From Bacteroidales bacterium (GTDB lineage Bacteria > Bacteroidota > Bacteroidia > Bacteroidales > P3), in the NCBI GenBank assembly GCA_017480785.1, contig JAFURZ010000002.1, positions 62,001 to 126,000 of the forward strand: a DNA stretch of 64,000 nucleotides. The letters run 5' to 3'. Shown here one piece after another: positions 1-64,000 of this stretch. Position numbers and translations under genes: made by a program. Each line of letters begins with the position of its first letter. The stretch's first letter is position 1. The notes beneath the pieces were generated by a model, which did not search any database, was not told where the DNA came from, and saw nothing but the letters and a program-made list of their open reading frames with translations.

Positions 1-26
1 ATACAGAAACTAATTTAACAATCATA

Positions 27-3000
27 ATGAAACAGTATCACATTGCAAACAACATCATCGGGTGGGTCATCTGCTTGATTGCCTGCGCGGTGTACATTAT
101 GACTGCCGAGGCTACGGCGTCGTGGTGGGACTGCGGTGAGTACATCTCCACTGCCTTCAAACTGCAAGTGGGTCACCCCCCGGGAGCCCCTACGTTCCAG
201 CTCATCGGACGCTTGTTCTCGATGTTCTCCTCGCCCGAGGATGCCGCCCATGCGGTGAACATCATGTCGGCCGTGTGCAGCGGCTTCACCATCCTCTTCC
301 TCTACTGGGGCATCACCCTGCTGGGCAAGCACATGCTGCCCGACCCGAAGGCTCCGAGCCTGAAGGACTGGAAGACATGGGCTGTCTTTGGCGCCGGCAT
401 AGTCGGTGCCTTGGCCTACACCTTCAGCGACACCTTCTGGTTCTCGGCTGTCGAGGGTGAGGTCTACGCCATGTCGAGCTTCTTCACGGCACTGGTGTTC
501 TGGGCCATCCTGAAGTGGGAGGAACAGAGCGACGACCCGCGGAGCCTGCGCTGGCTGATACTCATCTCGCTGCTGGTGGGCGTGGCCATCGGTGTGCACC
601 TGCTCAACCTGCTGACGGTGCCGGCCATCTTCTATGTGGTGTACTTCAAGAAGTGGCCCAAGACGACCTGGAAGGGCTTCCTGCTGACGGGTGTGCTGAG
701 CGTGGTGACGCTGGCCGTCATCCTGTGGGGCATCATCCCGGGCATCGTGAATGTGGACTCGGCCGTCGATGTGTTCTTCGTGAACACGCTGGGTCTGGCG
801 TTCAACAGCGGCACCATCGTCTTCTTCACGCTGCTGGCTGCCGCCATCGTGTGGGGCCTGTGGTACACCCACAAGAAGGACAAGCCGGTGTGGAATGCCG
901 CGGTGCTGAGCTTCGCCATGCTGGTCATCGGATACTCGACCTTCTTCGTGCTGGTTATCCGGGCCAATACCAACACGCCTTTGAACGAGAACGCCCCGAA
1001 GGATGCCGTGGCCATGCGTGCCTACCTGGGTCGCGAGCAGTACGGCGACACACCGCTCTTCAGCGGCCAGTACTACACCGCCGGGCGCCCGATTAGCGTC
1101 AAGCAAGGCTACACCAAGTATGTGCGTGGCAAGAACGAGGAGGGCAAGGACCGCTACATTGTGGCCGCCCATGCCCAGAAGTACGTCTACCGCGAGCAGC
1201 ACACGGGTGTTTTCCCCCGCATGTGGAGCGACGACAAGGACCGCCACCATCCGCAGTTCTATGAGCTGTGGGCCGGCAAGGTCTATGGCGACCAGAAGCC
1301 TACCAGTGCGCAGAACCTGACGTTCTTCAACCGCTACCAGTTGGGTTGGATGTACTGGCGCTACTTCATGTGGAACTTTGCCGGACGGCAGAACGACGAG
1401 CAGGGTCACTACTTCAACGATGACGGCTCGCGCGACTACCTGAAGGGCAACTGGATAAGTGGCATCAAGGCTATCGACGAGGCCCGCCTGGGTCCGCAGG
1501 ACAACCTGCCCGAGCACATGGCCAACAACAAGGCACGCAACAAGTACTACATGCTGCCGCTGCTGCTGGGCATCATCGGCCTCGTCTATCACGTCCGCAA
1601 GCACCCGAAGGATGCCTTCATCGTCTTCATCATGTTCTTTATGACGGGTCTGGCCATCGCTATATACCTGAACATGCCGCCGCGGCAGCCACGTGAGCGT
1701 GACTACGCCTTCGTGGGGTCGTTCAGCTTCTTCGCCATCTGGATTGGCTTTGCCGTGATGGCGCTGGCGGAATGGGTGAGCAAGCTCTTCAAGAAGAACA
1801 GCGAGGGAGCCTACAAGGTGGTGCTGCCGGTGGTCTTCGTGGCCTGCATGGCCGCGGCCCCCTGCCTGATGGCCGCCGAGAACTGGGACGACCACGACCG
1901 CTCGCAGAAGTATGCCGCGCGCGACTTCGCCCAGAACTACCTCAAGAGTGTCAACAAGCAAGGTATCCTCATCACCTTCGGCGATAACGACACCTTCCCG
2001 CTGTGGTATGCCCAGGAGGTGGAGGGCACACGTACCGACGTGCGCATCCTCAACTTCACCCTGAGCGGCATGTACTGGTATGTGGAGCAGCTGTACAACA
2101 AGCTCTATGAGAGTGAGGCGCTGCCCTTCACGTTGCCGAAGGAGTTCTACGGCCTGGGCAAGGATGCCACCTACATCATGGACCGCAGCAACGAGTACAT
2201 GGAGGTAACCGACGTGCTGGCGCTGCTGCGCGACCACCCCGACCGCTTCACCATGGGCACGGGCGAAGACAAGGTGATGTACATCCCCACCAAGCGCTTC
2301 AAGATAACCCTCGACATACCCGCCCTGGTCGAGAAGGGTGTCATCCCTGCCGAGCTGGCCGAACGGGTGGATCCCGTCATCCGTTGGGAAATCAACAAAC
2401 CGGTGCTCTATCGCCATGAGCTGATGCTGCTCGACATCATCGGCACGAACAAGTTCATGCGCGATATCAACATTATGAACCCCAACACGCAGCGCATACC
2501 CGACATCTTCCCGCCGGTGCGCACCCATACGGTGCAGGACGGCATGAACTACAAGTTCCTGCCTTATCCGCGCCAGCAGCGCTTCACCGACCGCACGGCC
2601 GACTACTTCATCAACGGAGTGGACGGCGAGCCGCTGAAGTGGGGCAACCTGGGTGCCGACATCTATGTCGACCCCATCAGCCAGAACATGGGTATAGTGC
2701 AGCGCCAGACGATGACGCTGTTGGCCGCTGACGAGGCCGACAAGGGCCGACTGGACAACGCCCGTGAGTTGCTCGACATTGCCTGGAAGGCATTCCCCGC
2801 CAAGAACTTCCCCTGCGACGTCTATGCGGTGTATATCTACTCTGGCGGCAACAGCCATGTGGATGGTGTGGACCTCTTCCGCAGGGTCTATGGCGGCGAG
2901 GCTGCCGTGCAGCTATGGAAGGACGTCTTTGAACACTACCGCCAGGAGGTGGCTTACCTGCAACGCTTCCGCGGCGATAAGACACAAGGCGTGCGGAGCC

Positions 3001-3131
3001 TCCTGCAGTCTGACCTGCAGATTGTGGGACTGCTGTCCGACATTGCCAAGCTCACCCTTGGCAACGACGAGTTGATGCAGCAGGCTGAGAATCTGCTGAA
3101 CCAGTTCGGCCCCTATTACAGCAACAACTGA
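27..3131 (+). CDS. DUF2723 membrane protein (glycosyltransferase-like)
   Basis: 1034-residue polytopic membrane protein. The start of the protein carries a hydrophobic helix (about residues 10-27), then a conserved acidic loop with DCGE at 35-38 and GHPPGAP shortly after, as in the DUF2723 family of Bacteroidetes. These resemble GT-C membrane glycosyltransferases, where the first luminal acidic loop is catalytic. Further membrane segments run through about residues 70-330 and 510-625, with a conserved PPRQPRERDYAF segment between them. The last 400 residues are soluble and include a helical, TPR-like stretch before the C-terminus. Family membership is clear; the donor and acceptor are unknown. 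It is followed 8 bases later by a small gene and then atpB, with no terminator seen between them. Confidence 0.9.
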   Translation: MKQYHIANNIIGWVICLIACAVYIMTAEATASWWDCGEYISTAFKLQVGHPPGAPTFQLIGRLFSMFSSPEDAAHAVNIMSAVCSGFTILFLYWGITLLGKHMLPDPKAPSLKDWKTWAVFGAGIVGALAYTFSDTFWFSAVEGEVYAMSSFFTALVFWAILKWEEQSDDPRSLRWLILISLLVGVAIGVHLLNLLTVPAIFYVVYFKKWPKTTWKGFLLTGVLSVVTLAVILWGIIPGIVNVDSAVDVFFVNTLGLAFNSGTIVFFTLLAAAIVWGLWYTHKKDKPVWNAAVLSFAMLVIGYSTFFVLVIRANTNTPLNENAPKDAVAMRAYLGREQYGDTPLFSGQYYTAGRPISVKQGYTKYVRGKNEEGKDRYIVAAHAQKYVYREQHTGVFPRMWSDDKDRHHPQFYELWAGKVYGDQKPTSAQNLTFFNRYQLGWMYWRYFMWNFAGRQNDEQGHYFNDDGSRDYLKGNWISGIKAIDEARLGPQDNLPEHMANNKARNKYYMLPLLLGIIGLVYHVRKHPKDAFIVFIMFFMTGLAIAIYLNMPPRQPRERDYAFVGSFSFFAIWIGFAVMALAEWVSKLFKKNSEGAYKVVLPVVFVACMAAAPCLMAAENWDDHDRSQKYAARDFAQNYLKSVNKQGILITFGDNDTFPLWYAQEVEGTRTDVRILNFTLSGMYWYVEQLYNKLYESEALPFTLPKEFYGLGKDATYIMDRSNEYMEVTDVLALLRDHPDRFTMGTGEDKVMYIPTKRFKITLDIPALVEKGVIPAELAERVDPVIRWEINKPVLYRHELMLLDIIGTNKFMRDINIMNPNTQRIPDIFPPVRTHTVQDGMNYKFLPYPRQQRFTDRTADYFINGVDGEPLKWGNLGADIYVDPISQNMGIVQRQTMTLLAADEADKGRLDNARELLDIAWKAFPAKNFPCDVYAVYIYSGGNSHVDGVDLFRRVYGGEAAVQLWKDVFEHYRQEVAYLQRFRGDKTQGVRSLLQSDLQIVGLLSDIAKLTLGNDELMQQAENLLNQFGPYYSNN

Positions 3132-3138
3132 CGAGGTG

Positions 3139-3411
3139 ATGAACAAGTCGAAGAAACCGAGACAGAAAAAGTACACGCTGACGCTCTCCGAGCCCGAGGT
3201 GAGGCGTCTGACGGCATACGCAGAAGACTACGGCGTGGAGCGCCCCGTGGCGCTCCACCGCATCGTCAGCCAGATGCTCCGCCAGTACAGCCTGGCCCCG
3301 GCAACCAAGCACGACAAACGTCAGCTGGGTCTCTTCGACTCGGTGCAGATTGACTTGTTCAACAATACCTCGAAGGTGGAGGGAGTAAGTGAGCGAATGA
3401 TTAACGAATAA
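3139..3411 (+). CDS. small basic protein, possible ribbon-helix-helix fold
   Basis: About 90 residues, very basic at the N-terminus (NKSKKPRQKK), followed by a short beta-like segment YTLTLSEPEVRR and helices. That order recalls ribbon-helix-helix DNA-binding proteins, but I cannot assign it to a named family. The C-terminal part contains QLGLFDSVQIDLFNN. It starts 7 bases after the DUF2723 gene (ATG at 3139; an in-frame GTG at 3136 is the alternative) and ends 17 bases before atpB, so it is probably co-transcribed with both. Function unknown. Confidence 0.65.
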   Translation: MNKSKKPRQKKYTLTLSEPEVRRLTAYAEDYGVERPVALHRIVSQMLRQYSLAPATKHDKRQLGLFDSVQIDLFNNTSKVEGVSERMINE

Positions 3412-3428
3412 AACAGTACGATTATATT

Positions 3429-4508
3429 ATGAATAGATTGTTCCGTACATTGTTGGTGGCTTTCCTGATGGCGATGCCTGCCATGGTCCATGCCGAAGAG
3501 GAGGGCGCATCCTTCGACCCCGGCTCGATGATTATCGGTCACGTCACCGATGCCCATTCGTGGCACATGTTCGACTACTACAAAGATGGCGAGGAGCACG
3601 CCGTGGCCATCCCGTTGCCCGTCATCCTGATTAACGACGGGCATCTCGATGTCTTCAGTTCGGCGAAGTTCCACCATGGCCACGCGACCTACAAGGGCTA
3701 TGCCTTGGTGGGTGGCGGTGCCGAGAAGGAGGAGATTGTGTGTGTCGATGCCGAGGGCAATCCGACCGGAGTGAAGCCTGTCGACCTGAGCATCACCAAG
3801 ACCTCGGCGGCCATAATGATTGCCACCCTGCTGTTGCTGGTCCTCATCTTTGCCGCCCGCGCAGGCTATAAAAAACGTCCCAACCAGGCCCCCAAAGGAG
3901 TGCAGAGCCTGGTGGAGATGCTGGTGGTCTTTGTGCGCGACAGCATAGTGAAGCCCATGATAGGGGAGAAGCACTACCAGCGCTACCTGCCCTACCTGCT
4001 CACCCTCTTCTTCTTCATCTTCTTCTGCAACATTCTGGGACTAATACCCTTCTTCCCGGCAGGTGCCAATATCACGGGCAACATCGCTGTGACGGCCACC
4101 TTGGCGGTTATCACCTTCCTCATTACCAACATCAGCGGCAACAAGCACTACTGGGTCGACATCTTCAACACCCCCGGCGTGCCGGCGTGGCTCAAAGTGT
4201 TCCCTCTGATGCCTCTCGTCGAGTTGGTGGGTGTCTTCACCAAGCCCATCGTGCTGATGATTCGTCTATTTGCCAACATGACGGCAGGTCATATCGTCAT
4301 CCTTGGCTTCATGGTCATCATCTTTATTATGAGTAACCTCTTCGGGCCTGCCGTGGGCGGTGGCGTAAGCGTGGTGAGTATCTTCTTCAGCGTCTTCATC
4401 TCGCTGCTGGAGTGCCTGGTTGCTTACATCCAGGCCTTCGTCTTCACCATGCTCTCGGCCCTCTACATCGGCATGGCCGTCAGCGAGCCGCACCATGAGA
4501 ACGCTTGA
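3429..4508 (+). CDS. atpB: F0F1 ATP synthase subunit a
   Basis: Subunit a forms the proton half-channels of the F0 sector, next to the c-ring. The 359-residue protein has an N-terminal signal peptide (residues 1-22, ending VHA) and a long periplasmic extension, both usual in Bacteroidetes. Several membrane helices follow. The essential arginine lies in MIRLFANM as Arg279, equivalent to the LRLFGN arginine of E. coli. No atpE, atpF, atpH, atpA or atpG follows: after about 200 bases of repeat-like sequence comes pgk. The gene is therefore separated from the rest of the ATP synthase operon, which is unusual for Bacteroidales. Confidence 0.95.
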   Translation: MNRLFRTLLVAFLMAMPAMVHAEEEGASFDPGSMIIGHVTDAHSWHMFDYYKDGEEHAVAIPLPVILINDGHLDVFSSAKFHHGHATYKGYALVGGGAEKEEIVCVDAEGNPTGVKPVDLSITKTSAAIMIATLLLLVLIFAARAGYKKRPNQAPKGVQSLVEMLVVFVRDSIVKPMIGEKHYQRYLPYLLTLFFFIFFCNILGLIPFFPAGANITGNIAVTATLAVITFLITNISGNKHYWVDIFNTPGVPAWLKVFPLMPLVELVGVFTKPIVLMIRLFANMTAGHIVILGFMVIIFIMSNLFGPAVGGGVSVVSIFFSVFISLLECLVAYIQAFVFTMLSALYIGMAVSEPHHENA

Positions 4509-4528
4509 TTGCTTTGCATATTATGAAA

Positions 4529-4679
4529 ACGGCGAATTATACGAATTTAGCGAATTGGCTGACTCGAACTGAATTGCAGGCGAATTACTCAAATTGTGCT
4601 TGCGCATCTTGCGTAGCATTCGAGTAATTCGTTGGTAATTGACCTGCGTAGCTTCGAATAATTAGCTTAATTCGCCGTT
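4529..4679 (+). repeat. nested inverted repeat between atpB and pgk
   Basis: Outer arms AACGGCGAATTA (4529-4540) and TAATTCGCCGTT (4668-4679) are perfect inverses. Inside them lies a second pair, GCGAATTACTC near 4580 and GAGTAATTCG near 4622. The same words (ACGGCGAATTACTCGAATT, GCTACGCAGGTCAAT) recur at 21722-21787, so this is a dispersed element of about 150 bp. No open frame is present. Confidence 0.7.
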
Positions 4680-4711
4680 ATAAAGAGTTAACCCAATAAA
4701 CCCCAATACCC

Positions 4712-5908
4712 ATGAAATCAATCAAAGATATCAACTTTGCAGGCAAGAAGGTCCTGCTGCGCGTGGACTTCAACGTCCCCATGAATGAACAGAAACAAAT
4801 CACCGACGACACCCGCATGCGCGAGTCGATGCCCACCATCGAGAAGCTGCTGCGCGACGGTGCCGCCGTCATCATCATGGCCCACTTCGGCCGTCCGAAG
4901 AAAGGCGGCTTCGAGCCCGAGCTGACCCTCGAGCCTGTGGCCAAGTACCTGGAGACCCTCGTGGGTCGCCCTGTGAAGTTCACCCAGGAGTTGCTGGGCA
5001 GCGGTAAGCCTGAGGCTATGGCCAAGGAACTCAAGGGTGGCGAGGTGATGCTGCTCGAGAACATCCGCTTCTACCCCGAAGAGACCAAGGGTGGGGAAGA
5101 CCTTGCCCGCCAGCTGGCCGCCCTCGGCGACTGCTACATCAACGACGCTTTCGGTGCCGCCCACCGCGAGCACTCGTCGACGGCTGTGATAGCCAAGTTC
5201 TTCCCGAACGACAAGTACTTCGGCTTCCTCATGGAGAACGAGGTGCGCAACCTCGAGAAGCTCATGCAGAATCCGCCGCGCCCCTTCACCGCCATCATCG
5301 GTGGCAGCAAGGTCAGCAGCAAGATTGGCATCCTCGAGAACCTGCTCGACAAGGTCGACAACATGATTATTATCGGCGGCATGCGCTACACCTTCACCAA
5401 GGCCCTTGGCGGCAAGATTGGCAACTCCATCTGCGAGGACGACAAGCTCGACCTGGCCAAGGAACTCATGCGCCGCATGGACGAGAAGGGCGTGCGCTAC
5501 TACCTGCCCGTCGACAGTGTCATTGGCGACAAGTTCGGCAACGACGCCAACACGCAGATTGTCGCCAGCGGCGAGGTACCCGATGGCTGGGAGAGCATGG
5601 ACTGCGGCCCCGAGAGCTGCAAGGCCATCCGCGACATCATCATGGGTAGCAAGACCATCCTCTGGAACGGACCTGCTGGCGTCTTCGAGCTCGATACCTT
5701 CGCCAAAGGCACGCGCGACATCGCACAGAGCGTCGCCGACGCCTGCAAGCAGGGCTGCTTCGCCGCCGTGGGCGGTGGCGACTCGGTGGCTGCCGTCAAG
5801 CAGATGCATCTCGCCGACCAGATGAGCTACGTCTCCACCGGTGGCGGCGCCATGCTCGAATACCTCGAAGGCAAAGTCCTCCCCGGCATCAAAGCCATCC
5901 AGGACTGA
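4712..5908 (+). CDS. pgk: phosphoglycerate kinase
   Basis: Glycolytic enzyme that moves phosphate from 1,3-bisphosphoglycerate to ADP. The 398-residue length is normal. The N-domain substrate motif VLLRVDFNVPM is at residues 13-23. Other family hallmarks are DAFGAAHREHSS, GGSKVSSKIGILENLL, NGPAGVFE and the nucleotide-binding GGGDSVAAVKQ loop near the C-terminus. It appears monocistronic: a hairpin terminator follows at 5928-5961 and repeat sequence precedes it. Confidence 0.98.
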   Translation: MKSIKDINFAGKKVLLRVDFNVPMNEQKQITDDTRMRESMPTIEKLLRDGAAVIIMAHFGRPKKGGFEPELTLEPVAKYLETLVGRPVKFTQELLGSGKPEAMAKELKGGEVMLLENIRFYPEETKGGEDLARQLAALGDCYINDAFGAAHREHSSTAVIAKFFPNDKYFGFLMENEVRNLEKLMQNPPRPFTAIIGGSKVSSKIGILENLLDKVDNMIIIGGMRYTFTKALGGKIGNSICEDDKLDLAKELMRRMDEKGVRYYLPVDSVIGDKFGNDANTQIVASGEVPDGWESMDCGPESCKAIRDIIMGSKTILWNGPAGVFELDTFAKGTRDIAQSVADACKQGCFAAVGGGDSVAAVKQMHLADQMSYVSTGGGAMLEYLEGKVLPGIKAIQD

Positions 5909-5927
5909 GCAGTTGATATTTTGGATA

Positions 5928-5961
5928 ATATAGGGACTAAACAAATCTTCAGTCCCTATAT
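5928..5961 (+). terminator. pgk terminator hairpin
   Basis: Eleven-base arms ATATAGGGACT (5928-5938) and AGTCCCTATAT (5951-5961) are perfect inverses with a 12-nt loop, followed by a T-rich stretch. It lies 20 bases after the pgk stop and separates pgk from the accessory module. Confidence 0.7.
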
Positions 5962-6020
5962 TTCAAATTAGGTATTTGTATGGATACTAATGTTTTTTAA
6001 TTAGTTTATATCATAAAAAT

Positions 6021-6359
6021 ATGGAAACAAATGAAATTGAAATAAACGGGAAAATGTGGAAGTATATTGGCGCCATAAATAAATATGGATGGCTGATGGG
6101 TATCGTATTCTTGGTATTATGCCTGCTTTTTCCGATGCATGCCGACCATCAGTACGGTTGGTTTATGGGTATAGTGCATGGCTTGGTGTGGCTACCTAAT
6201 TGGATACTATCATGGTTCAGTTCATCTTACTTTGTGAAGGCTCCATTACACACTGGGGCTTATAACTTTTTCTGGTGGCTGAACTTCATTCTATCGCTGA
6301 TTGGGTGGGTCGAGGCGTTCATACCGATTATTCTCAGCCTCTTCCGCAAGGTGAAGTAA
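6021..6359 (+). CDS. small membrane protein paired with the DUF4062 NTPase
   Basis: 112 residues with three likely membrane helices (about 20-42, 46-68 and 84-108), very rich in Trp and aromatic residues and ending in a basic tail (FRKVK). I do not recognise a named family. Its stop codon is separated by one base from the ATG of the next gene, so translation of the two is almost certainly coupled. The pair is AT-richer than its surroundings. By analogy with NTPase-plus-membrane-effector modules it could be the effector or anchor; that is inference. Confidence 0.7.
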   Translation: METNEIEINGKMWKYIGAINKYGWLMGIVFLVLCLLFPMHADHQYGWFMGIVHGLVWLPNWILSWFSSSYFVKAPLHTGAYNFFWWLNFILSLIGWVEAFIPIILSLFRKVK

Positions 6360-6360
6360 C

Positions 6361-8721
6361 ATGAGACTAGCAGAGGTCCGAATTTTCATTTCATCGACGT
6401 TCCAAGATATGAACGCCGAGAGAGGTTATTTGGTGAACAATATCTTTCCCCGACTCAAGAAGGAATACGATAAACTAGGCCTTACCATTATCCCCGTTGA
6501 CCTACGCTGGGGTATCACTGAGGAAGAGCAACGTCAGGGACGCGTGATTGCTACCTGCCTAGAGCAAGTGGACGCTGCACGTCCTTTTTTCATTGGAATC
6601 CTTGGCAATCGCTATGGTTCAGTATTCACGGAGGCCGACCTTGGTAGCATGCGCGAGACGTTAACCCGTCAGTATCCATGGCTCAAACAGGCCATTGCTG
6701 AGGGACGAAGTGTGACTGAGATAGAAATTCTCTATTCGTCGATGATGAACGAATCCTCCGAATCGGCTTTCTATCTTCGTTCTCCCAAGATGCAAGTCCC
6801 ACCATCGTTTTGTGAGTTACCAGGAAGCGAGGGACAACAAAAACTGGAGGCTCTTCGCGCCAAAATCAAAACCCAGAACAAACACCGTGTAGGTGAGTAC
6901 ACGAGTCTGGAGCAGTTGGGTGAGATGGTCTACGATGATATTAAATCATTTATCGCCAAAGAGTACCCTGAACTGAAAAACAAAGACTCTTTAGATTATA
7001 AATACTACCGTAGTCTCACCACATTACAGCACCATATTGAATGGAAAGATATTCACTCCAGCGATGCCTTTTTCACATGGTGGGAAAGCAAATGTAGGAG
7101 TCTCCTAGTCACAGGCCTCAAGGGAGTAGGCAAGTCGCACTCCGTGGCCCATTGGGTCGAAGAAACAGCCCGGTTTACTAAATCTGTCTATGGCCGGATT
7201 AGTATTACGAAGGTAAACTATGCCTATGTCGATGTGGCAACATTACTGAGTGAGGAAACCACTGCCACGGGAGAAATGGATTTGGCACTATGTGAAGAGG
7301 TAATAAACGGAGTTGAATACCGTCTCTGTCAGCTGGGATACAAAAATGAGGGGGATAACCTAGGGGCAATGGGGCTCGACTTTTTGTCCGAGATAGGTCT
7401 TTCTTCGCGCAGAATGATGATGGCGTCGGTCAAGAATATCTTTCAACACGGCGCCACCAACGACTTTATAGAGGGTATTACGGGTCTACCAGCCTCATTG
7501 AGGGCGTCAAAACGTCGCGATGCACAAGAGCAGGAAAAAATCATGAGTAAGAACAGTATTCGGATTGTTTTAGTTATTGATAATCTCGACCTCCTTACAC
7601 TTGAATCGCGCAACAGGTTCTATGACTTTCTTGACATCTATAACGACTCGCTACGGCCAGTATTTGTGGCCGACAGTGACTCTCCGATGGCTGCAGGCGA
7701 GTTGACCACCCGATTTCACCCCGAGGTGATCAGCCTTGCTATGCCAGAAGAGGACAAGTTACGTGACTTTATAAACTACTATCTTGGTCGTCACCGTAAG
7801 CACCTTGATCCGCAGCAGATCGACCTGCTCTGTCAAGGGTTCTACATGCAGGACATGAACCTGCTGACTAAACTGCTCGACCATTTGATTGCTTTCGGGT
7901 CGTATGAACGGCTAACCGACGAGATACGTACTTTCGCTTCCATCAAGCAGTGCGAGTTGAGCCGCCATTTATTTGCTGAAAAGCTTATTTCCAGTGCGCT
8001 TAACGACCTTTCTGAGGTGAAGGCCGACTCTCTGCTGGGCAGCGCTCTAATGGCTCTTTCCAATACCTCTATCGGACTTAATGAGGATGAAATAATTGCA
8101 ATTTTGGGACTTTCGCCCCTACAGTGGAACATGATAAGAGGTCGACTCGGTTCGTTCTGCGAGGTCGAGGATGGCCGTTTTGTATTTGTTGATGACTATA
8201 TGCTATCCTCTACGCGTTCAGTAATTATCGCTTCACGAATACATCTCGACATACAAATCGTAGAACGTATGATGCATCTCTTTGCCAACGGTGTCGCTGC
8301 ATGTGCAGCCACACTCACCTATGGCGGAGTCTCATGGTTTGTGCACAACTACCGAAAGATGCTCTATTATTCTGCACAATTGCCAGCTGTGCTCATCACA
8401 CTCGGGCATGGAGCTGATGCTTTTGCGTTGCTATCAAGTGCTGCATACAGCCGTACTATCCGCCCTCGCATTCTTCGACAATACTGGGATAAGTTGTGGA
8501 GCGAGGGATACCACATTGCTGATGCTGTCAATCCGTGCCATTACCCATATGAAGTGGTGCAACGATACACCTCACAAGAATACAAGGTAAAACGGTCTGA
8601 CATCAACAGTGTGCTGACTTGCACAAAACAGAAGCAGTCGGAGTATTATGCTGTAGTGGAGGAAATGGCACGTAAACTAGGCCGTTCCGACGAGGCAAAG
8701 GCTGCGCGCAAATACATCTAA
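6361..8721 (+). CDS. DUF4062 domain STAND-like P-loop NTPase
   Basis: 786 residues. Residues 4-90 form a DUF4062 domain (VRIFISSTFQDMNAER, VDLRWGITEEE, FIGILGNRYG), the N-terminal domain of TEP1/NPHP3-type NTPases; the downstream RSVTEIEI motif also belongs to that group. A P-loop NTPase follows, with Walker A GLKGVGKS at 252-259 and Walker B IVLVIDNLD at 402-410, giving a NACHT/STAND-like arrangement. The last 250 residues are helical with no recognisable TPR or WD40 repeats. STAND NTPases in bacteria often sense phage or other intruders; here that role is inferred from architecture, the membrane partner one base upstream and the AT-rich island context. No nuclease or protease domain was seen. 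Confidence 0.85.
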   Translation: MRLAEVRIFISSTFQDMNAERGYLVNNIFPRLKKEYDKLGLTIIPVDLRWGITEEEQRQGRVIATCLEQVDAARPFFIGILGNRYGSVFTEADLGSMRETLTRQYPWLKQAIAEGRSVTEIEILYSSMMNESSESAFYLRSPKMQVPPSFCELPGSEGQQKLEALRAKIKTQNKHRVGEYTSLEQLGEMVYDDIKSFIAKEYPELKNKDSLDYKYYRSLTTLQHHIEWKDIHSSDAFFTWWESKCRSLLVTGLKGVGKSHSVAHWVEETARFTKSVYGRISITKVNYAYVDVATLLSEETTATGEMDLALCEEVINGVEYRLCQLGYKNEGDNLGAMGLDFLSEIGLSSRRMMMASVKNIFQHGATNDFIEGITGLPASLRASKRRDAQEQEKIMSKNSIRIVLVIDNLDLLTLESRNRFYDFLDIYNDSLRPVFVADSDSPMAAGELTTRFHPEVISLAMPEEDKLRDFINYYLGRHRKHLDPQQIDLLCQGFYMQDMNLLTKLLDHLIAFGSYERLTDEIRTFASIKQCELSRHLFAEKLISSALNDLSEVKADSLLGSALMALSNTSIGLNEDEIIAILGLSPLQWNMIRGRLGSFCEVEDGRFVFVDDYMLSSTRSVIIASRIHLDIQIVERMMHLFANGVAACAATLTYGGVSWFVHNYRKMLYYSAQLPAVLITLGHGADAFALLSSAAYSRTIRPRILRQYWDKLWSEGYHIADAVNPCHYPYEVVQRYTSQEYKVKRSDINSVLTCTKQKQSEYYAVVEEMARKLGRSDEAKAARKYI

Positions 8722-8815
8722 GCAAGTGCAGCGTTATGGGAAGATTCTTGGGGCGGGGGATATATTCAACGGATAACGATAAGGATTAAACAAAAAGGTA
8801 GTAAGAGTTACACTT

Positions 8816-10786
8816 ATGCCGCATTTTTTGCCGATAACGTTGGAGGAGGTCAAGAGGCTGGGGTGGGAGAGTGTCGATGTGGTGCTCGTCTCGGGGGATG
8901 CGTATGTGGATCATCCGTCGTTTGGGACGGCGGTGATCGGGCGGACGCTGGAGGCGGCGGGGTACCGCGTGGCGATTATCCCGCAGCCGAACTGGAGGGA
9001 CGATTTGAGGGACTTCAGGAAGTTCGGACGTCCGCGCCTATTCTTCGGCGTTACCAGCGGCGCGATGGACAGTATGGTGAACCACTACACCGCGGCGCGG
9101 AGGTTAAGACACGACGACGCCTACACGCCCGGTGGGCAGGCGGGCTTTCGGCCCGACAGGGCGACATACGTATATACGCGGATACTGAAACAGATATATC
9201 CCGATGTGCCGGTGGTCATAGCGGGCATTGAGGCCTCCATGCGGCGGCTGGCGCACTATGACTACTGGGACGACAAGCTGTTTCCCTCGATATTGATTGA
9301 CACACCGGCGGACCTTCTGAACTACGGGATGGGGGAGAGGACGACGCTGAAGATAGCGAGGCTGATTGAAAGTGGAAAGTGGAGAGATGAAAGTGGAGAG
9401 TTGTGCGAGGAGGTGAGGGGGCTGCCGCAGGTGGCGTACAGCCTCACCCCCGACCCCTCTCCGATTGGAGAGGGGAGTGGTTGCCCCTTGCATACTATAC
9501 CCCTCTCCAATCGGAGAGGGACTGGGGGTGAGGCTGTTGAGGTGAGGCTGCTGCACAGCTTTGAGGAGTGCCAACGGAGCAAGCGCTGCGAGGCGGAGAA
9601 CTACCAGATAATCGAGCGGGAGAGCAACAAGATAGAGTGCGCGACGCTCATCCAGAAGCATGGCGACCGCTATGTGGTGGTGAACCCGCCGGAGCCGCCG
9701 ATGACGACGGAAGAGATTGACGCCAGCTTTGACCTGCCGTACATGCGGTTGCCGCACCCGAAGTACAAGAAGCGCGGCACCATACCGGCCTTCGAGATGA
9801 TACGCTGGAGCGTCAACACGCACCGCGGCTGCTTCGGCGGCTGCTCGTTCTGCACCATCAGCGCCCACCAGGGCAAGCAGATAGCCTCGCGCAGCGAGGC
9901 CTCCATCCTGCGCGAAGTGGAGCTCATCACGCAAGACCCCGACTTCCACGGCGTGCTGACCGACCTCGGCGGCCCCTCGGCCAACATGTGGCGCATGAAA
10001 GGCAAGAACCAGGAACTCTGCAAGAAGTGTGCGCGCTACAGCTGCTCGATGCCGACGATGTGCAAAAACCTCGACAGTGACCACAGGCCGATGATAAACC
10101 TACTGCGGAAGGTGGCGAGCCATCCGAAGGTGAAGCACCTGTATGTGGGCAGCGGGATACGGTGCGACCTCTTCAGCCTCACCCCCAGCCCCTCTCCGAT
10201 TGGAGAGGGGAGTAGAATGCAAGGTGTAACTGCCCCCCTCTCCAATCGGAGAGGGGTCGGGGGTGAGTCCGACAACCATGGCTGGGACTACTTCCGCGAG
10301 GTGGTGCTGCACCACACCAGCGGCCGCCTGAAAGTGGCGCCGGAGCACACGTCGGACCATGTGCTGGCAATGATGCGCAAGCCCTCGTTCGAGCTCTTCC
10401 GCGAGACCAAGCGGCGCTTCGACGAGATATGCCGAGAGGCCGGCCTGCGCTACCAGCTGATACCCTACTTCATCAGCAGCCACCCTGGCTGCCGCTTGGA
10501 GGATATGGCCGACCTGGCGCTGAAAATGAAGCAGATGGGCTACCGCCTGGAGCAGATACAGGACTTCACGCCCACGCCCATGACGCTCAGCACCGAGATG
10601 TACTACACCGGCATCGACCCCACGACGATGCGGCCCGTCTACGTGGCCACCACGCCCGGCGACAAGGCCGACCAGCGCCGCCTCTTCTTCTTCTACAAAC
10701 CCGAGATGAGGGGCGAGATTGTCCGCTCTTTGCGCCGCGCAGGCCTAGAAAAATACATCGCCAAACTTTACCCCGGCAAAGGGTGA
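8816..10786 (+). CDS. YgiQ family radical SAM protein with in-frame palindrome insertions
   Basis: 656-residue member of the YgiQ (UPF0313) radical SAM family, of unknown substrate. The [4Fe-4S] cluster motif is C339-x3-C343-x2-C346 in HRGCFGGCSFC. The N-terminal part matches the YgiQ start (FLPITLEEVKRLGWESVDVV) and the C-terminus holds the family's QIQDFTPTPMTLSTEMYYTG region. Two 90-bp palindromes (9443-9532, 10178-10267) and a purine-rich tract (9371-9400) are inserted in frame, adding about 70 residues of low-complexity sequence. The frame is intact on both sides, so the protein may still work with extra loops, one before and one after the cluster domain. Confidence 0.93.
   Translation: MPHFLPITLEEVKRLGWESVDVVLVSGDAYVDHPSFGTAVIGRTLEAAGYRVAIIPQPNWRDDLRDFRKFGRPRLFFGVTSGAMDSMVNHYTAARRLRHDDAYTPGGQAGFRPDRATYVYTRILKQIYPDVPVVIAGIEASMRRLAHYDYWDDKLFPSILIDTPADLLNYGMGERTTLKIARLIESGKWRDESGELCEEVRGLPQVAYSLTPDPSPIGEGSGCPLHTIPLSNRRGTGGEAVEVRLLHSFEECQRSKRCEAENYQIIERESNKIECATLIQKHGDRYVVVNPPEPPMTTEEIDASFDLPYMRLPHPKYKKRGTIPAFEMIRWSVNTHRGCFGGCSFCTISAHQGKQIASRSEASILREVELITQDPDFHGVLTDLGGPSANMWRMKGKNQELCKKCARYSCSMPTMCKNLDSDHRPMINLLRKVASHPKVKHLYVGSGIRCDLFSLTPSPSPIGEGSRMQGVTAPLSNRRGVGGESDNHGWDYFREVVLHHTSGRLKVAPEHTSDHVLAMMRKPSFELFRETKRRFDEICREAGLRYQLIPYFISSHPGCRLEDMADLALKMKQMGYRLEQIQDFTPTPMTLSTEMYYTGIDPTTMRPVYVATTPGDKADQRRLFFFYKPEMRGEIVRSLRRAGLEKYIAKLYPGKG
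9371..9400 (+). repeat. in-frame purine-rich tract in ygiQ
   Basis: Degenerate AGTGGAAAG / AGTGGAGAG words encoding SGKWRDESGE inside the YgiQ gene. Similar words occur in moxR (32284-32319), a Bat-operon gene (34209-34249) and, as part of a palindrome, in truA. Confidence 0.6.
9443..9532 (+). repeat. 90-bp palindromic element, copy 1, inside ygiQ
   Basis: 33-base arms beginning CTCACCCCC and ending GGGGGTGAG, about 30 of 33 bases complementary, around a 24-nt loop. The length is exactly 30 codons and it is read through as SLTPDPSPIGEG ... PLSNRRGTGGE. The loop is similar to the reverse complement of the loop of copy 2, so the two copies are in opposite orientation. Confidence 0.9.
10178..10267 (+). 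repeat. 90-bp palindromic element, copy 2, inside ygiQ
   Basis: Same arms and the same 24-nt loop length as copy 1, again exactly 90 bp, encoding LTPSPSPIGEG ... PLSNRRGVGGE. It is inserted in frame in the conserved region after the radical SAM motif. Confidence 0.9.
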
Positions 10787-10919
10787 ACAGCGACGTTCGC
10801 CACCGCTGCCAAAATTGGTGTCATTGTGCTCAGCACCAGTGTTTTATGTGTATCAGTGTGGGGTGTCAAGAAGGGATGGTGTGCAGAAGCTTGTAGGACA
10901 GGCTGTTAAAGACCTTTTC

Positions 10920-10990
10920 GACTACCACCATGGTAGTCGGTGGTAAGTCCTTGGTAAGTCCTTGGTAAGTTGATGGTAAGTCGAAGGGTA
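10920..10990 (+). repeat. 11-bp iterated element (type I) downstream of ygiQ
   Basis: A short palindrome with 8-base arms GACTACCA and TGGTAGTC around CCA (10920-10938) is followed by GGTAAGT words starting at 10942, 10953, 10964 and 10975, then GGGTA at 10986: an exact 11-bp period. A homologous element lies at 43518-43588. The surrounding 475-base gap (10787-11261) holds no gene. Confidence 0.85.
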
Positions 10991-11154
10991 TAGTGATGGG
11001 ATGGAGCAGGAGGGGCTATTTTTTGTTTTTTCGAAGAGTGCAGATGGCTTTTTTCAGGGGCGTACGGCCGCTGCAGAGGAAATATTTTCTTCTTGTTAAT
11101 ATGTTGAACTTAAGTGAAATGTGGAAATATTGAGTGTTTTTCTAAAAAAATAAT

Positions 11155-11185
11155 TTTGTCAATTCGGAAAATGTTCGTACTTTTG
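11155..11185 (+). promoter_or_regulatory. promoter of tRNA-Glu
   Basis: Bacteroidetes consensus: TTTG at 11155-11158, 19 nt, TACTTTTG at 11178-11185. Transcription would start near 11192, about 70 bases before the tRNA. Confidence 0.8.
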
Positions 11186-11261
11186 CACCCGCTTTCTCAC
11201 CGAGAAGCACCCCGAAACGAGCCGCGAAAGACGCGGTTGCCGGCCAAGCCGACACCAACGA

Positions 11262-11335
11262 GCCGCATTCGTCTAGTGGTCCAGGACATCTGCCTCTCAC
11301 GCAGAAGATCATCAGTTCGACTCTGATATGCGGTA
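11262..11335 (+). tRNA. tRNA-Glu (CTC)
   Basis: 74-nt cloverleaf. Acceptor arms GCCGCAT (11262-11268) and ATGCGGT (11328-11334) pair with one G-T wobble. The anticodon stem TCTGC/GCAGA encloses loop CTCTCAC, giving anticodon CTC for GAG. The T arm is ATCAG-TTCGACT-CTGAT. The discriminator base is A, and CCA is not encoded, so it must be added after transcription. Its own promoter lies upstream and a terminator directly downstream. Confidence 0.95.
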
Positions 11336-11342
11336 CAAAAAG

Positions 11343-11368
11343 CCTCCTTGAACGGGAGGTTTTTTTAT
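11343..11368 (+). terminator. terminator after tRNA-Glu
   Basis: Hairpin CCTCC / GGGAGG around TTGAAC followed by seven T residues, placed between the tRNA and the truA promoter. Confidence 0.75.
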
Positions 11369-11369
11369 T

Positions 11370-11400
11370 TTTGCCATGTCGTATTATTTTCGTACCTTTG
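11370..11400 (+). promoter_or_regulatory. promoter of truA
   Basis: TTTG at 11370-11373, 19 nt, TACCTTTG at 11393-11400. The transcript would begin near 11407, which rules out the upstream ATG at 11376 and supports initiation at 11412 with a very short leader. Confidence 0.8.
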
Positions 11401-11411
11401 CATTCGGAAAT

Positions 11412-12224
11412 ATGGGACGCTATTTCATACATCTGGCCTATAATGGAGCGTGTTACAACGGGTGGCAGACTCAGCCCGGCCTGCCCACAGTGCAGCAGAC
11501 GCTGGAGACGGCGCTCACGACGCTGCTGCGGCAGCCCGTCGCCGTGGTGGGTTGCGGCCGCACCGACACGGGAGTGCATGCGAGCGACTTCTATGCCCAC
11601 TTCGACGTGAGAGTGGATAGTGGGGAGTGTGTAGTGGGTAGCAGTCGGGAACAGGTGCTACCCACTGCCCACTATCCACTATCCACTGACCTTGTCTTTA
11701 AACTCAACAATCTGCTGCCGACAGACATTGTTGTCTATGACATCTTTCCCGTGGCTGCCAACGCCCACGCCCGCTATGACGCCGTGGCACGCACCTACCA
11801 GTACCATGTGAGCGACCGCCGTTTGCCCTTCAGGCAGGGGCTGTATTGCCGCATTTACTACCGCCCCGACTTGGAGAAGATGAACGAGGCAGCCCGTGTG
11901 CTGATGGAGTATGACGACTTCACCAGCTTCGCCAAGCTCCACACCCAGGTGAAGACCAACATCTGCCACCTCTCGCGTGCCGACTGGGCCGAGGAGGAGG
12001 GTGGCTGGGTGTTCACCATCCGCAGCAACCGCTTCCTGCGCAACATGGTGCGCAGCGTGACGGGGACGCTGCTCGACGTGGGCCGGGGCAAGCTCACCCT
12101 CGACGGCTTGCGCGAGATAATTGAGAAGAAAGACCGCTGTGCCGCCGGGGTCAGTATGCCGGCCTGCGGATTGTTTTTGACAAAAGTGGAGTATCCGGGA
12201 GGTGGTTTAAGGTTTAAAGTTTAA
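11412..12224 (+). CDS. truA: tRNA pseudouridine synthase A
   Basis: Modifies U38-U40 in the anticodon stem of tRNAs. The catalytic aspartate is in the GCGRTDTGVHA motif. The frame is open from 11376, but the promoter -7 box lies at 11393-11400, so I take the ATG at 11412 (MGRYFIHLAYNG), the normal start for the family. A 74-bp imperfect palindrome (11614-11687) is inserted in frame after HFDV and adds about 25 residues. The C-terminus runs into a TTTAAGG-type stutter repeat covering the stop codon. prmA follows 17 bases later. Confidence 0.95.
   Translation: MGRYFIHLAYNGACYNGWQTQPGLPTVQQTLETALTTLLRQPVAVVGCGRTDTGVHASDFYAHFDVRVDSGECVVGSSREQVLPTAHYPLSTDLVFKLNNLLPTDIVVYDIFPVAANAHARYDAVARTYQYHVSDRRLPFRQGLYCRIYYRPDLEKMNEAARVLMEYDDFTSFAKLHTQVKTNICHLSRADWAEEEGGWVFTIRSNRFLRNMVRSVTGTLLDVGRGKLTLDGLREIIEKKDRCAAGVSMPACGLFLTKVEYPGGGLRFKV
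11614..11687 (+). repeat. in-frame palindrome inside truA
   Basis: 31-base arms, 27 complementary, starting GTGGATAGTGG and ending CTATCCAC around a 12-nt loop. It is translated as VDSGECVVGSSREQ followed by VLPTAHYPLSTD. The arms are built of GTGGATAGT-type words. Confidence 0.85.
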
Positions 12225-12241
12225 AGAGAAACAGTGTTATT

Positions 12242-13072
12242 ATGACATATATAGAAGTAACTTTTACGATGGACGATACCGGCGTGTTTCGCGACATGCT
12301 CGTCGACACCCTGGGCAACGAAGGCCCCTACGAAAGCTTTGTCGAGACCACGAACGGCTTGCAGGCCTACGTGAAAGAGTCGGAGTACGACCCGCGGTGG
12401 CTCGCCGCCACGGTGCAGGCCTTCCCGCTGCCGCTGAAGTACGAAGTGAAGCCCATGGAGGACCGCGACTGGAACGCCGAATGGGAGAAGAGTCACGAGG
12501 CAGTGCTGGTCAAGTATGATGGCGGCTCTGTATGGGTGCGGGCTCCGTTCCATCCCCACCGCACCGACGTGGACTACGAGGTCATCATTGAGCCCAAGAT
12601 GAGCTTCGGTACAGCCCATCATCCCACCACCTACATGATGCTCAGCTATGTGGCCGAACTCGATGTGGTGGGCAAGCGGGTGCTTGACATGGGCTGCGGT
12701 ACCGCCGTGCTGGCCATCCTGGCCAAGCTGCGGGGCGCCGCCTACGTGGAGGGTGTCGACGTCGACGAGTGGGCCTACCGCAACGCGCAGGAGAATGCCG
12801 CCGCCAACGGGGTGGACCTTCTGTTGCGGTTGGGAGACGCCGGCACGCTGCAGGGACGGTTCGACGTAGTCATCGCCAATATCAATCGCAACATCCTGTT
12901 GGCCGACATGGAACGCTACGCTGCCGTGCTCAACCCGGGTGGCACCCTGCTGCTCAGTGGCTTCTATGAGGCCGACGAGGGAGTGCTTATCGCCAAGGCC
13001 AATACGCTCGGCATGACGCTGAAAGGCAAGAAAAACCGCGACGGTTGGTCGGCACTGCAACTTGTGAAATGA
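12242..13072 (+). CDS. prmA: ribosomal protein L11 methyltransferase
   Basis: 276-residue SAM-dependent methyltransferase that trimethylates ribosomal protein L11. The N-terminal substrate domain is followed by the Rossmann motif I VLDMGCGTAVLAILA (about residues 147-161), GVDVDEWAYRNAQENAAANGV as motif II, and VIANINRNIL as the N-I-N catalytic motif typical of PrmA. The stop overlaps the topB ATG (ATGA), so the two are translationally coupled. Confidence 0.94.
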   Translation: MTYIEVTFTMDDTGVFRDMLVDTLGNEGPYESFVETTNGLQAYVKESEYDPRWLAATVQAFPLPLKYEVKPMEDRDWNAEWEKSHEAVLVKYDGGSVWVRAPFHPHRTDVDYEVIIEPKMSFGTAHHPTTYMMLSYVAELDVVGKRVLDMGCGTAVLAILAKLRGAAYVEGVDVDEWAYRNAQENAAANGVDLLLRLGDAGTLQGRFDVVIANINRNILLADMERYAAVLNPGGTLLLSGFYEADEGVLIAKANTLGMTLKGKKNRDGWSALQLVK

Positions 13073-14880
13073 TAGTCTGCATTGCCGAGAAACCGAGTGT
13101 GGCACGTGAGATTGCCAAAGTGTTGGGAGCCAATGGTCAGCACGACGGCTACCTAGAGGGTAACGGCTATCAGGTGACCTGGACCTACGGCCACCTCTGT
13201 ACCCTCAAGGAACCACAGGACTACACCGACTACTGGAAGAAATGGAGCCTCTCGGCGTTGCCGATGATACCGCCACGCTTCGGCATCAAGCTGATAGACA
13301 ATGATACGTATAAGAAACAATTTGCCGTCATCGAACGTTTGATGCAGGCGGCCGACGGCATAGTGAACTGCGGCGATGCGGGGCAGGAGGGGGAACTCAT
13401 CCAGCGGTGGGTGATGCAGAAGGCCAAGGCCCATTGTCCGGTGCAGCGCCTATGGGTGAGCAGCCTCACCGAGGAGGCCATCCGCGAGGCTTTTGCCGCT
13501 CTCAAGCCGCAGGACGACTACCAGAGCCTCTACGAGGCAGGCCTCTGTCGTGCCATCGGCGACTGGCTGCTGGGCATGAACGCCACCCGCCTCTACACTC
13601 TCCGCTTTGCCCAAGCCAAGGGGCAGGTGCTTTCTATAGGCCGTGTGCAGACTCCCACGCTGGCCATGATAGTGAAGCGCCACTTCGAGATAAAGAACTT
13701 CCGTCCGGAGAAGTACTGGGTGCTGACGACGGTTTACCGCAATGCCACTTTCTCCTCGACCAAAGGAAGGATAAAGAAACCCGAGGAGGGTGAGGCTGCG
13801 ATGGCAGCAATACGCGGCAAGGACTTTACGGTGACCGACATACAGCAGAAGGCCGGCACGGAGGCTCCGCCCCGCTTGTTCGACCTCACCAGCCTGCAGG
13901 TGGAATGCAACAAGAAGTATTCTTTCTCGGCCGACGACACGCTGAAGCACATCCAGAGCCTCTACGAGAAGAAGCTCACCACCTATCCTCGCGTCGACAC
14001 CACCTACCTCAGCGACGATGTCTATGCCAAATGTCCGCAAATATTGCAAGGCATCGTGCCTTATGCACCGCTGGTGCAGCCCCTGATGGGCAAGAAACTG
14101 AAGAAGAGCAAGAAGGTCTTCGACAGCAGCAAGGTGACCGACCACCATGCCATCATCCCCACAGGTCAGAACCCGCAGAACGTGAGCCTCACGCTCGACG
14201 AGAAGCGGGTCTATGACATGGTGACGCGACGCTTCATCGCTGTTTTCTATCCCGACTGCAAGTTCTCCACCACCACGGTGATGGGAGAGGTGGAGGAAGT
14301 GGAGTTCAAGGCCACGGGCAAGCAGATACTCGAGGAGGGCTGGCGGGTGGTATTCGGAGGCAGACCCGACAAACCGGACGAAGCGGACCGGCAGGACGCA
14401 TCGGACGAGAAGGAACAGACTCTTCCCCAGTTTGAAAAGGGAGAACACGGTCCCCATGAGCCCTCGTTGACCGAGAAGCAGACCTCTCCTCCCAAACCCT
14501 ACACCGAGGCTACCCTCCTGCGAGCCATGGAGACTGCCGGAAAGATGGTTGACAACGAAGAGTTGCGCGATGCCCTCAAGGCCAATGGCATTGGACGACC
14601 GTCGACACGTGCCGCCATTATCGAGACCCTCTACAAGCGACAGTACATCAGTAAGGTGCGCAAGAGTCTGGAACCTACGCCCACTGGCATCGCCCTCATT
14701 GGCGTCATCCAGGAAGAACTCCTCAAGAGTGCCGAGCTCACCGGTCAGTGGGAGAAGAAGTTGCGCGACATCGAGGCCCACAAGTACGACTCGCGCCAGT
14801 TCATCGACGAACTGAAGCAGATGACCGCCCGTATTGTACAGGATGTGTTGGCCGACGGCACGCGGAGAATGACCTATTGA
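13069..14880 (+). CDS. topB: DNA topoisomerase III
   Basis: Type IA topoisomerase, 603 residues from the ATG at 13069; the frame is open from 13045 but the ATGA overlap with prmA and the conserved MIVCIAEKPSVA start decide it. The Toprim domain carries EKPSVAREIA and the DAGQEGELI acidic motif. The catalytic tyrosine is Tyr306 in TYPRVDTTYLS. The C-terminal GIGRPSTRAAIIETL motif is conserved. A short Asp/Lys-rich insertion lies before the LPQFEKGE segment. The gene is short for type IA enzymes because it lacks extra zinc fingers, as usual for TopB in Bacteroidetes. Confidence 0.95.
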   Translation: MIVCIAEKPSVAREIAKVLGANGQHDGYLEGNGYQVTWTYGHLCTLKEPQDYTDYWKKWSLSALPMIPPRFGIKLIDNDTYKKQFAVIERLMQAADGIVNCGDAGQEGELIQRWVMQKAKAHCPVQRLWVSSLTEEAIREAFAALKPQDDYQSLYEAGLCRAIGDWLLGMNATRLYTLRFAQAKGQVLSIGRVQTPTLAMIVKRHFEIKNFRPEKYWVLTTVYRNATFSSTKGRIKKPEEGEAAMAAIRGKDFTVTDIQQKAGTEAPPRLFDLTSLQVECNKKYSFSADDTLKHIQSLYEKKLTTYPRVDTTYLSDDVYAKCPQILQGIVPYAPLVQPLMGKKLKKSKKVFDSSKVTDHHAIIPTGQNPQNVSLTLDEKRVYDMVTRRFIAVFYPDCKFSTTTVMGEVEEVEFKATGKQILEEGWRVVFGGRPDKPDEADRQDASDEKEQTLPQFEKGEHGPHEPSLTEKQTSPPKPYTEATLLRAMETAGKMVDNEELRDALKANGIGRPSTRAAIIETLYKRQYISKVRKSLEPTPTGIALIGVIQEELLKSAELTGQWEKKLRDIEAHKYDSRQFIDELKQMTARIVQDVLADGTRRMTY

Positions 14881-14908
14881 CCATCGTTGTTTTCCAGTAC
14901 TTTACAGG

Positions 14909-14958
14909 CTGTTCTTCGGTTGTTCTTCGGGAAAACCCGAAGAACAACCGAAGAACAG
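14909..14958. repeat. perfect 23-bp-arm palindrome of 11-bp units (type II)
   Basis: Arm 14909-14931 is CTGTTCTTCGG plus TTGTTCTTCGG plus G; loop AAAA; arm 14936-14958 is the exact reverse complement. It lies 28 bases after topB with no T-run after it, and about 95 bases before the YggS gene. The geometry equals that at 55159-55208, although the unit sequence differs. Confidence 0.9.
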
Positions 14959-15051
14959 TTGGCAAAAGATTGAAATACAAAGCCGGTTGTATAAAAAAAT
15001 ATTGTTTGCATTTAAATAATATTATACGCGAAATCTCGTTAAATATTCATT

Positions 15052-15723
15052 ATGGTTGCGGAAAATATAGCAAGAATAAAGTCCACTTTGCCCGAAGGGG
15101 TGAAGCTGGTGGCAGTGAGCAAGCTGAAGACGGTGGAGGATATCATGGAGGCTTATGCTACCGGCCAAAGGGCTTTTGGCGAGAACTACGCCACCGAGTT
15201 GCGCGACAAGGCCGCCGTGCTGCCTGATGACATTGAGTGGCACTTTATCGGCCACCTGCAGGGCAAGCAGTTGAAATACTACATCCAGTTTGTGAGTATG
15301 ATACATGGTGTGGATAGTGTGGAACACTTGGTGGAAGTGGAGCGTGCCGCAGCCAAGGTCGGCCGTGTGGTCGACGTGCTGCTGCAGGTGCACGTGGCCA
15401 AGGAGGAGACCAAGTTCGGTTTTGCGCCGGAAGACCTCGACGAGCCGCGTGAGTTGGAACAAATCGACTTGCCTCATGTGAGGGTGCGTGGTTTGATGGG
15501 TATGGCTACCCACACCGACGACATCGACCGTGTGCGGGCCGACTTCCGTGCGGTGAGGCATTTCTTCGACAACCTCAAGGCGCAGGCGTTTAAGGATAAG
15601 CCGTGGTTCGACACCGTCTCGATGGGCATGAGCCATGACTACCCCATCGCCGTCGAGGAGGGCAGTACGCTGGTGCGCATCGGCAGCAGCATCTTCGGAG
15701 CAAGAGATTATAGCAAGCAATAG
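15052..15723 (+). CDS. YggS/PLPBP family pyridoxal phosphate homeostasis protein
   Basis: 223-residue single-domain PLP-binding TIM barrel, fold type III, without the second domain of alanine racemase. The PLP lysine is Lys24 in VAVSKLK. Other motifs are FGENYATEL, WHFIGHLQGKQ and the phosphate-binding SMGMSHDYPIAVEEGSTLVRIGSSIFG near the C-terminus. The family buffers free PLP. The YitT gene starts 3 bases after its stop, so an operon with YitT, rpe and the methyltransferase is likely. Confidence 0.95.
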   Translation: MVAENIARIKSTLPEGVKLVAVSKLKTVEDIMEAYATGQRAFGENYATELRDKAAVLPDDIEWHFIGHLQGKQLKYYIQFVSMIHGVDSVEHLVEVERAAAKVGRVVDVLLQVHVAKEETKFGFAPEDLDEPRELEQIDLPHVRVRGLMGMATHTDDIDRVRADFRAVRHFFDNLKAQAFKDKPWFDTVSMGMSHDYPIAVEEGSTLVRIGSSIFGARDYSKQ

Positions 15724-15726
15724 AAT

Positions 15727-16608
15727 ATGGAAAGCAAAAAGATTAAAAACACGATTTTCTCCTACCTGCTTATCACGGTGGGTATTCTGGTCTACACCTT
15801 CGCGTGGTCGGCCTTCATGCTTCCGGCCAAGATTGTTGGTGGCGGCGTGAGCGGTATCTCGTCGGTGCTCAACATTGCTGTGGGCGTGCCGCTACCCATC
15901 GGTGTGCTCAACTTTATCATCAACGGCATCCTCCTGGCCATCGGCTTCAAGATGTTGGGTTCCAAGTTCGGCATTGGCACCATCTTCGGCATTGTCATGT
16001 CGTCGCTTGGCTTCATCCTGTGGCAGCAGGTGTTGCATGTGGAGACCCTCTTCGATGTGGAGCAGTTCGGAGGCTTTATGTGTGCCATCATCGGCGGTGC
16101 CCTCTGTGGCGCCGGCATCGGCCTCACTTTCACTATGGGTGGCAATAGCGGTGGCACCGATATTATTGCACTCATTGTAAGCAAATTCTACAACATATCG
16201 CCCGGCAAGGTTATCATGTACCTCGACATCTTCATCATCGGCAGTTCGTTCTTCGTCTCGCACAGGGTGGAGAATGTCGTCTTCGGCTACATCGTCATGG
16301 TCACCATGACCTATGTGCTCGACATGGTGCTCGACGGCAATAAGCAGAGTTACCAGATAATGATTTTCTCGCTGAAGAACGACGAGATAGCTGAGGCGGT
16401 GACCCGTGAGGTGGGCCGTGGAGCCACGTTGCTCGACGCTGAAGGATGCTATTCCAAGCTGCCGCAAAAGGTACTCCTGATGATGGTGCACCGCACCGAC
16501 AAACCCCGTGTGATGCAAATCATCCACCGCATCGACCAGAACGCATTCGTCAGCGTCAGCAAGACGCAGGGTGTCTATGGCAAGAACTTTGAAAAACTGA
16601 AACTATGA
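15727..16608 (+). CDS. YitT family membrane protein
   Basis: 293 residues, five or six membrane helices in the first 200 residues (KIVGGGVSGISSVLNIAVG motif), then a cytoplasmic DUF2179 domain with RGATLLDAEGCYS and the ending VSVSKTQGVYGKNF. YitT proteins are common integral membrane proteins without an established substrate. It overlaps rpe by 4 bases. Confidence 0.92.
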   Translation: MESKKIKNTIFSYLLITVGILVYTFAWSAFMLPAKIVGGGVSGISSVLNIAVGVPLPIGVLNFIINGILLAIGFKMLGSKFGIGTIFGIVMSSLGFILWQQVLHVETLFDVEQFGGFMCAIIGGALCGAGIGLTFTMGGNSGGTDIIALIVSKFYNISPGKVIMYLDIFIIGSSFFVSHRVENVVFGYIVMVTMTYVLDMVLDGNKQSYQIMIFSLKNDEIAEAVTREVGRGATLLDAEGCYSKLPQKVLLMMVHRTDKPRVMQIIHRIDQNAFVSVSKTQGVYGKNFEKLKL

Positions 16609-17249
16609 AGATGATATCCCCTTCGCTGCTGAGTGCCGACTTCGGCAACCTTCAGCGCGACATTGAAATGCTCAACGCCTCGGAGTGCGACTGGCTACAC
16701 GTAGACGTGATGGATGGCCTTTTTGTGCCCAACATCAGTTTCGGGCAGCCTATCGTTAAGCATATCAAAAAGCATGCCCGCAAGCCGCTCGACGTGCACC
16801 TGATGATTGAGGACCCCGGTCGCTATGTGCAGGACTTCCGCGATGCTGGTGCCGACATCCTGACCATCCATTACGAGGCCTGCCACCACCACGACCGTGT
16901 GCTACATGCCATCCACGACGCCGGCATGCAGGGTGGCGTGGTGCTCAACCCCTCGTCGCCAGTCAGCCTGCTTGAAGACATCGTCCAGGAGTGTGACTTG
17001 GTGTTGCTGATGAGTGTCAATCCCGGTTTCGGCGGGCAGAAGTTCATCGAGAATACCTATGCCAAGGTGCGCCAACTGCGCATGCTGTGCAACCGCAAGA
17101 ATCCGCAGTGCCTCATTGAGGTCGACGGGGGGGTCAACCTGCAAAACGCCCCCTTGCTGTATGAGGCGGGTGCCGACGTGCTCGTGGCAGGCAATGCCGT
17201 TTTCAAGAGCGACGACCCTGCCGCCACCATCCATGCCATGAAGCAATGA
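16605..17249 (+). CDS. rpe: ribulose-phosphate 3-epimerase
   Basis: Interconverts ribulose 5-phosphate and xylulose 5-phosphate in the pentose phosphate pathway. TIM barrel of 214 residues with metal-binding LHVDVMDGLFVPN and LDVHLMIEDP, then LMSVNPGFGGQKF, and IEVDGGVN with the catalytic aspartate. It overlaps its neighbours by 4 bases on both sides, so it lies inside a tightly packed operon. Confidence 0.97.
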   Translation: MKMISPSLLSADFGNLQRDIEMLNASECDWLHVDVMDGLFVPNISFGQPIVKHIKKHARKPLDVHLMIEDPGRYVQDFRDAGADILTIHYEACHHHDRVLHAIHDAGMQGGVVLNPSSPVSLLEDIVQECDLVLLMSVNPGFGGQKFIENTYAKVRQLRMLCNRKNPQCLIEVDGGVNLQNAPLLYEAGADVLVAGNAVFKSDDPAATIHAMKQ

Positions 17250-18436
17250 ACAGGCCCCGGCTGATAATTGCACCAGGCAAAGAGAAGGCCCTCTTGCGCC
17301 GCCACCCGTGGATATTCTCGGGTGCTGTCAGTCGCATCGAGGGCACCCCCCAGGAAGGCGACCTGGTTGATGTGGTCGATGCACGCGGCCAGTGGATGGC
17401 CACGGGGCACTATCAAGCGGGCGAGAGCATTGTGTGCAAGGTGCTTTCGTTCGACACGCCACAGGTTGATGACGACTTCTTCTCTCAACGGCTGCAATCG
17501 GCCATCGAATATCGCCGCAGGCTTGGTTTCTTCGACGCTGCCGATACCAATGTCTTCCGACTCGTCCACGCCGAGGGCGACTATCTGCCCGGCCTTGTCT
17601 GCGACTGGTACAACGGGGTGCTTGTAATGCAGGCCCATTCCACAGGCATGCACCGCCTTTTCCCGCTTTTCACCAACCTCCTCCGTCGTCTGTTGGGTGA
17701 CCGTCTGCTGTCAGTCTTCGACAAGAGCAGCGCCACCGTACCTGGAGGCTCTACCGACGGTTTCCTTTGGGGCATCGAACCCCGGGAACACGAGGTGGAG
17801 GAGAACGGTATCAAACTGCTTATTAATTTCTTTGAAGGCCAGAAGACAGGATTCTTTGTCGACCAGCGGGAGAACAGAAAACTTGTGCAGGAACTCTCCA
17901 ACGGCCATCATGTGCTGAACTGCTTTGGCTACACCGGTGGCTTTTCGCTGGCTGCCCTTCGTGGCGGCGCAGCATGGGTGGAGACGGTCGACATATCGAA
18001 GAAAGCTATCGAACTCTGCAATCGCAACGTGCAGATGAACTTCGGCCCCGACGCTCCGCATCAGGGCACTGTCGATGACGTGCTGCAGTATATTCAGACA
18101 CTCAAGCAGTCAAGCCGTCCTCCTTTCGACTTCATCATCCTCGACCCTCCCGCCTTTGCCAAGAACCACCGCTCCCTGCAGCAAGGACTGAAGGGCTACC
18201 GCACCATCAACCAGCGCGCCCTCGAGGCTTTGCCCGCAGGAGGTCTGTTGATGACCTTCAGCTGTAGTCAGGCTGTCTCGCGCGACGACTTCCAGACCAT
18301 GGTCTTTACCGCCGCCATGAATGCCGACCGCCGCGTGCGTATCGTCCGTCAGCTACCCCACGCCATGGACCACCCCGTCAGCATCCACCATCCCGAGGGA
18401 GAGTACCTGAAAGGATTGCTGCTGCAAGTAGAATGA
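17246..18436 (+). CDS. class I rRNA (cytosine-C5)-methyltransferase, RlmI-like
   Basis: 396 residues. The N-terminal PUA domain (residues 1-80, PWIFSGAVSRIEG) precedes a small EEHEC-like linker and a Rossmann methyltransferase domain: VLNCFGYTGGFSLAAL (motif I), VETVDISKKAIELCNRN and FIILDPPAFAKN (motif IV). RlmI methylates 23S rRNA C1962 in E. coli; the exact target here is inferred by family. The conserved FSCSQAVS region near residue 330 matches the family. Confidence 0.9.
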   Translation: MNRPRLIIAPGKEKALLRRHPWIFSGAVSRIEGTPQEGDLVDVVDARGQWMATGHYQAGESIVCKVLSFDTPQVDDDFFSQRLQSAIEYRRRLGFFDAADTNVFRLVHAEGDYLPGLVCDWYNGVLVMQAHSTGMHRLFPLFTNLLRRLLGDRLLSVFDKSSATVPGGSTDGFLWGIEPREHEVEENGIKLLINFFEGQKTGFFVDQRENRKLVQELSNGHHVLNCFGYTGGFSLAALRGGAAWVETVDISKKAIELCNRNVQMNFGPDAPHQGTVDDVLQYIQTLKQSSRPPFDFIILDPPAFAKNHRSLQQGLKGYRTINQRALEALPAGGLLMTFSCSQAVSRDDFQTMVFTAAMNADRRVRIVRQLPHAMDHPVSIHHPEGEYLKGLLLQVE

Positions 18437-18442
18437 GAATAA

Positions 18443-19066
18443 ATGTACTTAATTAACGATATGGAACTAGGATACCAAAAGATAGACAAATACGACGAGT
18501 CTTGTGTGGCCGAGATGGCCGAGCACTACAAAGCCATATTGCGCCTGCTGGGTGAGGACCCCGAGCGCGAGGGCCTGCTGAAGTCACCCGAGCGCATTGC
18601 CAAGGCCATGCTCTTCTTCACCAACGGCTACGACCTCAATCCCGAGGAAATTCTCCGTAGCGCCATGTTCCACGAGGACTACAAGCAGATGGTTGTCGTG
18701 AAGGACATAGAGCTCTACTCGCTCTGTGAGCACCACATGGTGCCCTTTGTGGGCAAAGCCCATGTGGCCTATATTCCCAATGGAACCATTGTGGGCCTGA
18801 GTAAGATACCGCGTGTGGTCGATGCCTATGCCCGCCGCCTGCAGGTGCAGGAACGCCTCACGAAGCAAATCAAGGACTGCATCCAGAGCACGCTCAACCC
18901 TCTGGGTGTCGCTGTGGTCATCGAGGCACAGCACATGTGCATGTCTATGCGTGGTGTGCAGAAGCAGAATAGCGTCACCACCACTTCCGACTTCACGGGA
19001 GCCTTTATGAAAGACCCCAAGACACGCGAGGAGTTTATGAACATCATCGGGGTGAACCTGCATTAA
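18443..19066 (+). CDS. folE: GTP cyclohydrolase I
   Basis: First step of folate and related pterin synthesis, converting GTP to dihydroneopterin triphosphate. Zinc ligands are Cys95 and His98 in [10 protein letters not shown] and Cys166 in [11 protein letters not shown]. The 207-residue length is typical. Two starts are possible, ATG at 18443 and ATG at 18461 (MELGYQK); the second is nearer the family norm. An LolA-like gene follows after 10 bases. Confidence 0.96.
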
Positions 19067-19076
19067 AGTATAGGAA

Positions 19077-19745
19077 ATGAAAAATATATTGAAATACTTG
19101 CTTTGCGCCGGACTGATGGCTGGCCTGCCACTGTCGGTTCTCACTTCTTCGGTTCAGGCGCAGATTACCCACTCTGGGCAGGGCGCCGTGGACCAGAAGG
19201 CCGACGCGCTGCTCAAACGGGCGGCGGGCCAGTTCGGCAACGTGAGTTTCAACGTGACGGCCACGATGCTCGACGCGCAGAAGAAAGAGACCCTGCGGCA
19301 GAAAGCCAAGGTGCTCTACTGCAAAGGGTGTTACCATGTGACCGTGGCCGACCAGGAGGTCTTCTGTGACGGCAAGACGGTGTGGCAGTGGAACAAAACG
19401 GCCGGCGAAGTCATGGTCACCAACATGGGTTCGGACGACGTGGACCTGATGAATCCCGCCCGTCTGCTGAAAAACTATGACAAGAGTTTCCGTGCCAAGT
19501 ATATACGGACTGACGAGGGAGTGGCGGTAGTCGACCTGCAGCCACGCTCGGCGCGCAGTTTCCACAAGATACGCCTCTTTGTCTCCGAGAAGAGCGGCAT
19601 GCTCATGCGTCTGGAGGTGCACAAGTACGACTCCAGCCGCGAAGTGTATGAAATCACCGAATTCAACAAGGCCCACACGCCGGCGTCGCAGTTCACCTTC
19701 GATGCTGCCAAGCACGCTGGCGTGGAACTAATCGACATGCGATGA
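19077..19745 (+). CDS. LolA-like periplasmic lipoprotein carrier
   Basis: 222 residues with a signal peptide (about 1-29, ending VQA) and a single beta-rich LolA/LolB-type domain: VSFNVTATMLDAQKK, VYCKGCYHVTVADQEVFCDGKTVWQWN and the C-terminal FTFDAAKHAGVELIDMR. Proteins of this type shuttle lipoproteins across the periplasm. Its last codons overlap the tsaB start by 4 bases. Confidence 0.85.
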   Translation: MKNILKYLLCAGLMAGLPLSVLTSSVQAQITHSGQGAVDQKADALLKRAAGQFGNVSFNVTATMLDAQKKETLRQKAKVLYCKGCYHVTVADQEVFCDGKTVWQWNKTAGEVMVTNMGSDDVDLMNPARLLKNYDKSFRAKYIRTDEGVAVVDLQPRSARSFHKIRLFVSEKSGMLMRLEVHKYDSSREVYEITEFNKAHTPASQFTFDAAKHAGVELIDMR

Positions 19746-20425
19746 GCCGGATGTTGTTGATAGAGACGGCCACCTCTGTTTGTTCGGTGGTGCTGGCCGA
19801 AGAGGGCAGGGTGGTGGCTCGGTGCGAAAGCGATGCCCCCAATGCACACTCCACCCAGCTGCCGCTGTTTGTCAAAGAGATGTTGTCGCAGGGGCGGCCC
19901 GATGCCGTGTGCGTCAGTGCAGGCCCGGGTAGCTATACGGGCTTGCGCATAGGAGTCAGCACAGCCAAAGGACTCTGCTACGCCCTCGATGTGCCGCTGC
20001 TCTCGGTGCCCACCCTGCAAGGCATGGCCAGCCTGTACTACAGCCGTCATGCAGACTATCAGGGCCTTGTGTGCCCGATGATTGATGCCCGCCGCATGGA
20101 GTGCTACACCATGATGGTGGGACGCGACGGTGTATTGCGACCGACGCAGGCCGACGTGATAGAGGAGCACCTCTACGACGAGTGGCTCGACAAGGGTGAA
20201 GTCACCTTCATAGGCGACGGTGCCGAGAAGACGCGCGACCTCTTGGGACGTCATCCCAACGCGCGCTATGATGCCGGCTTCCGCATCGGCGCCGAGGGCA
20301 TGCTGCCGTTGGCCATAGGCAAGCTGGAACGCGGCGAGGTGGAGGACGTGGCCTACTTCGAGCCCTTCTACCTCAAGGACTTCGTGGCCAAGAAGAGCGT
20401 CGTGCACGGACTGAGGGATAGTTAG
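19742..20425 (+). CDS. tsaB: tRNA threonylcarbamoyladenosine biosynthesis protein TsaB
   Basis: 227 residues of the ASKHA fold; pseudo-enzyme partner of TsaD in t6A tRNA modification. Diagnostic segments are LLIETATSVCSVVLAEEG, AGPGSYTGLRIGVSTAKGL and CPMIDARRMECYTMM. The overlap with the LolA-like gene suggests translational coupling. Confidence 0.95.
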   Translation: MSRMLLIETATSVCSVVLAEEGRVVARCESDAPNAHSTQLPLFVKEMLSQGRPDAVCVSAGPGSYTGLRIGVSTAKGLCYALDVPLLSVPTLQGMASLYYSRHADYQGLVCPMIDARRMECYTMMVGRDGVLRPTQADVIEEHLYDEWLDKGEVTFIGDGAEKTRDLLGRHPNARYDAGFRIGAEGMLPLAIGKLERGEVEDVAYFEPFYLKDFVAKKSVVHGLRDS

Positions 20426-20427
20426 CC

Positions 20428-21507
20428 ATGCTGAGGTTTGTCGGGAAACGGTTGATGTACGGACTCCTGGTATTGCTGGGGGTGGTGACGCTCGTCTTCT
20501 TCCTCTTCAATATCCTGCCCGGCGACCCCGCCCGCATGATGCTCGGACAGCGGGCCGACCAGGAGAGCATTGACATCATCAACCGCGACCTGGGACGCGA
20601 CAAGCCGGTGGGCCTGCAATACCTCAACTACCTCAACGACTTGCTGCCCATCTCGTTCCACAATAATGAGGACCCCGCCGACTACTTCTATCTGGCCCCC
20701 GACAAGTATGCCCCCTACACCACACTGCTGCGTGTGGGAAGCACGTCGGTGGTGCTCAAGGCCCCCTACCTGCGCCGCTCCTACCAGAGCCAGCGCAAGG
20801 TGAGCGAGATTATTGCCACCGCCTTCCCCCAGACGGCCATCCTGGCCCTGGTGGCCATGGCTTTCGCCTTGCTCCTGGGCATCACCCTGGGAGTGGTGTC
20901 GGCCCTGAAGAAGGACACTTGGGTCGACCGCACGGTGCTGGTGCTCAGCACCCTCGGCATGTCGTTGCCTTCCTTCTTCGCCGCCATACTCATCGCGTGG
21001 CTCTTTGCCTATGTGCTGGCCGACTGGACCGGCCTCAACATGTTCGGCAACCTCTACACCGTCGACGACTACGGCTGCGGCGAGTACATCGACCTCAAGA
21101 ACCTCATCCTGCCGGCCCTCACCTTGGGCATCCGTCCGCTGGCCACCCTCACGCAGCTCACCAAGAACTCCATGCTCGAGGCACTCAGCCAGGACTACAT
21201 CCGCACCGCCCGTGCCAAGGGGCTCTCGCGTCGTCGTGTGGTGGTGCACCATGCCCTGCGTAACGCGTTGAACCCCGTTGTCACCTCGGCTTCCGGATGG
21301 CTCGCCTCGCTCATGGCCGGTGCCGTCTTCGTGGAGTATGTCTTCGACTGGAAGGGCATGGGTGTCGTCATCGTCGACGGCCTCGAGAAGTACGACTTCC
21401 CCGTCGTCATGGGCACCATCCTCTTCATCTGCGTCCTCCTGGTCCTCATCAACATCCTCACCGACATCCTCTACGGCATCCTCGACCCGCGGGTCAGGGT
21501 GAGATAG
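20428..21507 (+). CDS. OppB/DppB-type ABC transporter permease
   Basis: 359 residues, six membrane helices, with the binding-protein-dependent transport signature YIRTARAKGLSRRRV (EAA loop) and the N-terminal FNILPGDPARMMLGQ motif of OppB/DppB permeases. A long extracytoplasmic insertion sits between helices 1 and 2. No OppC, ATPase or binding protein follows, so the partner genes must be elsewhere. A degraded copy of its 3' end appears 590 bases downstream at 22001-22036. Confidence 0.93.
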   Translation: MLRFVGKRLMYGLLVLLGVVTLVFFLFNILPGDPARMMLGQRADQESIDIINRDLGRDKPVGLQYLNYLNDLLPISFHNNEDPADYFYLAPDKYAPYTTLLRVGSTSVVLKAPYLRRSYQSQRKVSEIIATAFPQTAILALVAMAFALLLGITLGVVSALKKDTWVDRTVLVLSTLGMSLPSFFAAILIAWLFAYVLADWTGLNMFGNLYTVDDYGCGEYIDLKNLILPALTLGIRPLATLTQLTKNSMLEALSQDYIRTARAKGLSRRRVVVHHALRNALNPVVTSASGWLASLMAGAVFVEYVFDWKGMGVVIVDGLEKYDFPVVMGTILFICVLLVLINILTDILYGILDPRVRVR

Positions 21508-21721
21508 CTGGACTTTCATTCCGCCGTGGCCTCTGCCTTCAGGCCACGGATAATATGTCAAAGAACTCTTGCCCGATGTCGCCACCGGACAGCCTCCAAT
21601 ATAAGGCCGTTTTGCCGAAAAGGCCAAAATCGACCCGCGATAGTACCCAACTTGCCCACAAAAGTACCTAACTTTCCCACTCCGCCCACTTCCTCCGAAA
21701 CGGCAAAAACACCTTTTTTGA

Positions 21722-21787
21722 ACGGCGAATTACTCGAATTACGCGAATAGCTACGCAGGTCAATCAACGGCGAATTACTCGAATTTT
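21722..21787 (+). repeat. dispersed CGAATTACTCGAATT repeat
   Basis: Two copies of ACGGCGAATTACTCGAATT flank GCTACGCAGGTCAATC. The same words occur in the atpB-pgk gap at 4529-4679. It lies in the gene-free stretch 21508-22051. Confidence 0.7.
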
Positions 21788-21794
21788 AAGAAAT

Positions 21795-21895
21795 GAATCA
21801 CCTCGGAGAGGTGAGATTCCCAGTAACACCACATAAGCCGAAGGCGCAATGTGGTGACGGTCAGCAGCCGAGGCCCCTGCGTCTCGGAGAGACGC
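21795..21895 (+). repeat. cluster of three hairpins downstream of the OppB-like gene
   Basis: Hairpin 1 at 21795-21819 (GAATCACCTC / GAGGTGAGATTC). Hairpin 2 at 21827-21856 (CACCACAT / ATGTGGTG, with GCC-GAA-GGC nested inside). Hairpin 3 at 21879-21895 (GCGTCTC / GAGACGC around GGA). No coding potential; it could be a composite repeat or a structured RNA. Confidence 0.6.
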
Positions 21896-22000
21896 GACCT
21901 ATATCTCCGCTTGGCTCCACAAGGTCGCCGACCTCAGTTCGCGTAATCCATAGATCCATTAGATTTTTGAGTTACGCGAAGCGAAGATGTATCTATCATC

Positions 22001-22036
22001 ATGGGTACCATTCGCTTCATCTGCGTCCTCCTAGTT
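22001..22036 (+). pseudogene. degraded fragment of the OppB-like permease 3' end
   Basis: Matches 21409-21444 inside the permease gene at 31 of 36 positions (shared core TTCATCTGCGTCCTCCT). It has no frame of its own and lies just before the tail of the outer-membrane barrel gene. Confidence 0.6.
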
Positions 22037-22051
22037 GTCGTGCGGGTTGTA

Positions 22052-22837
22052 TTAAAACCGAATTCCAAGACGAACGTTGATTATTTCAGGTGTTATTGAT
22101 CTGAGTGTTTGTCTTTCGGAGTCACTGTTTTGATTTCCGATACTGCTGCTATAATCATCTTCTATTTTAGTTTTCACTTTACCAGCGCCTAGATTATAGT
22201 AGCTAACCTCGATAGTATATTTATTGTTGAACTCGATGCCTGCTGCCAATTTGAAGCCGAAAGTAAAGGTCGGTTTGTAGGATATTGTCATAGTCTCCTC
22301 CGTAGATACTGTTCCGTAGGTTGAACTGTAATTATCTTCGTTGCCTTTAATTATTATCGGAGTAATAATACGCATGTTAAGACCTGCGGCTGCAGTGGTA
22401 AACACAGCGAGGTTGGGGGTGGCATCTAGTTTATAGTTTGCACCTGCCATGACAGGCAGATTGATGTACAATGGTTTTGTGATGCTCGCATAGACTCCCT
22501 CGTCTTCCGCTACATTTAGGATGTTATCAAAGGCGTCACTTATTTCTTCATTCATGCCATTGCAGAAACCGTCAATAGAGACCGCAATACCTAGTCCGTT
22601 GGCTGATTTAATGCCGAAACGCCATTCTGCGCCAATATTAAAACCCATACCGGCACCCCCTTCCTTATATCGTCCCGTAAGCCCCCATCGGGTTATGCTA
22701 CCATTGTTTGCTGTTGCATCACCAAATTTTCCAGTCGGAATACTTGCACCTACTTTGAGAGTGAAAGATGATTGTGCCAGTGTAGCACTACTCGCAAGAG
22801 CTGTCATGGCTAATACCATTAGAATTGTTTTCTTCAT
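22052..22837 (-). CDS. outer membrane beta-barrel protein
   Basis: 261 residues with a signal peptide (MKKTILMVLAMTALASSATLA) and alternating hydrophobic strands ending in the C-terminal barrel signature NVRLGIRF. Gly- and aromatic-rich strands such as TLKVGASIPTGKFGD and FTFGFKLAAGIEFNNKYTIEVSYY fit the PorT/OmpA-like barrel class of Bacteroidetes. No specific function is recognised. AT-richer than neighbouring genes. Nothing suggests an operon. Confidence 0.8.
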   Translation of the reverse strand: MKKTILMVLAMTALASSATLAQSSFTLKVGASIPTGKFGDATANNGSITRWGLTGRYKEGGAGMGFNIGAEWRFGIKSANGLGIAVSIDGFCNGMNEEISDAFDNILNVAEDEGVYASITKPLYINLPVMAGANYKLDATPNLAVFTTAAAGLNMRIITPIIIKGNEDNYSSTYGTVSTEETMTISYKPTFTFGFKLAAGIEFNNKYTIEVSYYNLGAGKVKTKIEDDYSSSIGNQNSDSERQTLRSITPEIINVRLGIRF

Positions 22838-22884
22838 CTTGTTGTTGTGTTTTATTGAGTCTATTGTTTGTTCTATCTAAATGA

Positions 22885-22923
22885 CAAAAAAAGCGCGGGT
22901 TAAGAACTCTTGCTTATCCCGCG
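22885..22923 (-). terminator. minus-strand terminator upstream of the barrel gene
   Basis: Arms 22894-22904 and 22913-22923 (CGCGGGTTAAG / CTTATCCCGCG, one mismatch) are followed on the minus strand by seven T residues (22886-22892). It would stop a transcript coming from the promoter at 23193-23223. Confidence 0.7.
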
Positions 22924-23187
22924 TGTAAGGCTCTCGCATTGCCTGTTAGTGAAGAATAAGCAATGCCGAAGCCCACGCATGCAATCGTATATGGAGGACG
23001 CGGCACGCCGCGTCTCTACGATGCAACCAATGGACGTTGAACATTGCGTTATTGCGACACTAACGTTGAATTTGCGAGATTCTACACGCCGCAGATAAAC
23101 GCTGTTACACGTCTCTTTTAATATGTCTGTCGCTCCCGCCCGCAAGTCCCGTCGCTCTCGAAGGGGCTTCGGCTGTCTGGGAAACGA
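22885..23187 (-). ncRNA. possible non-coding transcript of about 300 nt
   Basis: Bounded by a consensus promoter (23193-23223) and a strong terminator (22885-22923), both on the minus strand. It contains no convincing coding frame; an 81-codon open frame (22900-23145) has no family resemblance. Internal hairpins include GCATTGC / GCAATGC (22938-22968) and GACGCGGC / GCCGCGTC near 22998. It does not match tmRNA, RNase P or SRP RNA as far as I can judge. Confidence 0.4.
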
Positions 23188-23192
23188 CGATG

Positions 23193-23223
23193 CAAAAGTA
23201 CAAATAAATATCTGAACGGCAAA
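23193..23223 (-). promoter_or_regulatory. minus-strand promoter of the possible ncRNA
   Basis: On the minus strand TTTG (23223-23220), 19 nt, TACTTTTG (23200-23193): an exact match to the Bacteroidetes promoter. Confidence 0.75.
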
Positions 23224-23315
23224 ATTTATTTTTCAGGTGGAGATATGGTGTGGGTTGAGAAGCCTGTAGGAGCGGAGGCTTGTTGTGGAATACCAGAAAG
23301 GGATAAAAAGAAAAG

Positions 23316-23420
23316 GCGGCCGAGTTTGCACTCGGCCGCATATAGATGAGACTAAGGCATAAATTACCGCCGTTCTATTGTCTATACGTATTATCACGAT
23401 TGTTTCACAATGCAAAGATA
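23316..23420 (-). other. promoter and terminator without a gene (cassette scar?)
   Basis: A minus-strand -7 box TATCTTTG (23420-23413) is followed by the leader words GCATTGTGAAA, as upstream of the ATPase gene at 24841. About 75 bases later comes the terminator hairpin GCGGCCGAGT / ACTCGGCCGC (23316-23339) with a T-rich tail. No gene lies between. This may encode a very short RNA or be what remains after loss of an ATPase gene. Confidence 0.45.
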
Positions 23421-23482
23421 CAAAAAAATGAACGAAATATTATCAATTCCTTACATTTTTATGAACGTATGATGCCATATCC

Positions 23483-23530
23483 AAGCGACATCGAATAAAA
23501 TAGGAGGCGGCCGAGTGCAAACTCGGCCGC
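23483..23530. repeat. 48-bp direct repeat, left copy, with terminator hairpin
   Basis: Begins AAGCGACATCGAAT and ends with GCGGCCGAGT-GCAA-ACTCGGCCGC (23507-23530). 45 of 48 bases are identical to 24942-24989. The hairpin lies just after the ATPase stop codon and would terminate that gene on the minus strand. Confidence 0.9.
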
Positions 23531-23584
23531 ACATATATGAGGTTATGTGCAATCTTTATCGGTTTTGTCTTTGGATAAACTCAA

Positions 23585-24841
23585 TCATTGAAACAAGAGC
23601 CATTTCCATACCGGAACTAGTCCAATAGACAATCCACCTTCATTGATGGTTGTCTCCTCATCCCTTGTTACAATGACAGCCTTCTTAAGAGGATGGAGCT
23701 TATGGAGTTTGACCAGTGCGTCGACCTCCCGCTTTATAGTGGATTCATCAGAAAGACGGTAAGAAGCCTGGACTGCAAGAGCCTCTTCCGGCACATAGAA
23801 ATCAACTTCAATGTTGTGAAGATAATAGTATAGTTTGTCTCCATATCGTTTCCGCATTTCTATGGCACAAAGGTTTTCGAGCAATGCGGACTGGTTTTCG
23901 AGTAGAAACAGGTTGAGCAGACCATTGTCAACGAAGTAGAACTTCTTTGTGGTTTCTCGTTCCACAAAACGTGATGCGAAGTTCTGCAACGGGAATATGA
24001 GACAGGCATCCGTGAAATGGTTGATGTATTCGATAACAGTAGCCGTTCCGCACGATACTCCAACCGCTTTGATCATATTGCAGAGCCGTGTGTATGACAC
24101 GGGCTGTCGTACGCTTTCCGCCAGTTTCCTTAATGCAAGCCTCAGCGCTTCTTCATTCTTCACTTTGTTTCTCACAATAAGGTCATTGAAGAAAATACGG
24201 TTGTACAAGCCATTCAACCAAACTCGTTTTTCTTTGAACCGTGTCAGTTCAGGGAAACCTCCCCATTGAAAATAGTCATTGAAGGCACGTTCCACCTCAC
24301 CGCGTTTTTGCCCGTACATCCAGCGAGAACCAAGACTCACACCGTTTGCTGAAAGAAACTCGGCAAAACTGTATGGATAAACAGACACGTCTATGTATCG
24401 TCCGCCAAGCACGGTCTGAATGTCACGGCTCAACATCTTGGCATTACTGCCAGTAATGTACACCTGATATTTCTGATTAGCAAGCCTACGGGCGAAATTC
24501 TCCCATCCGTCCACATTCTGTATCTCATCAAAGAAAAATGTGGGTTTTATGTCACGGACACTATAATTGGCCTGTAATATCAAGTCAAGTTGGTCTGCCG
24601 ACATACCATGCAAGCGTTCATCGTCGAAATTGATATACACCAAATTCTCAATAGGAACACCTTCATCCAGTTTCTGTTGCATCTGCTGATACAATGTATA
24701 GGACTTGCCCGACTGTCTCACCCCCACGAATACAAAATTGCCAGCAGGCTCTATTGTTACATTTCTCGGCACAATCTCAACCTGGGGTATGTATTCATAT
24801 CCCTCTGATATTATGCTTTTTATTAGTTCTTTGTTTATCAT
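23585..24841 (-). CDS. AAA_14/DUF4143 ATPase (first of three paralogs)
   Basis: 418 residues from the ATG at 24841; the frame is open further upstream, but that part overlaps the promoter box. Walker A GVRQSGKS is at 40-47, Walker B TFFFDEIQNV near 105-115, and YITGSNAKML is the sensor-like segment. The C-terminal DUF4143 half ends in a restriction-endonuclease-like core (EVDFYVPEEALAVQ). This family is abundant in Bacteroidetes genomes and has no settled function. The gene is AT-rich and sits between 48-bp direct repeats. Confidence 0.9.
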   Translation of the reverse strand: MINKELIKSIISEGYEYIPQVEIVPRNVTIEPAGNFVFVGVRQSGKSYTLYQQMQQKLDEGVPIENLVYINFDDERLHGMSADQLDLILQANYSVRDIKPTFFFDEIQNVDGWENFARRLANQKYQVYITGSNAKMLSRDIQTVLGGRYIDVSVYPYSFAEFLSANGVSLGSRWMYGQKRGEVERAFNDYFQWGGFPELTRFKEKRVWLNGLYNRIFFNDLIVRNKVKNEEALRLALRKLAESVRQPVSYTRLCNMIKAVGVSCGTATVIEYINHFTDACLIFPLQNFASRFVERETTKKFYFVDNGLLNLFLLENQSALLENLCAIEMRKRYGDKLYYYLHNIEVDFYVPEEALAVQASYRLSDESTIKREVDALVKLHKLHPLKKAVIVTRDEETTINEGGLSIGLVPVWKWLLFQ

Positions 24842-24862
24842 TTGTAATGTGTTTTCACAATG

Positions 24863-24870
24863 CAAATATA
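24863..24870 (-). promoter_or_regulatory. -7 box upstream of the first DUF4143 ATPase
   Basis: TATATTTG on the minus strand, 22 bases upstream of the ATG at 24841. No clear -33 TTTG at the usual spacing. Confidence 0.5.
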
Positions 24871-24941
24871 CAAAAAGTATTCGATACTACAGAATAATAA
24901 TTAAATTATTTGTTTTGCAATACTGAATAAATATAGTAATT

Positions 24942-24990
24942 AAGCGACATCGAATATAATAAAAGGCGGCCGAGTGCAAACTCGGCCGCC
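24942..24990. repeat. 48-bp direct repeat, right copy, and MFS gene terminator
   Basis: Direct repeat partner of 23483-23530. Its hairpin GGCGGCCGAGT / ACTCGGCCGCC (24965-24975, 24980-24990) with a T-rich tail on the minus strand lies 26 bases after the MFS transporter stop and serves as its terminator. Confidence 0.9.
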
Positions 24991-25015
24991 TTGTTTATTA
25001 TCCGATTTTTACGTG

Positions 25016-26644
25016 TTAGCCTTCTTTGATGTTGGGCTCTTCGAGGCCGTAGCCCTTCTTCTTGTCGACGGCCTTGAGGTATACCGAGATGAGGAGGGCG
25101 GCGATGCCAAGGGCGGCGAGCATGACCAGGGCCCAGGTGTAGTTGAGCTCGTGGGCGGCGGTACCTTCGGGGTTGGTGTTGTTGAGCACCATGCCGATGA
25201 GGGCGGGGAAGAGGCCGAGGCCGATGTTCTGTATCCAGAAGATGGCCGAGTAGGCGGAGCCGAGAATTTTCTCGTCGACCAGCTTGGGCACCGAAGGCCA
25301 CAGGGCGGCAGGTACCAGCGAGAAGGAGGCGCCGAGGACGAGAATGGTGACGTAGGCCACGATGGTGCCGCCGACGGCGTTGCCCTTGAAGGCGGGCAGG
25401 ATGAAGGCGAAGGTGAGGTGGCAGATGACCAGCAGAATGGAGCCGAGCATCAGCATCGAGGCGGCTTTGCCCTTATGGTCGACGTAGTTGCCGAGGATGG
25501 GGGTGATGGCCACGGCGAGGAGCGGGAACACGGCGAAGATGGTCTCGGCGGTGCCGCGCATGTAGCCCATGTAGCAGTAGACAATCAGCGCCACTACGGC
25601 AAGTCCCATGAGGCCGTACTTCAGGCCTTTCTTCTTCGAGAAGTTGCTGGCGAAAGCGCAGACAGCCACGACGAGCATGATGATGTACTGCACGATGGTG
25701 ACCGACTCGCTGGCCCAGAAGGTGCCTTCGGCGGCGGGGTTGAGGGTGAGGTTGCACTGCAGCATGTTGACGGCATACTTCTGGAAGGGGAAGATGGCGC
25801 TGTAGTAGAGCACGCAGAGCAGGGCCACCAGCCAGAATCCCAGACTGGTGAATATCTTGCCCAGGTCTTTCAGCTTGAAGGGGTCGTCCTTCTCCTCGGC
25901 TTCGCCGGTCTGGCTGTCGAGCTTCTTATCCATGAAGAAGTAGGTGATGAACATGATGAGTGCGATGCAGAGCAGCACGACACCGAATTTGACGGCGTTG
26001 TCGACGTGGATTTCGCCGCCGAGCTTAGCGAAGTAAGGGCTGAAAATCATGCAGGTGGCCACACCCAGACGGGCGAGGGCCATCTCGCTGCCCATGGCCA
26101 GGGCGGTCTCGCGGCCCTTGAACCACTTGACGATGCCGCGGCTCACGGTGATGCCGGCCATCTCGCAGCCGCAACCGAAAATCATGAAGCCGCAGGCGGC
26201 CAGCTTGGCCGAAGCGGGCATGCCGGCGGCGAAGGGCAGGATGGCTCCGATGACGGGCAGGTTGCCGTTCCAGTTCAGGTTGTCGGTGAACCAACGCTCG
26301 AGGCCGGTGCCGATGAAGGCGTCGCTGACGGCATAGAACTTAATCAGTCCGCCGACGAGCATCACTGCACCCGAGAGGACCGCCGTGAAGCGCACGCCCA
26401 TCTTGTCGAGGATGATGCCGGCGAAGATGAGGAAGAACACGTACACGTTGAGGAACACCTCGGCGCCCTGCATGCGGCCGAACGAGGCGCTGTCCCAGCC
26501 GCGGGTCTCCTGCATCAGGTCCTTGATGGGCGACAGAATGTCCATGAATACGTAGCTGCAGAACATGGCCAGCGCCAGCAGCAGCAGTGCAATCCAACGC
26601 ATGGTGGCGTTGTCGCGAAGGGTCTTTGTAGCTGTTTGTGTCAT
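25016..26644 (-). CDS. MFS transporter
   Basis: 542 residues with about 12 membrane helices and the MFS loop motif GIILDKMGVRFTAV after helix 2. A long central cytoplasmic loop carries SQTGEAEEKDDPFKL. The segment GNYVDHKGKAASMLMLGS in the second half is the symmetric loop motif. The substrate is not evident; the large family in gut Bacteroidetes includes nitrate/organic-anion-like porters. Promoter at 26683-26713 and terminator at 24965-24990 make it a single-gene unit. Confidence 0.9.
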   Translation of the reverse strand: MTQTATKTLRDNATMRWIALLLLALAMFCSYVFMDILSPIKDLMQETRGWDSASFGRMQGAEVFLNVYVFFLIFAGIILDKMGVRFTAVLSGAVMLVGGLIKFYAVSDAFIGTGLERWFTDNLNWNGNLPVIGAILPFAAGMPASAKLAACGFMIFGCGCEMAGITVSRGIVKWFKGRETALAMGSEMALARLGVATCMIFSPYFAKLGGEIHVDNAVKFGVVLLCIALIMFITYFFMDKKLDSQTGEAEEKDDPFKLKDLGKIFTSLGFWLVALLCVLYYSAIFPFQKYAVNMLQCNLTLNPAAEGTFWASESVTIVQYIIMLVVAVCAFASNFSKKKGLKYGLMGLAVVALIVYCYMGYMRGTAETIFAVFPLLAVAITPILGNYVDHKGKAASMLMLGSILLVICHLTFAFILPAFKGNAVGGTIVAYVTILVLGASFSLVPAALWPSVPKLVDEKILGSAYSAIFWIQNIGLGLFPALIGMVLNNTNPEGTAAHELNYTWALVMLAALGIAALLISVYLKAVDKKKGYGLEEPNIKEG

Positions 26645-26682
26645 ATTGTTTTTGTTTAATTATTATTGCTCAAATGAATGTG

Positions 26683-26713
26683 CAAAGATACGAAGAAAAA
26701 ACGAATGTGCAAC
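26683..26713 (-). promoter_or_regulatory. promoter of the MFS transporter
   Basis: Minus strand GTTG (26713-26710), 19 nt, TATCTTTG (26690-26683); one mismatch in the -33 box. Confidence 0.65.
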
Positions 26714-26721
26714 AATTATTT

Positions 26722-27999
26722 TCACTCCACGTTGAGAAGGTAGTAGTTCTTTTTGCCTTTCTGGACGAGGATGCAGCCGCTGGCAAGGATGTCGGCGGCG
26801 GTGAGGGTGCAGCCTTCGGCCACCTTCTGCTTGTTGACGCTGATGCTGTTCTGCTTCAGCTCGCGGCGTATCTCGCCCTTGGAGGCGAACATGCCCACCT
26901 CGGCGGCCAGGTCGACCAGCGGGGCGCCGGCCTCGATGGCGCTGCGGCTCACGGTGTACTGCGGCACCCCGTCGAAGACGCTCAGCAGCGTGGCGCGGTC
27001 CAGCGAGTTCAGCTGCTCGGTGGTTGCCTTGCCGAAGAGCAGCTCGCTGGCGGCGATGGCGGTGTCGTAGGCCTCCTGCCCGTGCACACGCACGGTGATG
27101 TCCTTGGCGAGGGCCTTCTGCAGGATGCGCTGCTCGGGGGCCTCGGCATGCTGCTTCTCGAGGGCTTCGATTTCTTCCTTCGAGAAGAGGGTGAAGATGC
27201 GGATGTAGCGGGCGGTGTCGACGTCGGAGCAGTTGAGCCAGAACTGGTAGAACTTGTAGGGGCTGGTCTTCTCGGGGTCGAGCCACACGTTGCCGCCCTC
27301 GGTCTTGCCGAACTTGGTGCCGTCGGCCTTGGTGATGAGGGGGCAGGTGAGGGCGAAGGCCTCGCCGCCTTCCATGCGGCGGATAAGTTCGGTGCCAGTG
27401 GTGATGTTGCCCCACTGGTCGCTGCCACCCATCTGCAGCTTGCAGCCCTTGGTGCGGTAGAGGGTGAGGAAGTCGTAGCCCTGCAGCAACTGGTAGCTGA
27501 ACTCGGTGAACGAGATGCCGGTCTCCATGCGCTTCTTCACGCTGTCCTTGGTCATCATGTAGTTGACGGTGATATGCTTGCCCACGTCGCGGATGAAGTC
27601 GAGGAAGAGGTAGTCTTTCATCCAGTCGTAGTTGTTGAGTATCTCGGCTCCGTTGACGGGGTTGTCGAAGTCGAGGAAGCGCTCCAGCTGGTGGCGTATG
27701 CACTGTACGTTGTGCTGTATCTCCTCGGGGGTGAGCAGCTTGCGTTCGGCGGCCTTGAACGAGGGGTCGCCAATCATGCCGGTGGCGCCTCCCACGACGG
27801 CCAGCGGTTTGTGGCCCGCCATCTGCAGGTGCTTCAGCAGCATGATGCTGACGAGGTGGCCTATGTGCAGGGAGTCGGCCGTCGGGTCGATGCCCACATA
27901 GGCGGTGGTGACTTCTTTCTTCAGTTGTTCTTCGGTACCCGGCATGATGTCGTGTATCATGCCGCGCCATTTCAGTTCTTCTACGAGGTTGGTGTCCAT
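26722..27999 (-). CDS. tyrS: tyrosyl-tRNA synthetase
   Basis: Class I aminoacyl-tRNA synthetase, 425 residues. The HIGH motif is residues 45-48 (SLHIGHL), [11 protein letters not shown] follows, [10 protein letters not shown] is the tyrosine-binding segment, and the KMSKS equivalent is KFGKTEGG. The C-terminal 65 residues form an S4-like RNA-binding domain ([21 protein letters not shown]). Complete and of normal length. Confidence 0.97.
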
Positions 28000-28035
28000 A
28001 TATATTAGTTAATGTATCATCTATTATATTATATA

Positions 28036-28074
28036 AAGAAGGAGGTGCTGCCTGTGGGCGGGCACCTCCTTCTT
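28036..28074 (-). terminator. terminator between the T9SS cargo gene and tyrS
   Basis: Perfect 13-base arms AAGAAGGAGGTGC (28036-28048) and GCACCTCCTTCTT (28062-28074) around a 13-nt loop, 20 bases after the stop of the T9SS cargo gene. Confidence 0.75.
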
Positions 28075-28094
28075 GTGCTCTTTTGTGCCCGATG

Positions 28095-31000
28095 TTAACG
28101 AACCATCATCTTGCTGGCAGCGGTATTGCCGCCGATGATGACGTTGACCAGGTACATGCCTTTGGCCATGCCTTCGGTGCCGATGGTGAAGAGCTGCTCG
28201 CCCTCGTTGACGTAACCCAGGTTGCGGTCAACCACCACACGGCCGTTGAGGTCGTAGATGCGCAGCGTGGCGTTGCCGGCCTCGATGGCGGAGAGGGCCA
28301 AGGTGGTCTCACCGTTCATCACGGGGTTGGGGTAGATGCTGACGCTGTTGCTTCCAATGGTGTTGACGGTGGGGATGCTCACGGGGTTATAGTCGCTCGA
28401 GTCGGACACCTCGTTGACGGTGTCGGTGACGAAGGACATATCCATGAAGATACCGCGGCCGTAGGTGCCGAAGTAGATGGCGCGGGGCCACTTGGTCTTG
28501 GCGAAGAGGTAGTTGTTCTCCGTGATGCCGGTGTGGGTAGTGGCGCGGCGCACGGCCAGCTTCTTGGTCTGCTGCACGATGCTGGTCACGGGGACGCCGT
28601 GCAGGTGGTCGTACTGGTTCCACTGGGTGCCGTTGTGGACGAACACGCCGTCGGAGGTGCCCACATAGATGAATCCGGTCGAGTCCTCAATCATGGCGCA
28701 GTAGGCGGGGATGCCCACATTGTTCGTGATGGGCATCGGGATGGCGGTGGCGGTCCAGTTGCTGCTGCTGGCGTTGTTGATGACCAGCACGTTGGTATAG
28801 CTGTCGGAATAGCCCTCGAAGGTCACCACGATACGGTCCTGATTAGGACGCGGGTCGACGGCAATGCCGCTGATGGGACGGTTGAACCATTCGCTGCCGT
28901 TGTTGCTGAACTTGACGTTGCGCAGCACGCGGTCATTCGTGTCGCTGGCGGCGTTAATCTCGCGCTGGGTGAAGGCGGGATACTGGTTGAAGTTGACGTT
29001 CTCGAAGCCTTCGATGCGGTAGAGCTGCGAGCGACCGGTGCTGTCGTCATAGGTGCTGACGTAGGCGCAGCGGCCATCGGTGCTCATAACGGCATCGCGG
29101 GGGTAGAGGTTGGCGTTGCTCGCAGTGCGGCGCACGTTGAGGATGGGAGCCCACCACATGAACTTGGCACGCAGTTCCTGCTTCACTTCGGGAGCCAGGT
29201 GGTTGTCAGCGTCGATGACCGAGTCGTACACCTTGCTGAAGTCGTTGGCGGTCCAGGAGTAGAGCACAGAGCTTTGCACGCTGCTTGTCTGGGCCACGAT
29301 GAGCATGCGCGACATCACGGGGTTCTTCACCGTCAGCGAGTCGCCGGCCTTCTGGGCTTTGGTGAAGGTGTATTCAAACGGGTAGTCCGAGTTGTTCTTG
29401 GCGAGGAAGGTGGCCTTCGAGTTGGCGGGGATGTTCATGTCGGCTCCGGTAATCATCACCGTGTCGCCGTTGGGGTTGATGAAGTGGCCGCTGAGGTCGA
29501 GGGCCACGCGGATGCTGTCCTTCATGTAGCGGTCGTTGGCCGACTCCCAGAGGTAGAGGCTGCCCATCGTGGGACCGCCGATGACGGCCTGTGTCAGGAA
29601 GGGCACGCCGGTGGTCCAGGTCTGGCTGTTTGTGAAGTCGAGGTAGTCGTTGAAGGAACGGCCGAAGTTGCCGTTCTCAGACGAGACGAAGATATTACGG
29701 TGCATCTGGGGGGCCAGCTGCTGGAAGGCCGACACGGCCACCTTGCCGCCGTTGCCGCTCCACAGGATGTTGGCGTCGTGGTTCTGGTTGCCCAGCGAGC
29801 CGTCGTCGTACCAGGCGGGGATGCGCACGCCGCCGTTGTGGGCCATACGGGCCTCGATGAAGGGGCAGGCGTTGTCTTTGGCGCCGCTAATCAGCGAGCC
29901 GTCGGGAGCCACGGCCAGGTGGGTAATCTGGACGTTGTTCATGCCACGGTTGCTGTTCTCATACGAGTTGAAGTCGGTGGTGGTGCTGTACACGCCGCCG
30001 TCGGTGGCGATGTAGTGGGTGGTCATGCCCATGCCGTTCTCAACCTTGAAGACCGACAGAATCTGGTGGATGCCCGAATGCACAAACACCGCGGTGTTGA
30101 ACACATTCGACATGTAGTCGCCCGCATTCAGCTCATATTCGCTGTACGAGTTCTTGGTCCATTGGTAGGTCGACCCCTCGAGGAAGCCTTCGCCGGTCCA
30201 GATGTTGGTGCCGCCGAGGAAGATGCGCTTGGGGTTGCCCGGGTCGACGGTGACGGTGCCGCAGGTGAGGCCGCTGTTGTACATCAGCGGAAGCACCGAC
30301 GAGGTGGCCAGCGGCGTCCACGATTGGCCGTTGGTGGTGAGGTACACGTTCTCCATCAGGCCGTTCGGACCAATCACCATGGCGTAGAGGTAGCGGTTGT
30401 CGCTGGGAGCCACGGCGAGCTTGATGGCCAGGTTACGTCCGCCGAAAGCGGCGTTGGTGGCCGAGATGTTGATGGGGTTCGGGGTGGCGGTCGTGAGGTT
30501 ACCCAGGCGGTAGAGCTGGTTGCCCACGCTGAAATAGGCGATGTTCAGGTTGCGAACCACCACCATCTGGTCGATGCTGTTGCCCTGAAGGATGGGGGTC
30601 ACGGTGCTCTGCGCCCACTCGGCATCCATGTCGGCGGCGGCCGTGTTCACCGTCCAGCGGTAGAGGCCGGTGTTGGTGGCGGCGAAGAAGAACATCGTGT
30701 CGTTCCGCAGGTAGTAGTCCATCGCGTGCACTGCACCGAACTGCTCGCTGCTGGCGGGCGAGGTGTAGGCGATGAGCTTGAAGGCACCCGTCGACGGAAG
30801 GTAGCGGTAGATGCCACGGCCTTTGTTCGACATCTTGGAATAGGTGCTGCCCAGGGGGTACGTGTCGTCGCCTGTGCCGATAAAGATAGTCCCGTCGGGA
30901 CCCTGCACCATGGCGCTGATAGGCAGCGTCACCTCATAGCCCAGGCCGTCATAGTAACGCACCAGGTGCCATGAGTCATGGTTGTTCACCAATTGCTCGC

Positions 31001-31253
31001 GATAAGTCTCGTCCTCGATGTCGGCGTAGAGGTTGCGCAGCACCTCGTCGTTCGTCGAACGCACATAGAGACCGCCGGAGATTGCACCGGCATAGACCGT
31101 GGAGAGGCTTGAATCCTGCCGGTCGACGACAATGCTGGAGACATGGCCGCCGATATTCGCCGGTCCTACCTCGTGGAATTGGGCGTTCACAGCCCCTCCG
31201 CTCAATGCCATTACGCCTGCAAACAAGCCGAATAGTACATTGTGAATCTTCAT
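28095..31253 (-). CDS. large secreted protein with T9SS type A sorting domain
   Basis: 1052 residues. Signal peptide 1-24 (ending VNA). The body contains repeated short beta motifs of the kind found in beta-propeller proteins (GTIFIGTGDDTYPLG, GVYSTTTDF, GFIYVGTSDGVFVHNG, IYFGTYGRGIFMDM). The last 80 residues form a type IX C-terminal sorting domain: VSIYPNPVMNGETTL, ATLRIYDLNGRVV, KGMYLVNVIIGG, KMMVR. It is therefore exported across the outer membrane by T9SS and attached or released. The ligand or enzyme function is unknown; no catalytic motif was recognised. Confidence 0.88.
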   Translation of the reverse strand: MKIHNVLFGLFAGVMALSGGAVNAQFHEVGPANIGGHVSSIVVDRQDSSLSTVYAGAISGGLYVRSTNDEVLRNLYADIEDETYREQLVNNHDSWHLVRYYDGLGYEVTLPISAMVQGPDGTIFIGTGDDTYPLGSTYSKMSNKGRGIYRYLPSTGAFKLIAYTSPASSEQFGAVHAMDYYLRNDTMFFFAATNTGLYRWTVNTAAADMDAEWAQSTVTPILQGNSIDQMVVVRNLNIAYFSVGNQLYRLGNLTTATPNPINISATNAAFGGRNLAIKLAVAPSDNRYLYAMVIGPNGLMENVYLTTNGQSWTPLATSSVLPLMYNSGLTCGTVTVDPGNPKRIFLGGTNIWTGEGFLEGSTYQWTKNSYSEYELNAGDYMSNVFNTAVFVHSGIHQILSVFKVENGMGMTTHYIATDGGVYSTTTDFNSYENSNRGMNNVQITHLAVAPDGSLISGAKDNACPFIEARMAHNGGVRIPAWYDDGSLGNQNHDANILWSGNGGKVAVSAFQQLAPQMHRNIFVSSENGNFGRSFNDYLDFTNSQTWTTGVPFLTQAVIGGPTMGSLYLWESANDRYMKDSIRVALDLSGHFINPNGDTVMITGADMNIPANSKATFLAKNNSDYPFEYTFTKAQKAGDSLTVKNPVMSRMLIVAQTSSVQSSVLYSWTANDFSKVYDSVIDADNHLAPEVKQELRAKFMWWAPILNVRRTASNANLYPRDAVMSTDGRCAYVSTYDDSTGRSQLYRIEGFENVNFNQYPAFTQREINAASDTNDRVLRNVKFSNNGSEWFNRPISGIAVDPRPNQDRIVVTFEGYSDSYTNVLVINNASSSNWTATAIPMPITNNVGIPAYCAMIEDSTGFIYVGTSDGVFVHNGTQWNQYDHLHGVPVTSIVQQTKKLAVRRATTHTGITENNYLFAKTKWPRAIYFGTYGRGIFMDMSFVTDTVNEVSDSSDYNPVSIPTVNTIGSNSVSIYPNPVMNGETTLALSAIEAGNATLRIYDLNGRVVVDRNLGYVNEGEQLFTIGTEGMAKGMYLVNVIIGGNTAASKMMVR

Positions 31254-31306
31254 AAGTTATTATTAATTAATTTGTTATTTTGTTTCGCGTGTAAACTTTT
31301 AATGCA

Positions 31307-31314
31307 CAAAGATA
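31307..31314 (-). promoter_or_regulatory. -7 box upstream of the T9SS cargo gene
   Basis: TATCTTTG on the minus strand, about 54 bases before the start codon. No good -33 box. Confidence 0.5.
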
Positions 31315-31382
31315 CAAAAAAAACATAATATATAGGTAAAATCTTCAAAAAAAATTCATTTTCTCCGCTCCCCGTTCTGCGG

Positions 31383-31555
31383 CTGTTCTTCGGTTGTTCT
31401 TCGGTTGTTCTTCGGTAAAACCCGAAGAACAACCATTGAAGTCGCAGGAAAACACCCACATCCTCAGGGTTTTCAACTACAGTTCAACTCGAGTTTTACG
31501 GTAGTATTACGCTTTTTCAAGTCGAAATGTTGTCGAACTACCGTAATACTACCGT
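31383..31555. repeat. two 11-bp-unit palindromes in the divergent gap before moxR
   Basis: First, three 11-bp units CTGTTCTTCGG, TTGTTCTTCGG, TTGTTCTTCGG (31383-31415), then TAAAAC and an inverted unit CCGAAGAACAACC. Second, perfect 14-base arms ACGGTAGTATTACG (31498-31511) and CGTAATACTACCGT (31542-31555) with a 30-nt spacer. They fill most of the 429-base gap between divergent genes (31254-31682). Confidence 0.85.
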
Positions 31556-31682
31556 GAAAATGGCGGCGGCTGCGGGGTGCGGCGGGTGGCGGGGTTTAAT
31601 CTTTTTAACGTTTTTTTCTTTGGCGGGTGATACAATAAAAACGGAAGTCGGGAGTTATGATGAGTAAAACATTATTGATGAT

Positions 31683-32687
31683 ATGGAAACAGTGAATATT
31701 CAAGAACTAAACGACCGAATCGGCCGGGAGAGCGCCTTCGTCGACGTGCTGACGATGGAGATGGGGAAGAGCATAGTGGGTCAGAAGCACATGGTGGAGG
31801 GCTTGCTGATAGGGTTGCTGAGCAACGGACATGTGCTGCTGGAAGGCGTGCCGGGATTGGCCAAGACGCTGACCATCACGACGCTGGCCAAGGCCATCGA
31901 TGCCAAGTTCAGCCGCATCCAGTTCACGCCCGACCTGCTGCCGGCCGACTTGCTGGGCACGATGATATACAGCCAGAAGAGCGAGCAGTTCCAGGTGAAG
32001 AAGGGCCCCATCTTCAGCCACTTCATCCTTGCCGACGAAATCAACCGTGCACCGGCCAAGGTGCAGAGCGCCCTGCTGGAGGCCATGCAGGAGCGGCAGG
32101 TGACCATCGGCGAGCAGACCTTCCCGCTGGAGGAGCCGTTCCTGGTGATGGCGACGCAGAACCCCATCGAGCAGGAGGGTACCTACCCGCTGCCCGAGGC
32201 ACAGGTGGACCGCTTCATGCTGAAGGTGGTCATCGGATACCCCAAGCGCGACGAGGAGCGTCAGATACTGCACCAGCAAGTAAACGGAGAGCGGAGAGTG
32301 GAGAGCGGAGAACGGAGTGCTATTTTGAAGCCGGCGGACATCCTGAAGGCCAGGGAACTGGTGCGCGAGGTGTATATGGACGAGAAGATTGAGAACTACA
32401 TCACCGACATTGTCTTTGCCACCCGCTATCCCGACCAGTACGGTCTGGAGCGGCTGAAGGGGCTGGTGTCCTATGGTGCGTCGCCCCGCGGCAGCATCAG
32501 CCTGGCGTCGGCGTCGAAGGCCTACGCATTCATGCACCGCCGTGGCTATGTCATCCCCGAGGACGTGCGCGCCGTGGCCATGGATGTGCTGCGTCACCGC
32601 ATCGGGCTGACCTATGAGGCCGAGGCCGAGAATGTGACCAGCGAGGAACTGGTGAGCGAAGTGTTGAACAGAGTGGATGTTCCGTAA
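31683..32687 (+). CDS. MoxR family AAA+ ATPase
   Basis: 334 residues. Walker A GVPGLAKT near 55, Walker B ILADEINRAPAKVQ, and MATQNPIEQEGTYPLPEAQVDRF as the family signature. MoxR ATPases act with VWA proteins as chaperone-like complexes; in Bacteroidetes this gene leads the Bat aerotolerance operon. The in-frame purine-rich tract (32284-32319) adds about 12 residues (NGERRVESGERS) between the ATPase core and the C-terminal lid. The stop overlaps the next ATG by one base. Confidence 0.95.
   Translation: METVNIQELNDRIGRESAFVDVLTMEMGKSIVGQKHMVEGLLIGLLSNGHVLLEGVPGLAKTLTITTLAKAIDAKFSRIQFTPDLLPADLLGTMIYSQKSEQFQVKKGPIFSHFILADEINRAPAKVQSALLEAMQERQVTIGEQTFPLEEPFLVMATQNPIEQEGTYPLPEAQVDRFMLKVVIGYPKRDEERQILHQQVNGERRVESGERSAILKPADILKARELVREVYMDEKIENYITDIVFATRYPDQYGLERLKGLVSYGASPRGSISLASASKAYAFMHRRGYVIPEDVRAVAMDVLRHRIGLTYEAEAENVTSEELVSEVLNRVDVP
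32284..32319 (+). repeat. in-frame purine-rich tract in moxR
   Basis: ACGGAGAGCGGAGAGTGG-type words repeated with an 8-9 base period, encoding GERRVESGERS. Confidence 0.6.
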
Positions 32688-33547
32688 TGGACGAAGAGAT
32701 AATAAAGAAGGTCCGCAAGATTGAGATAAAGGCGCGGGGGCTGTCGCAGCAGATGTTCAGCGGCGAGTACCACTCGGCCTTCAAGGGGAGGGGTATGGCG
32801 TTCAGCGAGGTCCGTGAGTACCAGTATGGCGACGACGTGCGCAACATTGACTGGAACGTGACGGCGCGGTTGGCCCACCCTTATGTGAAGGTGTTCGAGG
32901 AGGAGCGCGAGTTGACGGTGATGCTGCTGGTGGACGTGAGCGGAAGCAACCGCTTCGGCACGCACGTGCAGTTCAAGGAGGAACTGGCTGCCGAGGTGGC
33001 GGCTACGCTGGCCTTCAGCGCCATCGCCAACAACGACAAGGTGGGGGTGCTGCTTTTCTCGGACCGCATAGAGAAGTTTATTCCGCCGAAGAAGGGTCGC
33101 AGCCATATCCTGCGCATCATTCGCGAGCTGATTACCTTCCGGCCGCAGTCGGGCGGCACCGACATCGGACAGGCGCTGGGTTACTTCCAGAATGTCATCA
33201 AGCGGCGCTGCACGGCGTTCTTGTTGAGCGACTTCTTCGACCGAGGCTGGAGCGACGCGCTGAAGCTCACGGCGGGCAAGCACGACCTGGTGGCCTTGCG
33301 GCTGGTGGACCGGCGCGAGGAACGTATGGCTGACCTGGGGTTGGTGAAACTGTATGACCCCGAGAGCGAGGAGACCCTCTGGGTGGATACGGGCAGCGCC
33401 GCGGTGCGCCGTGCCGTGGACGCCCGCGCTGCCGCGCATGTGCGCGAGGTGGAGGACACCATGCGACGCTATGGAGTCGACATTGCCACGATGTACACCG
33501 GTGAGGATTTTGTGAAGCCCCTGCGGGCTTTGTTCAGTAGAAGGTGA
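32687..33547 (+). CDS. DUF58 domain protein of the Bat operon
   Basis: 286 residues. The DUF58 hallmark is YQYGDDVRNIDWNVTARLAHPYVKVFEEERE, followed by a VWA-like domain with LLVDVSGSNRFG (degenerate MIDAS). It is the usual partner of the MoxR ATPase directly upstream. Cytosolic, no signal peptide. Confidence 0.93.
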   Translation: MDEEIIKKVRKIEIKARGLSQQMFSGEYHSAFKGRGMAFSEVREYQYGDDVRNIDWNVTARLAHPYVKVFEEERELTVMLLVDVSGSNRFGTHVQFKEELAAEVAATLAFSAIANNDKVGVLLFSDRIEKFIPPKKGRSHILRIIRELITFRPQSGGTDIGQALGYFQNVIKRRCTAFLLSDFFDRGWSDALKLTAGKHDLVALRLVDRREERMADLGLVKLYDPESEETLWVDTGSAAVRRAVDARAAAHVREVEDTMRRYGVDIATMYTGEDFVKPLRALFSRR

Positions 33548-33554
33548 ACAGAGA

Positions 33555-34409
33555 ATGAAGAGAATGAAAAGGATAATAGGACATATAATAATATTGGCGG
33601 CGATGCTGGGCTGCACTGGAGTGCAGGCCCAGATGACACTGGGTGCCGACACCATTGTGCTTGGCGACCAGACCGAGGTGCTGTTCCCGTCGGGACAGGA
33701 ATTGCAGCCTGCGGGCGGGGTGCTGGTGCTGGGTGTGGAGACCGACAGCGCGACGGGCATGGTTCGAGCCAGGGTGACCTGCTTCGAGCCCGGCGAGCAC
33801 TGGCTGAAGGCGGGCATGGATTCACTTCCGCTGGTGGTACTCGACGTCGACGTGGATACCACGACGGCAGAGATACGCGACATCGCACCCATCGAGCGGG
33901 TGCCATACACTTTCTGGGAGATTTTCCGCTGGGTCCTGCTGGTGCTGGTGTTGCTGGCTGTGGGCTTTGTGGTCTGGTGGCTGCTCGCCCATCGTCAGAA
34001 AGTGCAGCAAGTGCTGGGCCTCACGGCGCCGGTCGACACCCGTAACCCCTACGAGCGCGCCAGCGAGGCGCTGGAGGCGTTGCGCGAGCGACGGCTATGG
34101 CAGGCGGGCAAGGTGAAGGAATACCATACCGAGCTGACCGATATTGTGCGGCGTTTCATCGAGGAGTCGACGGGCATCCGGGCCACCGAGATGACGAGTG
34201 ACGAGACGGTGGAGAGAGTGGAAAGTGAAGAGTGGAAAGCGGAGGGTGGACTGTTGCGCAGTATATTTGCGACGGCCGACTTGGTGAAGTTTGCCAAAAG
34301 CGAGCCCCTGCCGCACGAGCACGAGGCTGCGCTGCAGGCGGCGACTGACTTTGTCGGTGCGCTGTGGGAAAAAGTGAAACCCAAGGAAACGGAGGTGGAG
34401 AATGGGTAA
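33555..34409 (+). CDS. membrane protein of the Bat operon
   Basis: 284 residues: signal peptide (1-24, ending VQA), an extracytoplasmic beta-rich domain (about 25-110, LGADTIVLGDQTEVLFPSG), one membrane helix (about 118-142, FRWVLLVLVLLAVGFVVWW) and a cytoplasmic helical domain. The position between DUF58 and BatA matches a conserved but unnamed Bat-operon protein. The purine-rich tract 34209-34249 inserts about 13 residues (VESEEWKAEGG). It overlaps BatA by 8 bases. Confidence 0.8.
   Translation: MKRMKRIIGHIIILAAMLGCTGVQAQMTLGADTIVLGDQTEVLFPSGQELQPAGGVLVLGVETDSATGMVRARVTCFEPGEHWLKAGMDSLPLVVLDVDVDTTTAEIRDIAPIERVPYTFWEIFRWVLLVLVLLAVGFVVWWLLAHRQKVQQVLGLTAPVDTRNPYERASEALEALRERRLWQAGKVKEYHTELTDIVRRFIEESTGIRATEMTSDETVERVESEEWKAEGGLLRSIFATADLVKFAKSEPLPHEHEAALQAATDFVGALWEKVKPKETEVENG
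34209..34249 (+). repeat. in-frame purine-rich tract in a Bat-operon gene
   Basis: GGAGAGAGTGG, GAAGAGTGG and GAAAGCGGAGG words. Same composition as the tracts in ygiQ and moxR. Confidence 0.55.
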
Positions 34410-35394
34410 TCTGACGTTTGCACATCCATGGTACCTGCTGGGTTTGGTGGTGGTGCCGCTGATGGTGGTGTGGTGGTTGATACGCTACCGCAAGCAGGAG
34501 GCGGCGGTGCAGCATTCCGACATAGCCGTCTTTGACGGGATAGGCAAGAGCCTGCGGGTGAGACTGCGCTGGCTGTCCTATGCACTGCGCTGTATGGCGG
34601 TGGGGGCGATGGTTGTGGCGTTGGCACGGCCTCAGAGCCAGCTGAGCCGTCAGGAGATGACGGTAGAGGGTATCGACATTGTGATGGCGATGGATATATC
34701 GGGTTCGATGCTGGCTGAGGACTTCCGCCCCAACCGGTTGGAGGCCGCCAAGAAGGTGGCGTCCGACTTCATCGAGGGTCGCAAGAACGACCGCATGGGG
34801 TTGGTGGTGTTTGCCGGACAGGCGTTCACGCAGGTGCCGCTGACGGTGGACCACCACGTGCTGCAGCAACAGCTGGGCAGCGTGAAGAGTGGTGTGGTGC
34901 GCGACGGTACGGCGTTGGGCGACGGGCTGGCGACGGCCATCAACCGCATCAAGGACAGCGAGGCCAAGAGCAAGGTAATCATTCTGTTGACCGACGGCGT
35001 GAACAACCAAGGCTCGGTGGACCCACTCTCGGCTGCCGAGATAGCGAAGATGTACGACATCAGGCTGTACACCATCGGCGTGGGCTCGTTGGGCAAGGCA
35101 CCGTACCCGTTCCGCGACCAGTTGGGACGGGTGCACTATCAGAATATCGATGTGGAGATTGACGAGCCCCTGATGCGTCAGATGGCCGAGATGACGGACG
35201 ATGGACGCTACTTCCGTGCCACCAATAAAAAGGCCTTGCAGGAAATCTTCAGCCAGATTGACGAGATGGAGAAAAGCAAAATAGACGTGACCCAGTATGC
35301 CCAGACGAAGGACGAGCAGGCTCCCTTGCTGTGGTTGGCCTTGCTGGCGCTGGCCGTCGAGCTGCTTATCAGATGGGTGTGGTTTAAAATGTAA
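34402..35394 (+). CDS. batA: BatA, VWA domain membrane protein
   Basis: 330 residues with two N-terminal membrane helices (about 10-26, 55-75), a VWA domain with an intact MIDAS motif AMDISGSMLAEDF and a C-terminal membrane helix. Characteristic of BatA in Bacteroides aerotolerance operons. The VWA domain is expected to face the periplasm. The 8-base overlap with the preceding gene and the 6-base gap to batB indicate one operon. Confidence 0.92.
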   Translation: MGNLTFAHPWYLLGLVVVPLMVVWWLIRYRKQEAAVQHSDIAVFDGIGKSLRVRLRWLSYALRCMAVGAMVVALARPQSQLSRQEMTVEGIDIVMAMDISGSMLAEDFRPNRLEAAKKVASDFIEGRKNDRMGLVVFAGQAFTQVPLTVDHHVLQQQLGSVKSGVVRDGTALGDGLATAINRIKDSEAKSKVIILLTDGVNNQGSVDPLSAAEIAKMYDIRLYTIGVGSLGKAPYPFRDQLGRVHYQNIDVEIDEPLMRQMAEMTDDGRYFRATNKKALQEIFSQIDEMEKSKIDVTQYAQTKDEQAPLLWLALLALAVELLIRWVWFKM

Positions 35395-35400
35395 AGAGGA

Positions 35401-36450
35401 ATGATTCATTTTGAACATATAGAATACTTGTGGTTGCTGGTGGTCGTGGGACTGCTGGGACTGGCGTGGGGCTATGGCGAGTGGCGCAAGCGCCGCCGGC
35501 TGGAGCAATGGGCCGACCGTGGGATGTTCGGACGCCTGATACCCGACCGTTCCGGCTGGCGTCCCGCCGTCAAGATGACACTCACACTGCTGGGCGTGAG
35601 CCTGCTGGTGGTGGCGTTGGCCAATCCGTTGTTCGGTACCCGGATAGAGAAAGGCAAGCGGGCCGGCAGCGATGTGGCTATCTGCCTCGACTTGAGCAAC
35701 AGCATGCTTGCCGAAGATATACAGCCCAACCGTCTGGAGCGTAGCAAGCGGGTGGTGAGTAACCTGCTCGCCTCCTTTGCCGGTGACCGCGTCAGCCTGG
35801 TAGCCTTTGCAGGCACCAGTTTCATCCAGATGCCGCTCACGGCAGACTATGGGGCCACCAAACTCTTCCTCGACGAGATGGACTGCTCGATGATTAGCGA
35901 GCAGGGAACAGCCATAGGCGATGCCATAGAGAAGGCCATGCTGACCCTCGGCTACGGCGATGAGGAACGGGAATGGGTGAAGAACAAGAACAGGGCCATC
36001 ATCGTCATCAGTGACGGAGAAAACCATGAGGACGATGCCATCGGCGCCGCCCGTACGGCCGCCAAGGAAGGAGTCCGGGTGTGCACCATCGGCATGGGAC
36101 TGCCCGAGGGCTCTCCGATACCCGAGGTCGACAACCGCGGACGGAAGAACAATTACAAGCGCGACCGTGAGGGCAACGTCATTATGACCCACCTCAACGA
36201 ACAGATGCTGCGTGACGTGGCGTCGGCGGGCAACGGAGTCTATGTGCGGGCCGGCAACGTCAACAGCGGGTTGGGCGACATCACCAGCCTCATACAGGGG
36301 CTGGATAAGGAGGAATATGGCGAGGCTCAGTTTGCAGCCTATGAGAGCCGCTACATGTATCCGCTGCTGGCGGGACTGGTGCTGCTCTTGGTCGAACTGC
36401 TGTTGTTTGAGCGTCGCAACCGTAAATTTGACATCGACAATCTAATATGA
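35401..36450 (+). CDS. batB: BatB, VWA domain membrane protein
   Basis: 349 residues with the same architecture as BatA; MIDAS motif CLDLSNSMLAEDI. The helices at the N-terminus and the final LLLVELLLFERRNRKF anchor frame the VWA domain. Overlaps batC by 4 bases. Confidence 0.92.
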   Translation: MIHFEHIEYLWLLVVVGLLGLAWGYGEWRKRRRLEQWADRGMFGRLIPDRSGWRPAVKMTLTLLGVSLLVVALANPLFGTRIEKGKRAGSDVAICLDLSNSMLAEDIQPNRLERSKRVVSNLLASFAGDRVSLVAFAGTSFIQMPLTADYGATKLFLDEMDCSMISEQGTAIGDAIEKAMLTLGYGDEEREWVKNKNRAIIVISDGENHEDDAIGAARTAAKEGVRVCTIGMGLPEGSPIPEVDNRGRKNNYKRDREGNVIMTHLNEQMLRDVASAGNGVYVRAGNVNSGLGDITSLIQGLDKEEYGEAQFAAYESRYMYPLLAGLVLLLVELLLFERRNRKFDIDNLI

Positions 36451-37184
36451 AACGAATACTGACCATCATCATCCTGTGTGCTGTTGGATTTTCTGCGTCG
36501 GCGCAGGCCAGCCGCCATCGGCTCAGAGAAGGGAACCGCGACTACAACAAGCAGCGCTACGAGCAGGCCGAGGTGAACTACCGCAAGGCGTTGGAACGTG
36601 ACAGTACCGACTTCCGGGGACAGTACAATCTTGCCGGCGACCTCTACAGGCAGGAGAAATACAGCGAGGCTGCGAGCCACTACCAGCAGGCCCTTGCGGC
36701 GCAAGGACTCAGTGACAAGCAGCGGGCTCGCACCCTGCACAACCAGGGCAACAGCATGCTCAAGAACGCCATGCAGTCGGAACAGATGGAAGGCTTGCAG
36801 CAGGCGGTCAACTGCTATCAGGAGGCCCTCAAGCTGGACCCCAAGAACGACGACACACGCTACAACCTCGCCTATGCCCGCCGCCTGTTGCAGCAGCAAC
36901 AACAGCAACAGCAGGGTGGGGGACAGGACCAGCAACAGAAGGACCAACAACAGAAGGATCAGCAACAACAGAACCAGCAGCAACAGAACCAGCAACAACA
37001 GCAGAACCAGCCTCAGCAGCAAGAGGACCAACAGCAACAACAGCGCCAGCCTCAGCAATCCCAGCGCAAACAGGATGCCGATCGGATGCTGGATGCTGTG
37101 AGAAATAACGAAAGACAGGCACTGCGAGATAAGGAACGATCCGACAAGCCTGTCAGGATAAGGAAAACCGATAAAGACTGGTAA
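36447..37184 (+). CDS. batC: BatC, TPR protein with a glutamine-rich tail
   Basis: 245 residues: signal peptide (1-20), three to four TPR units (about 25-145, e.g. GNRDYNKQRYEQAEVNYRKAL), then a glutamine-rich stretch of about 65 residues (roughly 150-215) encoded by CAG/CAA repeats at about 36890-37070. TPR proteins of the Bat operon probably scaffold the VWA complex. The long Q tract is longer than expected and should vary between strains by replication slippage. Confidence 0.88.
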   Translation: MKRILTIIILCAVGFSASAQASRHRLREGNRDYNKQRYEQAEVNYRKALERDSTDFRGQYNLAGDLYRQEKYSEAASHYQQALAAQGLSDKQRARTLHNQGNSMLKNAMQSEQMEGLQQAVNCYQEALKLDPKNDDTRYNLAYARRLLQQQQQQQQGGGQDQQQKDQQQKDQQQQNQQQQNQQQQQNQPQQQEDQQQQQRQPQQSQRKQDADRMLDAVRNNERQALRDKERSDKPVRIRKTDKDW

Positions 37185-37196
37185 CAATAACACGCA

Positions 37197-39017
37197 ATGA
37201 AACGAATACTCAGCATAATTACCTGCCTGCTATGTCTGACCGCTGCCGTCGGCCAGCAGATGACCGTCCAGGCTCCTCAGTCGGTCTTTGCAGGCGACAA
37301 TTTCACCGTCCGCTTTGTGGTCGACGCACGGGCCAGCGACTTCAAGGGGCCTTCCTTCAAAGGCTTCAGCCTGCGGTCGGGACCCAACACCTCCAGCTCC
37401 TCGAGCTACAGCTTTACCAACGGCCAGATGACCTCGTCGGTTCAGACCGTCTATTCCTATACCCTCACGGCCGATGTGGTGGGTAGCTTCACCGTCGATG
37501 CCGCCACCTGTACCGCCGACGGCAAGAAGATTAGCAGCAAGAGCTTTGTCATCAAGGTGGAGAAGTCCGACCCTGCTCGCCAGCAACAACGCCAGCAGCA
37601 ACAGCAGCGCCAGCAGCAGGCCTACGACCCGTGGGCCCAGCAGGCGCAACCCGCGCAGGAAATCGACGAGAACAGCCTGTTTGCCCGTGCTTCGGTCAAC
37701 AAGAGCAATCCCTACCAGGGTGAGCAGGTGATTGTCACTTACAAGATATACACTCAGGTGCCCATCAGCCAGTTCGCCATCGACAAGCTCCCCGGCAACC
37801 GGGGTTTCTGGGCCGAAGACCTCAGCGAGGGAGGCAAGATAAAACAATATGAGGAGACCGTGGACGGGCGCCGCTACCAGGTGGCCGAGATACGCCGCGG
37901 AGCCCTCTTCGCCCAGGAAAGCGGCCGGCTTTCCATCGAGCCGCTACAGCTCAATGTCTTGGCCATGGTGCAACGCCAGCGTCGCCGCACCGGAACCATC
38001 TTCGACCTCTTCGACGACCCCTTCTTCAGCGCCCGCGAAGCCGTCGAACGCCCCCTGAGTACCAACCGCATCGCCGTCAACGTGCGTCCGCTCCCTGAGG
38101 CTCCACAAGGATTCAGCGGCGGGGTGGGGCGGTTCGACCTTCAGGGAGGACTCTCGCTCCACCAGGTCAAGGCCAACGAGGCCGTCAGCTACCGCATCAC
38201 GGTCTCCGGCTCGGGCAACCTGATGCTCGTTAACGCCCCTTCCCCCGAATTTCCCAACGTCTTCGAGGTCTATGACCCTCAGATTGACGATAATATCAAG
38301 AAAGGGGACAATGGCGTCAGCGGCAGCCGCACCTTTGAGTGGGTACTCATTCCCCGCACCCAGGGCCGCTACACCATCCCCGCCTGCAAGTTTGTCTTCT
38401 TCGACCCCGCCAGCGGTCAGTATGTCACCAAGACCATCGAGAAGCAGGAGATAGAGGTCGCCAAGGGTGACGCCCGCAATGTGGCCCACACTGGTAGTAA
38501 GGACGACGTGCGCCTCCTCAATAGCGACATCAACTACATCCATCCCACCGGCCGCCTCCAGCTCCTCCGCCACGAGGACCACGCCGGCGTCGCCTTCTGG
38601 TTGGCCGCCGCCCTCATCGTGCTGCTGACTGTCGGCATCCTAGTCTTCGGCCACCGTCGCCGTGAAGCCGAGCAGGATGTGGCCGGCATGCGAATGAAGC
38701 GGGCTGTCCGGCTGGCTCGCAAGCGCCTGAAGCAGGCCGAAGCCCATCTCAAGCACGGCGACAGCAACCGCTTCTACGAAGAAATATACCGCGCCATCTG
38801 GGGATGCCTCGCCGACAAGTACAGCATCGAACTCGCCAAGCTCAGCCGCGACACCGTCAGCCAGTGCCTCGCCGAGAAGCAGGTACCCGCCGACCGGCAG
38901 GAGAACATAATGAAGGTCCTTCAGGATGTCGACCTGGCCCGCTTTGCGCCGGGTGATGCCCACGCCCAGATGCAGATGGTCTATGACGAGGCCTTGAACA
39001 TGATAGCCAGTCTTTAA
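37197..39017 (+). CDS. batD: BatD, membrane-anchored Bat protein
   Basis: 606 residues: signal peptide 1-19, several beta-sandwich domains (VQAPQSVFAGDNFTVRF start), a second Q-rich linker (about 125-145), one membrane helix near 468-488 (VAFWLAAALIVLLTVGILVFG) and a cytoplasmic helical domain. This is the standard BatD (oxygen tolerance) architecture. Confidence 0.92.
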   Translation: MKRILSIITCLLCLTAAVGQQMTVQAPQSVFAGDNFTVRFVVDARASDFKGPSFKGFSLRSGPNTSSSSSYSFTNGQMTSSVQTVYSYTLTADVVGSFTVDAATCTADGKKISSKSFVIKVEKSDPARQQQRQQQQQRQQQAYDPWAQQAQPAQEIDENSLFARASVNKSNPYQGEQVIVTYKIYTQVPISQFAIDKLPGNRGFWAEDLSEGGKIKQYEETVDGRRYQVAEIRRGALFAQESGRLSIEPLQLNVLAMVQRQRRRTGTIFDLFDDPFFSAREAVERPLSTNRIAVNVRPLPEAPQGFSGGVGRFDLQGGLSLHQVKANEAVSYRITVSGSGNLMLVNAPSPEFPNVFEVYDPQIDDNIKKGDNGVSGSRTFEWVLIPRTQGRYTIPACKFVFFDPASGQYVTKTIEKQEIEVAKGDARNVAHTGSKDDVRLLNSDINYIHPTGRLQLLRHEDHAGVAFWLAAALIVLLTVGILVFGHRRREAEQDVAGMRMKRAVRLARKRLKQAEAHLKHGDSNRFYEEIYRAIWGCLADKYSIELAKLSRDTVSQCLAEKQVPADRQENIMKVLQDVDLARFAPGDAHAQMQMVYDEALNMIASL

Positions 39018-39031
39018 GCAACACAAGAGTT

Positions 39032-39790
39032 ATGAAACACTTCATCACCATAGCGACAGCCTTCCTGCTTACCCTCGGCACTCAGGCCGCCCCATACACC
39101 CAGAACGCCGTGCAGCTGGCCGACAGCGCCTACCGCGCCGGTAACTACGAGGAGGCTGTCTCGGCCTATGAGGAGGTACTCTCCCAGGGGCTCGCCTCGG
39201 CCGACCTCTACTACAACCTCGGCAATGCCTATTACCGTACCGACCGGATGGGGCTTGCCATCCTCAATTACGAGCGTGCCCTCCGTCTGAAACCCTCTAT
39301 GGGCGATGCCCGCGAAAACCTTGCCCTTGCCGAAAGCAAGACGGCCGACCGCATCACCACCCTCCCGAAGCTCTTCGTCGTGCGCTGGGTAGACGTCCTC
39401 TGCATCCACATCACCCCCGCGGTATGGCGCGTCGTCTGGTTGGTCTTGCTGGCCCTGCTGGGCCTCTCCCTCGTCGCCATGCGCCTGGGCTCCAGCCGCA
39501 ACCTCCGCAAGGCAGGCCTGCTCTCCGCGGTGCTGAGCGTCGTCCTCTTGCTGCTGGCCACCCTTCTGCTCATCAGCTCCACCCGCCGCTTCAACGCCCA
39601 CCGTGAGGCCATCGTCCTCCCGCAGGCTGTCACTGTCAAGAGCTCGCCCGAGCAGCAGGGCACCGACAAGCTGGTGCTCCACGAGGGCACCAAGCTCACC
39701 ATCACCGACTCCCTCTCCGGATGGTACAAGATAACCATCGCCGACGGCACCTCCGGTTGGTGCCAGAAAGAAAATGTCGAAAGAATATAG
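39032..39790 (+). CDS. batE: BatE, TPR and SH3-like protein
   Basis: 252 residues: signal peptide (1-20), TPR pair (about 25-100), two membrane helices (about 125-185) and a C-terminal SH3-like domain ending SGWYKITIADGTSGWCQKE. Fits BatE and closes the canonical Bat set. Confidence 0.9.
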   Translation: MKHFITIATAFLLTLGTQAAPYTQNAVQLADSAYRAGNYEEAVSAYEEVLSQGLASADLYYNLGNAYYRTDRMGLAILNYERALRLKPSMGDARENLALAESKTADRITTLPKLFVVRWVDVLCIHITPAVWRVVWLVLLALLGLSLVAMRLGSSRNLRKAGLLSAVLSVVLLLLATLLLISSTRRFNAHREAIVLPQAVTVKSSPEQQGTDKLVLHEGTKLTITDSLSGWYKITIADGTSGWCQKENVERI

Positions 39791-39793
39791 TCT

Positions 39794-41110
39794 ATGCCGC
39801 CCATGAAGACCGTCCGAACAAACACCACACGAGCCGCCTGGACCCTGGCGGTCCTCGCCTTCCTCCTTCTGCCCCTCGACGGCAGAACGCAGGATACCCG
39901 GTATGACTACGACGAGTCGTGCGGATGCGACATCTTCTACGTCGACGGCATCGAGACCACCCGCGACGGCGACCGCTACGGCTTCCGCCGCGACGATGGC
40001 ACCGTCATTGCCCCCAACATCTACCTCTACGTGGGGCAGTTCTTCAACGGCTACTGCAAGGTCTACCTCGAAGAGGACCGTTGCGGCATCATCGACCGCG
40101 ACGGCCGCATTGTCGTCCCCTGCCTCTACGAATCCGTCGAATTCCCCTCCGAAGACCGTGTGCTCGTCTATCGCGATGGCCTCTTCGGCTATTGCGACCT
40201 CGACGGGGACCTGGTCATCCCCCTTCAATACATCCAGGCGGGCAGCTTCTCCGAAGGCTATGCCCCCGTGCTCGTCGCCCTCGACAGCCTCCACACCGCC
40301 TGCACCTTCATCGACAAGAAAGGAAAACAACTCTTCCCCCCGCGCTACCAGAACCTGCAACCCTTCACCTGTGGCCATGCCCTGGTCTGCACCGACGGCC
40401 GCTGGGGCCTTATCAACCACCGCGGCCGCGTCGTCCTCCCCATCGTCCACGAGAAGATGACCACCCTCTTTGCCGACTCGCTCTTCTTCGCCGGTACCGA
40501 AAGTGGCATGGCCCTCTACAACACCTCCATGAAACCCCTCACGCCGGCGGTCTACACCTGGAACAGCGGCGTCTCCGACGGCCGCATCGCCGTCCAGCGC
40601 AACGGCAAATACGGCTTCCTCGACACCAAGGGCCGCGAGGTGATACCCTGCCTCTACGACGAGGTCAGCATCTTCTCCTCCCAGCGGGCCAAGGTGCGAC
40701 TCGGCGACCGCTTCGGCATCGTCGACACCAACGGCCGCATCGTCCTCCCTATCGAATACGACGACCACTCCCCCAAGAGCTCCAAATACGTCTTCTACGA
40801 CGGACTGGCCTTGGTCGAGAAAGACGGCCGCTACGGCTATGTCGACCGCGAAGGGCGCACCGTCATACCCATCTGCTTCGAGGACGCCTACCAGTTCTCC
40901 GAGGGGCTGGCGGCCGTGCGCTACAACGGCCGTTGGGGCTACCTCGACACCCGTGGCGACGCCTTCGTCCCTTTCCTTTTCGACCTCGCATCGCCGTTCG
41001 AGTGGGGCAGGGCGGAAGTCTACTATAACGGCCAACCCCACAAGATGGACCGCGAAGGCCGGTGTGTAAGAAACTGTAAAGACATCAAATCATGGAGAAC
41101 CAACGAATAG
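39794..41110 (+). CDS. WG repeat protein
   Basis: 438 residues: signal peptide (cleavage near DGRTQ), then about nine WG repeats of 40-50 residues such as WGLINHRGRVVLPIVHE, YGFLDTKGREVIPCLYDE and FGIVDTNGRIVLPIEYDD. WG repeats form beta-propeller-like scaffolds of unknown ligand. The ATG at 39794 or 39803 may be used. It starts 3 bases after batE and overlaps the next gene by 19 bases, so it appears to be part of the Bat transcription unit. Confidence 0.88.
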   Translation: MPPMKTVRTNTTRAAWTLAVLAFLLLPLDGRTQDTRYDYDESCGCDIFYVDGIETTRDGDRYGFRRDDGTVIAPNIYLYVGQFFNGYCKVYLEEDRCGIIDRDGRIVVPCLYESVEFPSEDRVLVYRDGLFGYCDLDGDLVIPLQYIQAGSFSEGYAPVLVALDSLHTACTFIDKKGKQLFPPRYQNLQPFTCGHALVCTDGRWGLINHRGRVVLPIVHEKMTTLFADSLFFAGTESGMALYNTSMKPLTPAVYTWNSGVSDGRIAVQRNGKYGFLDTKGREVIPCLYDEVSIFSSQRAKVRLGDRFGIVDTNGRIVLPIEYDDHSPKSSKYVFYDGLALVEKDGRYGYVDREGRTVIPICFEDAYQFSEGLAAVRYNGRWGYLDTRGDAFVPFLFDLASPFEWGRAEVYYNGQPHKMDREGRCVRNCKDIKSWRTNE

Positions 41111-41529
41111 CATCCCATCCCGGCATCGTGACCGCCGTCGACAAAGGGCGCGTCTCGGTCCGCATCGAGGCCGTCAGTGCCTGTGCCTCCTGTGCCGCCC
41201 ATGCCCGTTGCGGCTTTGCCGAATCCAAAGAGAAGACAGTCGAGGTGCCCGCTGCCGACGCGCAGCGCTACGCCCCGGGCGACAGCGTCACCGTCCACAT
41301 CGACGAGAACCGCGGCCTCCTCGCCGTGTGGCTGGCCTACATCCTCCCCGCGCTCCTCATCCTGGCCGTCATCGCCCTCTTCTCCATCCTCCACTTCCCC
41401 GAGTGGGCCGTGGTGCTGGCCGCCTTCGCCGCCCTCGGGCTCTACATCCTCTTCCTCTACTTCCGCCGCCGCCATGTCGAAAGCCGCTTCACCCTCACCC
41501 TCACCCCAACGGTAAACGGTAAACAGTAA
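41092..41529 (+). CDS. RseC/MucC-like protein
   Basis: 145 residues with Cys31, Cys34 and Cys40 in CASCAAHARCGF, and two membrane helices (about 80-98, 104-122). RseC-family proteins in Bacteroidetes normally stand first in the rnf electron-transport operon, but no rnf gene follows here; ruvC does. Function in this setting is unclear. Confidence 0.85.
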   Translation: MENQRIASHPGIVTAVDKGRVSVRIEAVSACASCAAHARCGFAESKEKTVEVPAADAQRYAPGDSVTVHIDENRGLLAVWLAYILPALLILAVIALFSILHFPEWAVVLAAFAALGLYILFLYFRRRHVESRFTLTLTPTVNGKQ

Positions 41530-41553
41530 ACCAACCTTAAACCTTAAACCACC

Positions 41554-42156
41554 ATGCTCATTCTCGGCATCGACCCCGGTACCCGCATCCTCGGCTACAG
41601 CCTCCTCGACAACGAAGGGGGCCACTTCACCGTGGTGGCCATGGATGTGCTCTACCTGAGGAACATAGCCGACTTCAACCTTCGCATACGCCGCATCTTC
41701 GACTCCACCGTCCGCATCATCGACGCCTTCCACCCCGACCACCTGGCCATCGAAGCCCCCTTCTTCGGCAAGAACGTGCAGTCCATGCTCAAGCTCGGCC
41801 GTGCCCAAGGGGTGGCCATCGCCGCCGCCCTCAGCCGCGACCTCTCCTACACCGAGTACGAGCCCTCCGTCATCAAGCAAATCGTCACCGGCAACGGCAT
41901 CGCCTCCAAGGAGCAGGTGGCCTCCATGCTCTCCTCGATACTGAACCGCGACAACCGCAACGCGGATTTCGACATCCAGAACCCCAAATACCTCGACGCC
42001 ACCGACGCCCTCGCCGTAGCCTACACCTGTCACATGCAGCTCTCCAACCCCCTGGCCGACCTGCGCAGCCAGCTCATGCCGAAGGCCAAACGCCACGCGT
42101 CCGCCAAGAAGCAGTGGGCCGAATTCGTAAACCAAAACCCGGAACGCATACAATGA
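41554..42156 (+). CDS. ruvC: Holliday junction resolvase RuvC
   Basis: 200 residues. The catalytic acidic tetrad can be placed at Asp7 (LGIDPGTRILGYS), Glu67 (AIEAPFFGKN), Asp148 and Asp151 (LDATDALAVA). Cuts Holliday junctions in the RuvABC complex. The start at 41554 follows a stretch of TTAAACC stutter repeats. Confidence 0.96.
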   Translation: MLILGIDPGTRILGYSLLDNEGGHFTVVAMDVLYLRNIADFNLRIRRIFDSTVRIIDAFHPDHLAIEAPFFGKNVQSMLKLGRAQGVAIAAALSRDLSYTEYEPSVIKQIVTGNGIASKEQVASMLSSILNRDNRNADFDIQNPKYLDATDALAVAYTCHMQLSNPLADLRSQLMPKAKRHASAKKQWAEFVNQNPERIQ

Positions 42157-43394
42157 AACCACGCCTCACCCATCGTGCACCACTCTTGCTGACCATGCTC
42201 GCCGTGCTGTCGACCCTCGTCGCCTGCCAGCCGCGTGGACCCAAGACCTACGACCCCCGCCAGGTCGACTTCCAAGTCGAATACAACCCCCTCTTCGACG
42301 GGCAAATCTACCCCTCGCTCATCCTCGGCACCAACAACAACACTTTCGACTTCCAGCTGCCTGCCTTCCAGCTCCAGCTGGTGTCGCCCGCCGACAACGC
42401 GGTGCTCCGCATCGTCATTGACTCGTCGGCCCTCAACTATGTCACCATCATACAGGAGATACTTCCCCGCCGCGGCGAGACCTACTCCTTCCAGCCCTCG
42501 GTCAAGTGGAAGTACGACATCCTCCGCGCCCTGCGCACCCCCGGGGCCGTCGACCTCACCTTCACCTGCTACATCAACGACGAGCAGGTCGACATCAAGA
42601 ACCTCCACCTCGCCTTCCGCTCGGTCAACGAATGCCCCCTCTCGCTCGTCCACGACGGCCGCACCAGCGACTTCCGCTGGCTCTTCGCCGCCTATGTCAA
42701 CGAGGACCACCCCCAAATCGAGCAAATCCTCACCGACATCATCCAGCAAGGCACCGTCAGCCGCCTCTCCGGCTACCAGAGCGGCGGCGCCCAGGCCGTC
42801 CGCGACCAGGTCTTCGCCGTCTGGTACTATGCCCTCGACCACGGCATCACCTACTCCTCCATCACCTGCACCTCCAACCCCTCGCCACGCGCCAACGTGC
42901 AGCACATACGCTTCTTCGACGAGGTTCTCGCCACCCGTCAGGCCAACTGCGTCGACGCCTGCGTCTTCTTCGCCTCCATACTCCGCAAGATAGGCCTCAA
43001 ACCTGTCATCTTCGTCGAGCCCTGTCACGCCTACCTTGGCTACTACACCGACCGCAACCGCAAGCAGGTCGGGCTCCTCGAGACCACCATCACCTCGTGG
43101 GTCAACTTCCCCGACCTCGAGCGCAGCCTCGACCCCGACGGACGGCTGCCCGAGGCCAAGTGGAACAAGGTGAAGAAATACCTCGGCGAGAAGGAGATAG
43201 CACAGTACGAGCAGGGCACCCTCTCCTTCGACCAGCTCAAACTCGCCGTCGCGCGCAGCCTCTTCGACAAAGCCACCGAATACGACCGCGAGACCTACGA
43301 GGCCAACCGCACCCACTTCGCCGACTCGGCCTCCATCACCTACCAGCAGCTCGACATCGAACTCCTCCGCCGTCAGGTGCAACCCATCAACTAG
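42153..43394 (+). CDS. transglutaminase-like lipoprotein
   Basis: 413 residues from the ATG at 42153, which overlaps the ruvC stop (ATGA). A lipobox LVAC places Cys25 as the acylated residue. After a beta-rich domain comes a papain-like transglutaminase-type core, with the likely nucleophile cysteine in ANCVDACVFFASILRKIGL, the histidine in PCHAYLGYY, and a downstream acidic residue in GLLETT. The pattern fits bacterial transglutaminase-like enzymes on the cell surface; the substrate is unknown. Confidence 0.78.
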   Translation: MKPRLTHRAPLLLTMLAVLSTLVACQPRGPKTYDPRQVDFQVEYNPLFDGQIYPSLILGTNNNTFDFQLPAFQLQLVSPADNAVLRIVIDSSALNYVTIIQEILPRRGETYSFQPSVKWKYDILRALRTPGAVDLTFTCYINDEQVDIKNLHLAFRSVNECPLSLVHDGRTSDFRWLFAAYVNEDHPQIEQILTDIIQQGTVSRLSGYQSGGAQAVRDQVFAVWYYALDHGITYSSITCTSNPSPRANVQHIRFFDEVLATRQANCVDACVFFASILRKIGLKPVIFVEPCHAYLGYYTDRNRKQVGLLETTITSWVNFPDLERSLDPDGRLPEAKWNKVKKYLGEKEIAQYEQGTLSFDQLKLAVARSLFDKATEYDRETYEANRTHFADSASITYQQLDIELLRRQVQPIN

Positions 43395-43517
43395 CGCGGG
43401 CGGAAAAACGCGAAAGATTTGTAATACATTCAACGACAGCATGATAGTGCCGTCGGGACATCCCGTGTGTACGGTCGTTTTGCCAAGGGTTGGTTTCCAG
43501 CCTGTTATGGCCTTGTC

Positions 43518-43588
43518 TCTTACCACCATGGTAAGACTTGGTAAGGCGTTGGTAAGGCGTTGGTAAGGCGATGGTAAGTCGATGGTGG
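43518..43588 (+). repeat. 11-bp iterated element (type I) upstream of the BKACE gene
   Basis: 8-base arms TCTTACCA / TGGTAAGA around CCA (43518-43536), then GGTAAG words starting at 43530, 43540, 43551, 43562 and 43573, and GGTGG at 43584. Spacing is 10 then 11-11-11-11. Sequence just before the palindrome (CCTGTTATGGCCTTGTC) resembles that before the element at 10920. It fills part of the 360-base gene-free stretch 43395-43754. Confidence 0.85.
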
Positions 43589-43710
43589 GGAGAGGGCATC
43601 CGTGCGGGTGGGGGAGGGGTGGGGTCGCCCCTTCGGTGCCGGCAGGCCGGGTTGGGTGCCCCTGTCCGGGAATAAAGGTGAACTTTTTCTTCCATTTCCG
43701 TTTTTTTTCG

Positions 43711-43718
43711 TATCTTTG
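43711..43718 (+). promoter_or_regulatory. -7 box of the BKACE gene
   Basis: TATCTTTG, 37 bases before the ATG at 43755. The -33 box is weak. Confidence 0.55.
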
Positions 43719-43754
43719 CATTTTCTTTGCAACAATAAAAAAACAGATTATAAC

Positions 43755-44624
43755 ATGGAGAAACTGATTATCACCGCCGCTATCTGCGGCGCAGAGGTTA
43801 CGAAGGAGCAGAACCCGAATGTTCCTTACACTGTCGAAGAGATTGTGCGCGAGGCCAAGAGTGCCGTCGACGCCGGCGCCGCCATTGTGCACCTGCACGT
43901 GCGCGAGGACGACGGCACGCCGACGCAGAGCCATGCGCGCTTCCAGGAGTGCACCGAGGCCATCCTCAAGGAGTGCCCCAACGTCATTCTCATCCCCTCC
44001 ACCGGCGGTGCCGTGGGCATGACGCCCGACGAGCGTCTCGACTCGACCAACACCACCCCCGTGCCCGAGATGGCCACCCTCGACTGCGGCACCTGCAACT
44101 TCGGCGACGACATCTTCGACAACACCATGCCCACCATGCGTGCCTTCGGCAAGCGCATGATTGAGAAGGGCATCAAGCCCGAGTACGAGTGCTTCGAGAT
44201 GGGCCACCTGGAGACCATCGTCCACATGGCCCGCAAGGGTCAGGTGCCCAGCGCCTTCGGCGTGGCGGGTCCTGACGGGAAGCCTCTGCCGCTTGTGCCC
44301 ATGCAGTTCAACTTCGTCCTTGGGGTGCTGGGGTGCGCCTCGGCGTCGGTCGACAACCTGGTGTGGATGGCCAAGAACATACCCGCCGGCAGCACCTGGA
44401 CCGCCACCGGCATCGGTCGCAACGCCTTCACCCTGGCGGCGCCCGCCATCGTCATGGGCGGCAACGTGCGCGTGGGCTTCGAGGACAACCTCTACCTTGA
44501 GCGCGGCGTGCTGGCCAAGAGCAACGGCGAGCTGGTCGACAAGGTGGTCCGCATGGCCAAGCTGCTGGGTCGCCCCATCGCCACCAGCGACGAGGCCCGC
44601 GAGATACTCTCGCTGAAAAAGTAG
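43755..44624 (+). CDS. BKACE family beta-keto acid cleavage enzyme (Kce-like)
   Basis: 289 residues from the ATG at 43755; the frame is open from 43602, but the promoter box at 43711 excludes that part. Zinc-binding pair in IVHLHVRED (about His46 and His48), LIPSTGGAVGMTPDER and FGVAGPDGKPLPLVPMQFNF are family hallmarks. The founding member cleaves 3-keto-5-aminohexanoate with acetyl-CoA in lysine fermentation, but family members vary in substrate. No other lysine-fermentation gene lies nearby. Confidence 0.9.
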   Translation: MEKLIITAAICGAEVTKEQNPNVPYTVEEIVREAKSAVDAGAAIVHLHVREDDGTPTQSHARFQECTEAILKECPNVILIPSTGGAVGMTPDERLDSTNTTPVPEMATLDCGTCNFGDDIFDNTMPTMRAFGKRMIEKGIKPEYECFEMGHLETIVHMARKGQVPSAFGVAGPDGKPLPLVPMQFNFVLGVLGCASASVDNLVWMAKNIPAGSTWTATGIGRNAFTLAAPAIVMGGNVRVGFEDNLYLERGVLAKSNGELVDKVVRMAKLLGRPIATSDEAREILSLKK

Positions 44625-44648
44625 TCAAATATATAGCAGTTTAGATAA

Positions 44649-46688
44649 ATGAAGAAGATTTTCGTTATGTTGGCGGCTTGCGCCATCGCTTTCGCAGCCA
44701 CCGCACAGACACAGGACGACGAGGCGGGCCTGCGCTACTGGCGCCAGACCCACCAGATGCGCGACGCTTCGCGCATGCACCTGAACGGACAGTTCAAGCA
44801 GGCCCCCGCCGGCAAGGGCGCGGCCAAGAGCACTACCGGTATGCCCGCCGGCAACTGGTGGTTCCCCGGCGAGTGGGAGGAGGTGCAGGCCATCGTGGTG
44901 ACCCCCTATTACAGATACCAGCCCGACAGTGCGGGTTTCAGCAACATGATTGCCGAACCGATGGTGCCGGGTGTGGCAGGCTATTATGCCAGCTACTATG
45001 CCCAACAGGCGTCGGCCTATGGCCCCTACAAGGCGCTGATAGACACCCTCAGCACGTTCGGTCAGGTGGCCTTCTACCTGATGGACGCCATACAGCTGGG
45101 AGGTGCCCAGGCCTGGGTGCGTGTGGAGGATTTCGCCGACACGGCGGCGGTGCTCAGCCACCTGGCCACCAAAGGACTGCGGCATGGCAACATCCGCTTC
45201 TTCGAGGCTCCGGGCAACTCGTTCTGGTACCGCGACTGCGGCCCCATCTGCTTCTATTACGGCGAGGGCGACACGGTGGGCATGCTCGACTTCGAGTACT
45301 ATCCCGGCCGCGCGCTCGACGACTCGCTGCCCGTCTACATCGAACGCCAGTTCGGCCTGCCCAACTTCACCACCATGATTGAGTGGGAAGGCGGCAACTG
45401 CCTGGTCGACGGTACCGGCATGGTGCTCAGCAGCGACGCCATCTACAACAACAACCGCGACACCTATGGCCAGCTGACCTGGGACGGGGTGAATCCCGGC
45501 ACCATCAACTACAGCACCAAGCCGTCGCTGAACAACGCACAGGTGAAGGACAGCCTGCGTGCGCTGATTGGTCCCCGCGCCACCTATGTGCTGCCCGCCT
45601 TCAGGTATGACGGCGGCACGGGTCACGTGGACCTCTATGCCGACATGCTGGACGAGAACCTCTTTGTCTTCAGCAAGATGCCCGAGGCCTACAGCAACTG
45701 GTACGACTACGGGGTGGGGCAGCGGAACATGGACTCGCTGTGCAGCTACATGAGCTACTTCGGCGTCAACTACCGCCGCAGCTACATTCCCTTCCCCTCG
45801 ACCGACAACGGAGGCAACTTCACCAGTCAGAGCCAGTATGACAACAACTTCACCCGTACCTACTCGAACCACACCTTCGTGAACGACGTCATCATCCAGC
45901 CCTGCTTCTCGGCAGTCGGTACCGACGGCATGCCCACGGCGGCGTGGGACCGTGCCAACATAGAGGAGGTGAAGAAGGCCTATCCGGGCTACACCGTCTA
46001 CTGCGTCGATGTGCGCGAATTCGACGGCTCGGGCGGTGCCATCCACTGCATCACCAAGCAGATACCTGCCGAGCATCCCATCCGCATCCTGCACCAGGCC
46101 ATCCACGGCAACACTGGCAACACCTACACGTCGGGAGTGCCCGTCATGGCCAAGGTGAGCAACGCGGACGGCATCGACACCGTGGTGCTCAGCTATCGTG
46201 TCGACAACGGCGAGTGGCACGAGCTGCCCATGCTCCCGGACGCCCTCGGCCAGTATGCGGCCCTCATCCCCACAGGCGCCATCACGGTGGTCGACTTTGT
46301 CAAGATTGACTACTTCATCAGCGCCACAAGCCACGCCGGCAAGACCATCACCAAGCCCATGACGGCCCATCAGGGTGGCTACTTCACCTTCTACCTGGGC
46401 GAAAACCCGCAGATGGCCATCCAGCCCGTGGAACCCGAGGAGAGCTTCGGCCAGTTCTATCCCAATCCCGCCAACGAGGTGGCCCACATGCAGATGGACC
46501 TCGGCGAGGGTGCGAGCTACACGGTGGCCATTGTCGACGCCAGTGGCCGCACGGTGCACACCAGCGGCCTGCAGGCCAACGGCTCGATTCTCTACACCGT
46601 CAACACGTCGCTCCTGCCCTCAGGCATCTACAGTGTGGTGTTCCAGAACGGCAGCGAGCGCATCGTGCGCCGTCTGATTGTGAAATAA
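44649..46688 (+). CDS. secreted peptidylarginine/agmatine deiminase-like T9SS cargo
   Basis: 679 residues. Signal peptide 1-19 (ending ATA). The catalytic domain of the PAD_porph family has Asp196 (WYRDCGP), His326 and Asp328 (TGHVDLYADM) and Cys467 (GGAIHCITKQ), matching the Asp-His-Asp-Cys set of guanidino-group-modifying enzymes. An Ig-like domain follows, then a T9SS sorting domain (FGQFYPNPANE, YTVAIVDASGRTV, SGIYSVVFQNGSERIVRRLIVK). The domain order equals that of Porphyromonas gingivalis PPAD. Whether it citrullinates proteins or deiminates agmatine or free arginine is not decidable here. Confidence 0.85.
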   Translation: MKKIFVMLAACAIAFAATAQTQDDEAGLRYWRQTHQMRDASRMHLNGQFKQAPAGKGAAKSTTGMPAGNWWFPGEWEEVQAIVVTPYYRYQPDSAGFSNMIAEPMVPGVAGYYASYYAQQASAYGPYKALIDTLSTFGQVAFYLMDAIQLGGAQAWVRVEDFADTAAVLSHLATKGLRHGNIRFFEAPGNSFWYRDCGPICFYYGEGDTVGMLDFEYYPGRALDDSLPVYIERQFGLPNFTTMIEWEGGNCLVDGTGMVLSSDAIYNNNRDTYGQLTWDGVNPGTINYSTKPSLNNAQVKDSLRALIGPRATYVLPAFRYDGGTGHVDLYADMLDENLFVFSKMPEAYSNWYDYGVGQRNMDSLCSYMSYFGVNYRRSYIPFPSTDNGGNFTSQSQYDNNFTRTYSNHTFVNDVIIQPCFSAVGTDGMPTAAWDRANIEEVKKAYPGYTVYCVDVREFDGSGGAIHCITKQIPAEHPIRILHQAIHGNTGNTYTSGVPVMAKVSNADGIDTVVLSYRVDNGEWHELPMLPDALGQYAALIPTGAITVVDFVKIDYFISATSHAGKTITKPMTAHQGGYFTFYLGENPQMAIQPVEPEESFGQFYPNPANEVAHMQMDLGEGASYTVAIVDASGRTVHTSGLQANGSILYTVNTSLLPSGIYSVVFQNGSERIVRRLIVK

Positions 46689-46694
46689 ACCGCC

Positions 46695-47402
46695 ATGCCG
46701 GAACGGATACCACAGCAGGCGAGCCTGTTCGCCGGCCTCACCACCGAACAGAAGGCGGCGCTCTATGAGAGCGCCGCCCAACTGTTCAGCGACAACAAGC
46801 GGGCCCTCTTCGACCGGCTGGCTCCCTTGCGTACGCGCCACATCAGTGTGGTGCTCGAGGACGTCTACCAGAGCCACAACGCCGCGGCGGTGCTGCGGTC
46901 GTGCGACTGCTTCGGCGTGCAGGACGTGCACGTCGTCGAGAAGAACAACCCCTTCAACCCTGCGGGCGACGTGGCGGTGGGCAGTTCCAAATGGGTCGAC
47001 TACTACAGGCATGCCTCCATCGGCGAGGCCTACGGCTACCTGCGCCGTCAGGGTTACCGCATCGTGGCCACCCTGCCACATGAGAACGACCAGATGATAG
47101 GCGACCTCGATATTTCGCAGCCTGTGGCGCTGGTTTTCGGCACCGAGCTGACAGGGCTCACACAGGAGGCCATCGACGGCGCCGACGCCTATGTCAAGGT
47201 GCCCATGTACGGCTTCACCGAGAGCTTCAACATCAGCGTATGTGCCGCCCTCTCGCTCTTCTCGCTCACCGAGCGCATGCGCGCCTCCGACATCGCATGG
47301 CACCTCGGCCCCGACGCACTCCTTGACCTCAAGCTCCACTGGGCCATGCAGGCCATCCGCGACGGCGAGAAGGTGATAAAAAAGTTGATGGAAGAGGTGT
47401 AG
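46695..47402 (+). CDS. TrmH/SpoU family RNA methyltransferase
   Basis: 235 residues with the three SPOUT motifs: NAAAVLRSCDCFGV, ALVFGTELTGLTQEAI and VKVPMYGFTESFNISVCAALSLF, the last forming the trefoil knot. It probably 2'-O-methylates a tRNA (Gm18 type) or rRNA position; the target is not determined. It starts 6 bases after the deiminase gene. Confidence 0.92.
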   Translation: MPERIPQQASLFAGLTTEQKAALYESAAQLFSDNKRALFDRLAPLRTRHISVVLEDVYQSHNAAAVLRSCDCFGVQDVHVVEKNNPFNPAGDVAVGSSKWVDYYRHASIGEAYGYLRRQGYRIVATLPHENDQMIGDLDISQPVALVFGTELTGLTQEAIDGADAYVKVPMYGFTESFNISVCAALSLFSLTERMRASDIAWHLGPDALLDLKLHWAMQAIRDGEKVIKKLMEEV

Positions 47403-47417
47403 AATAAATAAAATTCG

Positions 47418-47425
47418 TATATTTG
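47418..47425 (+). promoter_or_regulatory. -7 box of the PepSY-like gene
   Basis: TATATTTG, about 45 bases before the ATG at 47470. The -33 box is not clear. Confidence 0.5.
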
Positions 47426-47469
47426 CACGTTGGTTAGCAATAGACAGTAAACAATATAAAATGTTAGAT

Positions 47470-47940
47470 ATGAAAAAGATACTTGCAGTTGCAGCAGCTC
47501 TTTTGCTCTGCCAGGGTGCCTTGATGGCACAGAAACCGAAAGCCGTGGCCGAGAAGGACGTCAAGGTGAACTACGTGAAAGACTTCCAACGCCAGGTGAA
47601 AGACGCCACCAATGTGGCGTGGTTCCAGGTGGATTCGCTCACCTTCAAAGTGACTTACCTCGACGAGGAGAAGAGCCGTCAGGCGATGGTGTTCTCCAAC
47701 AAGGGGTCGGAAACCCACTACTATGTCGACAAAGAGTACTATCCCGCTGCCATCAAGGACACGGTGAACCACCTCTTCCCGAAGTACTCCATCGACGACG
47801 TGTGGGTGCGCAAAGTGCGTGGCAAGATGACCTATCAGGCCTGTGTCGTCAAGAAGGGTGGCTTCCTGTGGTGGAAGAAGGTGAAGGACTACAAGATGCT
47901 TAACTGGGAAGTCGACGGCAAATACATCAACGCCGAATAA
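47470..47940 (+). CDS. PepSY-like periplasmic protein (DUF2874)
   Basis: 156 residues from the ATG at 47470 (MKKILAV); the upstream ATG at 47461 is less likely. Signal peptide ends near LMAQ. The body has the two-repeat beta pattern of the PepSY-like family (VKDATNVAWFQVDSLTFKVTYLDEEKSRQAMVFSNKG). Such small exported proteins are common in Bacteroidetes and of uncertain role. Confidence 0.85.
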   Translation: MKKILAVAAALLLCQGALMAQKPKAVAEKDVKVNYVKDFQRQVKDATNVAWFQVDSLTFKVTYLDEEKSRQAMVFSNKGSETHYYVDKEYYPAAIKDTVNHLFPKYSIDDVWVRKVRGKMTYQACVVKKGGFLWWKKVKDYKMLNWEVDGKYINAE

Positions 47941-47960
47941 CCGGAAGCAGAGAGACAAAA

Positions 47961-47987
47961 GAGAGGCGCCCCGACGGGGCGCCTCTC
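47961..47987. terminator. bidirectional terminator
   Basis: Perfect 12-base arms GAGAGGCGCCCC (47961-47972) and GGGGCGCCTCTC (47976-47987) around GAC, between two converging genes. Confidence 0.85.
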
Positions 47988-48009
47988 TTTGTCATGTGAA
48001 GAAGCTTGC

Positions 48010-48621
48010 TTATTTGGTTACTTTCACGTTGTCAAGCTTCATGGTGTAAATGTCGGTGCAGTTGAAGTGGCGGAAGGCGATGCAGACGCTCTTGCCTTTC
48101 CACTGGCTGAGGTCGAACGAGTGAGGAGTGACGTTCACGCTGGGCACATTCTCCTCGACCACCGTGGCGATGGCGTTGAAGGTGCCGTTCTCGAGCGTGC
48201 CCAGGAGGACCGCGTAATGCTCGGCATAGTAATTCTGATCGATACCCTCGGTCTCATAGGTCAATTTGGCGCCATCCTCAATGTAAATCTTGGGGCTGAC
48301 GAGGTAGTTGTCAGGAGTTAGGGCTCCGACGGAACCGTTGAGGTACGAGAAGGAGATGGCGCAGGGATAGGGGTCGCTCTGGGAACCATCCTGCATGTTG
48401 ATCCAGTTGCACCAAGTGTAACCGTCGCCGTCGGCATCGATGGTCGTCCAACTTGTGGGAATACCATTGTCGAAGGTTTCATCCAGGGTGGTGGGGAGGT
48501 TCTCGGTGTTGCCACCGCCGTTGCCGTTACCGCCGTTTTCTTCATCGTCGCCGCAGGCAACGGTCATTGTCATGCCAAGGGCGATTGCCGCGATGGCAAA
48601 GAAACGTGTTACTTTTTTCAT
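48010..48621 (-). CDS. choice-of-anchor J-type lipoprotein
   Basis: 203 residues. The lipobox region ends TVAC, followed by an acidic, Gly/Asn-rich linker. The body resembles the choice-of-anchor J/cleaved-adhesin beta-sandwich: LDETFDNGIPTSWTTIDADGDGYTW near the start and LTPDNYLVSPKIYIEDGAKLTYE. Likely surface-exposed and carbohydrate- or protein-binding. Confidence 0.8.
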   Translation of the reverse strand: MKKVTRFFAIAAIALGMTMTVACGDDEENGGNGNGGGNTENLPTTLDETFDNGIPTSWTTIDADGDGYTWCNWINMQDGSQSDPYPCAISFSYLNGSVGALTPDNYLVSPKIYIEDGAKLTYETEGIDQNYYAEHYAVLLGTLENGTFNAIATVVEENVPSVNVTPHSFDLSQWKGKSVCIAFRHFNCTDIYTMKLDNVKVTK

Positions 48622-48675
48622 AATTGAAAGATTTTTAAAGTGTTAATTAATAATTGCATTTCCAATTGACTAGTG

Positions 48676-48707
48676 CAAAGTTAGGATATTATTTTGATAT
48701 ATGCAAA
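48676..48707 (-). promoter_or_regulatory. promoter of the choice-of-anchor lipoprotein
   Basis: Minus strand TTTG (48707-48704), 20 nt, TAACTTTG (48683-48676). Confidence 0.7.
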
Positions 48708-48760
48708 TTTTTAACAAAATAATATTACAAGTGGCTGATAGTCTGCTGCATTTTCCTAGC

Positions 48761-52075
<3,315 letters not shown>

Positions 52076-52149
52076 ATTTCCTGTTGTTTTCTTTCTATTA
52101 TTATATTAATCAATTAATTGTCCGAATGGACCGGACAAATGCCAAAATG

Positions 52150-52181
52150 CAAAGATACGAACTTTTTTCCATTCGTGCAAG
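52150..52181 (-). promoter_or_regulatory. promoter of secA
   Basis: Minus strand CTTG (52181-52178), 20 nt, TATCTTTG (52157-52150). The transcript would have a leader of about 70 nt. Confidence 0.65.
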
Positions 52182-52191
52182 GGGAGAGGGC

Positions 52192-52278
52192 CTTTTGTTC
52201 TTTTGTTGTTCTTTTGTTGTTCTTTTACTGTTCTTTTACAAAAAGCGTAATACTACCGTAATACTACCGAAGAACAGT
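52192..52278. repeat. composite 11-bp tandem array upstream of the secA promoter
   Basis: CTTTTGTTGTT units start at 52200 and 52211, CTTTTACTGTT at 52222, and CTTTTAC at 52233. Then CGTAATACTAC follows at 52246 and 52257, and CGAAGAACAG from 52268. The last two words are those of the elements at 31498-31555 and 14909-14958. Within the 301-base gene-free stretch 52076-52376. Confidence 0.85.
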
Positions 52279-52376
52279 GGTCGAAAACCCAGAGGATGTG
52301 GGGATTGTAGAAGGTGAAATGTGGAATGGGGCGTGGTCAGAGCGCGTCGTGGACGACGTTGGAGCTGCCGGAGGTG

Positions 52377-52925
52377 CTATTTGACCAAGCGGACGGAATG
52401 CCCTTGGTCGCGGTGATGGTTGGTCACACTCACGTTGTCGGCATTGAAGACAAGCGCCCATGCGTTGTTCTGCCCGTCCTGTGTGGACGACCAGTAGTTG
52501 CCCATAACACCCTCCTGTTGCACTGTGCCGTCGTACCAGCGATAGCCGACAGCAGGCAAAAAGATGCTGTTACCGTTGGCGCCGACTACGGAATATCCCG
52601 TACCCGTCCATGTCCATTGGCACTCATCCTTCAGTTCGCGCAACTGGTCGACTGTGGGCATCCCGTCTCCGAATGCGGCCTTGGCGGCGTTGTAGTCGTA
52701 GAAGCCGAAGGTGGTGTCGGCGTCGTTAGGCTCGTTTTGTTCGCACCACAGTGTTCCGCTCGGAAGTCCAAGGTCGACATACTCTTCCTGAACGTCAGGC
52801 ACATCGCCGCCTCCCGATGTGGTGTCCTGGGCAGGCAGTGAGTTGTTGTCTTTCTTGCAGCCTGTGACTGTAACGGCTGCGACAGCCATAAGGCACAAGG
52901 CGGTGGTATAAATTATTCTTCTCAT
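52377..52925 (-). CDS. FISUMP-type lipoprotein
   Basis: 182 residues, lipobox VTGC (Cys23). The body follows the fibrobacter/DUF1566-like pattern: YVDLGLPSGTLWCEQN, PTVDQLRELKDECQWTW, IFLPAVGYRW and GNYWSSTQDGQNNAWALVFNADNVSV. Found in many Bacteroidetes surface lipoproteins; no known activity. Confidence 0.85.
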   Translation of the reverse strand: MRRIIYTTALCLMAVAAVTVTGCKKDNNSLPAQDTTSGGGDVPDVQEEYVDLGLPSGTLWCEQNEPNDADTTFGFYDYNAAKAAFGDGMPTVDQLRELKDECQWTWTGTGYSVVGANGNSIFLPAVGYRWYDGTVQQEGVMGNYWSSTQDGQNNAWALVFNADNVSVTNHHRDQGHSVRLVK

Positions 52926-52945
52926 GGTTGACGGGTTTGTTATTG

Positions 52946-53824
52946 CTAGTCCTCCACGGCGTAGCCGAACTGCTTCAGGGCGCGGTCGCTGTTGCGCCAG
53001 TCCTTGAGTACCTTTACGTGGAGGCTGAGGAAGCAGCGCTTGCCGGTGAACTCCTCGATGTCCTTGCGGGCCTCGGTGCCCAGTTTCTTGATGGCCTTGC
53101 CCTGGTGGCCTATGAGGATGGCTTTCTGGCTCTCGCGCTCGACGAAGATGATGCAGTCGATGTTGTCGATGCCGTCGCGCTCCTCGTAGCTGCCCACGGC
53201 CACCTCGCAGCTGTAGGGTATCTCCTTCTGGTAGTAGAGGAGTATCTTCTCGCGCACTATCTCGCTGACGAAGAAGCGCATGGTCTGGCTCGTGAGCTCG
53301 TCCTCGGGGAAGTAGGCGGGGTGCTCGGGCAGCAGGGCCAGGATGGTGTTGAAGATGCGGGTCAGGTTGAAGCCCTCGGTGGCGGAGCAGGGGATGACGA
53401 CGGCGCGCGGTATCTCCTGCTGCCAGTAGTCTATCTTCTCCTGCACGGCCTGCTGGTTCGAGAGGTCAATCTTGTTGATGACAAGCAGCACGGGCACCTT
53501 CGACTTGACGATGCGCTCCTGGAGGGCCTTGTTCTTCAGGGGCTCGCCCATCTCGGTGACCAGCAGGAAGAGGTCGGCATCCTGCAGGGCGGTGCCTATG
53601 TAGCCCATCATCTGCTCGTGCAGCTTGTTGGCGGGGTTGACGATACCGGGGGTGTCGGTGTAGATGATTTGGAAGCCCGCGCCGTTGACGATGCCCATCA
53701 CGCGCTTGCGCGTGGTCTGCGCCTTGCTGGTGATGATGCTCAGGCGCTCTCCCACGAGGGCGTTCATCAAGGTCGACTTGCCCACGTTGGGGTTCCCGAT
53801 GATATTTACGAAACCGCTTTTCAT
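52946..53824 (-). CDS. era: GTPase Era
   Basis: 292 residues, 30S ribosome assembly GTPase. G1 GNPNVGKST, switch I SKAQTTRKRVMGI, G3 DTPGIV, G4 NKID, and a C-terminal KH domain (ILIGHQGKAIKKLGTEARKDIEEF). Complete. The upstream inverted repeat (53823-53854) begins directly at its start codon. Confidence 0.97.
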   Translation of the reverse strand: MKSGFVNIIGNPNVGKSTLMNALVGERLSIITSKAQTTRKRVMGIVNGAGFQIIYTDTPGIVNPANKLHEQMMGYIGTALQDADLFLLVTEMGEPLKNKALQERIVKSKVPVLLVINKIDLSNQQAVQEKIDYWQQEIPRAVVIPCSATEGFNLTRIFNTILALLPEHPAYFPEDELTSQTMRFFVSEIVREKILLYYQKEIPYSCEVAVGSYEERDGIDNIDCIIFVERESQKAILIGHQGKAIKKLGTEARKDIEEFTGKRCFLSLHVKVLKDWRNSDRALKQFGYAVED

Positions 53825-54286
53825 TTCTAATTTCTAAATTCTAATTTTTGAGTGGCTGACGCGGTAGGGATAATCTTTTTTTCACTGTAATGACGGAAGC
53901 TGTCATCATTTTGTAGATTTCTTCCGATAAACTATACAGTGTATCGTAATACTCGTCAGTTATGTAACGACTGTCTTTTAGCAAGTCGAGCCAATACTGT
54001 GTTTCATGGGTCTCTTTAAGAGAAACAGATATTTTATGGATAAAATCGGAATCACTTTCTGCACCAAGAGCTTCACTATAGTTTGCCCCCATACTGGTTG
54101 CCGACCTTATTATTTGTTTTGAAATAATAAACTCGTTCATGCCTTCCAATTTGCGGCAAAGTTCGATAATAAGGAGCGAAAATTGCTTGCACTTTTCGTA
54201 GATGATGCCTTTGTCTCTCATAAAAAAGAAAAAGTGAGCAATACCTGCGTAGCTCACTTAGAAATCAGAAATTAGAAATTAGAAAT
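53823..54286. mobile_element. inverted-repeat-flanked unit carrying a four-helix-bundle gene
   Basis: The ends 53823-53854 and 54255-54286 are inverted repeats, 28 of 32 positions matching (ATTTCTAATTTCTAA at the outer end). The left end touches the era ATG, and the right end covers the stop codon of the next gene. Total 464 bp with one gene inside. The ends are low-complexity AATTTCT words, so a stutter-repeat origin is also possible. Confidence 0.45.
53841..54221 (-). CDS. four-helix-bundle protein (23S rRNA-IVS type)
   Basis: 126 residues from the ATG at 54221 (MRDKGIIYEKCKQFS); the longer frame to 54257 reads through inverted repeat sequence. Characteristic motifs of the IVS/four-helix-bundle family (TIGR02436): LIIELCRKL, SKQIIRSATSMGANYSEA and FIHKISVSLKETHETQYWLDLL. 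The family occurs in 23S rRNA intervening sequences and in diversity-generating retroelements (Avd), but here no reverse transcriptase or rRNA is present. Role unknown. Confidence 0.88.
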   Translation of the reverse strand: MRDKGIIYEKCKQFSLLIIELCRKLEGMNEFIISKQIIRSATSMGANYSEALGAESDSDFIHKISVSLKETHETQYWLDLLKDSRYITDEYYDTLYSLSEEIYKMMTASVITVKKRLSLPRQPLKN

Positions 54287-55058
54287 ATTCTATGGTCCGG
54301 ACGGTGGTGTAGGTGGGAATCATGCGGTCGCCCAGCATGTCGTACTCGGTGCAGCGCACCCAGTTGCCGTGGGCGTCGTATTCGCGCATATAGAGGGTGA
54401 CGAACATCTCGGGCTCCTCCTCGGTGTAGTCATAGAGGGTGTAGCTCGTGGGGTAGCCCTGCTCGTCATACTCCCAGCGCTTCTCCTGCACCTTCTGCTT
54501 CGAGCGGTCGTAGACGACGGCCTTGTTGATGGTACCGTCGGGGTTGTAGGTGTACACCTCGCGCTTGAAAATGTCGTTCCGGTGGTCGTTGTAGGAACGC
54601 TGGCTGATGCGGCCCATGGCGTCGTGTATGAGCAGCATGCGGCTCTCCACCTGCCGCTCGGCGTCCTCCACATACACCTCGGTCAGCGTGTGCTCGGCGT
54701 CGTACACATAGTAGGTGCGGCCCACCACGTGCTCCTGGTTGTCGACGATGTGCTCGAGGGTGGTCAGCCCGAAGCCGTCGTGCTTGTAGCGGGTGCGGAA
54801 GATGATGTCCTCGGCCACCGAGAGGTAGGTCTGCGACCGACGCTGCCCGTTCTGCTTGTACTCGGTGACCAGATGCTCGAGCTGCTCGCCGCGCCGGAGG
54901 TTGTCGTTCAGGTCGTAGCCGGCCTCATACATGCGTGAGTCGATGCGCTTCACGGTGCCGTGCAGCTCGTCGTCCTGCAGGTCGCGACCCGTCTGCGCCG
55001 CTGCCGTGCCGCACAGGGCCAGCGCTGCCAATGCCAGAAATATCTTGCCTATTTTCAT
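54279..55058 (-). CDS. YD-repeat-like periplasmic protein
   Basis: 259 residues with a signal peptide (1-21). The sequence has repeated strand motifs YVYDAEHTLTEVYVED, YTYNPDGTINKAVVYD, WEYDEQGYPTSYTLYD and REYDAHGNWVRCTEYD, spaced about 40 residues apart, as in YD/RHS-like beta-repeat proteins. No toxin domain. Its stop codon lies within an inverted repeat. Function unknown. Confidence 0.82.
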   Translation of the reverse strand: MKIGKIFLALAALALCGTAAAQTGRDLQDDELHGTVKRIDSRMYEAGYDLNDNLRRGEQLEHLVTEYKQNGQRRSQTYLSVAEDIIFRTRYKHDGFGLTTLEHIVDNQEHVVGRTYYVYDAEHTLTEVYVEDAERQVESRMLLIHDAMGRISQRSYNDHRNDIFKREVYTYNPDGTINKAVVYDRSKQKVQEKRWEYDEQGYPTSYTLYDYTEEEPEMFVTLYMREYDAHGNWVRCTEYDMLGDRMIPTYTTVRTIEYF

Positions 55059-55158
55059 GGTCTGTTTTATCTGTTGATTCGACCCTCTAAACGGATGATT
55101 GTGTTTTTTATTGTGTTATATCGCTTTTTTTTCTTCCTTTTCCACTTGCTTTTTTCTT

Positions 55159-55208
55159 CATTTCGACTTGAGTTCGACTTGAAAACAAGTCGAACTCAAG
55201 TCGAAATG
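55159..55208. repeat. perfect 23-bp-arm palindrome of 11-bp units (type II)
   Basis: Arm 55159-55181 is C plus ATTTCGACTTG plus AGTTCGACTTG; loop AAAA; arm 55186-55208 is the exact reverse complement. Same arm and loop length as the element at 14909-14958 with unrelated unit sequence. It is about 100 bases upstream of the minus-strand gene starting at 55058. Confidence 0.9.
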
Positions 55209-55328
55209 CGGCTAAATTGTTGAATACAAGGCCGTCTTGATACGTCGCCTTGCCAGCGCCGTAGGCTGTGCTTCCAGGTGTGACGCCAATGGGTTGGGCA
55301 CGGGCGATTTGCATACAGCAAAAATATA

Positions 55329-55360
55329 TTTGGCCATGTCAGGAATAATTTGTACTTTTG
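55329..55360 (+). promoter_or_regulatory. plus-strand promoter with no obvious gene
   Basis: TTTG at 55329-55332, 20 nt, TACTTTTG at 55353-55360. A 9-bp hairpin CTGCTTTCG-AGAG-CGAAAGCAG (55364-55385) starts 4 bases later. The next plus-strand gene starts 260 bases downstream. In the 562-base stretch 55059-55620 I see the palindrome, this promoter, the hairpin and a gene remnant. Confidence 0.6.
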
Positions 55361-55436
55361 CACCTGCTTTCGAGAGCGAAAGCAGTAAGCAAGAAAAGCA
55401 TTGCGATACAGTCCCTTTACCGAATTTCGCCAAAGT

Positions 55437-55592
55437 TCAAATGGGTGGACCGAGCATATAATGCTTTCGCTTGAATGTGTATGCTATACCCAATAGCATA
55501 TCTTCAGGCGTGAGATATGTTCCCCACGACCCCGTACCCATAAAGGTGTTTGGCGATACCTGGTAAAGACGGACATGAGCACATAACCTCAT
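55437..55592 (-). pseudogene. C-terminal remnant of an outer-membrane barrel protein
   Basis: On the minus strand this reads VRLYQVSPNTFMGTGSWG then TYLTPEDMLLGIAYTFKRKH, similar to the final strands of Bacteroidetes outer-membrane barrel proteins. Upstream the frame runs under the divergent small gene and no barrel domain precedes it, so only the tail is left. Confidence 0.4.
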
Positions 55593-55620
55593 GCCTTTTC
55601 TTATTGGTAAAAAAATAACA

Positions 55621-55863
55621 ATGGAAGCAGAACTGTTTATAGAGAAATTGTTTACGGAGGAAATGTACCTAATGCCGGAATGTGGCAACTATATATATCA
55701 CTCTGTCCCTGACAAGCCTTTTGGATGGAAGGTTTGGCGCAAAACTATTGGTCAAGGCAATGAACAACTTTACAACTGGAAGGAAGATGTCGGCCCAGGC
55801 TGTTGGTGGGAAGCAGTGATGATGAGATTTCCGGTCACAAAAGAACGCTACAATAACTTCTAA
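55621..55863 (+). CDS. small protein of the accessory trio
   Basis: 80 residues from ATG 55621 (MEAELFIEKLFTEEMYLMPEC). Trp-rich (FGWKVWRKTIGQG, GPGCWWEAVMMRF). No recognised family. It begins an AT-rich run of three genes on the plus strand; the next gene follows after 13 bases. Confidence 0.6.
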   Translation: MEAELFIEKLFTEEMYLMPECGNYIYHSVPDKPFGWKVWRKTIGQGNEQLYNWKEDVGPGCWWEAVMMRFPVTKERYNNF

Positions 55864-55876
55864 ATACACAATAGCC

Positions 55877-57013
55877 ATGTACAAGAACTATGGAGGGCGG
55901 CTGCTGTCGCTTGAACCAATCAAAGGACTGTCGCTCTGCGAGGTTTTCGTGTTCGGAAGCAATTTGCTGGGTCATCATCGTGGCGGTGCGGCACGGATGG
56001 CCATGGACCACTTCGGCGCCCAATGGGGAAACGGTGTCGGACCACAGGGCAAATGCTATGCCATCCCTACCATGTTCCGCAATGTAGAGGAGATAAAGCC
56101 TTACGCCGAGGCGTTTGTGGAATACGTGAAATCTCATCCTTTGAACAGATTTCTCATCACCCGTTTGGGTTGTGGCATAGCAGGCTTCAGTGACGAACAA
56201 GTCGCGCCACTGTTTGATGGCCTGTACAATGTAAAGAATGCTGTCTTTTCATTAGAATGGTGGTGGGTGTTACAGGAATTGCACTATGGGGAGAAGGAAG
56301 AATCTCCCGAAGTGCCTGAATCTGTAGATGAGCAGAAACTGTTGGAACTGAGCCGACAGTACAGGTATGAAATTGGCGCAGGCTTACACAATAGCGTTCC
56401 GAGCATCACAATCAGATATATTGAAGAGGAAGGGAAGTTCGGTTATACCGGACTGATGAACAGTTTCTTCTTCCACAGTCCGAATGAATTCTATGTTTTC
56501 AGTACCGAAGAAAAATATAAGGAGCGACACGAGGGGCATATACTGCTTGATGAATTCCACGACCAATGCTTTAACCAGGGATATGTGAGAAGAGTGCATT
56601 TCGCAGGAGTGCGAACGCCCTTCAAGGACAGCCGTGGTGATAGCATTTACACAGGTGACATCGTGAAGGCTTACTTCCACGGTTCGCAGTATATATTGCC
56701 CGTTGCCGCATTCCCTGGAAGATACGTATTACCGCTTGACAACCATTGCATACCCATGTCCGAGTGTTCGAAATTTGTCCGACTTGGCACGGTGTTTTAC
56801 AAGATGGATAAAGAATATGACTGGCGTGAGCCGTTGGTGAATGGCCGATGCATGAGCTTCTTTCAAAGTGTGTATGGCACCTTTGGATGCCCACCAAGCA
56901 GCACATTGGGAAAAGAATTGACCAAAGCCCAACGCACCCCAAGTTTCTATACAGAGGACTGGCAATATGCGGTTTTGAAAGGGCTGGATATTGAATACAA
57001 TTGGAGACATTAA
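55877..57013 (+). CDS. macro-like (A1S_2505-type) and YopX-like fusion protein
   Basis: 378 residues. Residues 20-115 contain VFVFGSNLLGHHRGGAA, YAIPTMFRN and FLITRLGCGIAGF, typical of a phage-associated macro-like family annotated A1S_2505. The C-terminal half includes TPFKDSRGDSIYTGDIVKAY, the core of the YopX-like family (pattern GxKDxxGxxIYxGDIV). Both domains are usual in phages and mobile elements. The fusion, the AT-rich base composition and the neighbouring GIY-YIG gene suggest acquired DNA. No biochemical role can be assigned. Confidence 0.75.
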   Translation: MYKNYGGRLLSLEPIKGLSLCEVFVFGSNLLGHHRGGAARMAMDHFGAQWGNGVGPQGKCYAIPTMFRNVEEIKPYAEAFVEYVKSHPLNRFLITRLGCGIAGFSDEQVAPLFDGLYNVKNAVFSLEWWWVLQELHYGEKEESPEVPESVDEQKLLELSRQYRYEIGAGLHNSVPSITIRYIEEEGKFGYTGLMNSFFFHSPNEFYVFSTEEKYKERHEGHILLDEFHDQCFNQGYVRRVHFAGVRTPFKDSRGDSIYTGDIVKAYFHGSQYILPVAAFPGRYVLPLDNHCIPMSECSKFVRLGTVFYKMDKEYDWREPLVNGRCMSFFQSVYGTFGCPPSSTLGKELTKAQRTPSFYTEDWQYAVLKGLDIEYNWRH

Positions 57014-57037
57014 GTTTAACAAAATAATAATAAGATT

Positions 57038-57862
57038 ATGATTATCACGATTCAAGAACTGCTGAACAGACATGGTCTGGATGCAAAGGCCAAGGTGAAA
57101 CTTGTCCGCCACAAAGACAACCGCCCGGATAGATTCGACGCTTATGACAACTATCGCCATCACAAAGATGAGTTTCTGCTTTATCAGGCTTCACAAAGTT
57201 CGCCTGTCTTCCATGGCGTGGACTACATTGTCAGTTTTATAGGCGAAGAAGGCAATCGTGCTCGTTTTGTAGGTGTGTACAAAATAATCGAAGAAAGACC
57301 GATGGACGAGGCACATCGCACAGACCCTTCTGACCAATACTACTATGTGATGGAAGAGGTCGTAGGATTTGGAGAGTTGAAAGAGCGAGTCATCATACAA
57401 TGGAATAACCCCAGGGCATGGTGCCAGTGGTATAAGAACGAGATGGATGTCATTGAGGTAACGAAGGGCTTTGACCATATCCCTTTCACTGGCTATCTGG
57501 ACTTCATTGTTTCTTTTGATGAGCTGAAGGAAATTGTTACAAATCAGTATGAGGATTGGAAGAACATGCTTTCATGCGTTTATGGTGTCTATGCTATCAG
57601 AGATACGAAAACCAACAGGTTGTATATCGGTTCGGCATACGGAAAGGAAGGCATCTGGCAACGCTGGGAGACATATGTTAAAACTGGTGGGCATGGAGGC
57701 AACAAGACACTGAAAGCATTGGTGGACAATAATCCTGGTTATTCAAAGTACTTCACTTTTACTCTGTTGATGATAACAACCAAGAGTACACCCGACAAGA
57801 TGGTGATAGATCAGGAACAGCTCTACAAACACAAGCTCGGTGCAGAACTGTGTAATAATTGA
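57038..57862 (+). CDS. GIY-YIG nuclease family protein
   Basis: 274 residues. The C-terminal third is a GIY-YIG endonuclease domain: YGVY at 182-185, YIG at 196-198, catalytic-type Arg209 in IWQRW and Glu260 in IDQEQLYKHKLG. The N-terminal 170 residues form a separate domain (DYIVSFIGEEGNRARFVGVYKI, CQWYKNEMDVIEV) that could recognise the substrate; I do not know its name. The gene is 24 bases after the macro/YopX fusion. Confidence 0.85.
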   Translation: MIITIQELLNRHGLDAKAKVKLVRHKDNRPDRFDAYDNYRHHKDEFLLYQASQSSPVFHGVDYIVSFIGEEGNRARFVGVYKIIEERPMDEAHRTDPSDQYYYVMEEVVGFGELKERVIIQWNNPRAWCQWYKNEMDVIEVTKGFDHIPFTGYLDFIVSFDELKEIVTNQYEDWKNMLSCVYGVYAIRDTKTNRLYIGSAYGKEGIWQRWETYVKTGGHGGNKTLKALVDNNPGYSKYFTFTLLMITTKSTPDKMVIDQEQLYKHKLGAELCNN

Positions 57863-57921
57863 TAGGGTACTTAGCTGAAGGGCCACAGAAAGACCATAGA
57901 ACCCATAAAGAATACAAGTGT

Positions 57922-57949
57922 ATCGGAGCGGTCATTCGGCCGCTCCGAT
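57922..57949. terminator. terminator shared by the nuclease gene and the second DUF4143 ATPase
   Basis: Perfect 10-base arms ATCGGAGCGG (57922-57931) and CCGCTCCGAT (57940-57949) between converging genes. A related hairpin with the same GGAGCGG core stands at 59270-59295 on the other side of the ATPase gene. Confidence 0.75.
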
Positions 57950-57954
57950 TATCA

Positions 57955-59127
57955 TTAATAGTTCAGGCCGAAGGCCCAGAGGGGGATTGTGGTCTTGGTG
58001 GCGTACTCGATGTCGTCTTTCACCACGTAGCCATTCTCTATGTCGGCCACCTGGCGACGGGTCTTTTTCTTGCCGCCCACCTCGAAGGTGTAATCGCCGA
58101 TGCTGAAATCGGACACGTCGGAGCTGTGTACCTCGTTGCGGATGCGCATCTGGTTGTAGAAGAAGGTCTCGCGCAGGTTGCCTGTGTCGGCATGTCCGCC
58201 ACTGAGGGCATACATCAGGTTGGGGTTGTCGAGGTATATCTTCTCTACCTTTGAAAGCAGGTTCATTCCCTTATCGGGCGCAGTAAGGCATTGTATCATG
58301 CCTGACTTCTCGAGATAAAACAAGTAGTCCTTGAGGTCGCTGCGGTTGACGGTCAGGTCGCGGGCGAGGTCGCTATAGTTGGGCTTGAAAGGCGAAATCT
58401 GCGAGATAATCTGCATCAGCTGTTTCAGCTTACGCATCACGCCGACACTCAGCCCTGCAAACTGCGGTATGTCGGTCTCGATGGTCTGGTCCACCACGGC
58501 GTTCAGTCGCTCAAGATAGTTCTCCTCGCGGCAGAATGGATAGTAGCCCTGTATCAAATACTCTTTGAACAATGGCAGGGGGCGGTGCTGGCTGTAGGGG
58601 AACACAATCTTGCCATCCAGTATCTGCTCCAGCGTGAGCGTCGGCACCTCGATGTTTTTAACCATTAGCAGCCACTCGCGGAACGACATACCGTACATAT
58701 AATTTTTCAGCTGTCGGCGCGAGAGGTCGGCCCCACCTTTCTCAAGGTCGAGAATGGACGAACCCGTGTAGACGATGTTTAGCTCAGGGATTTGGTCGTA
58801 GATATTCTTTATCTCGGTAGACCAATTGGCGTACTTGTGAACCTCGTCGATGTAGAGGTATTTGCCTCCGTTCTTGTAGAAGGTGTCGGCCAGGTCCAGC
58901 AGGGTGTGGTTGGCGAAGTAGATGTCGTCGGCAAAGACAACCAGTGAGACATCGCGTTGACTGGTCAATTTGATATGCTGGAAGAGCAATGTTGTCTTTC
59001 CCACCCCTCGGGCACCGAGGATGGCGTTCAGCCGAGCACCCCAACGAATGGTTTTCTGCGGATAGCGTACGAAATCTGTGCTGGTTTTATCAAGCTGATT
59101 ATTATACCTTTGCAATAGCTTTTCCAT
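57955..59127 (-). CDS. AAA_14/DUF4143 ATPase (second paralog)
   Basis: 390 residues. Walker A GARGVGKT at 38-45, Walker B KYLYIDEVHKY, sensor-like NIVYTGSSILDLEKGGADLSRRQ. The C-terminal half has LYLSPNLMYAL-type YLDNPNLMYALSGG, FEVGGKKKTRRQ and the terminal sequence IPLWAFGLNY. Clearly paralogous to the gene at 61294-62499. It is AT-richer than nqrF and flanked by related hairpins. Confidence 0.92.
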   Translation of the reverse strand: MEKLLQRYNNQLDKTSTDFVRYPQKTIRWGARLNAILGARGVGKTTLLFQHIKLTSQRDVSLVVFADDIYFANHTLLDLADTFYKNGGKYLYIDEVHKYANWSTEIKNIYDQIPELNIVYTGSSILDLEKGGADLSRRQLKNYMYGMSFREWLLMVKNIEVPTLTLEQILDGKIVFPYSQHRPLPLFKEYLIQGYYPFCREENYLERLNAVVDQTIETDIPQFAGLSVGVMRKLKQLMQIISQISPFKPNYSDLARDLTVNRSDLKDYLFYLEKSGMIQCLTAPDKGMNLLSKVEKIYLDNPNLMYALSGGHADTGNLRETFFYNQMRIRNEVHSSDVSDFSIGDYTFEVGGKKKTRRQVADIENGYVVKDDIEYATKTTIPLWAFGLNY

Positions 59128-59152
59128 GATTGTTCACATTTTATTTACGCTG

Positions 59153-59160
59153 CAAATATA
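59153..59160 (-). promoter_or_regulatory. -7 box of the second DUF4143 ATPase
   Basis: TATATTTG on the minus strand, 25 bases before the start codon; a TTTG lies 21 nt further upstream. Confidence 0.55.
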
Positions 59161-59269
59161 CAAAATGTTTTTAATTCCAGTCAAATTAATGTAAAAATTG
59201 AACCTTGTTTATGTCAATTTATGAATAAAATGGTATTTTGTAAAGTGCAGATATGGCATATTAATAGTA

Positions 59270-59295
59270 GCGGAGCGGCCGAAAGGCCGCTCCGC
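59270..59295 (-). terminator. nqrF terminator
   Basis: Perfect 11-base arms GCGGAGCGGCC (59270-59280) and GGCCGCTCCGC (59285-59295) around GAAA, 26 bases after the nqrF stop. Confidence 0.75.
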
Positions 59296-59321
59296 TTAGT
59301 ATGTTAGTATCGCCCCGAGTT

Positions 59322-60626
59322 TCACTTTTTCGGGGCGCCGCCGCCGAAGTCGTCGTAGGCAATGCTTTCGGGCTGGACGCCGAGGGAGTCGAGCATGGCG
59401 ACGACGGCACTGCTCATGGGGCCGGGGCCACACATGTAGTACTCGATGTCCTCGGGGGCGGGGTGGTCCTTGAGGTAGGTCTCGAGCATGACGTTGTGGA
59501 CGAAACCGGGGGTGTACTTCACGCCGGCGGCATCGGCAGCGGGGTCGGGACGGTCGAGGGCCAGGTGGAAGTGGAAGTTGGGGTGCGTCTTCTCCAGTTC
59601 GAGGAAATCCTGCAGGTAGAAGACCTCGTTGAGGGCGCGGGCGCCGTAGAAGTAGTGCATCGGACGCTGCGTGCAGTTGAGGGTGCGTGTGAGGTGCATG
59701 ATCTGTGCGCGGAGGGGTGCCATGCCGGCGCCGCCGCCGACCCATATCATCTCGTTGCCCTGCGGGTCGTCGGTCCAGGTGCCGTCGGTGGTGCCGCGGA
59801 CGCTGAACTCGCCGTAGGGGCCGGACATGATGACCTTGTCGCCAGGCTTCAGCGAGAAGATGTAGCTGGAGGCGATGCCGGGGTTGACGTTCTGGAAGCC
59901 GCTGCGGTCGGGCTTGAAGGGCGGCGTGGCGATGCGGACGGTGAGCATGAAGACGTCGCCCTCGGCGGGATAGTTGGCCATAGAGTAGGCGCGGACTGTG
60001 GGCTCGGGGTTGGTGCAGACGAGGTCGAACATCTTGGCCTTCTCCCAGGCGGGCAGGTATTCGTCGCCGATGAGGGAGCGGTCGAAGTCGCTATACTTCA
60101 CCGTGAACTTCGGTATCTTGATCTGGGCATAGCTGCCGGGCACGAAGTCCATGTGCTCGCCGGCAGGCAGCTGCACCTTGAACTCCTTGATGAAGGTGGC
60201 GACGTTCTTGTTGCTCACCACGGTGCACTCGTATTCCTTGATGCTGAGGATGCTCTCGGGGAGTTTCAACGCAAGGTCTTCCTTGACCTTGACCTGGCAG
60301 CCGAGGCGCCAGCCTTCCTGCTGCTGCTTGCGGCTGAAGAAACCTTTCTCGGTGGGGAGTATCTCGCCGCCACCTTTAACGACGCGGCATTTGCACTGGC
60401 CGCAGCTGCCTTTGCCGCCGCAGGCCGAGGGCAGGTGGATGCCCTGCTCGCCAATGGTGGAGATGAGGGTGCCGCCGGTGGGCACGTTCAGTTCTTTGTC
60501 GTCGTTGATGGTGATTTTGACGTTGCCCTGCGGGATGAGCTTGGCGCGCAGCACGAGGAGCAGCGCCACGAGGAGCAGGATGACGACCAGGATGATGATG
60601 ATTGCAGATGTTAATGTTGTTGTCAT
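59322..60626 (-). CDS. nqrF: Na+-translocating NADH:quinone reductase subunit F
   Basis: 434 residues. An N-terminal membrane helix (8-26), a [2Fe-2S] ferredoxin domain with CGGKGSCGQCKC and a distal cysteine in RLGCQV, an FAD domain with RAYSMANYP, and an NADH-binding domain with GGGAGMAPLRAQI and CGPGPM. Electron entry subunit of the Na+-NQR. Overlaps nqrE by 4 bases. Confidence 0.97.
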   Translation of the reverse strand: MTTTLTSAIIIILVVILLLVALLLVLRAKLIPQGNVKITINDDKELNVPTGGTLISTIGEQGIHLPSACGGKGSCGQCKCRVVKGGGEILPTEKGFFSRKQQQEGWRLGCQVKVKEDLALKLPESILSIKEYECTVVSNKNVATFIKEFKVQLPAGEHMDFVPGSYAQIKIPKFTVKYSDFDRSLIGDEYLPAWEKAKMFDLVCTNPEPTVRAYSMANYPAEGDVFMLTVRIATPPFKPDRSGFQNVNPGIASSYIFSLKPGDKVIMSGPYGEFSVRGTTDGTWTDDPQGNEMIWVGGGAGMAPLRAQIMHLTRTLNCTQRPMHYFYGARALNEVFYLQDFLELEKTHPNFHFHLALDRPDPAADAAGVKYTPGFVHNVMLETYLKDHPAPEDIEYYMCGPGPMSSAVVAMLDSLGVQPESIAYDDFGGGAPKK

Positions 60627-61237
60627 AGCTTAAATCCCATAAAAGACATGAAGGCCATACCCATGAGGCCGGTGATGATGAAGGTGATGCCGACGCCGCG
60701 GAGGGCGGGCGGGATGTGGCTGTAGCGCAGTTTCTCGCGGATGGCGGCGATGGCCACGATGGCCAGGAACCAGCCGATGCCGCTGCCGAGGGCGAAGACC
60801 GTTGCCTCGCCGATGTTCTGGTAGCCGCGCTCCTGCATGAAGAGCGAGCCCGACATGACGGCGCAGTTCACCGCGATGAGCGGCAGGAAGATGCCCAGCG
60901 AGTTGTACAGCGAAGGACTGAACTTCTCCACCACCATCTCCACCATCTGCACGATGGCCGCGATGACGGCGATGAACATGATGAGGCTGAGGAAGCTGAG
61001 GTCCACGTCGGCTAGCGAGGGCGAGATCCAGGCCATGGCTCCCGGCGCCAGGAAGTAGCGGTTCAGCAGGAAGTTGATGGGCACGGTGATAAGCAGCACG
61101 AAGGTGACCGCTATACCGAGGCCCGCCGAGGTCTTCACGGTCTTCGAGACGGCAAGGTAGGAGCACATGCCGAGGAAGAAGGCGAAGATCATGTTGTCGA
61201 CGAAAATCGACTTGATGAATATGTTTACGTAGTCCAT
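60623..61237 (-). CDS. nqrE: Na+-translocating NADH:quinone reductase subunit E
   Basis: 204 residues, six membrane helices, with the conserved first-helix segment SIFVDNMIFAFFLGMCSYLAVSKT and LPLIAVNCAVMSGSLFM in the fifth region. Together with NqrF it is the end of the usual nqrA-F operon, but nqrD does not precede it: a DUF4143 ATPase does, 56 bases upstream. Confidence 0.97.
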   Translation of the reverse strand: MDYVNIFIKSIFVDNMIFAFFLGMCSYLAVSKTVKTSAGLGIAVTFVLLITVPINFLLNRYFLAPGAMAWISPSLADVDLSFLSLIMFIAVIAAIVQMVEMVVEKFSPSLYNSLGIFLPLIAVNCAVMSGSLFMQERGYQNIGEATVFALGSGIGWFLAIVAIAAIREKLRYSHIPPALRGVGITFIITGLMGMAFMSFMGFKL

Positions 61238-61293
61238 TTATTGAATTTGTTAATTCGTTAATTTGTTAATTCGTTAGTGCATTGTTGTTTTAA

Positions 61294-62499
61294 TTAATAT
61301 AACAGGCCGAACATCCAGAGGGGGATGCGGTTGTGGCTACCGATTTCGATGCCATCGATAGCCAAATAGCTGTCCGGTTGGTCTTTGATTTGTGCGAAAG
61401 TCTTATTGCGGCCACCAACCTCGAATAGATGGCGGTGGTCTACCATGAAGTCGCCCTGTTTGGGGTAAATTACTTCGTGGTCGGCCTGCAGTTGGTTGAG
61501 AAAGAAGGCCTCGCGAAGGGTACCTATGTCGACACGCGGCGTGAGGGCGTACATCAGGTTGGGGTTGTTGAGATATATCTTGTCGGGTCGCGACATCCGC
61601 TTCAGGCTTTTGGCATCGTCGCTAAGCAGGTTTATCAGGCCGCTGCGCTGAAGGGCATGGAGCATCTTGAGGCCTTGGTTGCGGTCGGTTTCCAATTCGC
61701 GGAAGAGACTGCTCATGTTCACCACCTGCGGTACGGATTCGGCCAGTATCATCAGCATCTTGCGTATCTTGCGGGTAGTGGTTACCGACACTTCGTCGAT
61801 GGCAGGATAGTCACTCTCCAGCACTTGGTTCACCACTTGAGACAGCCGTCCGGCATACCCTTTGCCAGCCTCCTTGTAGTAGGGGTAATATCCCGAAACG
61901 CAGTATTTCTCGAACAGCGGCAGGATGCTAACTTGCGAGGTAATCTCTGACGCAATGTCAATGTGGTGTAGGAGCAGTTCGTCGAGGGACACCGGCTCTA
62001 TTTTACAAATCCCTTCAAACACCAAGTACTCACGAAAGGAGAGTCCCTGCATGTTGTAGGGCGCCAATCGGCGTGACAGGTCGGCTTGGGCGTGGTCGAT
62101 TTGCAGCATGGACGAGCCTGTGAAGGCAATCCTCATGTCGGGGTATTCGTCATAGAGATTCTTGATTAGTCGTTGCCAAAGGGGGAAATAGTGTACCTCG
62201 TCAATGAAGAGATTTCTGACTCCGTGGGTGTAAAGGTACTCCACCAAATCTTTCACGTCGTGTGATGCAAACCACAGGTTGTCCAACGAGATATAAAAAG
62301 CCGTATTCCTGTCTGGAATCCGCTCCTTGATATATTGCAGCATCATAGTTGTTTTTCCGCACCCACGGGGACCCATGATGCTGATAAGGCGGTTGTCCCA
62401 GTTGATATGGTCGTACATGTAGCGATAAAACAACTTGGGTGCGCTGTTGATGCGTCTGTCGCTCGTTGTCTGCAACTGTGTATAGTCCTCTTGTGTCAT
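61294..62499 (-). CDS. AAA_14/DUF4143 ATPase (third paralog)
   Basis: 401 residues. Walker A GPRGCGKT at 43-50, Walker B NLFIDEVHYFP, RIAFTGSSMLQIDHAQADLSRR. The DUF4143 part has YLNNPNLMYALTP, FEVGGRNKTFAQ and terminal IPLWMFGLLY. No consensus promoter or terminator lies between it and nqrE, so nqrEF may depend on its transcript. Stutter words TTAATTCG and TTAATTTG fill the gap. Confidence 0.92.
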   Translation of the reverse strand: MTQEDYTQLQTTSDRRINSAPKLFYRYMYDHINWDNRLISIMGPRGCGKTTMMLQYIKERIPDRNTAFYISLDNLWFASHDVKDLVEYLYTHGVRNLFIDEVHYFPLWQRLIKNLYDEYPDMRIAFTGSSMLQIDHAQADLSRRLAPYNMQGLSFREYLVFEGICKIEPVSLDELLLHHIDIASEITSQVSILPLFEKYCVSGYYPYYKEAGKGYAGRLSQVVNQVLESDYPAIDEVSVTTTRKIRKMLMILAESVPQVVNMSSLFRELETDRNQGLKMLHALQRSGLINLLSDDAKSLKRMSRPDKIYLNNPNLMYALTPRVDIGTLREAFFLNQLQADHEVIYPKQGDFMVDHRHLFEVGGRNKTFAQIKDQPDSYLAIDGIEIGSHNRIPLWMFGLLY

Positions 62500-62616
62500 A
62501 GGTTCTTTCTGATGATAACGGACAATGTTTTAAAATATTGTCTCGTTTGTATAAAAGATGTTTTGAAACATTTTCTTTTGTTTGAATTTAGTTTTTTTAG
62601 ACATTGAATATTGGGT

Positions 62617-64000
62617 TTATCTTCCGAAGATGTCGGATTGTTTGAGGAGGCGGAGGGTGTGGGTTTGGCCGGTGGCGGTGGTGAGGGTGAGGAGATAGGT
62701 GGATTGGGGGCGGGAGGTGAGGTCCAATGTGTATTGGCCGGGGGCGGTGGGGGAGAGGCGGACCTCCTCGCGGCGGCCGGAGAGGTCGGTGAGGATGGCG
62801 GTCTCCCGCAGGCAGGATGCCTGCGCACCATCCAGACGGACGGTGACCCTCTGCCGGAAGGGGTTGGGGTAGGCCACCAGCGCCGCGTCGTCGTCCACCA
62901 GCGTGATATGAACCTCGCCAGGGTCTTCTGTATGGACGTAGGGTGTCATAAAGGCGGTGTCGGTGTAGTGGGCGATGTATGCGTGGCTGTTGGAGGCGGC
63001 GTCCACGTGGATACTGCCGAAGTCGGCATCGGCGGTAAGGGTGCCGGTAAGCCACAATGAGCTATCCTTTAGGTGAATGTATCCTTGCTCATTATATCTG
63101 CCATTTGAGTTATAGTCTATGTAAGCTAATTCCCGACCGTCATAGTCCCATATAAAGAGTCCCATGCCATAGGGACTGTTTATATGAGTGTTCTGGAAGA
63201 GTATATTGGATTGGAAATTCACTTGGCAGAAAACCCTGTTGTCTGTTGCCACAAACGAACCGTAGTGTGCCCACCAATAACTGTCGCCCTTGAAATATGT
63301 TCTTTCGTAAGTCTGTGTGCCTGCGGAGCGAGTCTTGCCGTAGGAGATAAGGCTGAGGTCGTCGGCGTTGAGACGCAGCCAGCAGGCGTTGTTCATAAGG
63401 TTGAGTGTATCGCCTCTGTAGTTCAATGTGGAGTATTCAGGTTTTCTCGTTGATGTTCCACGCAGGAAGAGCGAGTGCGATGTTGTATCATAGTAAGTAC
63501 CAGATATCTCTAATGCCCCGGCATAGTGCCCATTAGGTTGGTATGAGGCTGTCACCTGGGCAAGTCCTGTCGGCATCAGATTCGAGTCGTAACGAATCAT
63601 GCACGAGCGCCACTCCATTGCCAGCGAATCGGAGTTTTTGACAGGTATCCTGTCTAACGGATATTGTGTCCGCTGCAAACTCAAATACATATTGTCGCCC
63701 TCGTCGAGATCAATAGCGTCAATGTAGGAGACTGTCAAATCATTGTAACTGTAGTGCCAAGTAGAGTCGAAGACATAGGTACTGGCAATCACGCTGTCGA
63801 GATGGGGAGAGAATTTGATGATTTGATAATTCCAAGGGCATGAAGGTTCGAGGGGTATCTCCATTTGCTTTGAGGCTCCATCGACAAGGATACGGAGGGC
63901 ACTGATGTTGCTGTCAGAGGGCGACCAGTAGAAGTATCCATCATTACAGGTGTCGCAAAGTTCCATAAAATAGTCGTTTGTTTTGCGGATGAAGATGATG
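62617..64000 (-). CDS. T9SS cargo protein, 5' part beyond the window
   Basis: The frame stays open from 62617 to the right window edge, so the N-terminus is missing; the ATG at 63966 is probably internal. The visible 449 residues are beta-rich with repeated motifs (YFYWSPSDSNISALRI, GTYYDTTSHSLFLRG, AYIDYNSNGRYNEQGYIHLKD). The C-terminal 85 residues are a T9SS type A sorting domain: LVAYPNPFRQRVTVRL, AILTDLSGRREEV, STYLLTLTTATGQTHTLRLLK. Function unknown. Confidence 0.82.
   Translation of the reverse strand, partial: IIFIRKTNDYFMELCDTCNDGYFYWSPSDSNISALRILVDGASKQMEIPLEPSCPWNYQIIKFSPHLDSVIASTYVFDSTWHYSYNDLTVSYIDAIDLDEGDNMYLSLQRTQYPLDRIPVKNSDSLAMEWRSCMIRYDSNLMPTGLAQVTASYQPNGHYAGALEISGTYYDTTSHSLFLRGTSTRKPEYSTLNYRGDTLNLMNNACWLRLNADDLSLISYGKTRSAGTQTYERTYFKGDSYWWAHYGSFVATDNRVFCQVNFQSNILFQNTHINSPYGMGLFIWDYDGRELAYIDYNSNGRYNEQGYIHLKDSSLWLTGTLTADADFGSIHVDAASNSHAYIAHYTDTAFMTPYVHTEDPGEVHITLVDDDAALVAYPNPFRQRVTVRLDGAQASCLRETAILTDLSGRREEVRLSPTAPGQYTLDLTSRPQSTYLLTLTTATGQTHTLRLLKQSDIFGR

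Follow-up and report, generated by a model that had tools for sequence, protein, structure and literature searches.

A palindrome of 11-bp tandem units downstream of topB is one copy of a dispersed intergenic repeat family in a Bacteroidales genome

We analyzed a 64,000-nucleotide stretch (hereafter, the window) of a rumen Bacteroidales genome of 2.25 Mb (the source genome). On the plus strand of the window, topB (13045..14880), encoding DNA topoisomerase III, is followed by a gene of the alanine racemase N-terminal domain family (15052..15723), which we take to be yggS. Between them, 29 bp after the stop codon of topB, lies a perfect palindrome (14909..14958; no strand is assigned to this or any other repeat element described here). 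Its arm, 23 bp with no mismatches, consists of CTGTTCTTCGG, TTGTTCTTCGG and a single G, and its loop is AAAA, exactly as an earlier note on this DNA had described it; the whole is formed of two forward units (YTGTTCTTCGG) and two inverted units, and is referred to below as a family A element. It is surrounded by an extended imperfect inverted repeat (14879..14990), which as RNA is predicted to fold into a single 112-nt hairpin (MFE –56.1 kcal/mol, z = –9.8). Among the 13 perfect hairpins of the window with arms of at least 10 bp and loops of up to 12, only those at 14909 and 55159 have arms longer than 16 bp. By a hand estimate, about 1e-8 perfect 23-bp arms are expected by chance per 64 kb, and the perfect 23-bp arm is not due to chance.

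Several other elements built of 11-bp units were found in the window. The palindrome at 55159..55208, a family B element with TTCGACTTGAG units, lies 101 bp upstream of the start of a minus-strand gene (54279-55058) and shares the arm of 23 bp and the AAAA loop, as the earlier note had observed; its units do differ from those at 14909, but to call them entirely different was an overstatement, because many units consist of GTTCTT followed by five variable bases. A second family A element (31374..31434), with divergent genes on either side, has three units on one side and one on the other, and thus unequal arms, around the centre TAAAAC. The element at 52195..52277 is a mosaic: four forward C-type units (TTGTTCTTTTG/CTGTTCTTTTA) are followed by a short spacer, two inverted D-type units (CGTAATACTAC) and one inverted A-type unit (CCGAAGAACAG), so that its arms are unpaired, yet the 11-bp step and the mirror order are retained. 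Two further 11-bp arrays, one of unit TGGTAAGTCCT repeated 3.8 times (10919..10982) and the other of unit TGGTAAGGCGT repeated 5.4 times (43518..43586), each carry one inverted part-unit at the left end; this lone inverted unit falls on the opposite side if the units are named by GT, which is a choice of naming. Separately, a GCGGCCGAGT hairpin occurs three times (23316-23339, 23507-23530 and 24963-24992), once with the other loop orientation and with repeated flanks, around an AAA_14/DUF4143 ATPase gene (23585-24865), and these copies might form the termini of a small mobile unit.

We searched the source genome for further copies. A 111-bp query around 14909 gave 36 matches at 21 places, and a query with the 55159 element gave 44 matches at 23 places. 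Families C (TGTTCTTTTAC) and D (ACGGTAGTATT) were recognized in addition; 43 occurrences of the D core were counted, and D elements have arms of 29-64 bp and a loop of 1. We examined 72 copies (30 D, 11 A, 21 B, 4 C and 6 D/A composites, leaving aside composite or part copies in loci L020, L024, L025 and L026 and a second one in L028), of which none lay inside a gene as delimited by a simple codon-based gene caller. In a separate comparison, which scored 6 of 72 candidates, six D copies were identical over 91 bp. In the D/A composites, A units are placed in phase between D half-elements. Terminal inverted repeats are present in that the whole element is one inverted repeat, which in D reaches about 54 bp from the centre. 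Accordingly, the palindrome at 14909 is one copy of a dispersed, multi-copy, non-coding intergenic repeat family. The ends of the D copies, 55-59 bp from the centre, are seldom alike (pairing is 7% at position 56); by eye, ACATCC appears on one side and TCACC, TTTCC or CTTCC on the other, as if the D element had distinct left and right ends.

The families differ in where they lie relative to genes. D copies with two neighbours were found between divergent genes in 15 of 29 cases, compared with 567 of 2606 random intergenic positions, and between convergent genes in only one of 29, compared with 551 of 2606; a start codon was located 75-250 bp away in 25 of the 30 D copies. In family A, 5 of 11 copies follow a stop codon by no more than 55 bp, and in family B 13 of 21 do so; by comparison, of 22 hairpins lacking the family units, 11 lay within 35 bp of a stop codon and 6 were intragenic. 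We also scanned 20 of the 30 listed start-facing neighbours of D elements: their functions are unrelated (metabolism, transport, envelope and secretion), and three of the 20 have no Pfam hit. The idea of a regulon was rejected, as no common function was seen among these 20 neighbours.

To quantify the 11-bp step, palindromes with periodic arms were surveyed at a score of at least 15 and a loop of at most 8. In a 464-kb sample of the source genome, 15 of 23 palindromes had period 11 (arms 20-64 bp, loops 1-4) and one had another period, whereas 0.04 of period 11 were expected from shuffled arms. In 1.0 Mb of topB-locus relatives, 11 of 24 palindromes had period 11 and three had other periods; the first same-genus sample (322 kb) gave one of eight with period 11 and two with other periods, and the second (400 kb) gave three periodic palindromes of 13, all of period 11. 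None of the 11 palindromes from 361 kb of other families of the class and phylum was of the period-11 kind, nor was any of the eight from 252 kb covering other families of the order, and 76 kb from another genus of the family yielded no palindromes at all. Shuffled arms gave 0.01-0.05 at period 11 across the source, topB-relative, first same-genus and class/phylum samples. The earlier note had proposed a search for palindromes with 23-bp arms and AAAA loops, to be refuted if other arm lengths and loops were equally frequent; by this test of its own, the exact geometry common to the two palindromes proved to be a coincidence, while arms built of 11-bp repeats are indeed in excess.

Tandem 11-bp arrays had an inverted unit within 150 bp in 24 of 49 cases in the source genome and 26 of 57 in the relatives, while random-place controls gave none; the other 25 source arrays had no inverted unit within this distance. 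At other periods, inverted partners were not clearly above controls. Only the 11-bp class is claimed here because arrays of 7, 8 and 9 bp have nearby inverted partners about as often as their random-place controls (for period 7 in the source genome, 26 of 31 compared with 15). Arrays of 7 bp (AGTGGGT-like) were noticed at L136 18206-18280 and in other source stretches, some with inverted partners at about the chance level.

We examined the order of the units with a pattern in which a pair of GTTCTT+5 units precedes an inverted pair by at most 24 bases. Of the 22 genomes carrying such palindromes, 16 were compared: the inward order at 11 bp gave 580 forward matches (a sum over genomes that counts multi-unit elements repeatedly), the outward order of unit pairs gave none, and the reversed-pattern control gave none among the matches listed. 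With a looser pattern requiring one inverted unit, the same 16 genomes gave no matches at steps of 8-10 bp, and five, compared with two in the reversed control, at 12-14 bp. Where GTTCTT-type units occur in both orientations, what is constant is thus the 11-bp step with inward mirror order, and not the 23-AAAA-23 geometry; in family B, for example, the loop is AAAA in only 6 of 21 copies. The earlier claim that form is conserved over sequence therefore stands for the step and the order across genomes, but not for the exact geometry from which it was drawn.

The universality of the mirror order was weakened by the decoding of 149 source arrays, of which 74 showed forward units followed by inverted ones, five showed the reverse and 70 had a single orientation (A 12/0/22, B 22/2/7, C 10/3/17, D 30/0/24, respectively). 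The reverse order was confined to 3 of 30 C groups and 2 of 31 B groups, the decoding of B being unreliable because its unit is partly self-complementary. Family A copies were split 2 + 2, 3 + 1, 1 + 3 or 3 + 2, many being uneven, and the spacer at which their units turn varies, measuring 6 bp at 10 of 12 forward-to-inverted junctions. The mosaic at 52195-52277, the unequal splits and the single-orientation arrays suggest that phasing and orientation on the DNA outweigh pairing of the RNA, and argue that the symmetry lies in order more than in sequence.

We further compared the units and arms with each other. In 27 palindromes, mismatches between arms occurred at 44 of 983 positions and differences between units at 149 of 686, and 122 of these 149 differences were mirrored in both arms, although the likeness of arms is partly built in because well-paired hairpins had been chosen. 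In the 21 copies of family B, 452 of 483 cells were Watson-Crick pairs, a value reached by none of 2000 shuffles, and two-sided changes were found in 6 of 23 pairs, a value reached by 62 of 2000 shuffles. Outer layers were also detected. In 58 flanks from 29 of the 30 D copies, the C content 61-126 bp from the centre was periodic at 11 bp and faded outwards, with peaks at 62/64, 73/75, 84/86 and 95, and none of 1000 permutations reached this signal. When lags of 7-15 were compared in the flanks of the seven other families, 11 came out strongest in every one; the margin was narrow in G164 and B, and in A and G157 further inner units account for part of the signal. By eye, elements of genome G416 carry ATCAAGTAGGT-like 11-mers, and those of G171 CCGTAGGGGCT-like ones, outside their inner units. 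Such layers suggest growth from the centre, but they could also reflect a weaker constraint outwards.

A comparison in depth covered one orthologous gap. The 80 topB-locus relatives that were kept are Bacteroidales/Bacteroidetes MAGs, mostly from rumen and gut. The pair topB-yggS was adjacent in 19 loci, and 18 of the 19 gaps contained no scored 11-bp palindrome, that of the window being the exception. The window gap measures 171 bp; in the 18 relatives, with gene boundaries from our own gene caller, 12 gaps span 31-71 bp and the other six 101-526 bp. The window gap appears to have grown by about 110 bp, which is close to the size of the extended element. In one relative (L054), 11-bp repeats were recognized by eye in this gap. 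Two others (L052 and L053) have another gene after topB; L052 carries a different palindrome with 40-bp arms of three diverged 11-mers, and L053 a degenerate palindrome at about the same position. For one gene pair, 11-bp palindromes of different units were found in two of nine loci (L087 and L094), which is insufficient to demonstrate turnover in place.

We then compared the unit sequences across genomes. Of 190 genomes of the family, 22 contain palindromes of the GTTCTT type; these 22 all belong to the same genus as the source, and a single genome has up to 91 matches. The pentamers following GTTCTT differ among the 10 carriers whose matches were listed (ATATC, CAATC, CAGTT/C, CAGTA and CGATT, besides CGGTT, TTACT and others in the source genome), and the CGATT, CAGT- and ATATC types are each common to two or three genomes. 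Unit A was found in one of 198 genomes of the order, in a sample without any other genome of the genus. Among 218 loci fetched from other sources, the A unit pair occurred in one and the D pair in two, and the B and C pairs in none. The sole A case is a member of the genus without GTTCTT palindromes (G125; L174 19206-19252), in which four A-like units lie in one orientation, and a strict privacy of units to each genome was ruled out by these units. Two of nine sampled genomes without GTTCTT palindromes (G062 and G121) hold other 11-bp palindromes; at L302, for example, GTTGTCCAGTC is repeated four times per arm with 52 of 52 positions paired. Unit sequences therefore differ between genomes, though they are not strictly private.

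The reading we prefer, with about as much confidence as doubt, is that these are amplifying elements similar to REPINs or MITEs, each an array of helically phased 11-bp units that usually converge on a centre, phased by a protein and homogenized through hairpins. A candidate sequence-specific DNA-binding protein would approach the DNA from a single face, taking one unit at each helical turn, and the bound array would meet its own mirror image at the centre, which would fix the step and the orientation and leave the sequence free. The elements would spread by copying, probably via a folded single-strand (hairpin) form, and their arms would be kept alike by hairpin-templated copying. New unit variants may spread outwards from the centre while older units decay as outer layers, and lineages would in this way diverge in their main unit. 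The reading is retained because it needs neither strict privacy of units nor a universal mirror order.

A bolder version is possible but considerably more tentative, namely that the elements form a new class of repeat: palindromic satellites renewing themselves from the centre, in which unit variants arising at the hairpin tip would spread to the other copies in the genome and push older types outwards, while one protein family with drifting specificity would hold the helical spacing constant. In human centromeres, new repeat types likewise arise at the centre. A form kept constant throughout a genus (11-bp step and mirror order) under repeated change of units is a rare natural experiment, which separates what a DNA structure or bound protein needs (spacing and symmetry) from what it does not (sequence). 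It also makes hairpin-templated change and the spread of repeats within a genome directly testable by strain comparison, and would add a class of repeats apparently independent of the RAYT transposase known from REPINs.

The comparison with MITEs is mixed. The elements resemble them as small intergenic inverted repeats, and the single orthologous gap compared was mostly empty; however, they carry an internal 11-bp phase, their ends fade rather than being sharp, and no target-site duplication was found at the ends of 29 D copies, where the match outside the element was at most about 0.34 and the best match, 0.54 over 3 bases, lay inside it.

Another explanation, which we consider unlikely, is that the elements are immobile arrays of operator sites for a chromosomal regulator or nucleoid protein, with units and protein co-evolving and selection acting locus by locus. 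The exact helical step, the preferred orientation and the tolerance of unpaired arms would fit such arrays, as would the placement of D copies near start codons, often between divergent promoters. Arrays of this kind are known from plasmids: the 11-bp repeats of parC are bound by ParR, and the omega repressor binds arrays of heptads. Equal units one helical turn apart, as in iteron and partition-site arrays bound cooperatively, were indeed found here; however, those arrays are single plasmid loci beside the gene of their protein, while the present elements occur in tens of chromosomal copies and are often mirror-centred. Moreover, the neighbouring genes have no evident common function, 18 of the 19 topB-yggS gaps lack a scored element, and identical 91-bp stretches at six places are unexpected for sites maintained singly. 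A further likeness is to core sites of tyrosine recombinases such as dif, in which 11-bp inverted arms flank a 6-bp spacer. The inner pair of family A mostly has this arrangement, with a variable spacer sequence, but unlike dif-type sites the elements have many copies, extra tandem units and a spacer that varies by family.

Mobilization as REP/REPIN elements by a RAYT (Y1, IS200-like) transposase is given little credence. The elements do resemble REPs, BIMEs and REPINs in being short, palindromic, intergenic and non-coding, with genome-typical populations of tens of copies or more, and a search with PF01797 detected three Y1_Tnp genes in the source genome. Unlike those repeats, they are built of tandem 11-bp units that change between families and genomes, and they are layered, with arms sometimes unequal or of different units. 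REP hairpins are described as bearing a GTAG or CGTC tetranucleotide at the foot in the part of the source consulted (PMC3733652). Here, GTAG and CGTC were found at arm ends in 0 and 1 of 11 A copies, 4 and 0 of 21 B copies, none of 4 C copies, 7 and 1 of 30 D copies and 1 and 0 of 6 D/A composites, compared with 13% and 21% in random pairs of 12-mers; there is no systematic foot of this kind, A and C being not above background and B and D at most slightly so. Y1_Tnp gave no hit in 6 of the 15 carriers tested (MAGs, 66-100% complete), including G416 (73 matches, 97% complete) and G157 (42 matches, 97% complete), and it was detected in 9 of 15 carriers compared with 13 of 15 genomes without GTTCTT palindromes. 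Around the source Y1 genes, the 3.3-kb loci contained no A, B or D unit, and a single C hairpin lay about 930 bp from one of the genes. These results weaken this explanation. The three genes (L149-L151) are short and IS200-like, and reading frames beside two of the three point to repeats of the CCCTACGG type, which may be the REPs proper to these genes. The G171 elements resemble the CCCTACGG-type repeats in their outer layer (CCGTAGGGGCT).

Similarly improbable is pure mutation, in which tandem slippage and fold-back template switching act anywhere, requiring neither a protein nor dispersal. Template switching at quasipalindromes is an established process, according to the portions of two reports that were consulted (PMC7202029 and PMC3820800), and the mirroring of unit differences between arms is compatible with it. 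However, a unit that recurs tens of times within one genome is rare in its relatives, which calls for dispersal; slippage would not single out 11 bp and all but avoid 8-10 and 12-14 bp, nor would it leave palindromes of this kind absent among the 11 from other families of the class and phylum and the eight from other families of the order. From the form of the palindromes, the earlier note had deduced a generative mechanism, by templated repair or slippage on hairpins, or else a selection for structure. The mirrored differences fit hairpin-templated correction or selection for pairing, and this part is upheld; the dispersed copies and the 70 single-orientation arrays among 149 indicate that slippage at single loci is insufficient as the whole story.

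Finally, it is very unlikely that the elements are intrinsic transcription terminators whose stems hold repeats by chance: despite the very stable fold of the RNA of the 14909 copy and the many A and B copies close behind stop codons, a U-tract (at least five T in the 8 nt after the 3΄ arm, scored at a fixed offset from the loop in A and B copies) was found in none of the 11 A copies and in one of the 21 B copies, the bases after the arm are A-rich and those before it T-rich, and unequal and unpaired arrays still keep the 11-bp step, and termination as the main function is rejected by the rarity of U-tracts together with the enrichment of D between divergent genes and its scarcity between convergent ones.

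Palindromes with 11-bp tandem arms were not encountered in the literature as far as titles and the openings of abstracts reveal, in a search whose scope excluded most subscription journals (PMC13155455, PMC12306157 and PMC3733652 being among the sources seen in part). In viral contigs, the A and B unit pairs were not found. A D-type 22-mer was detected in two of these contigs (L220 and L221), and a hairpin scan gave no D palindrome in either; both contain D-type tandem 11-mers (ACGGTAGTATT), and in L221 a second long array of 11-mers (TTCACTGATCA/TTCACTGAACG) adjoins those of the D type.
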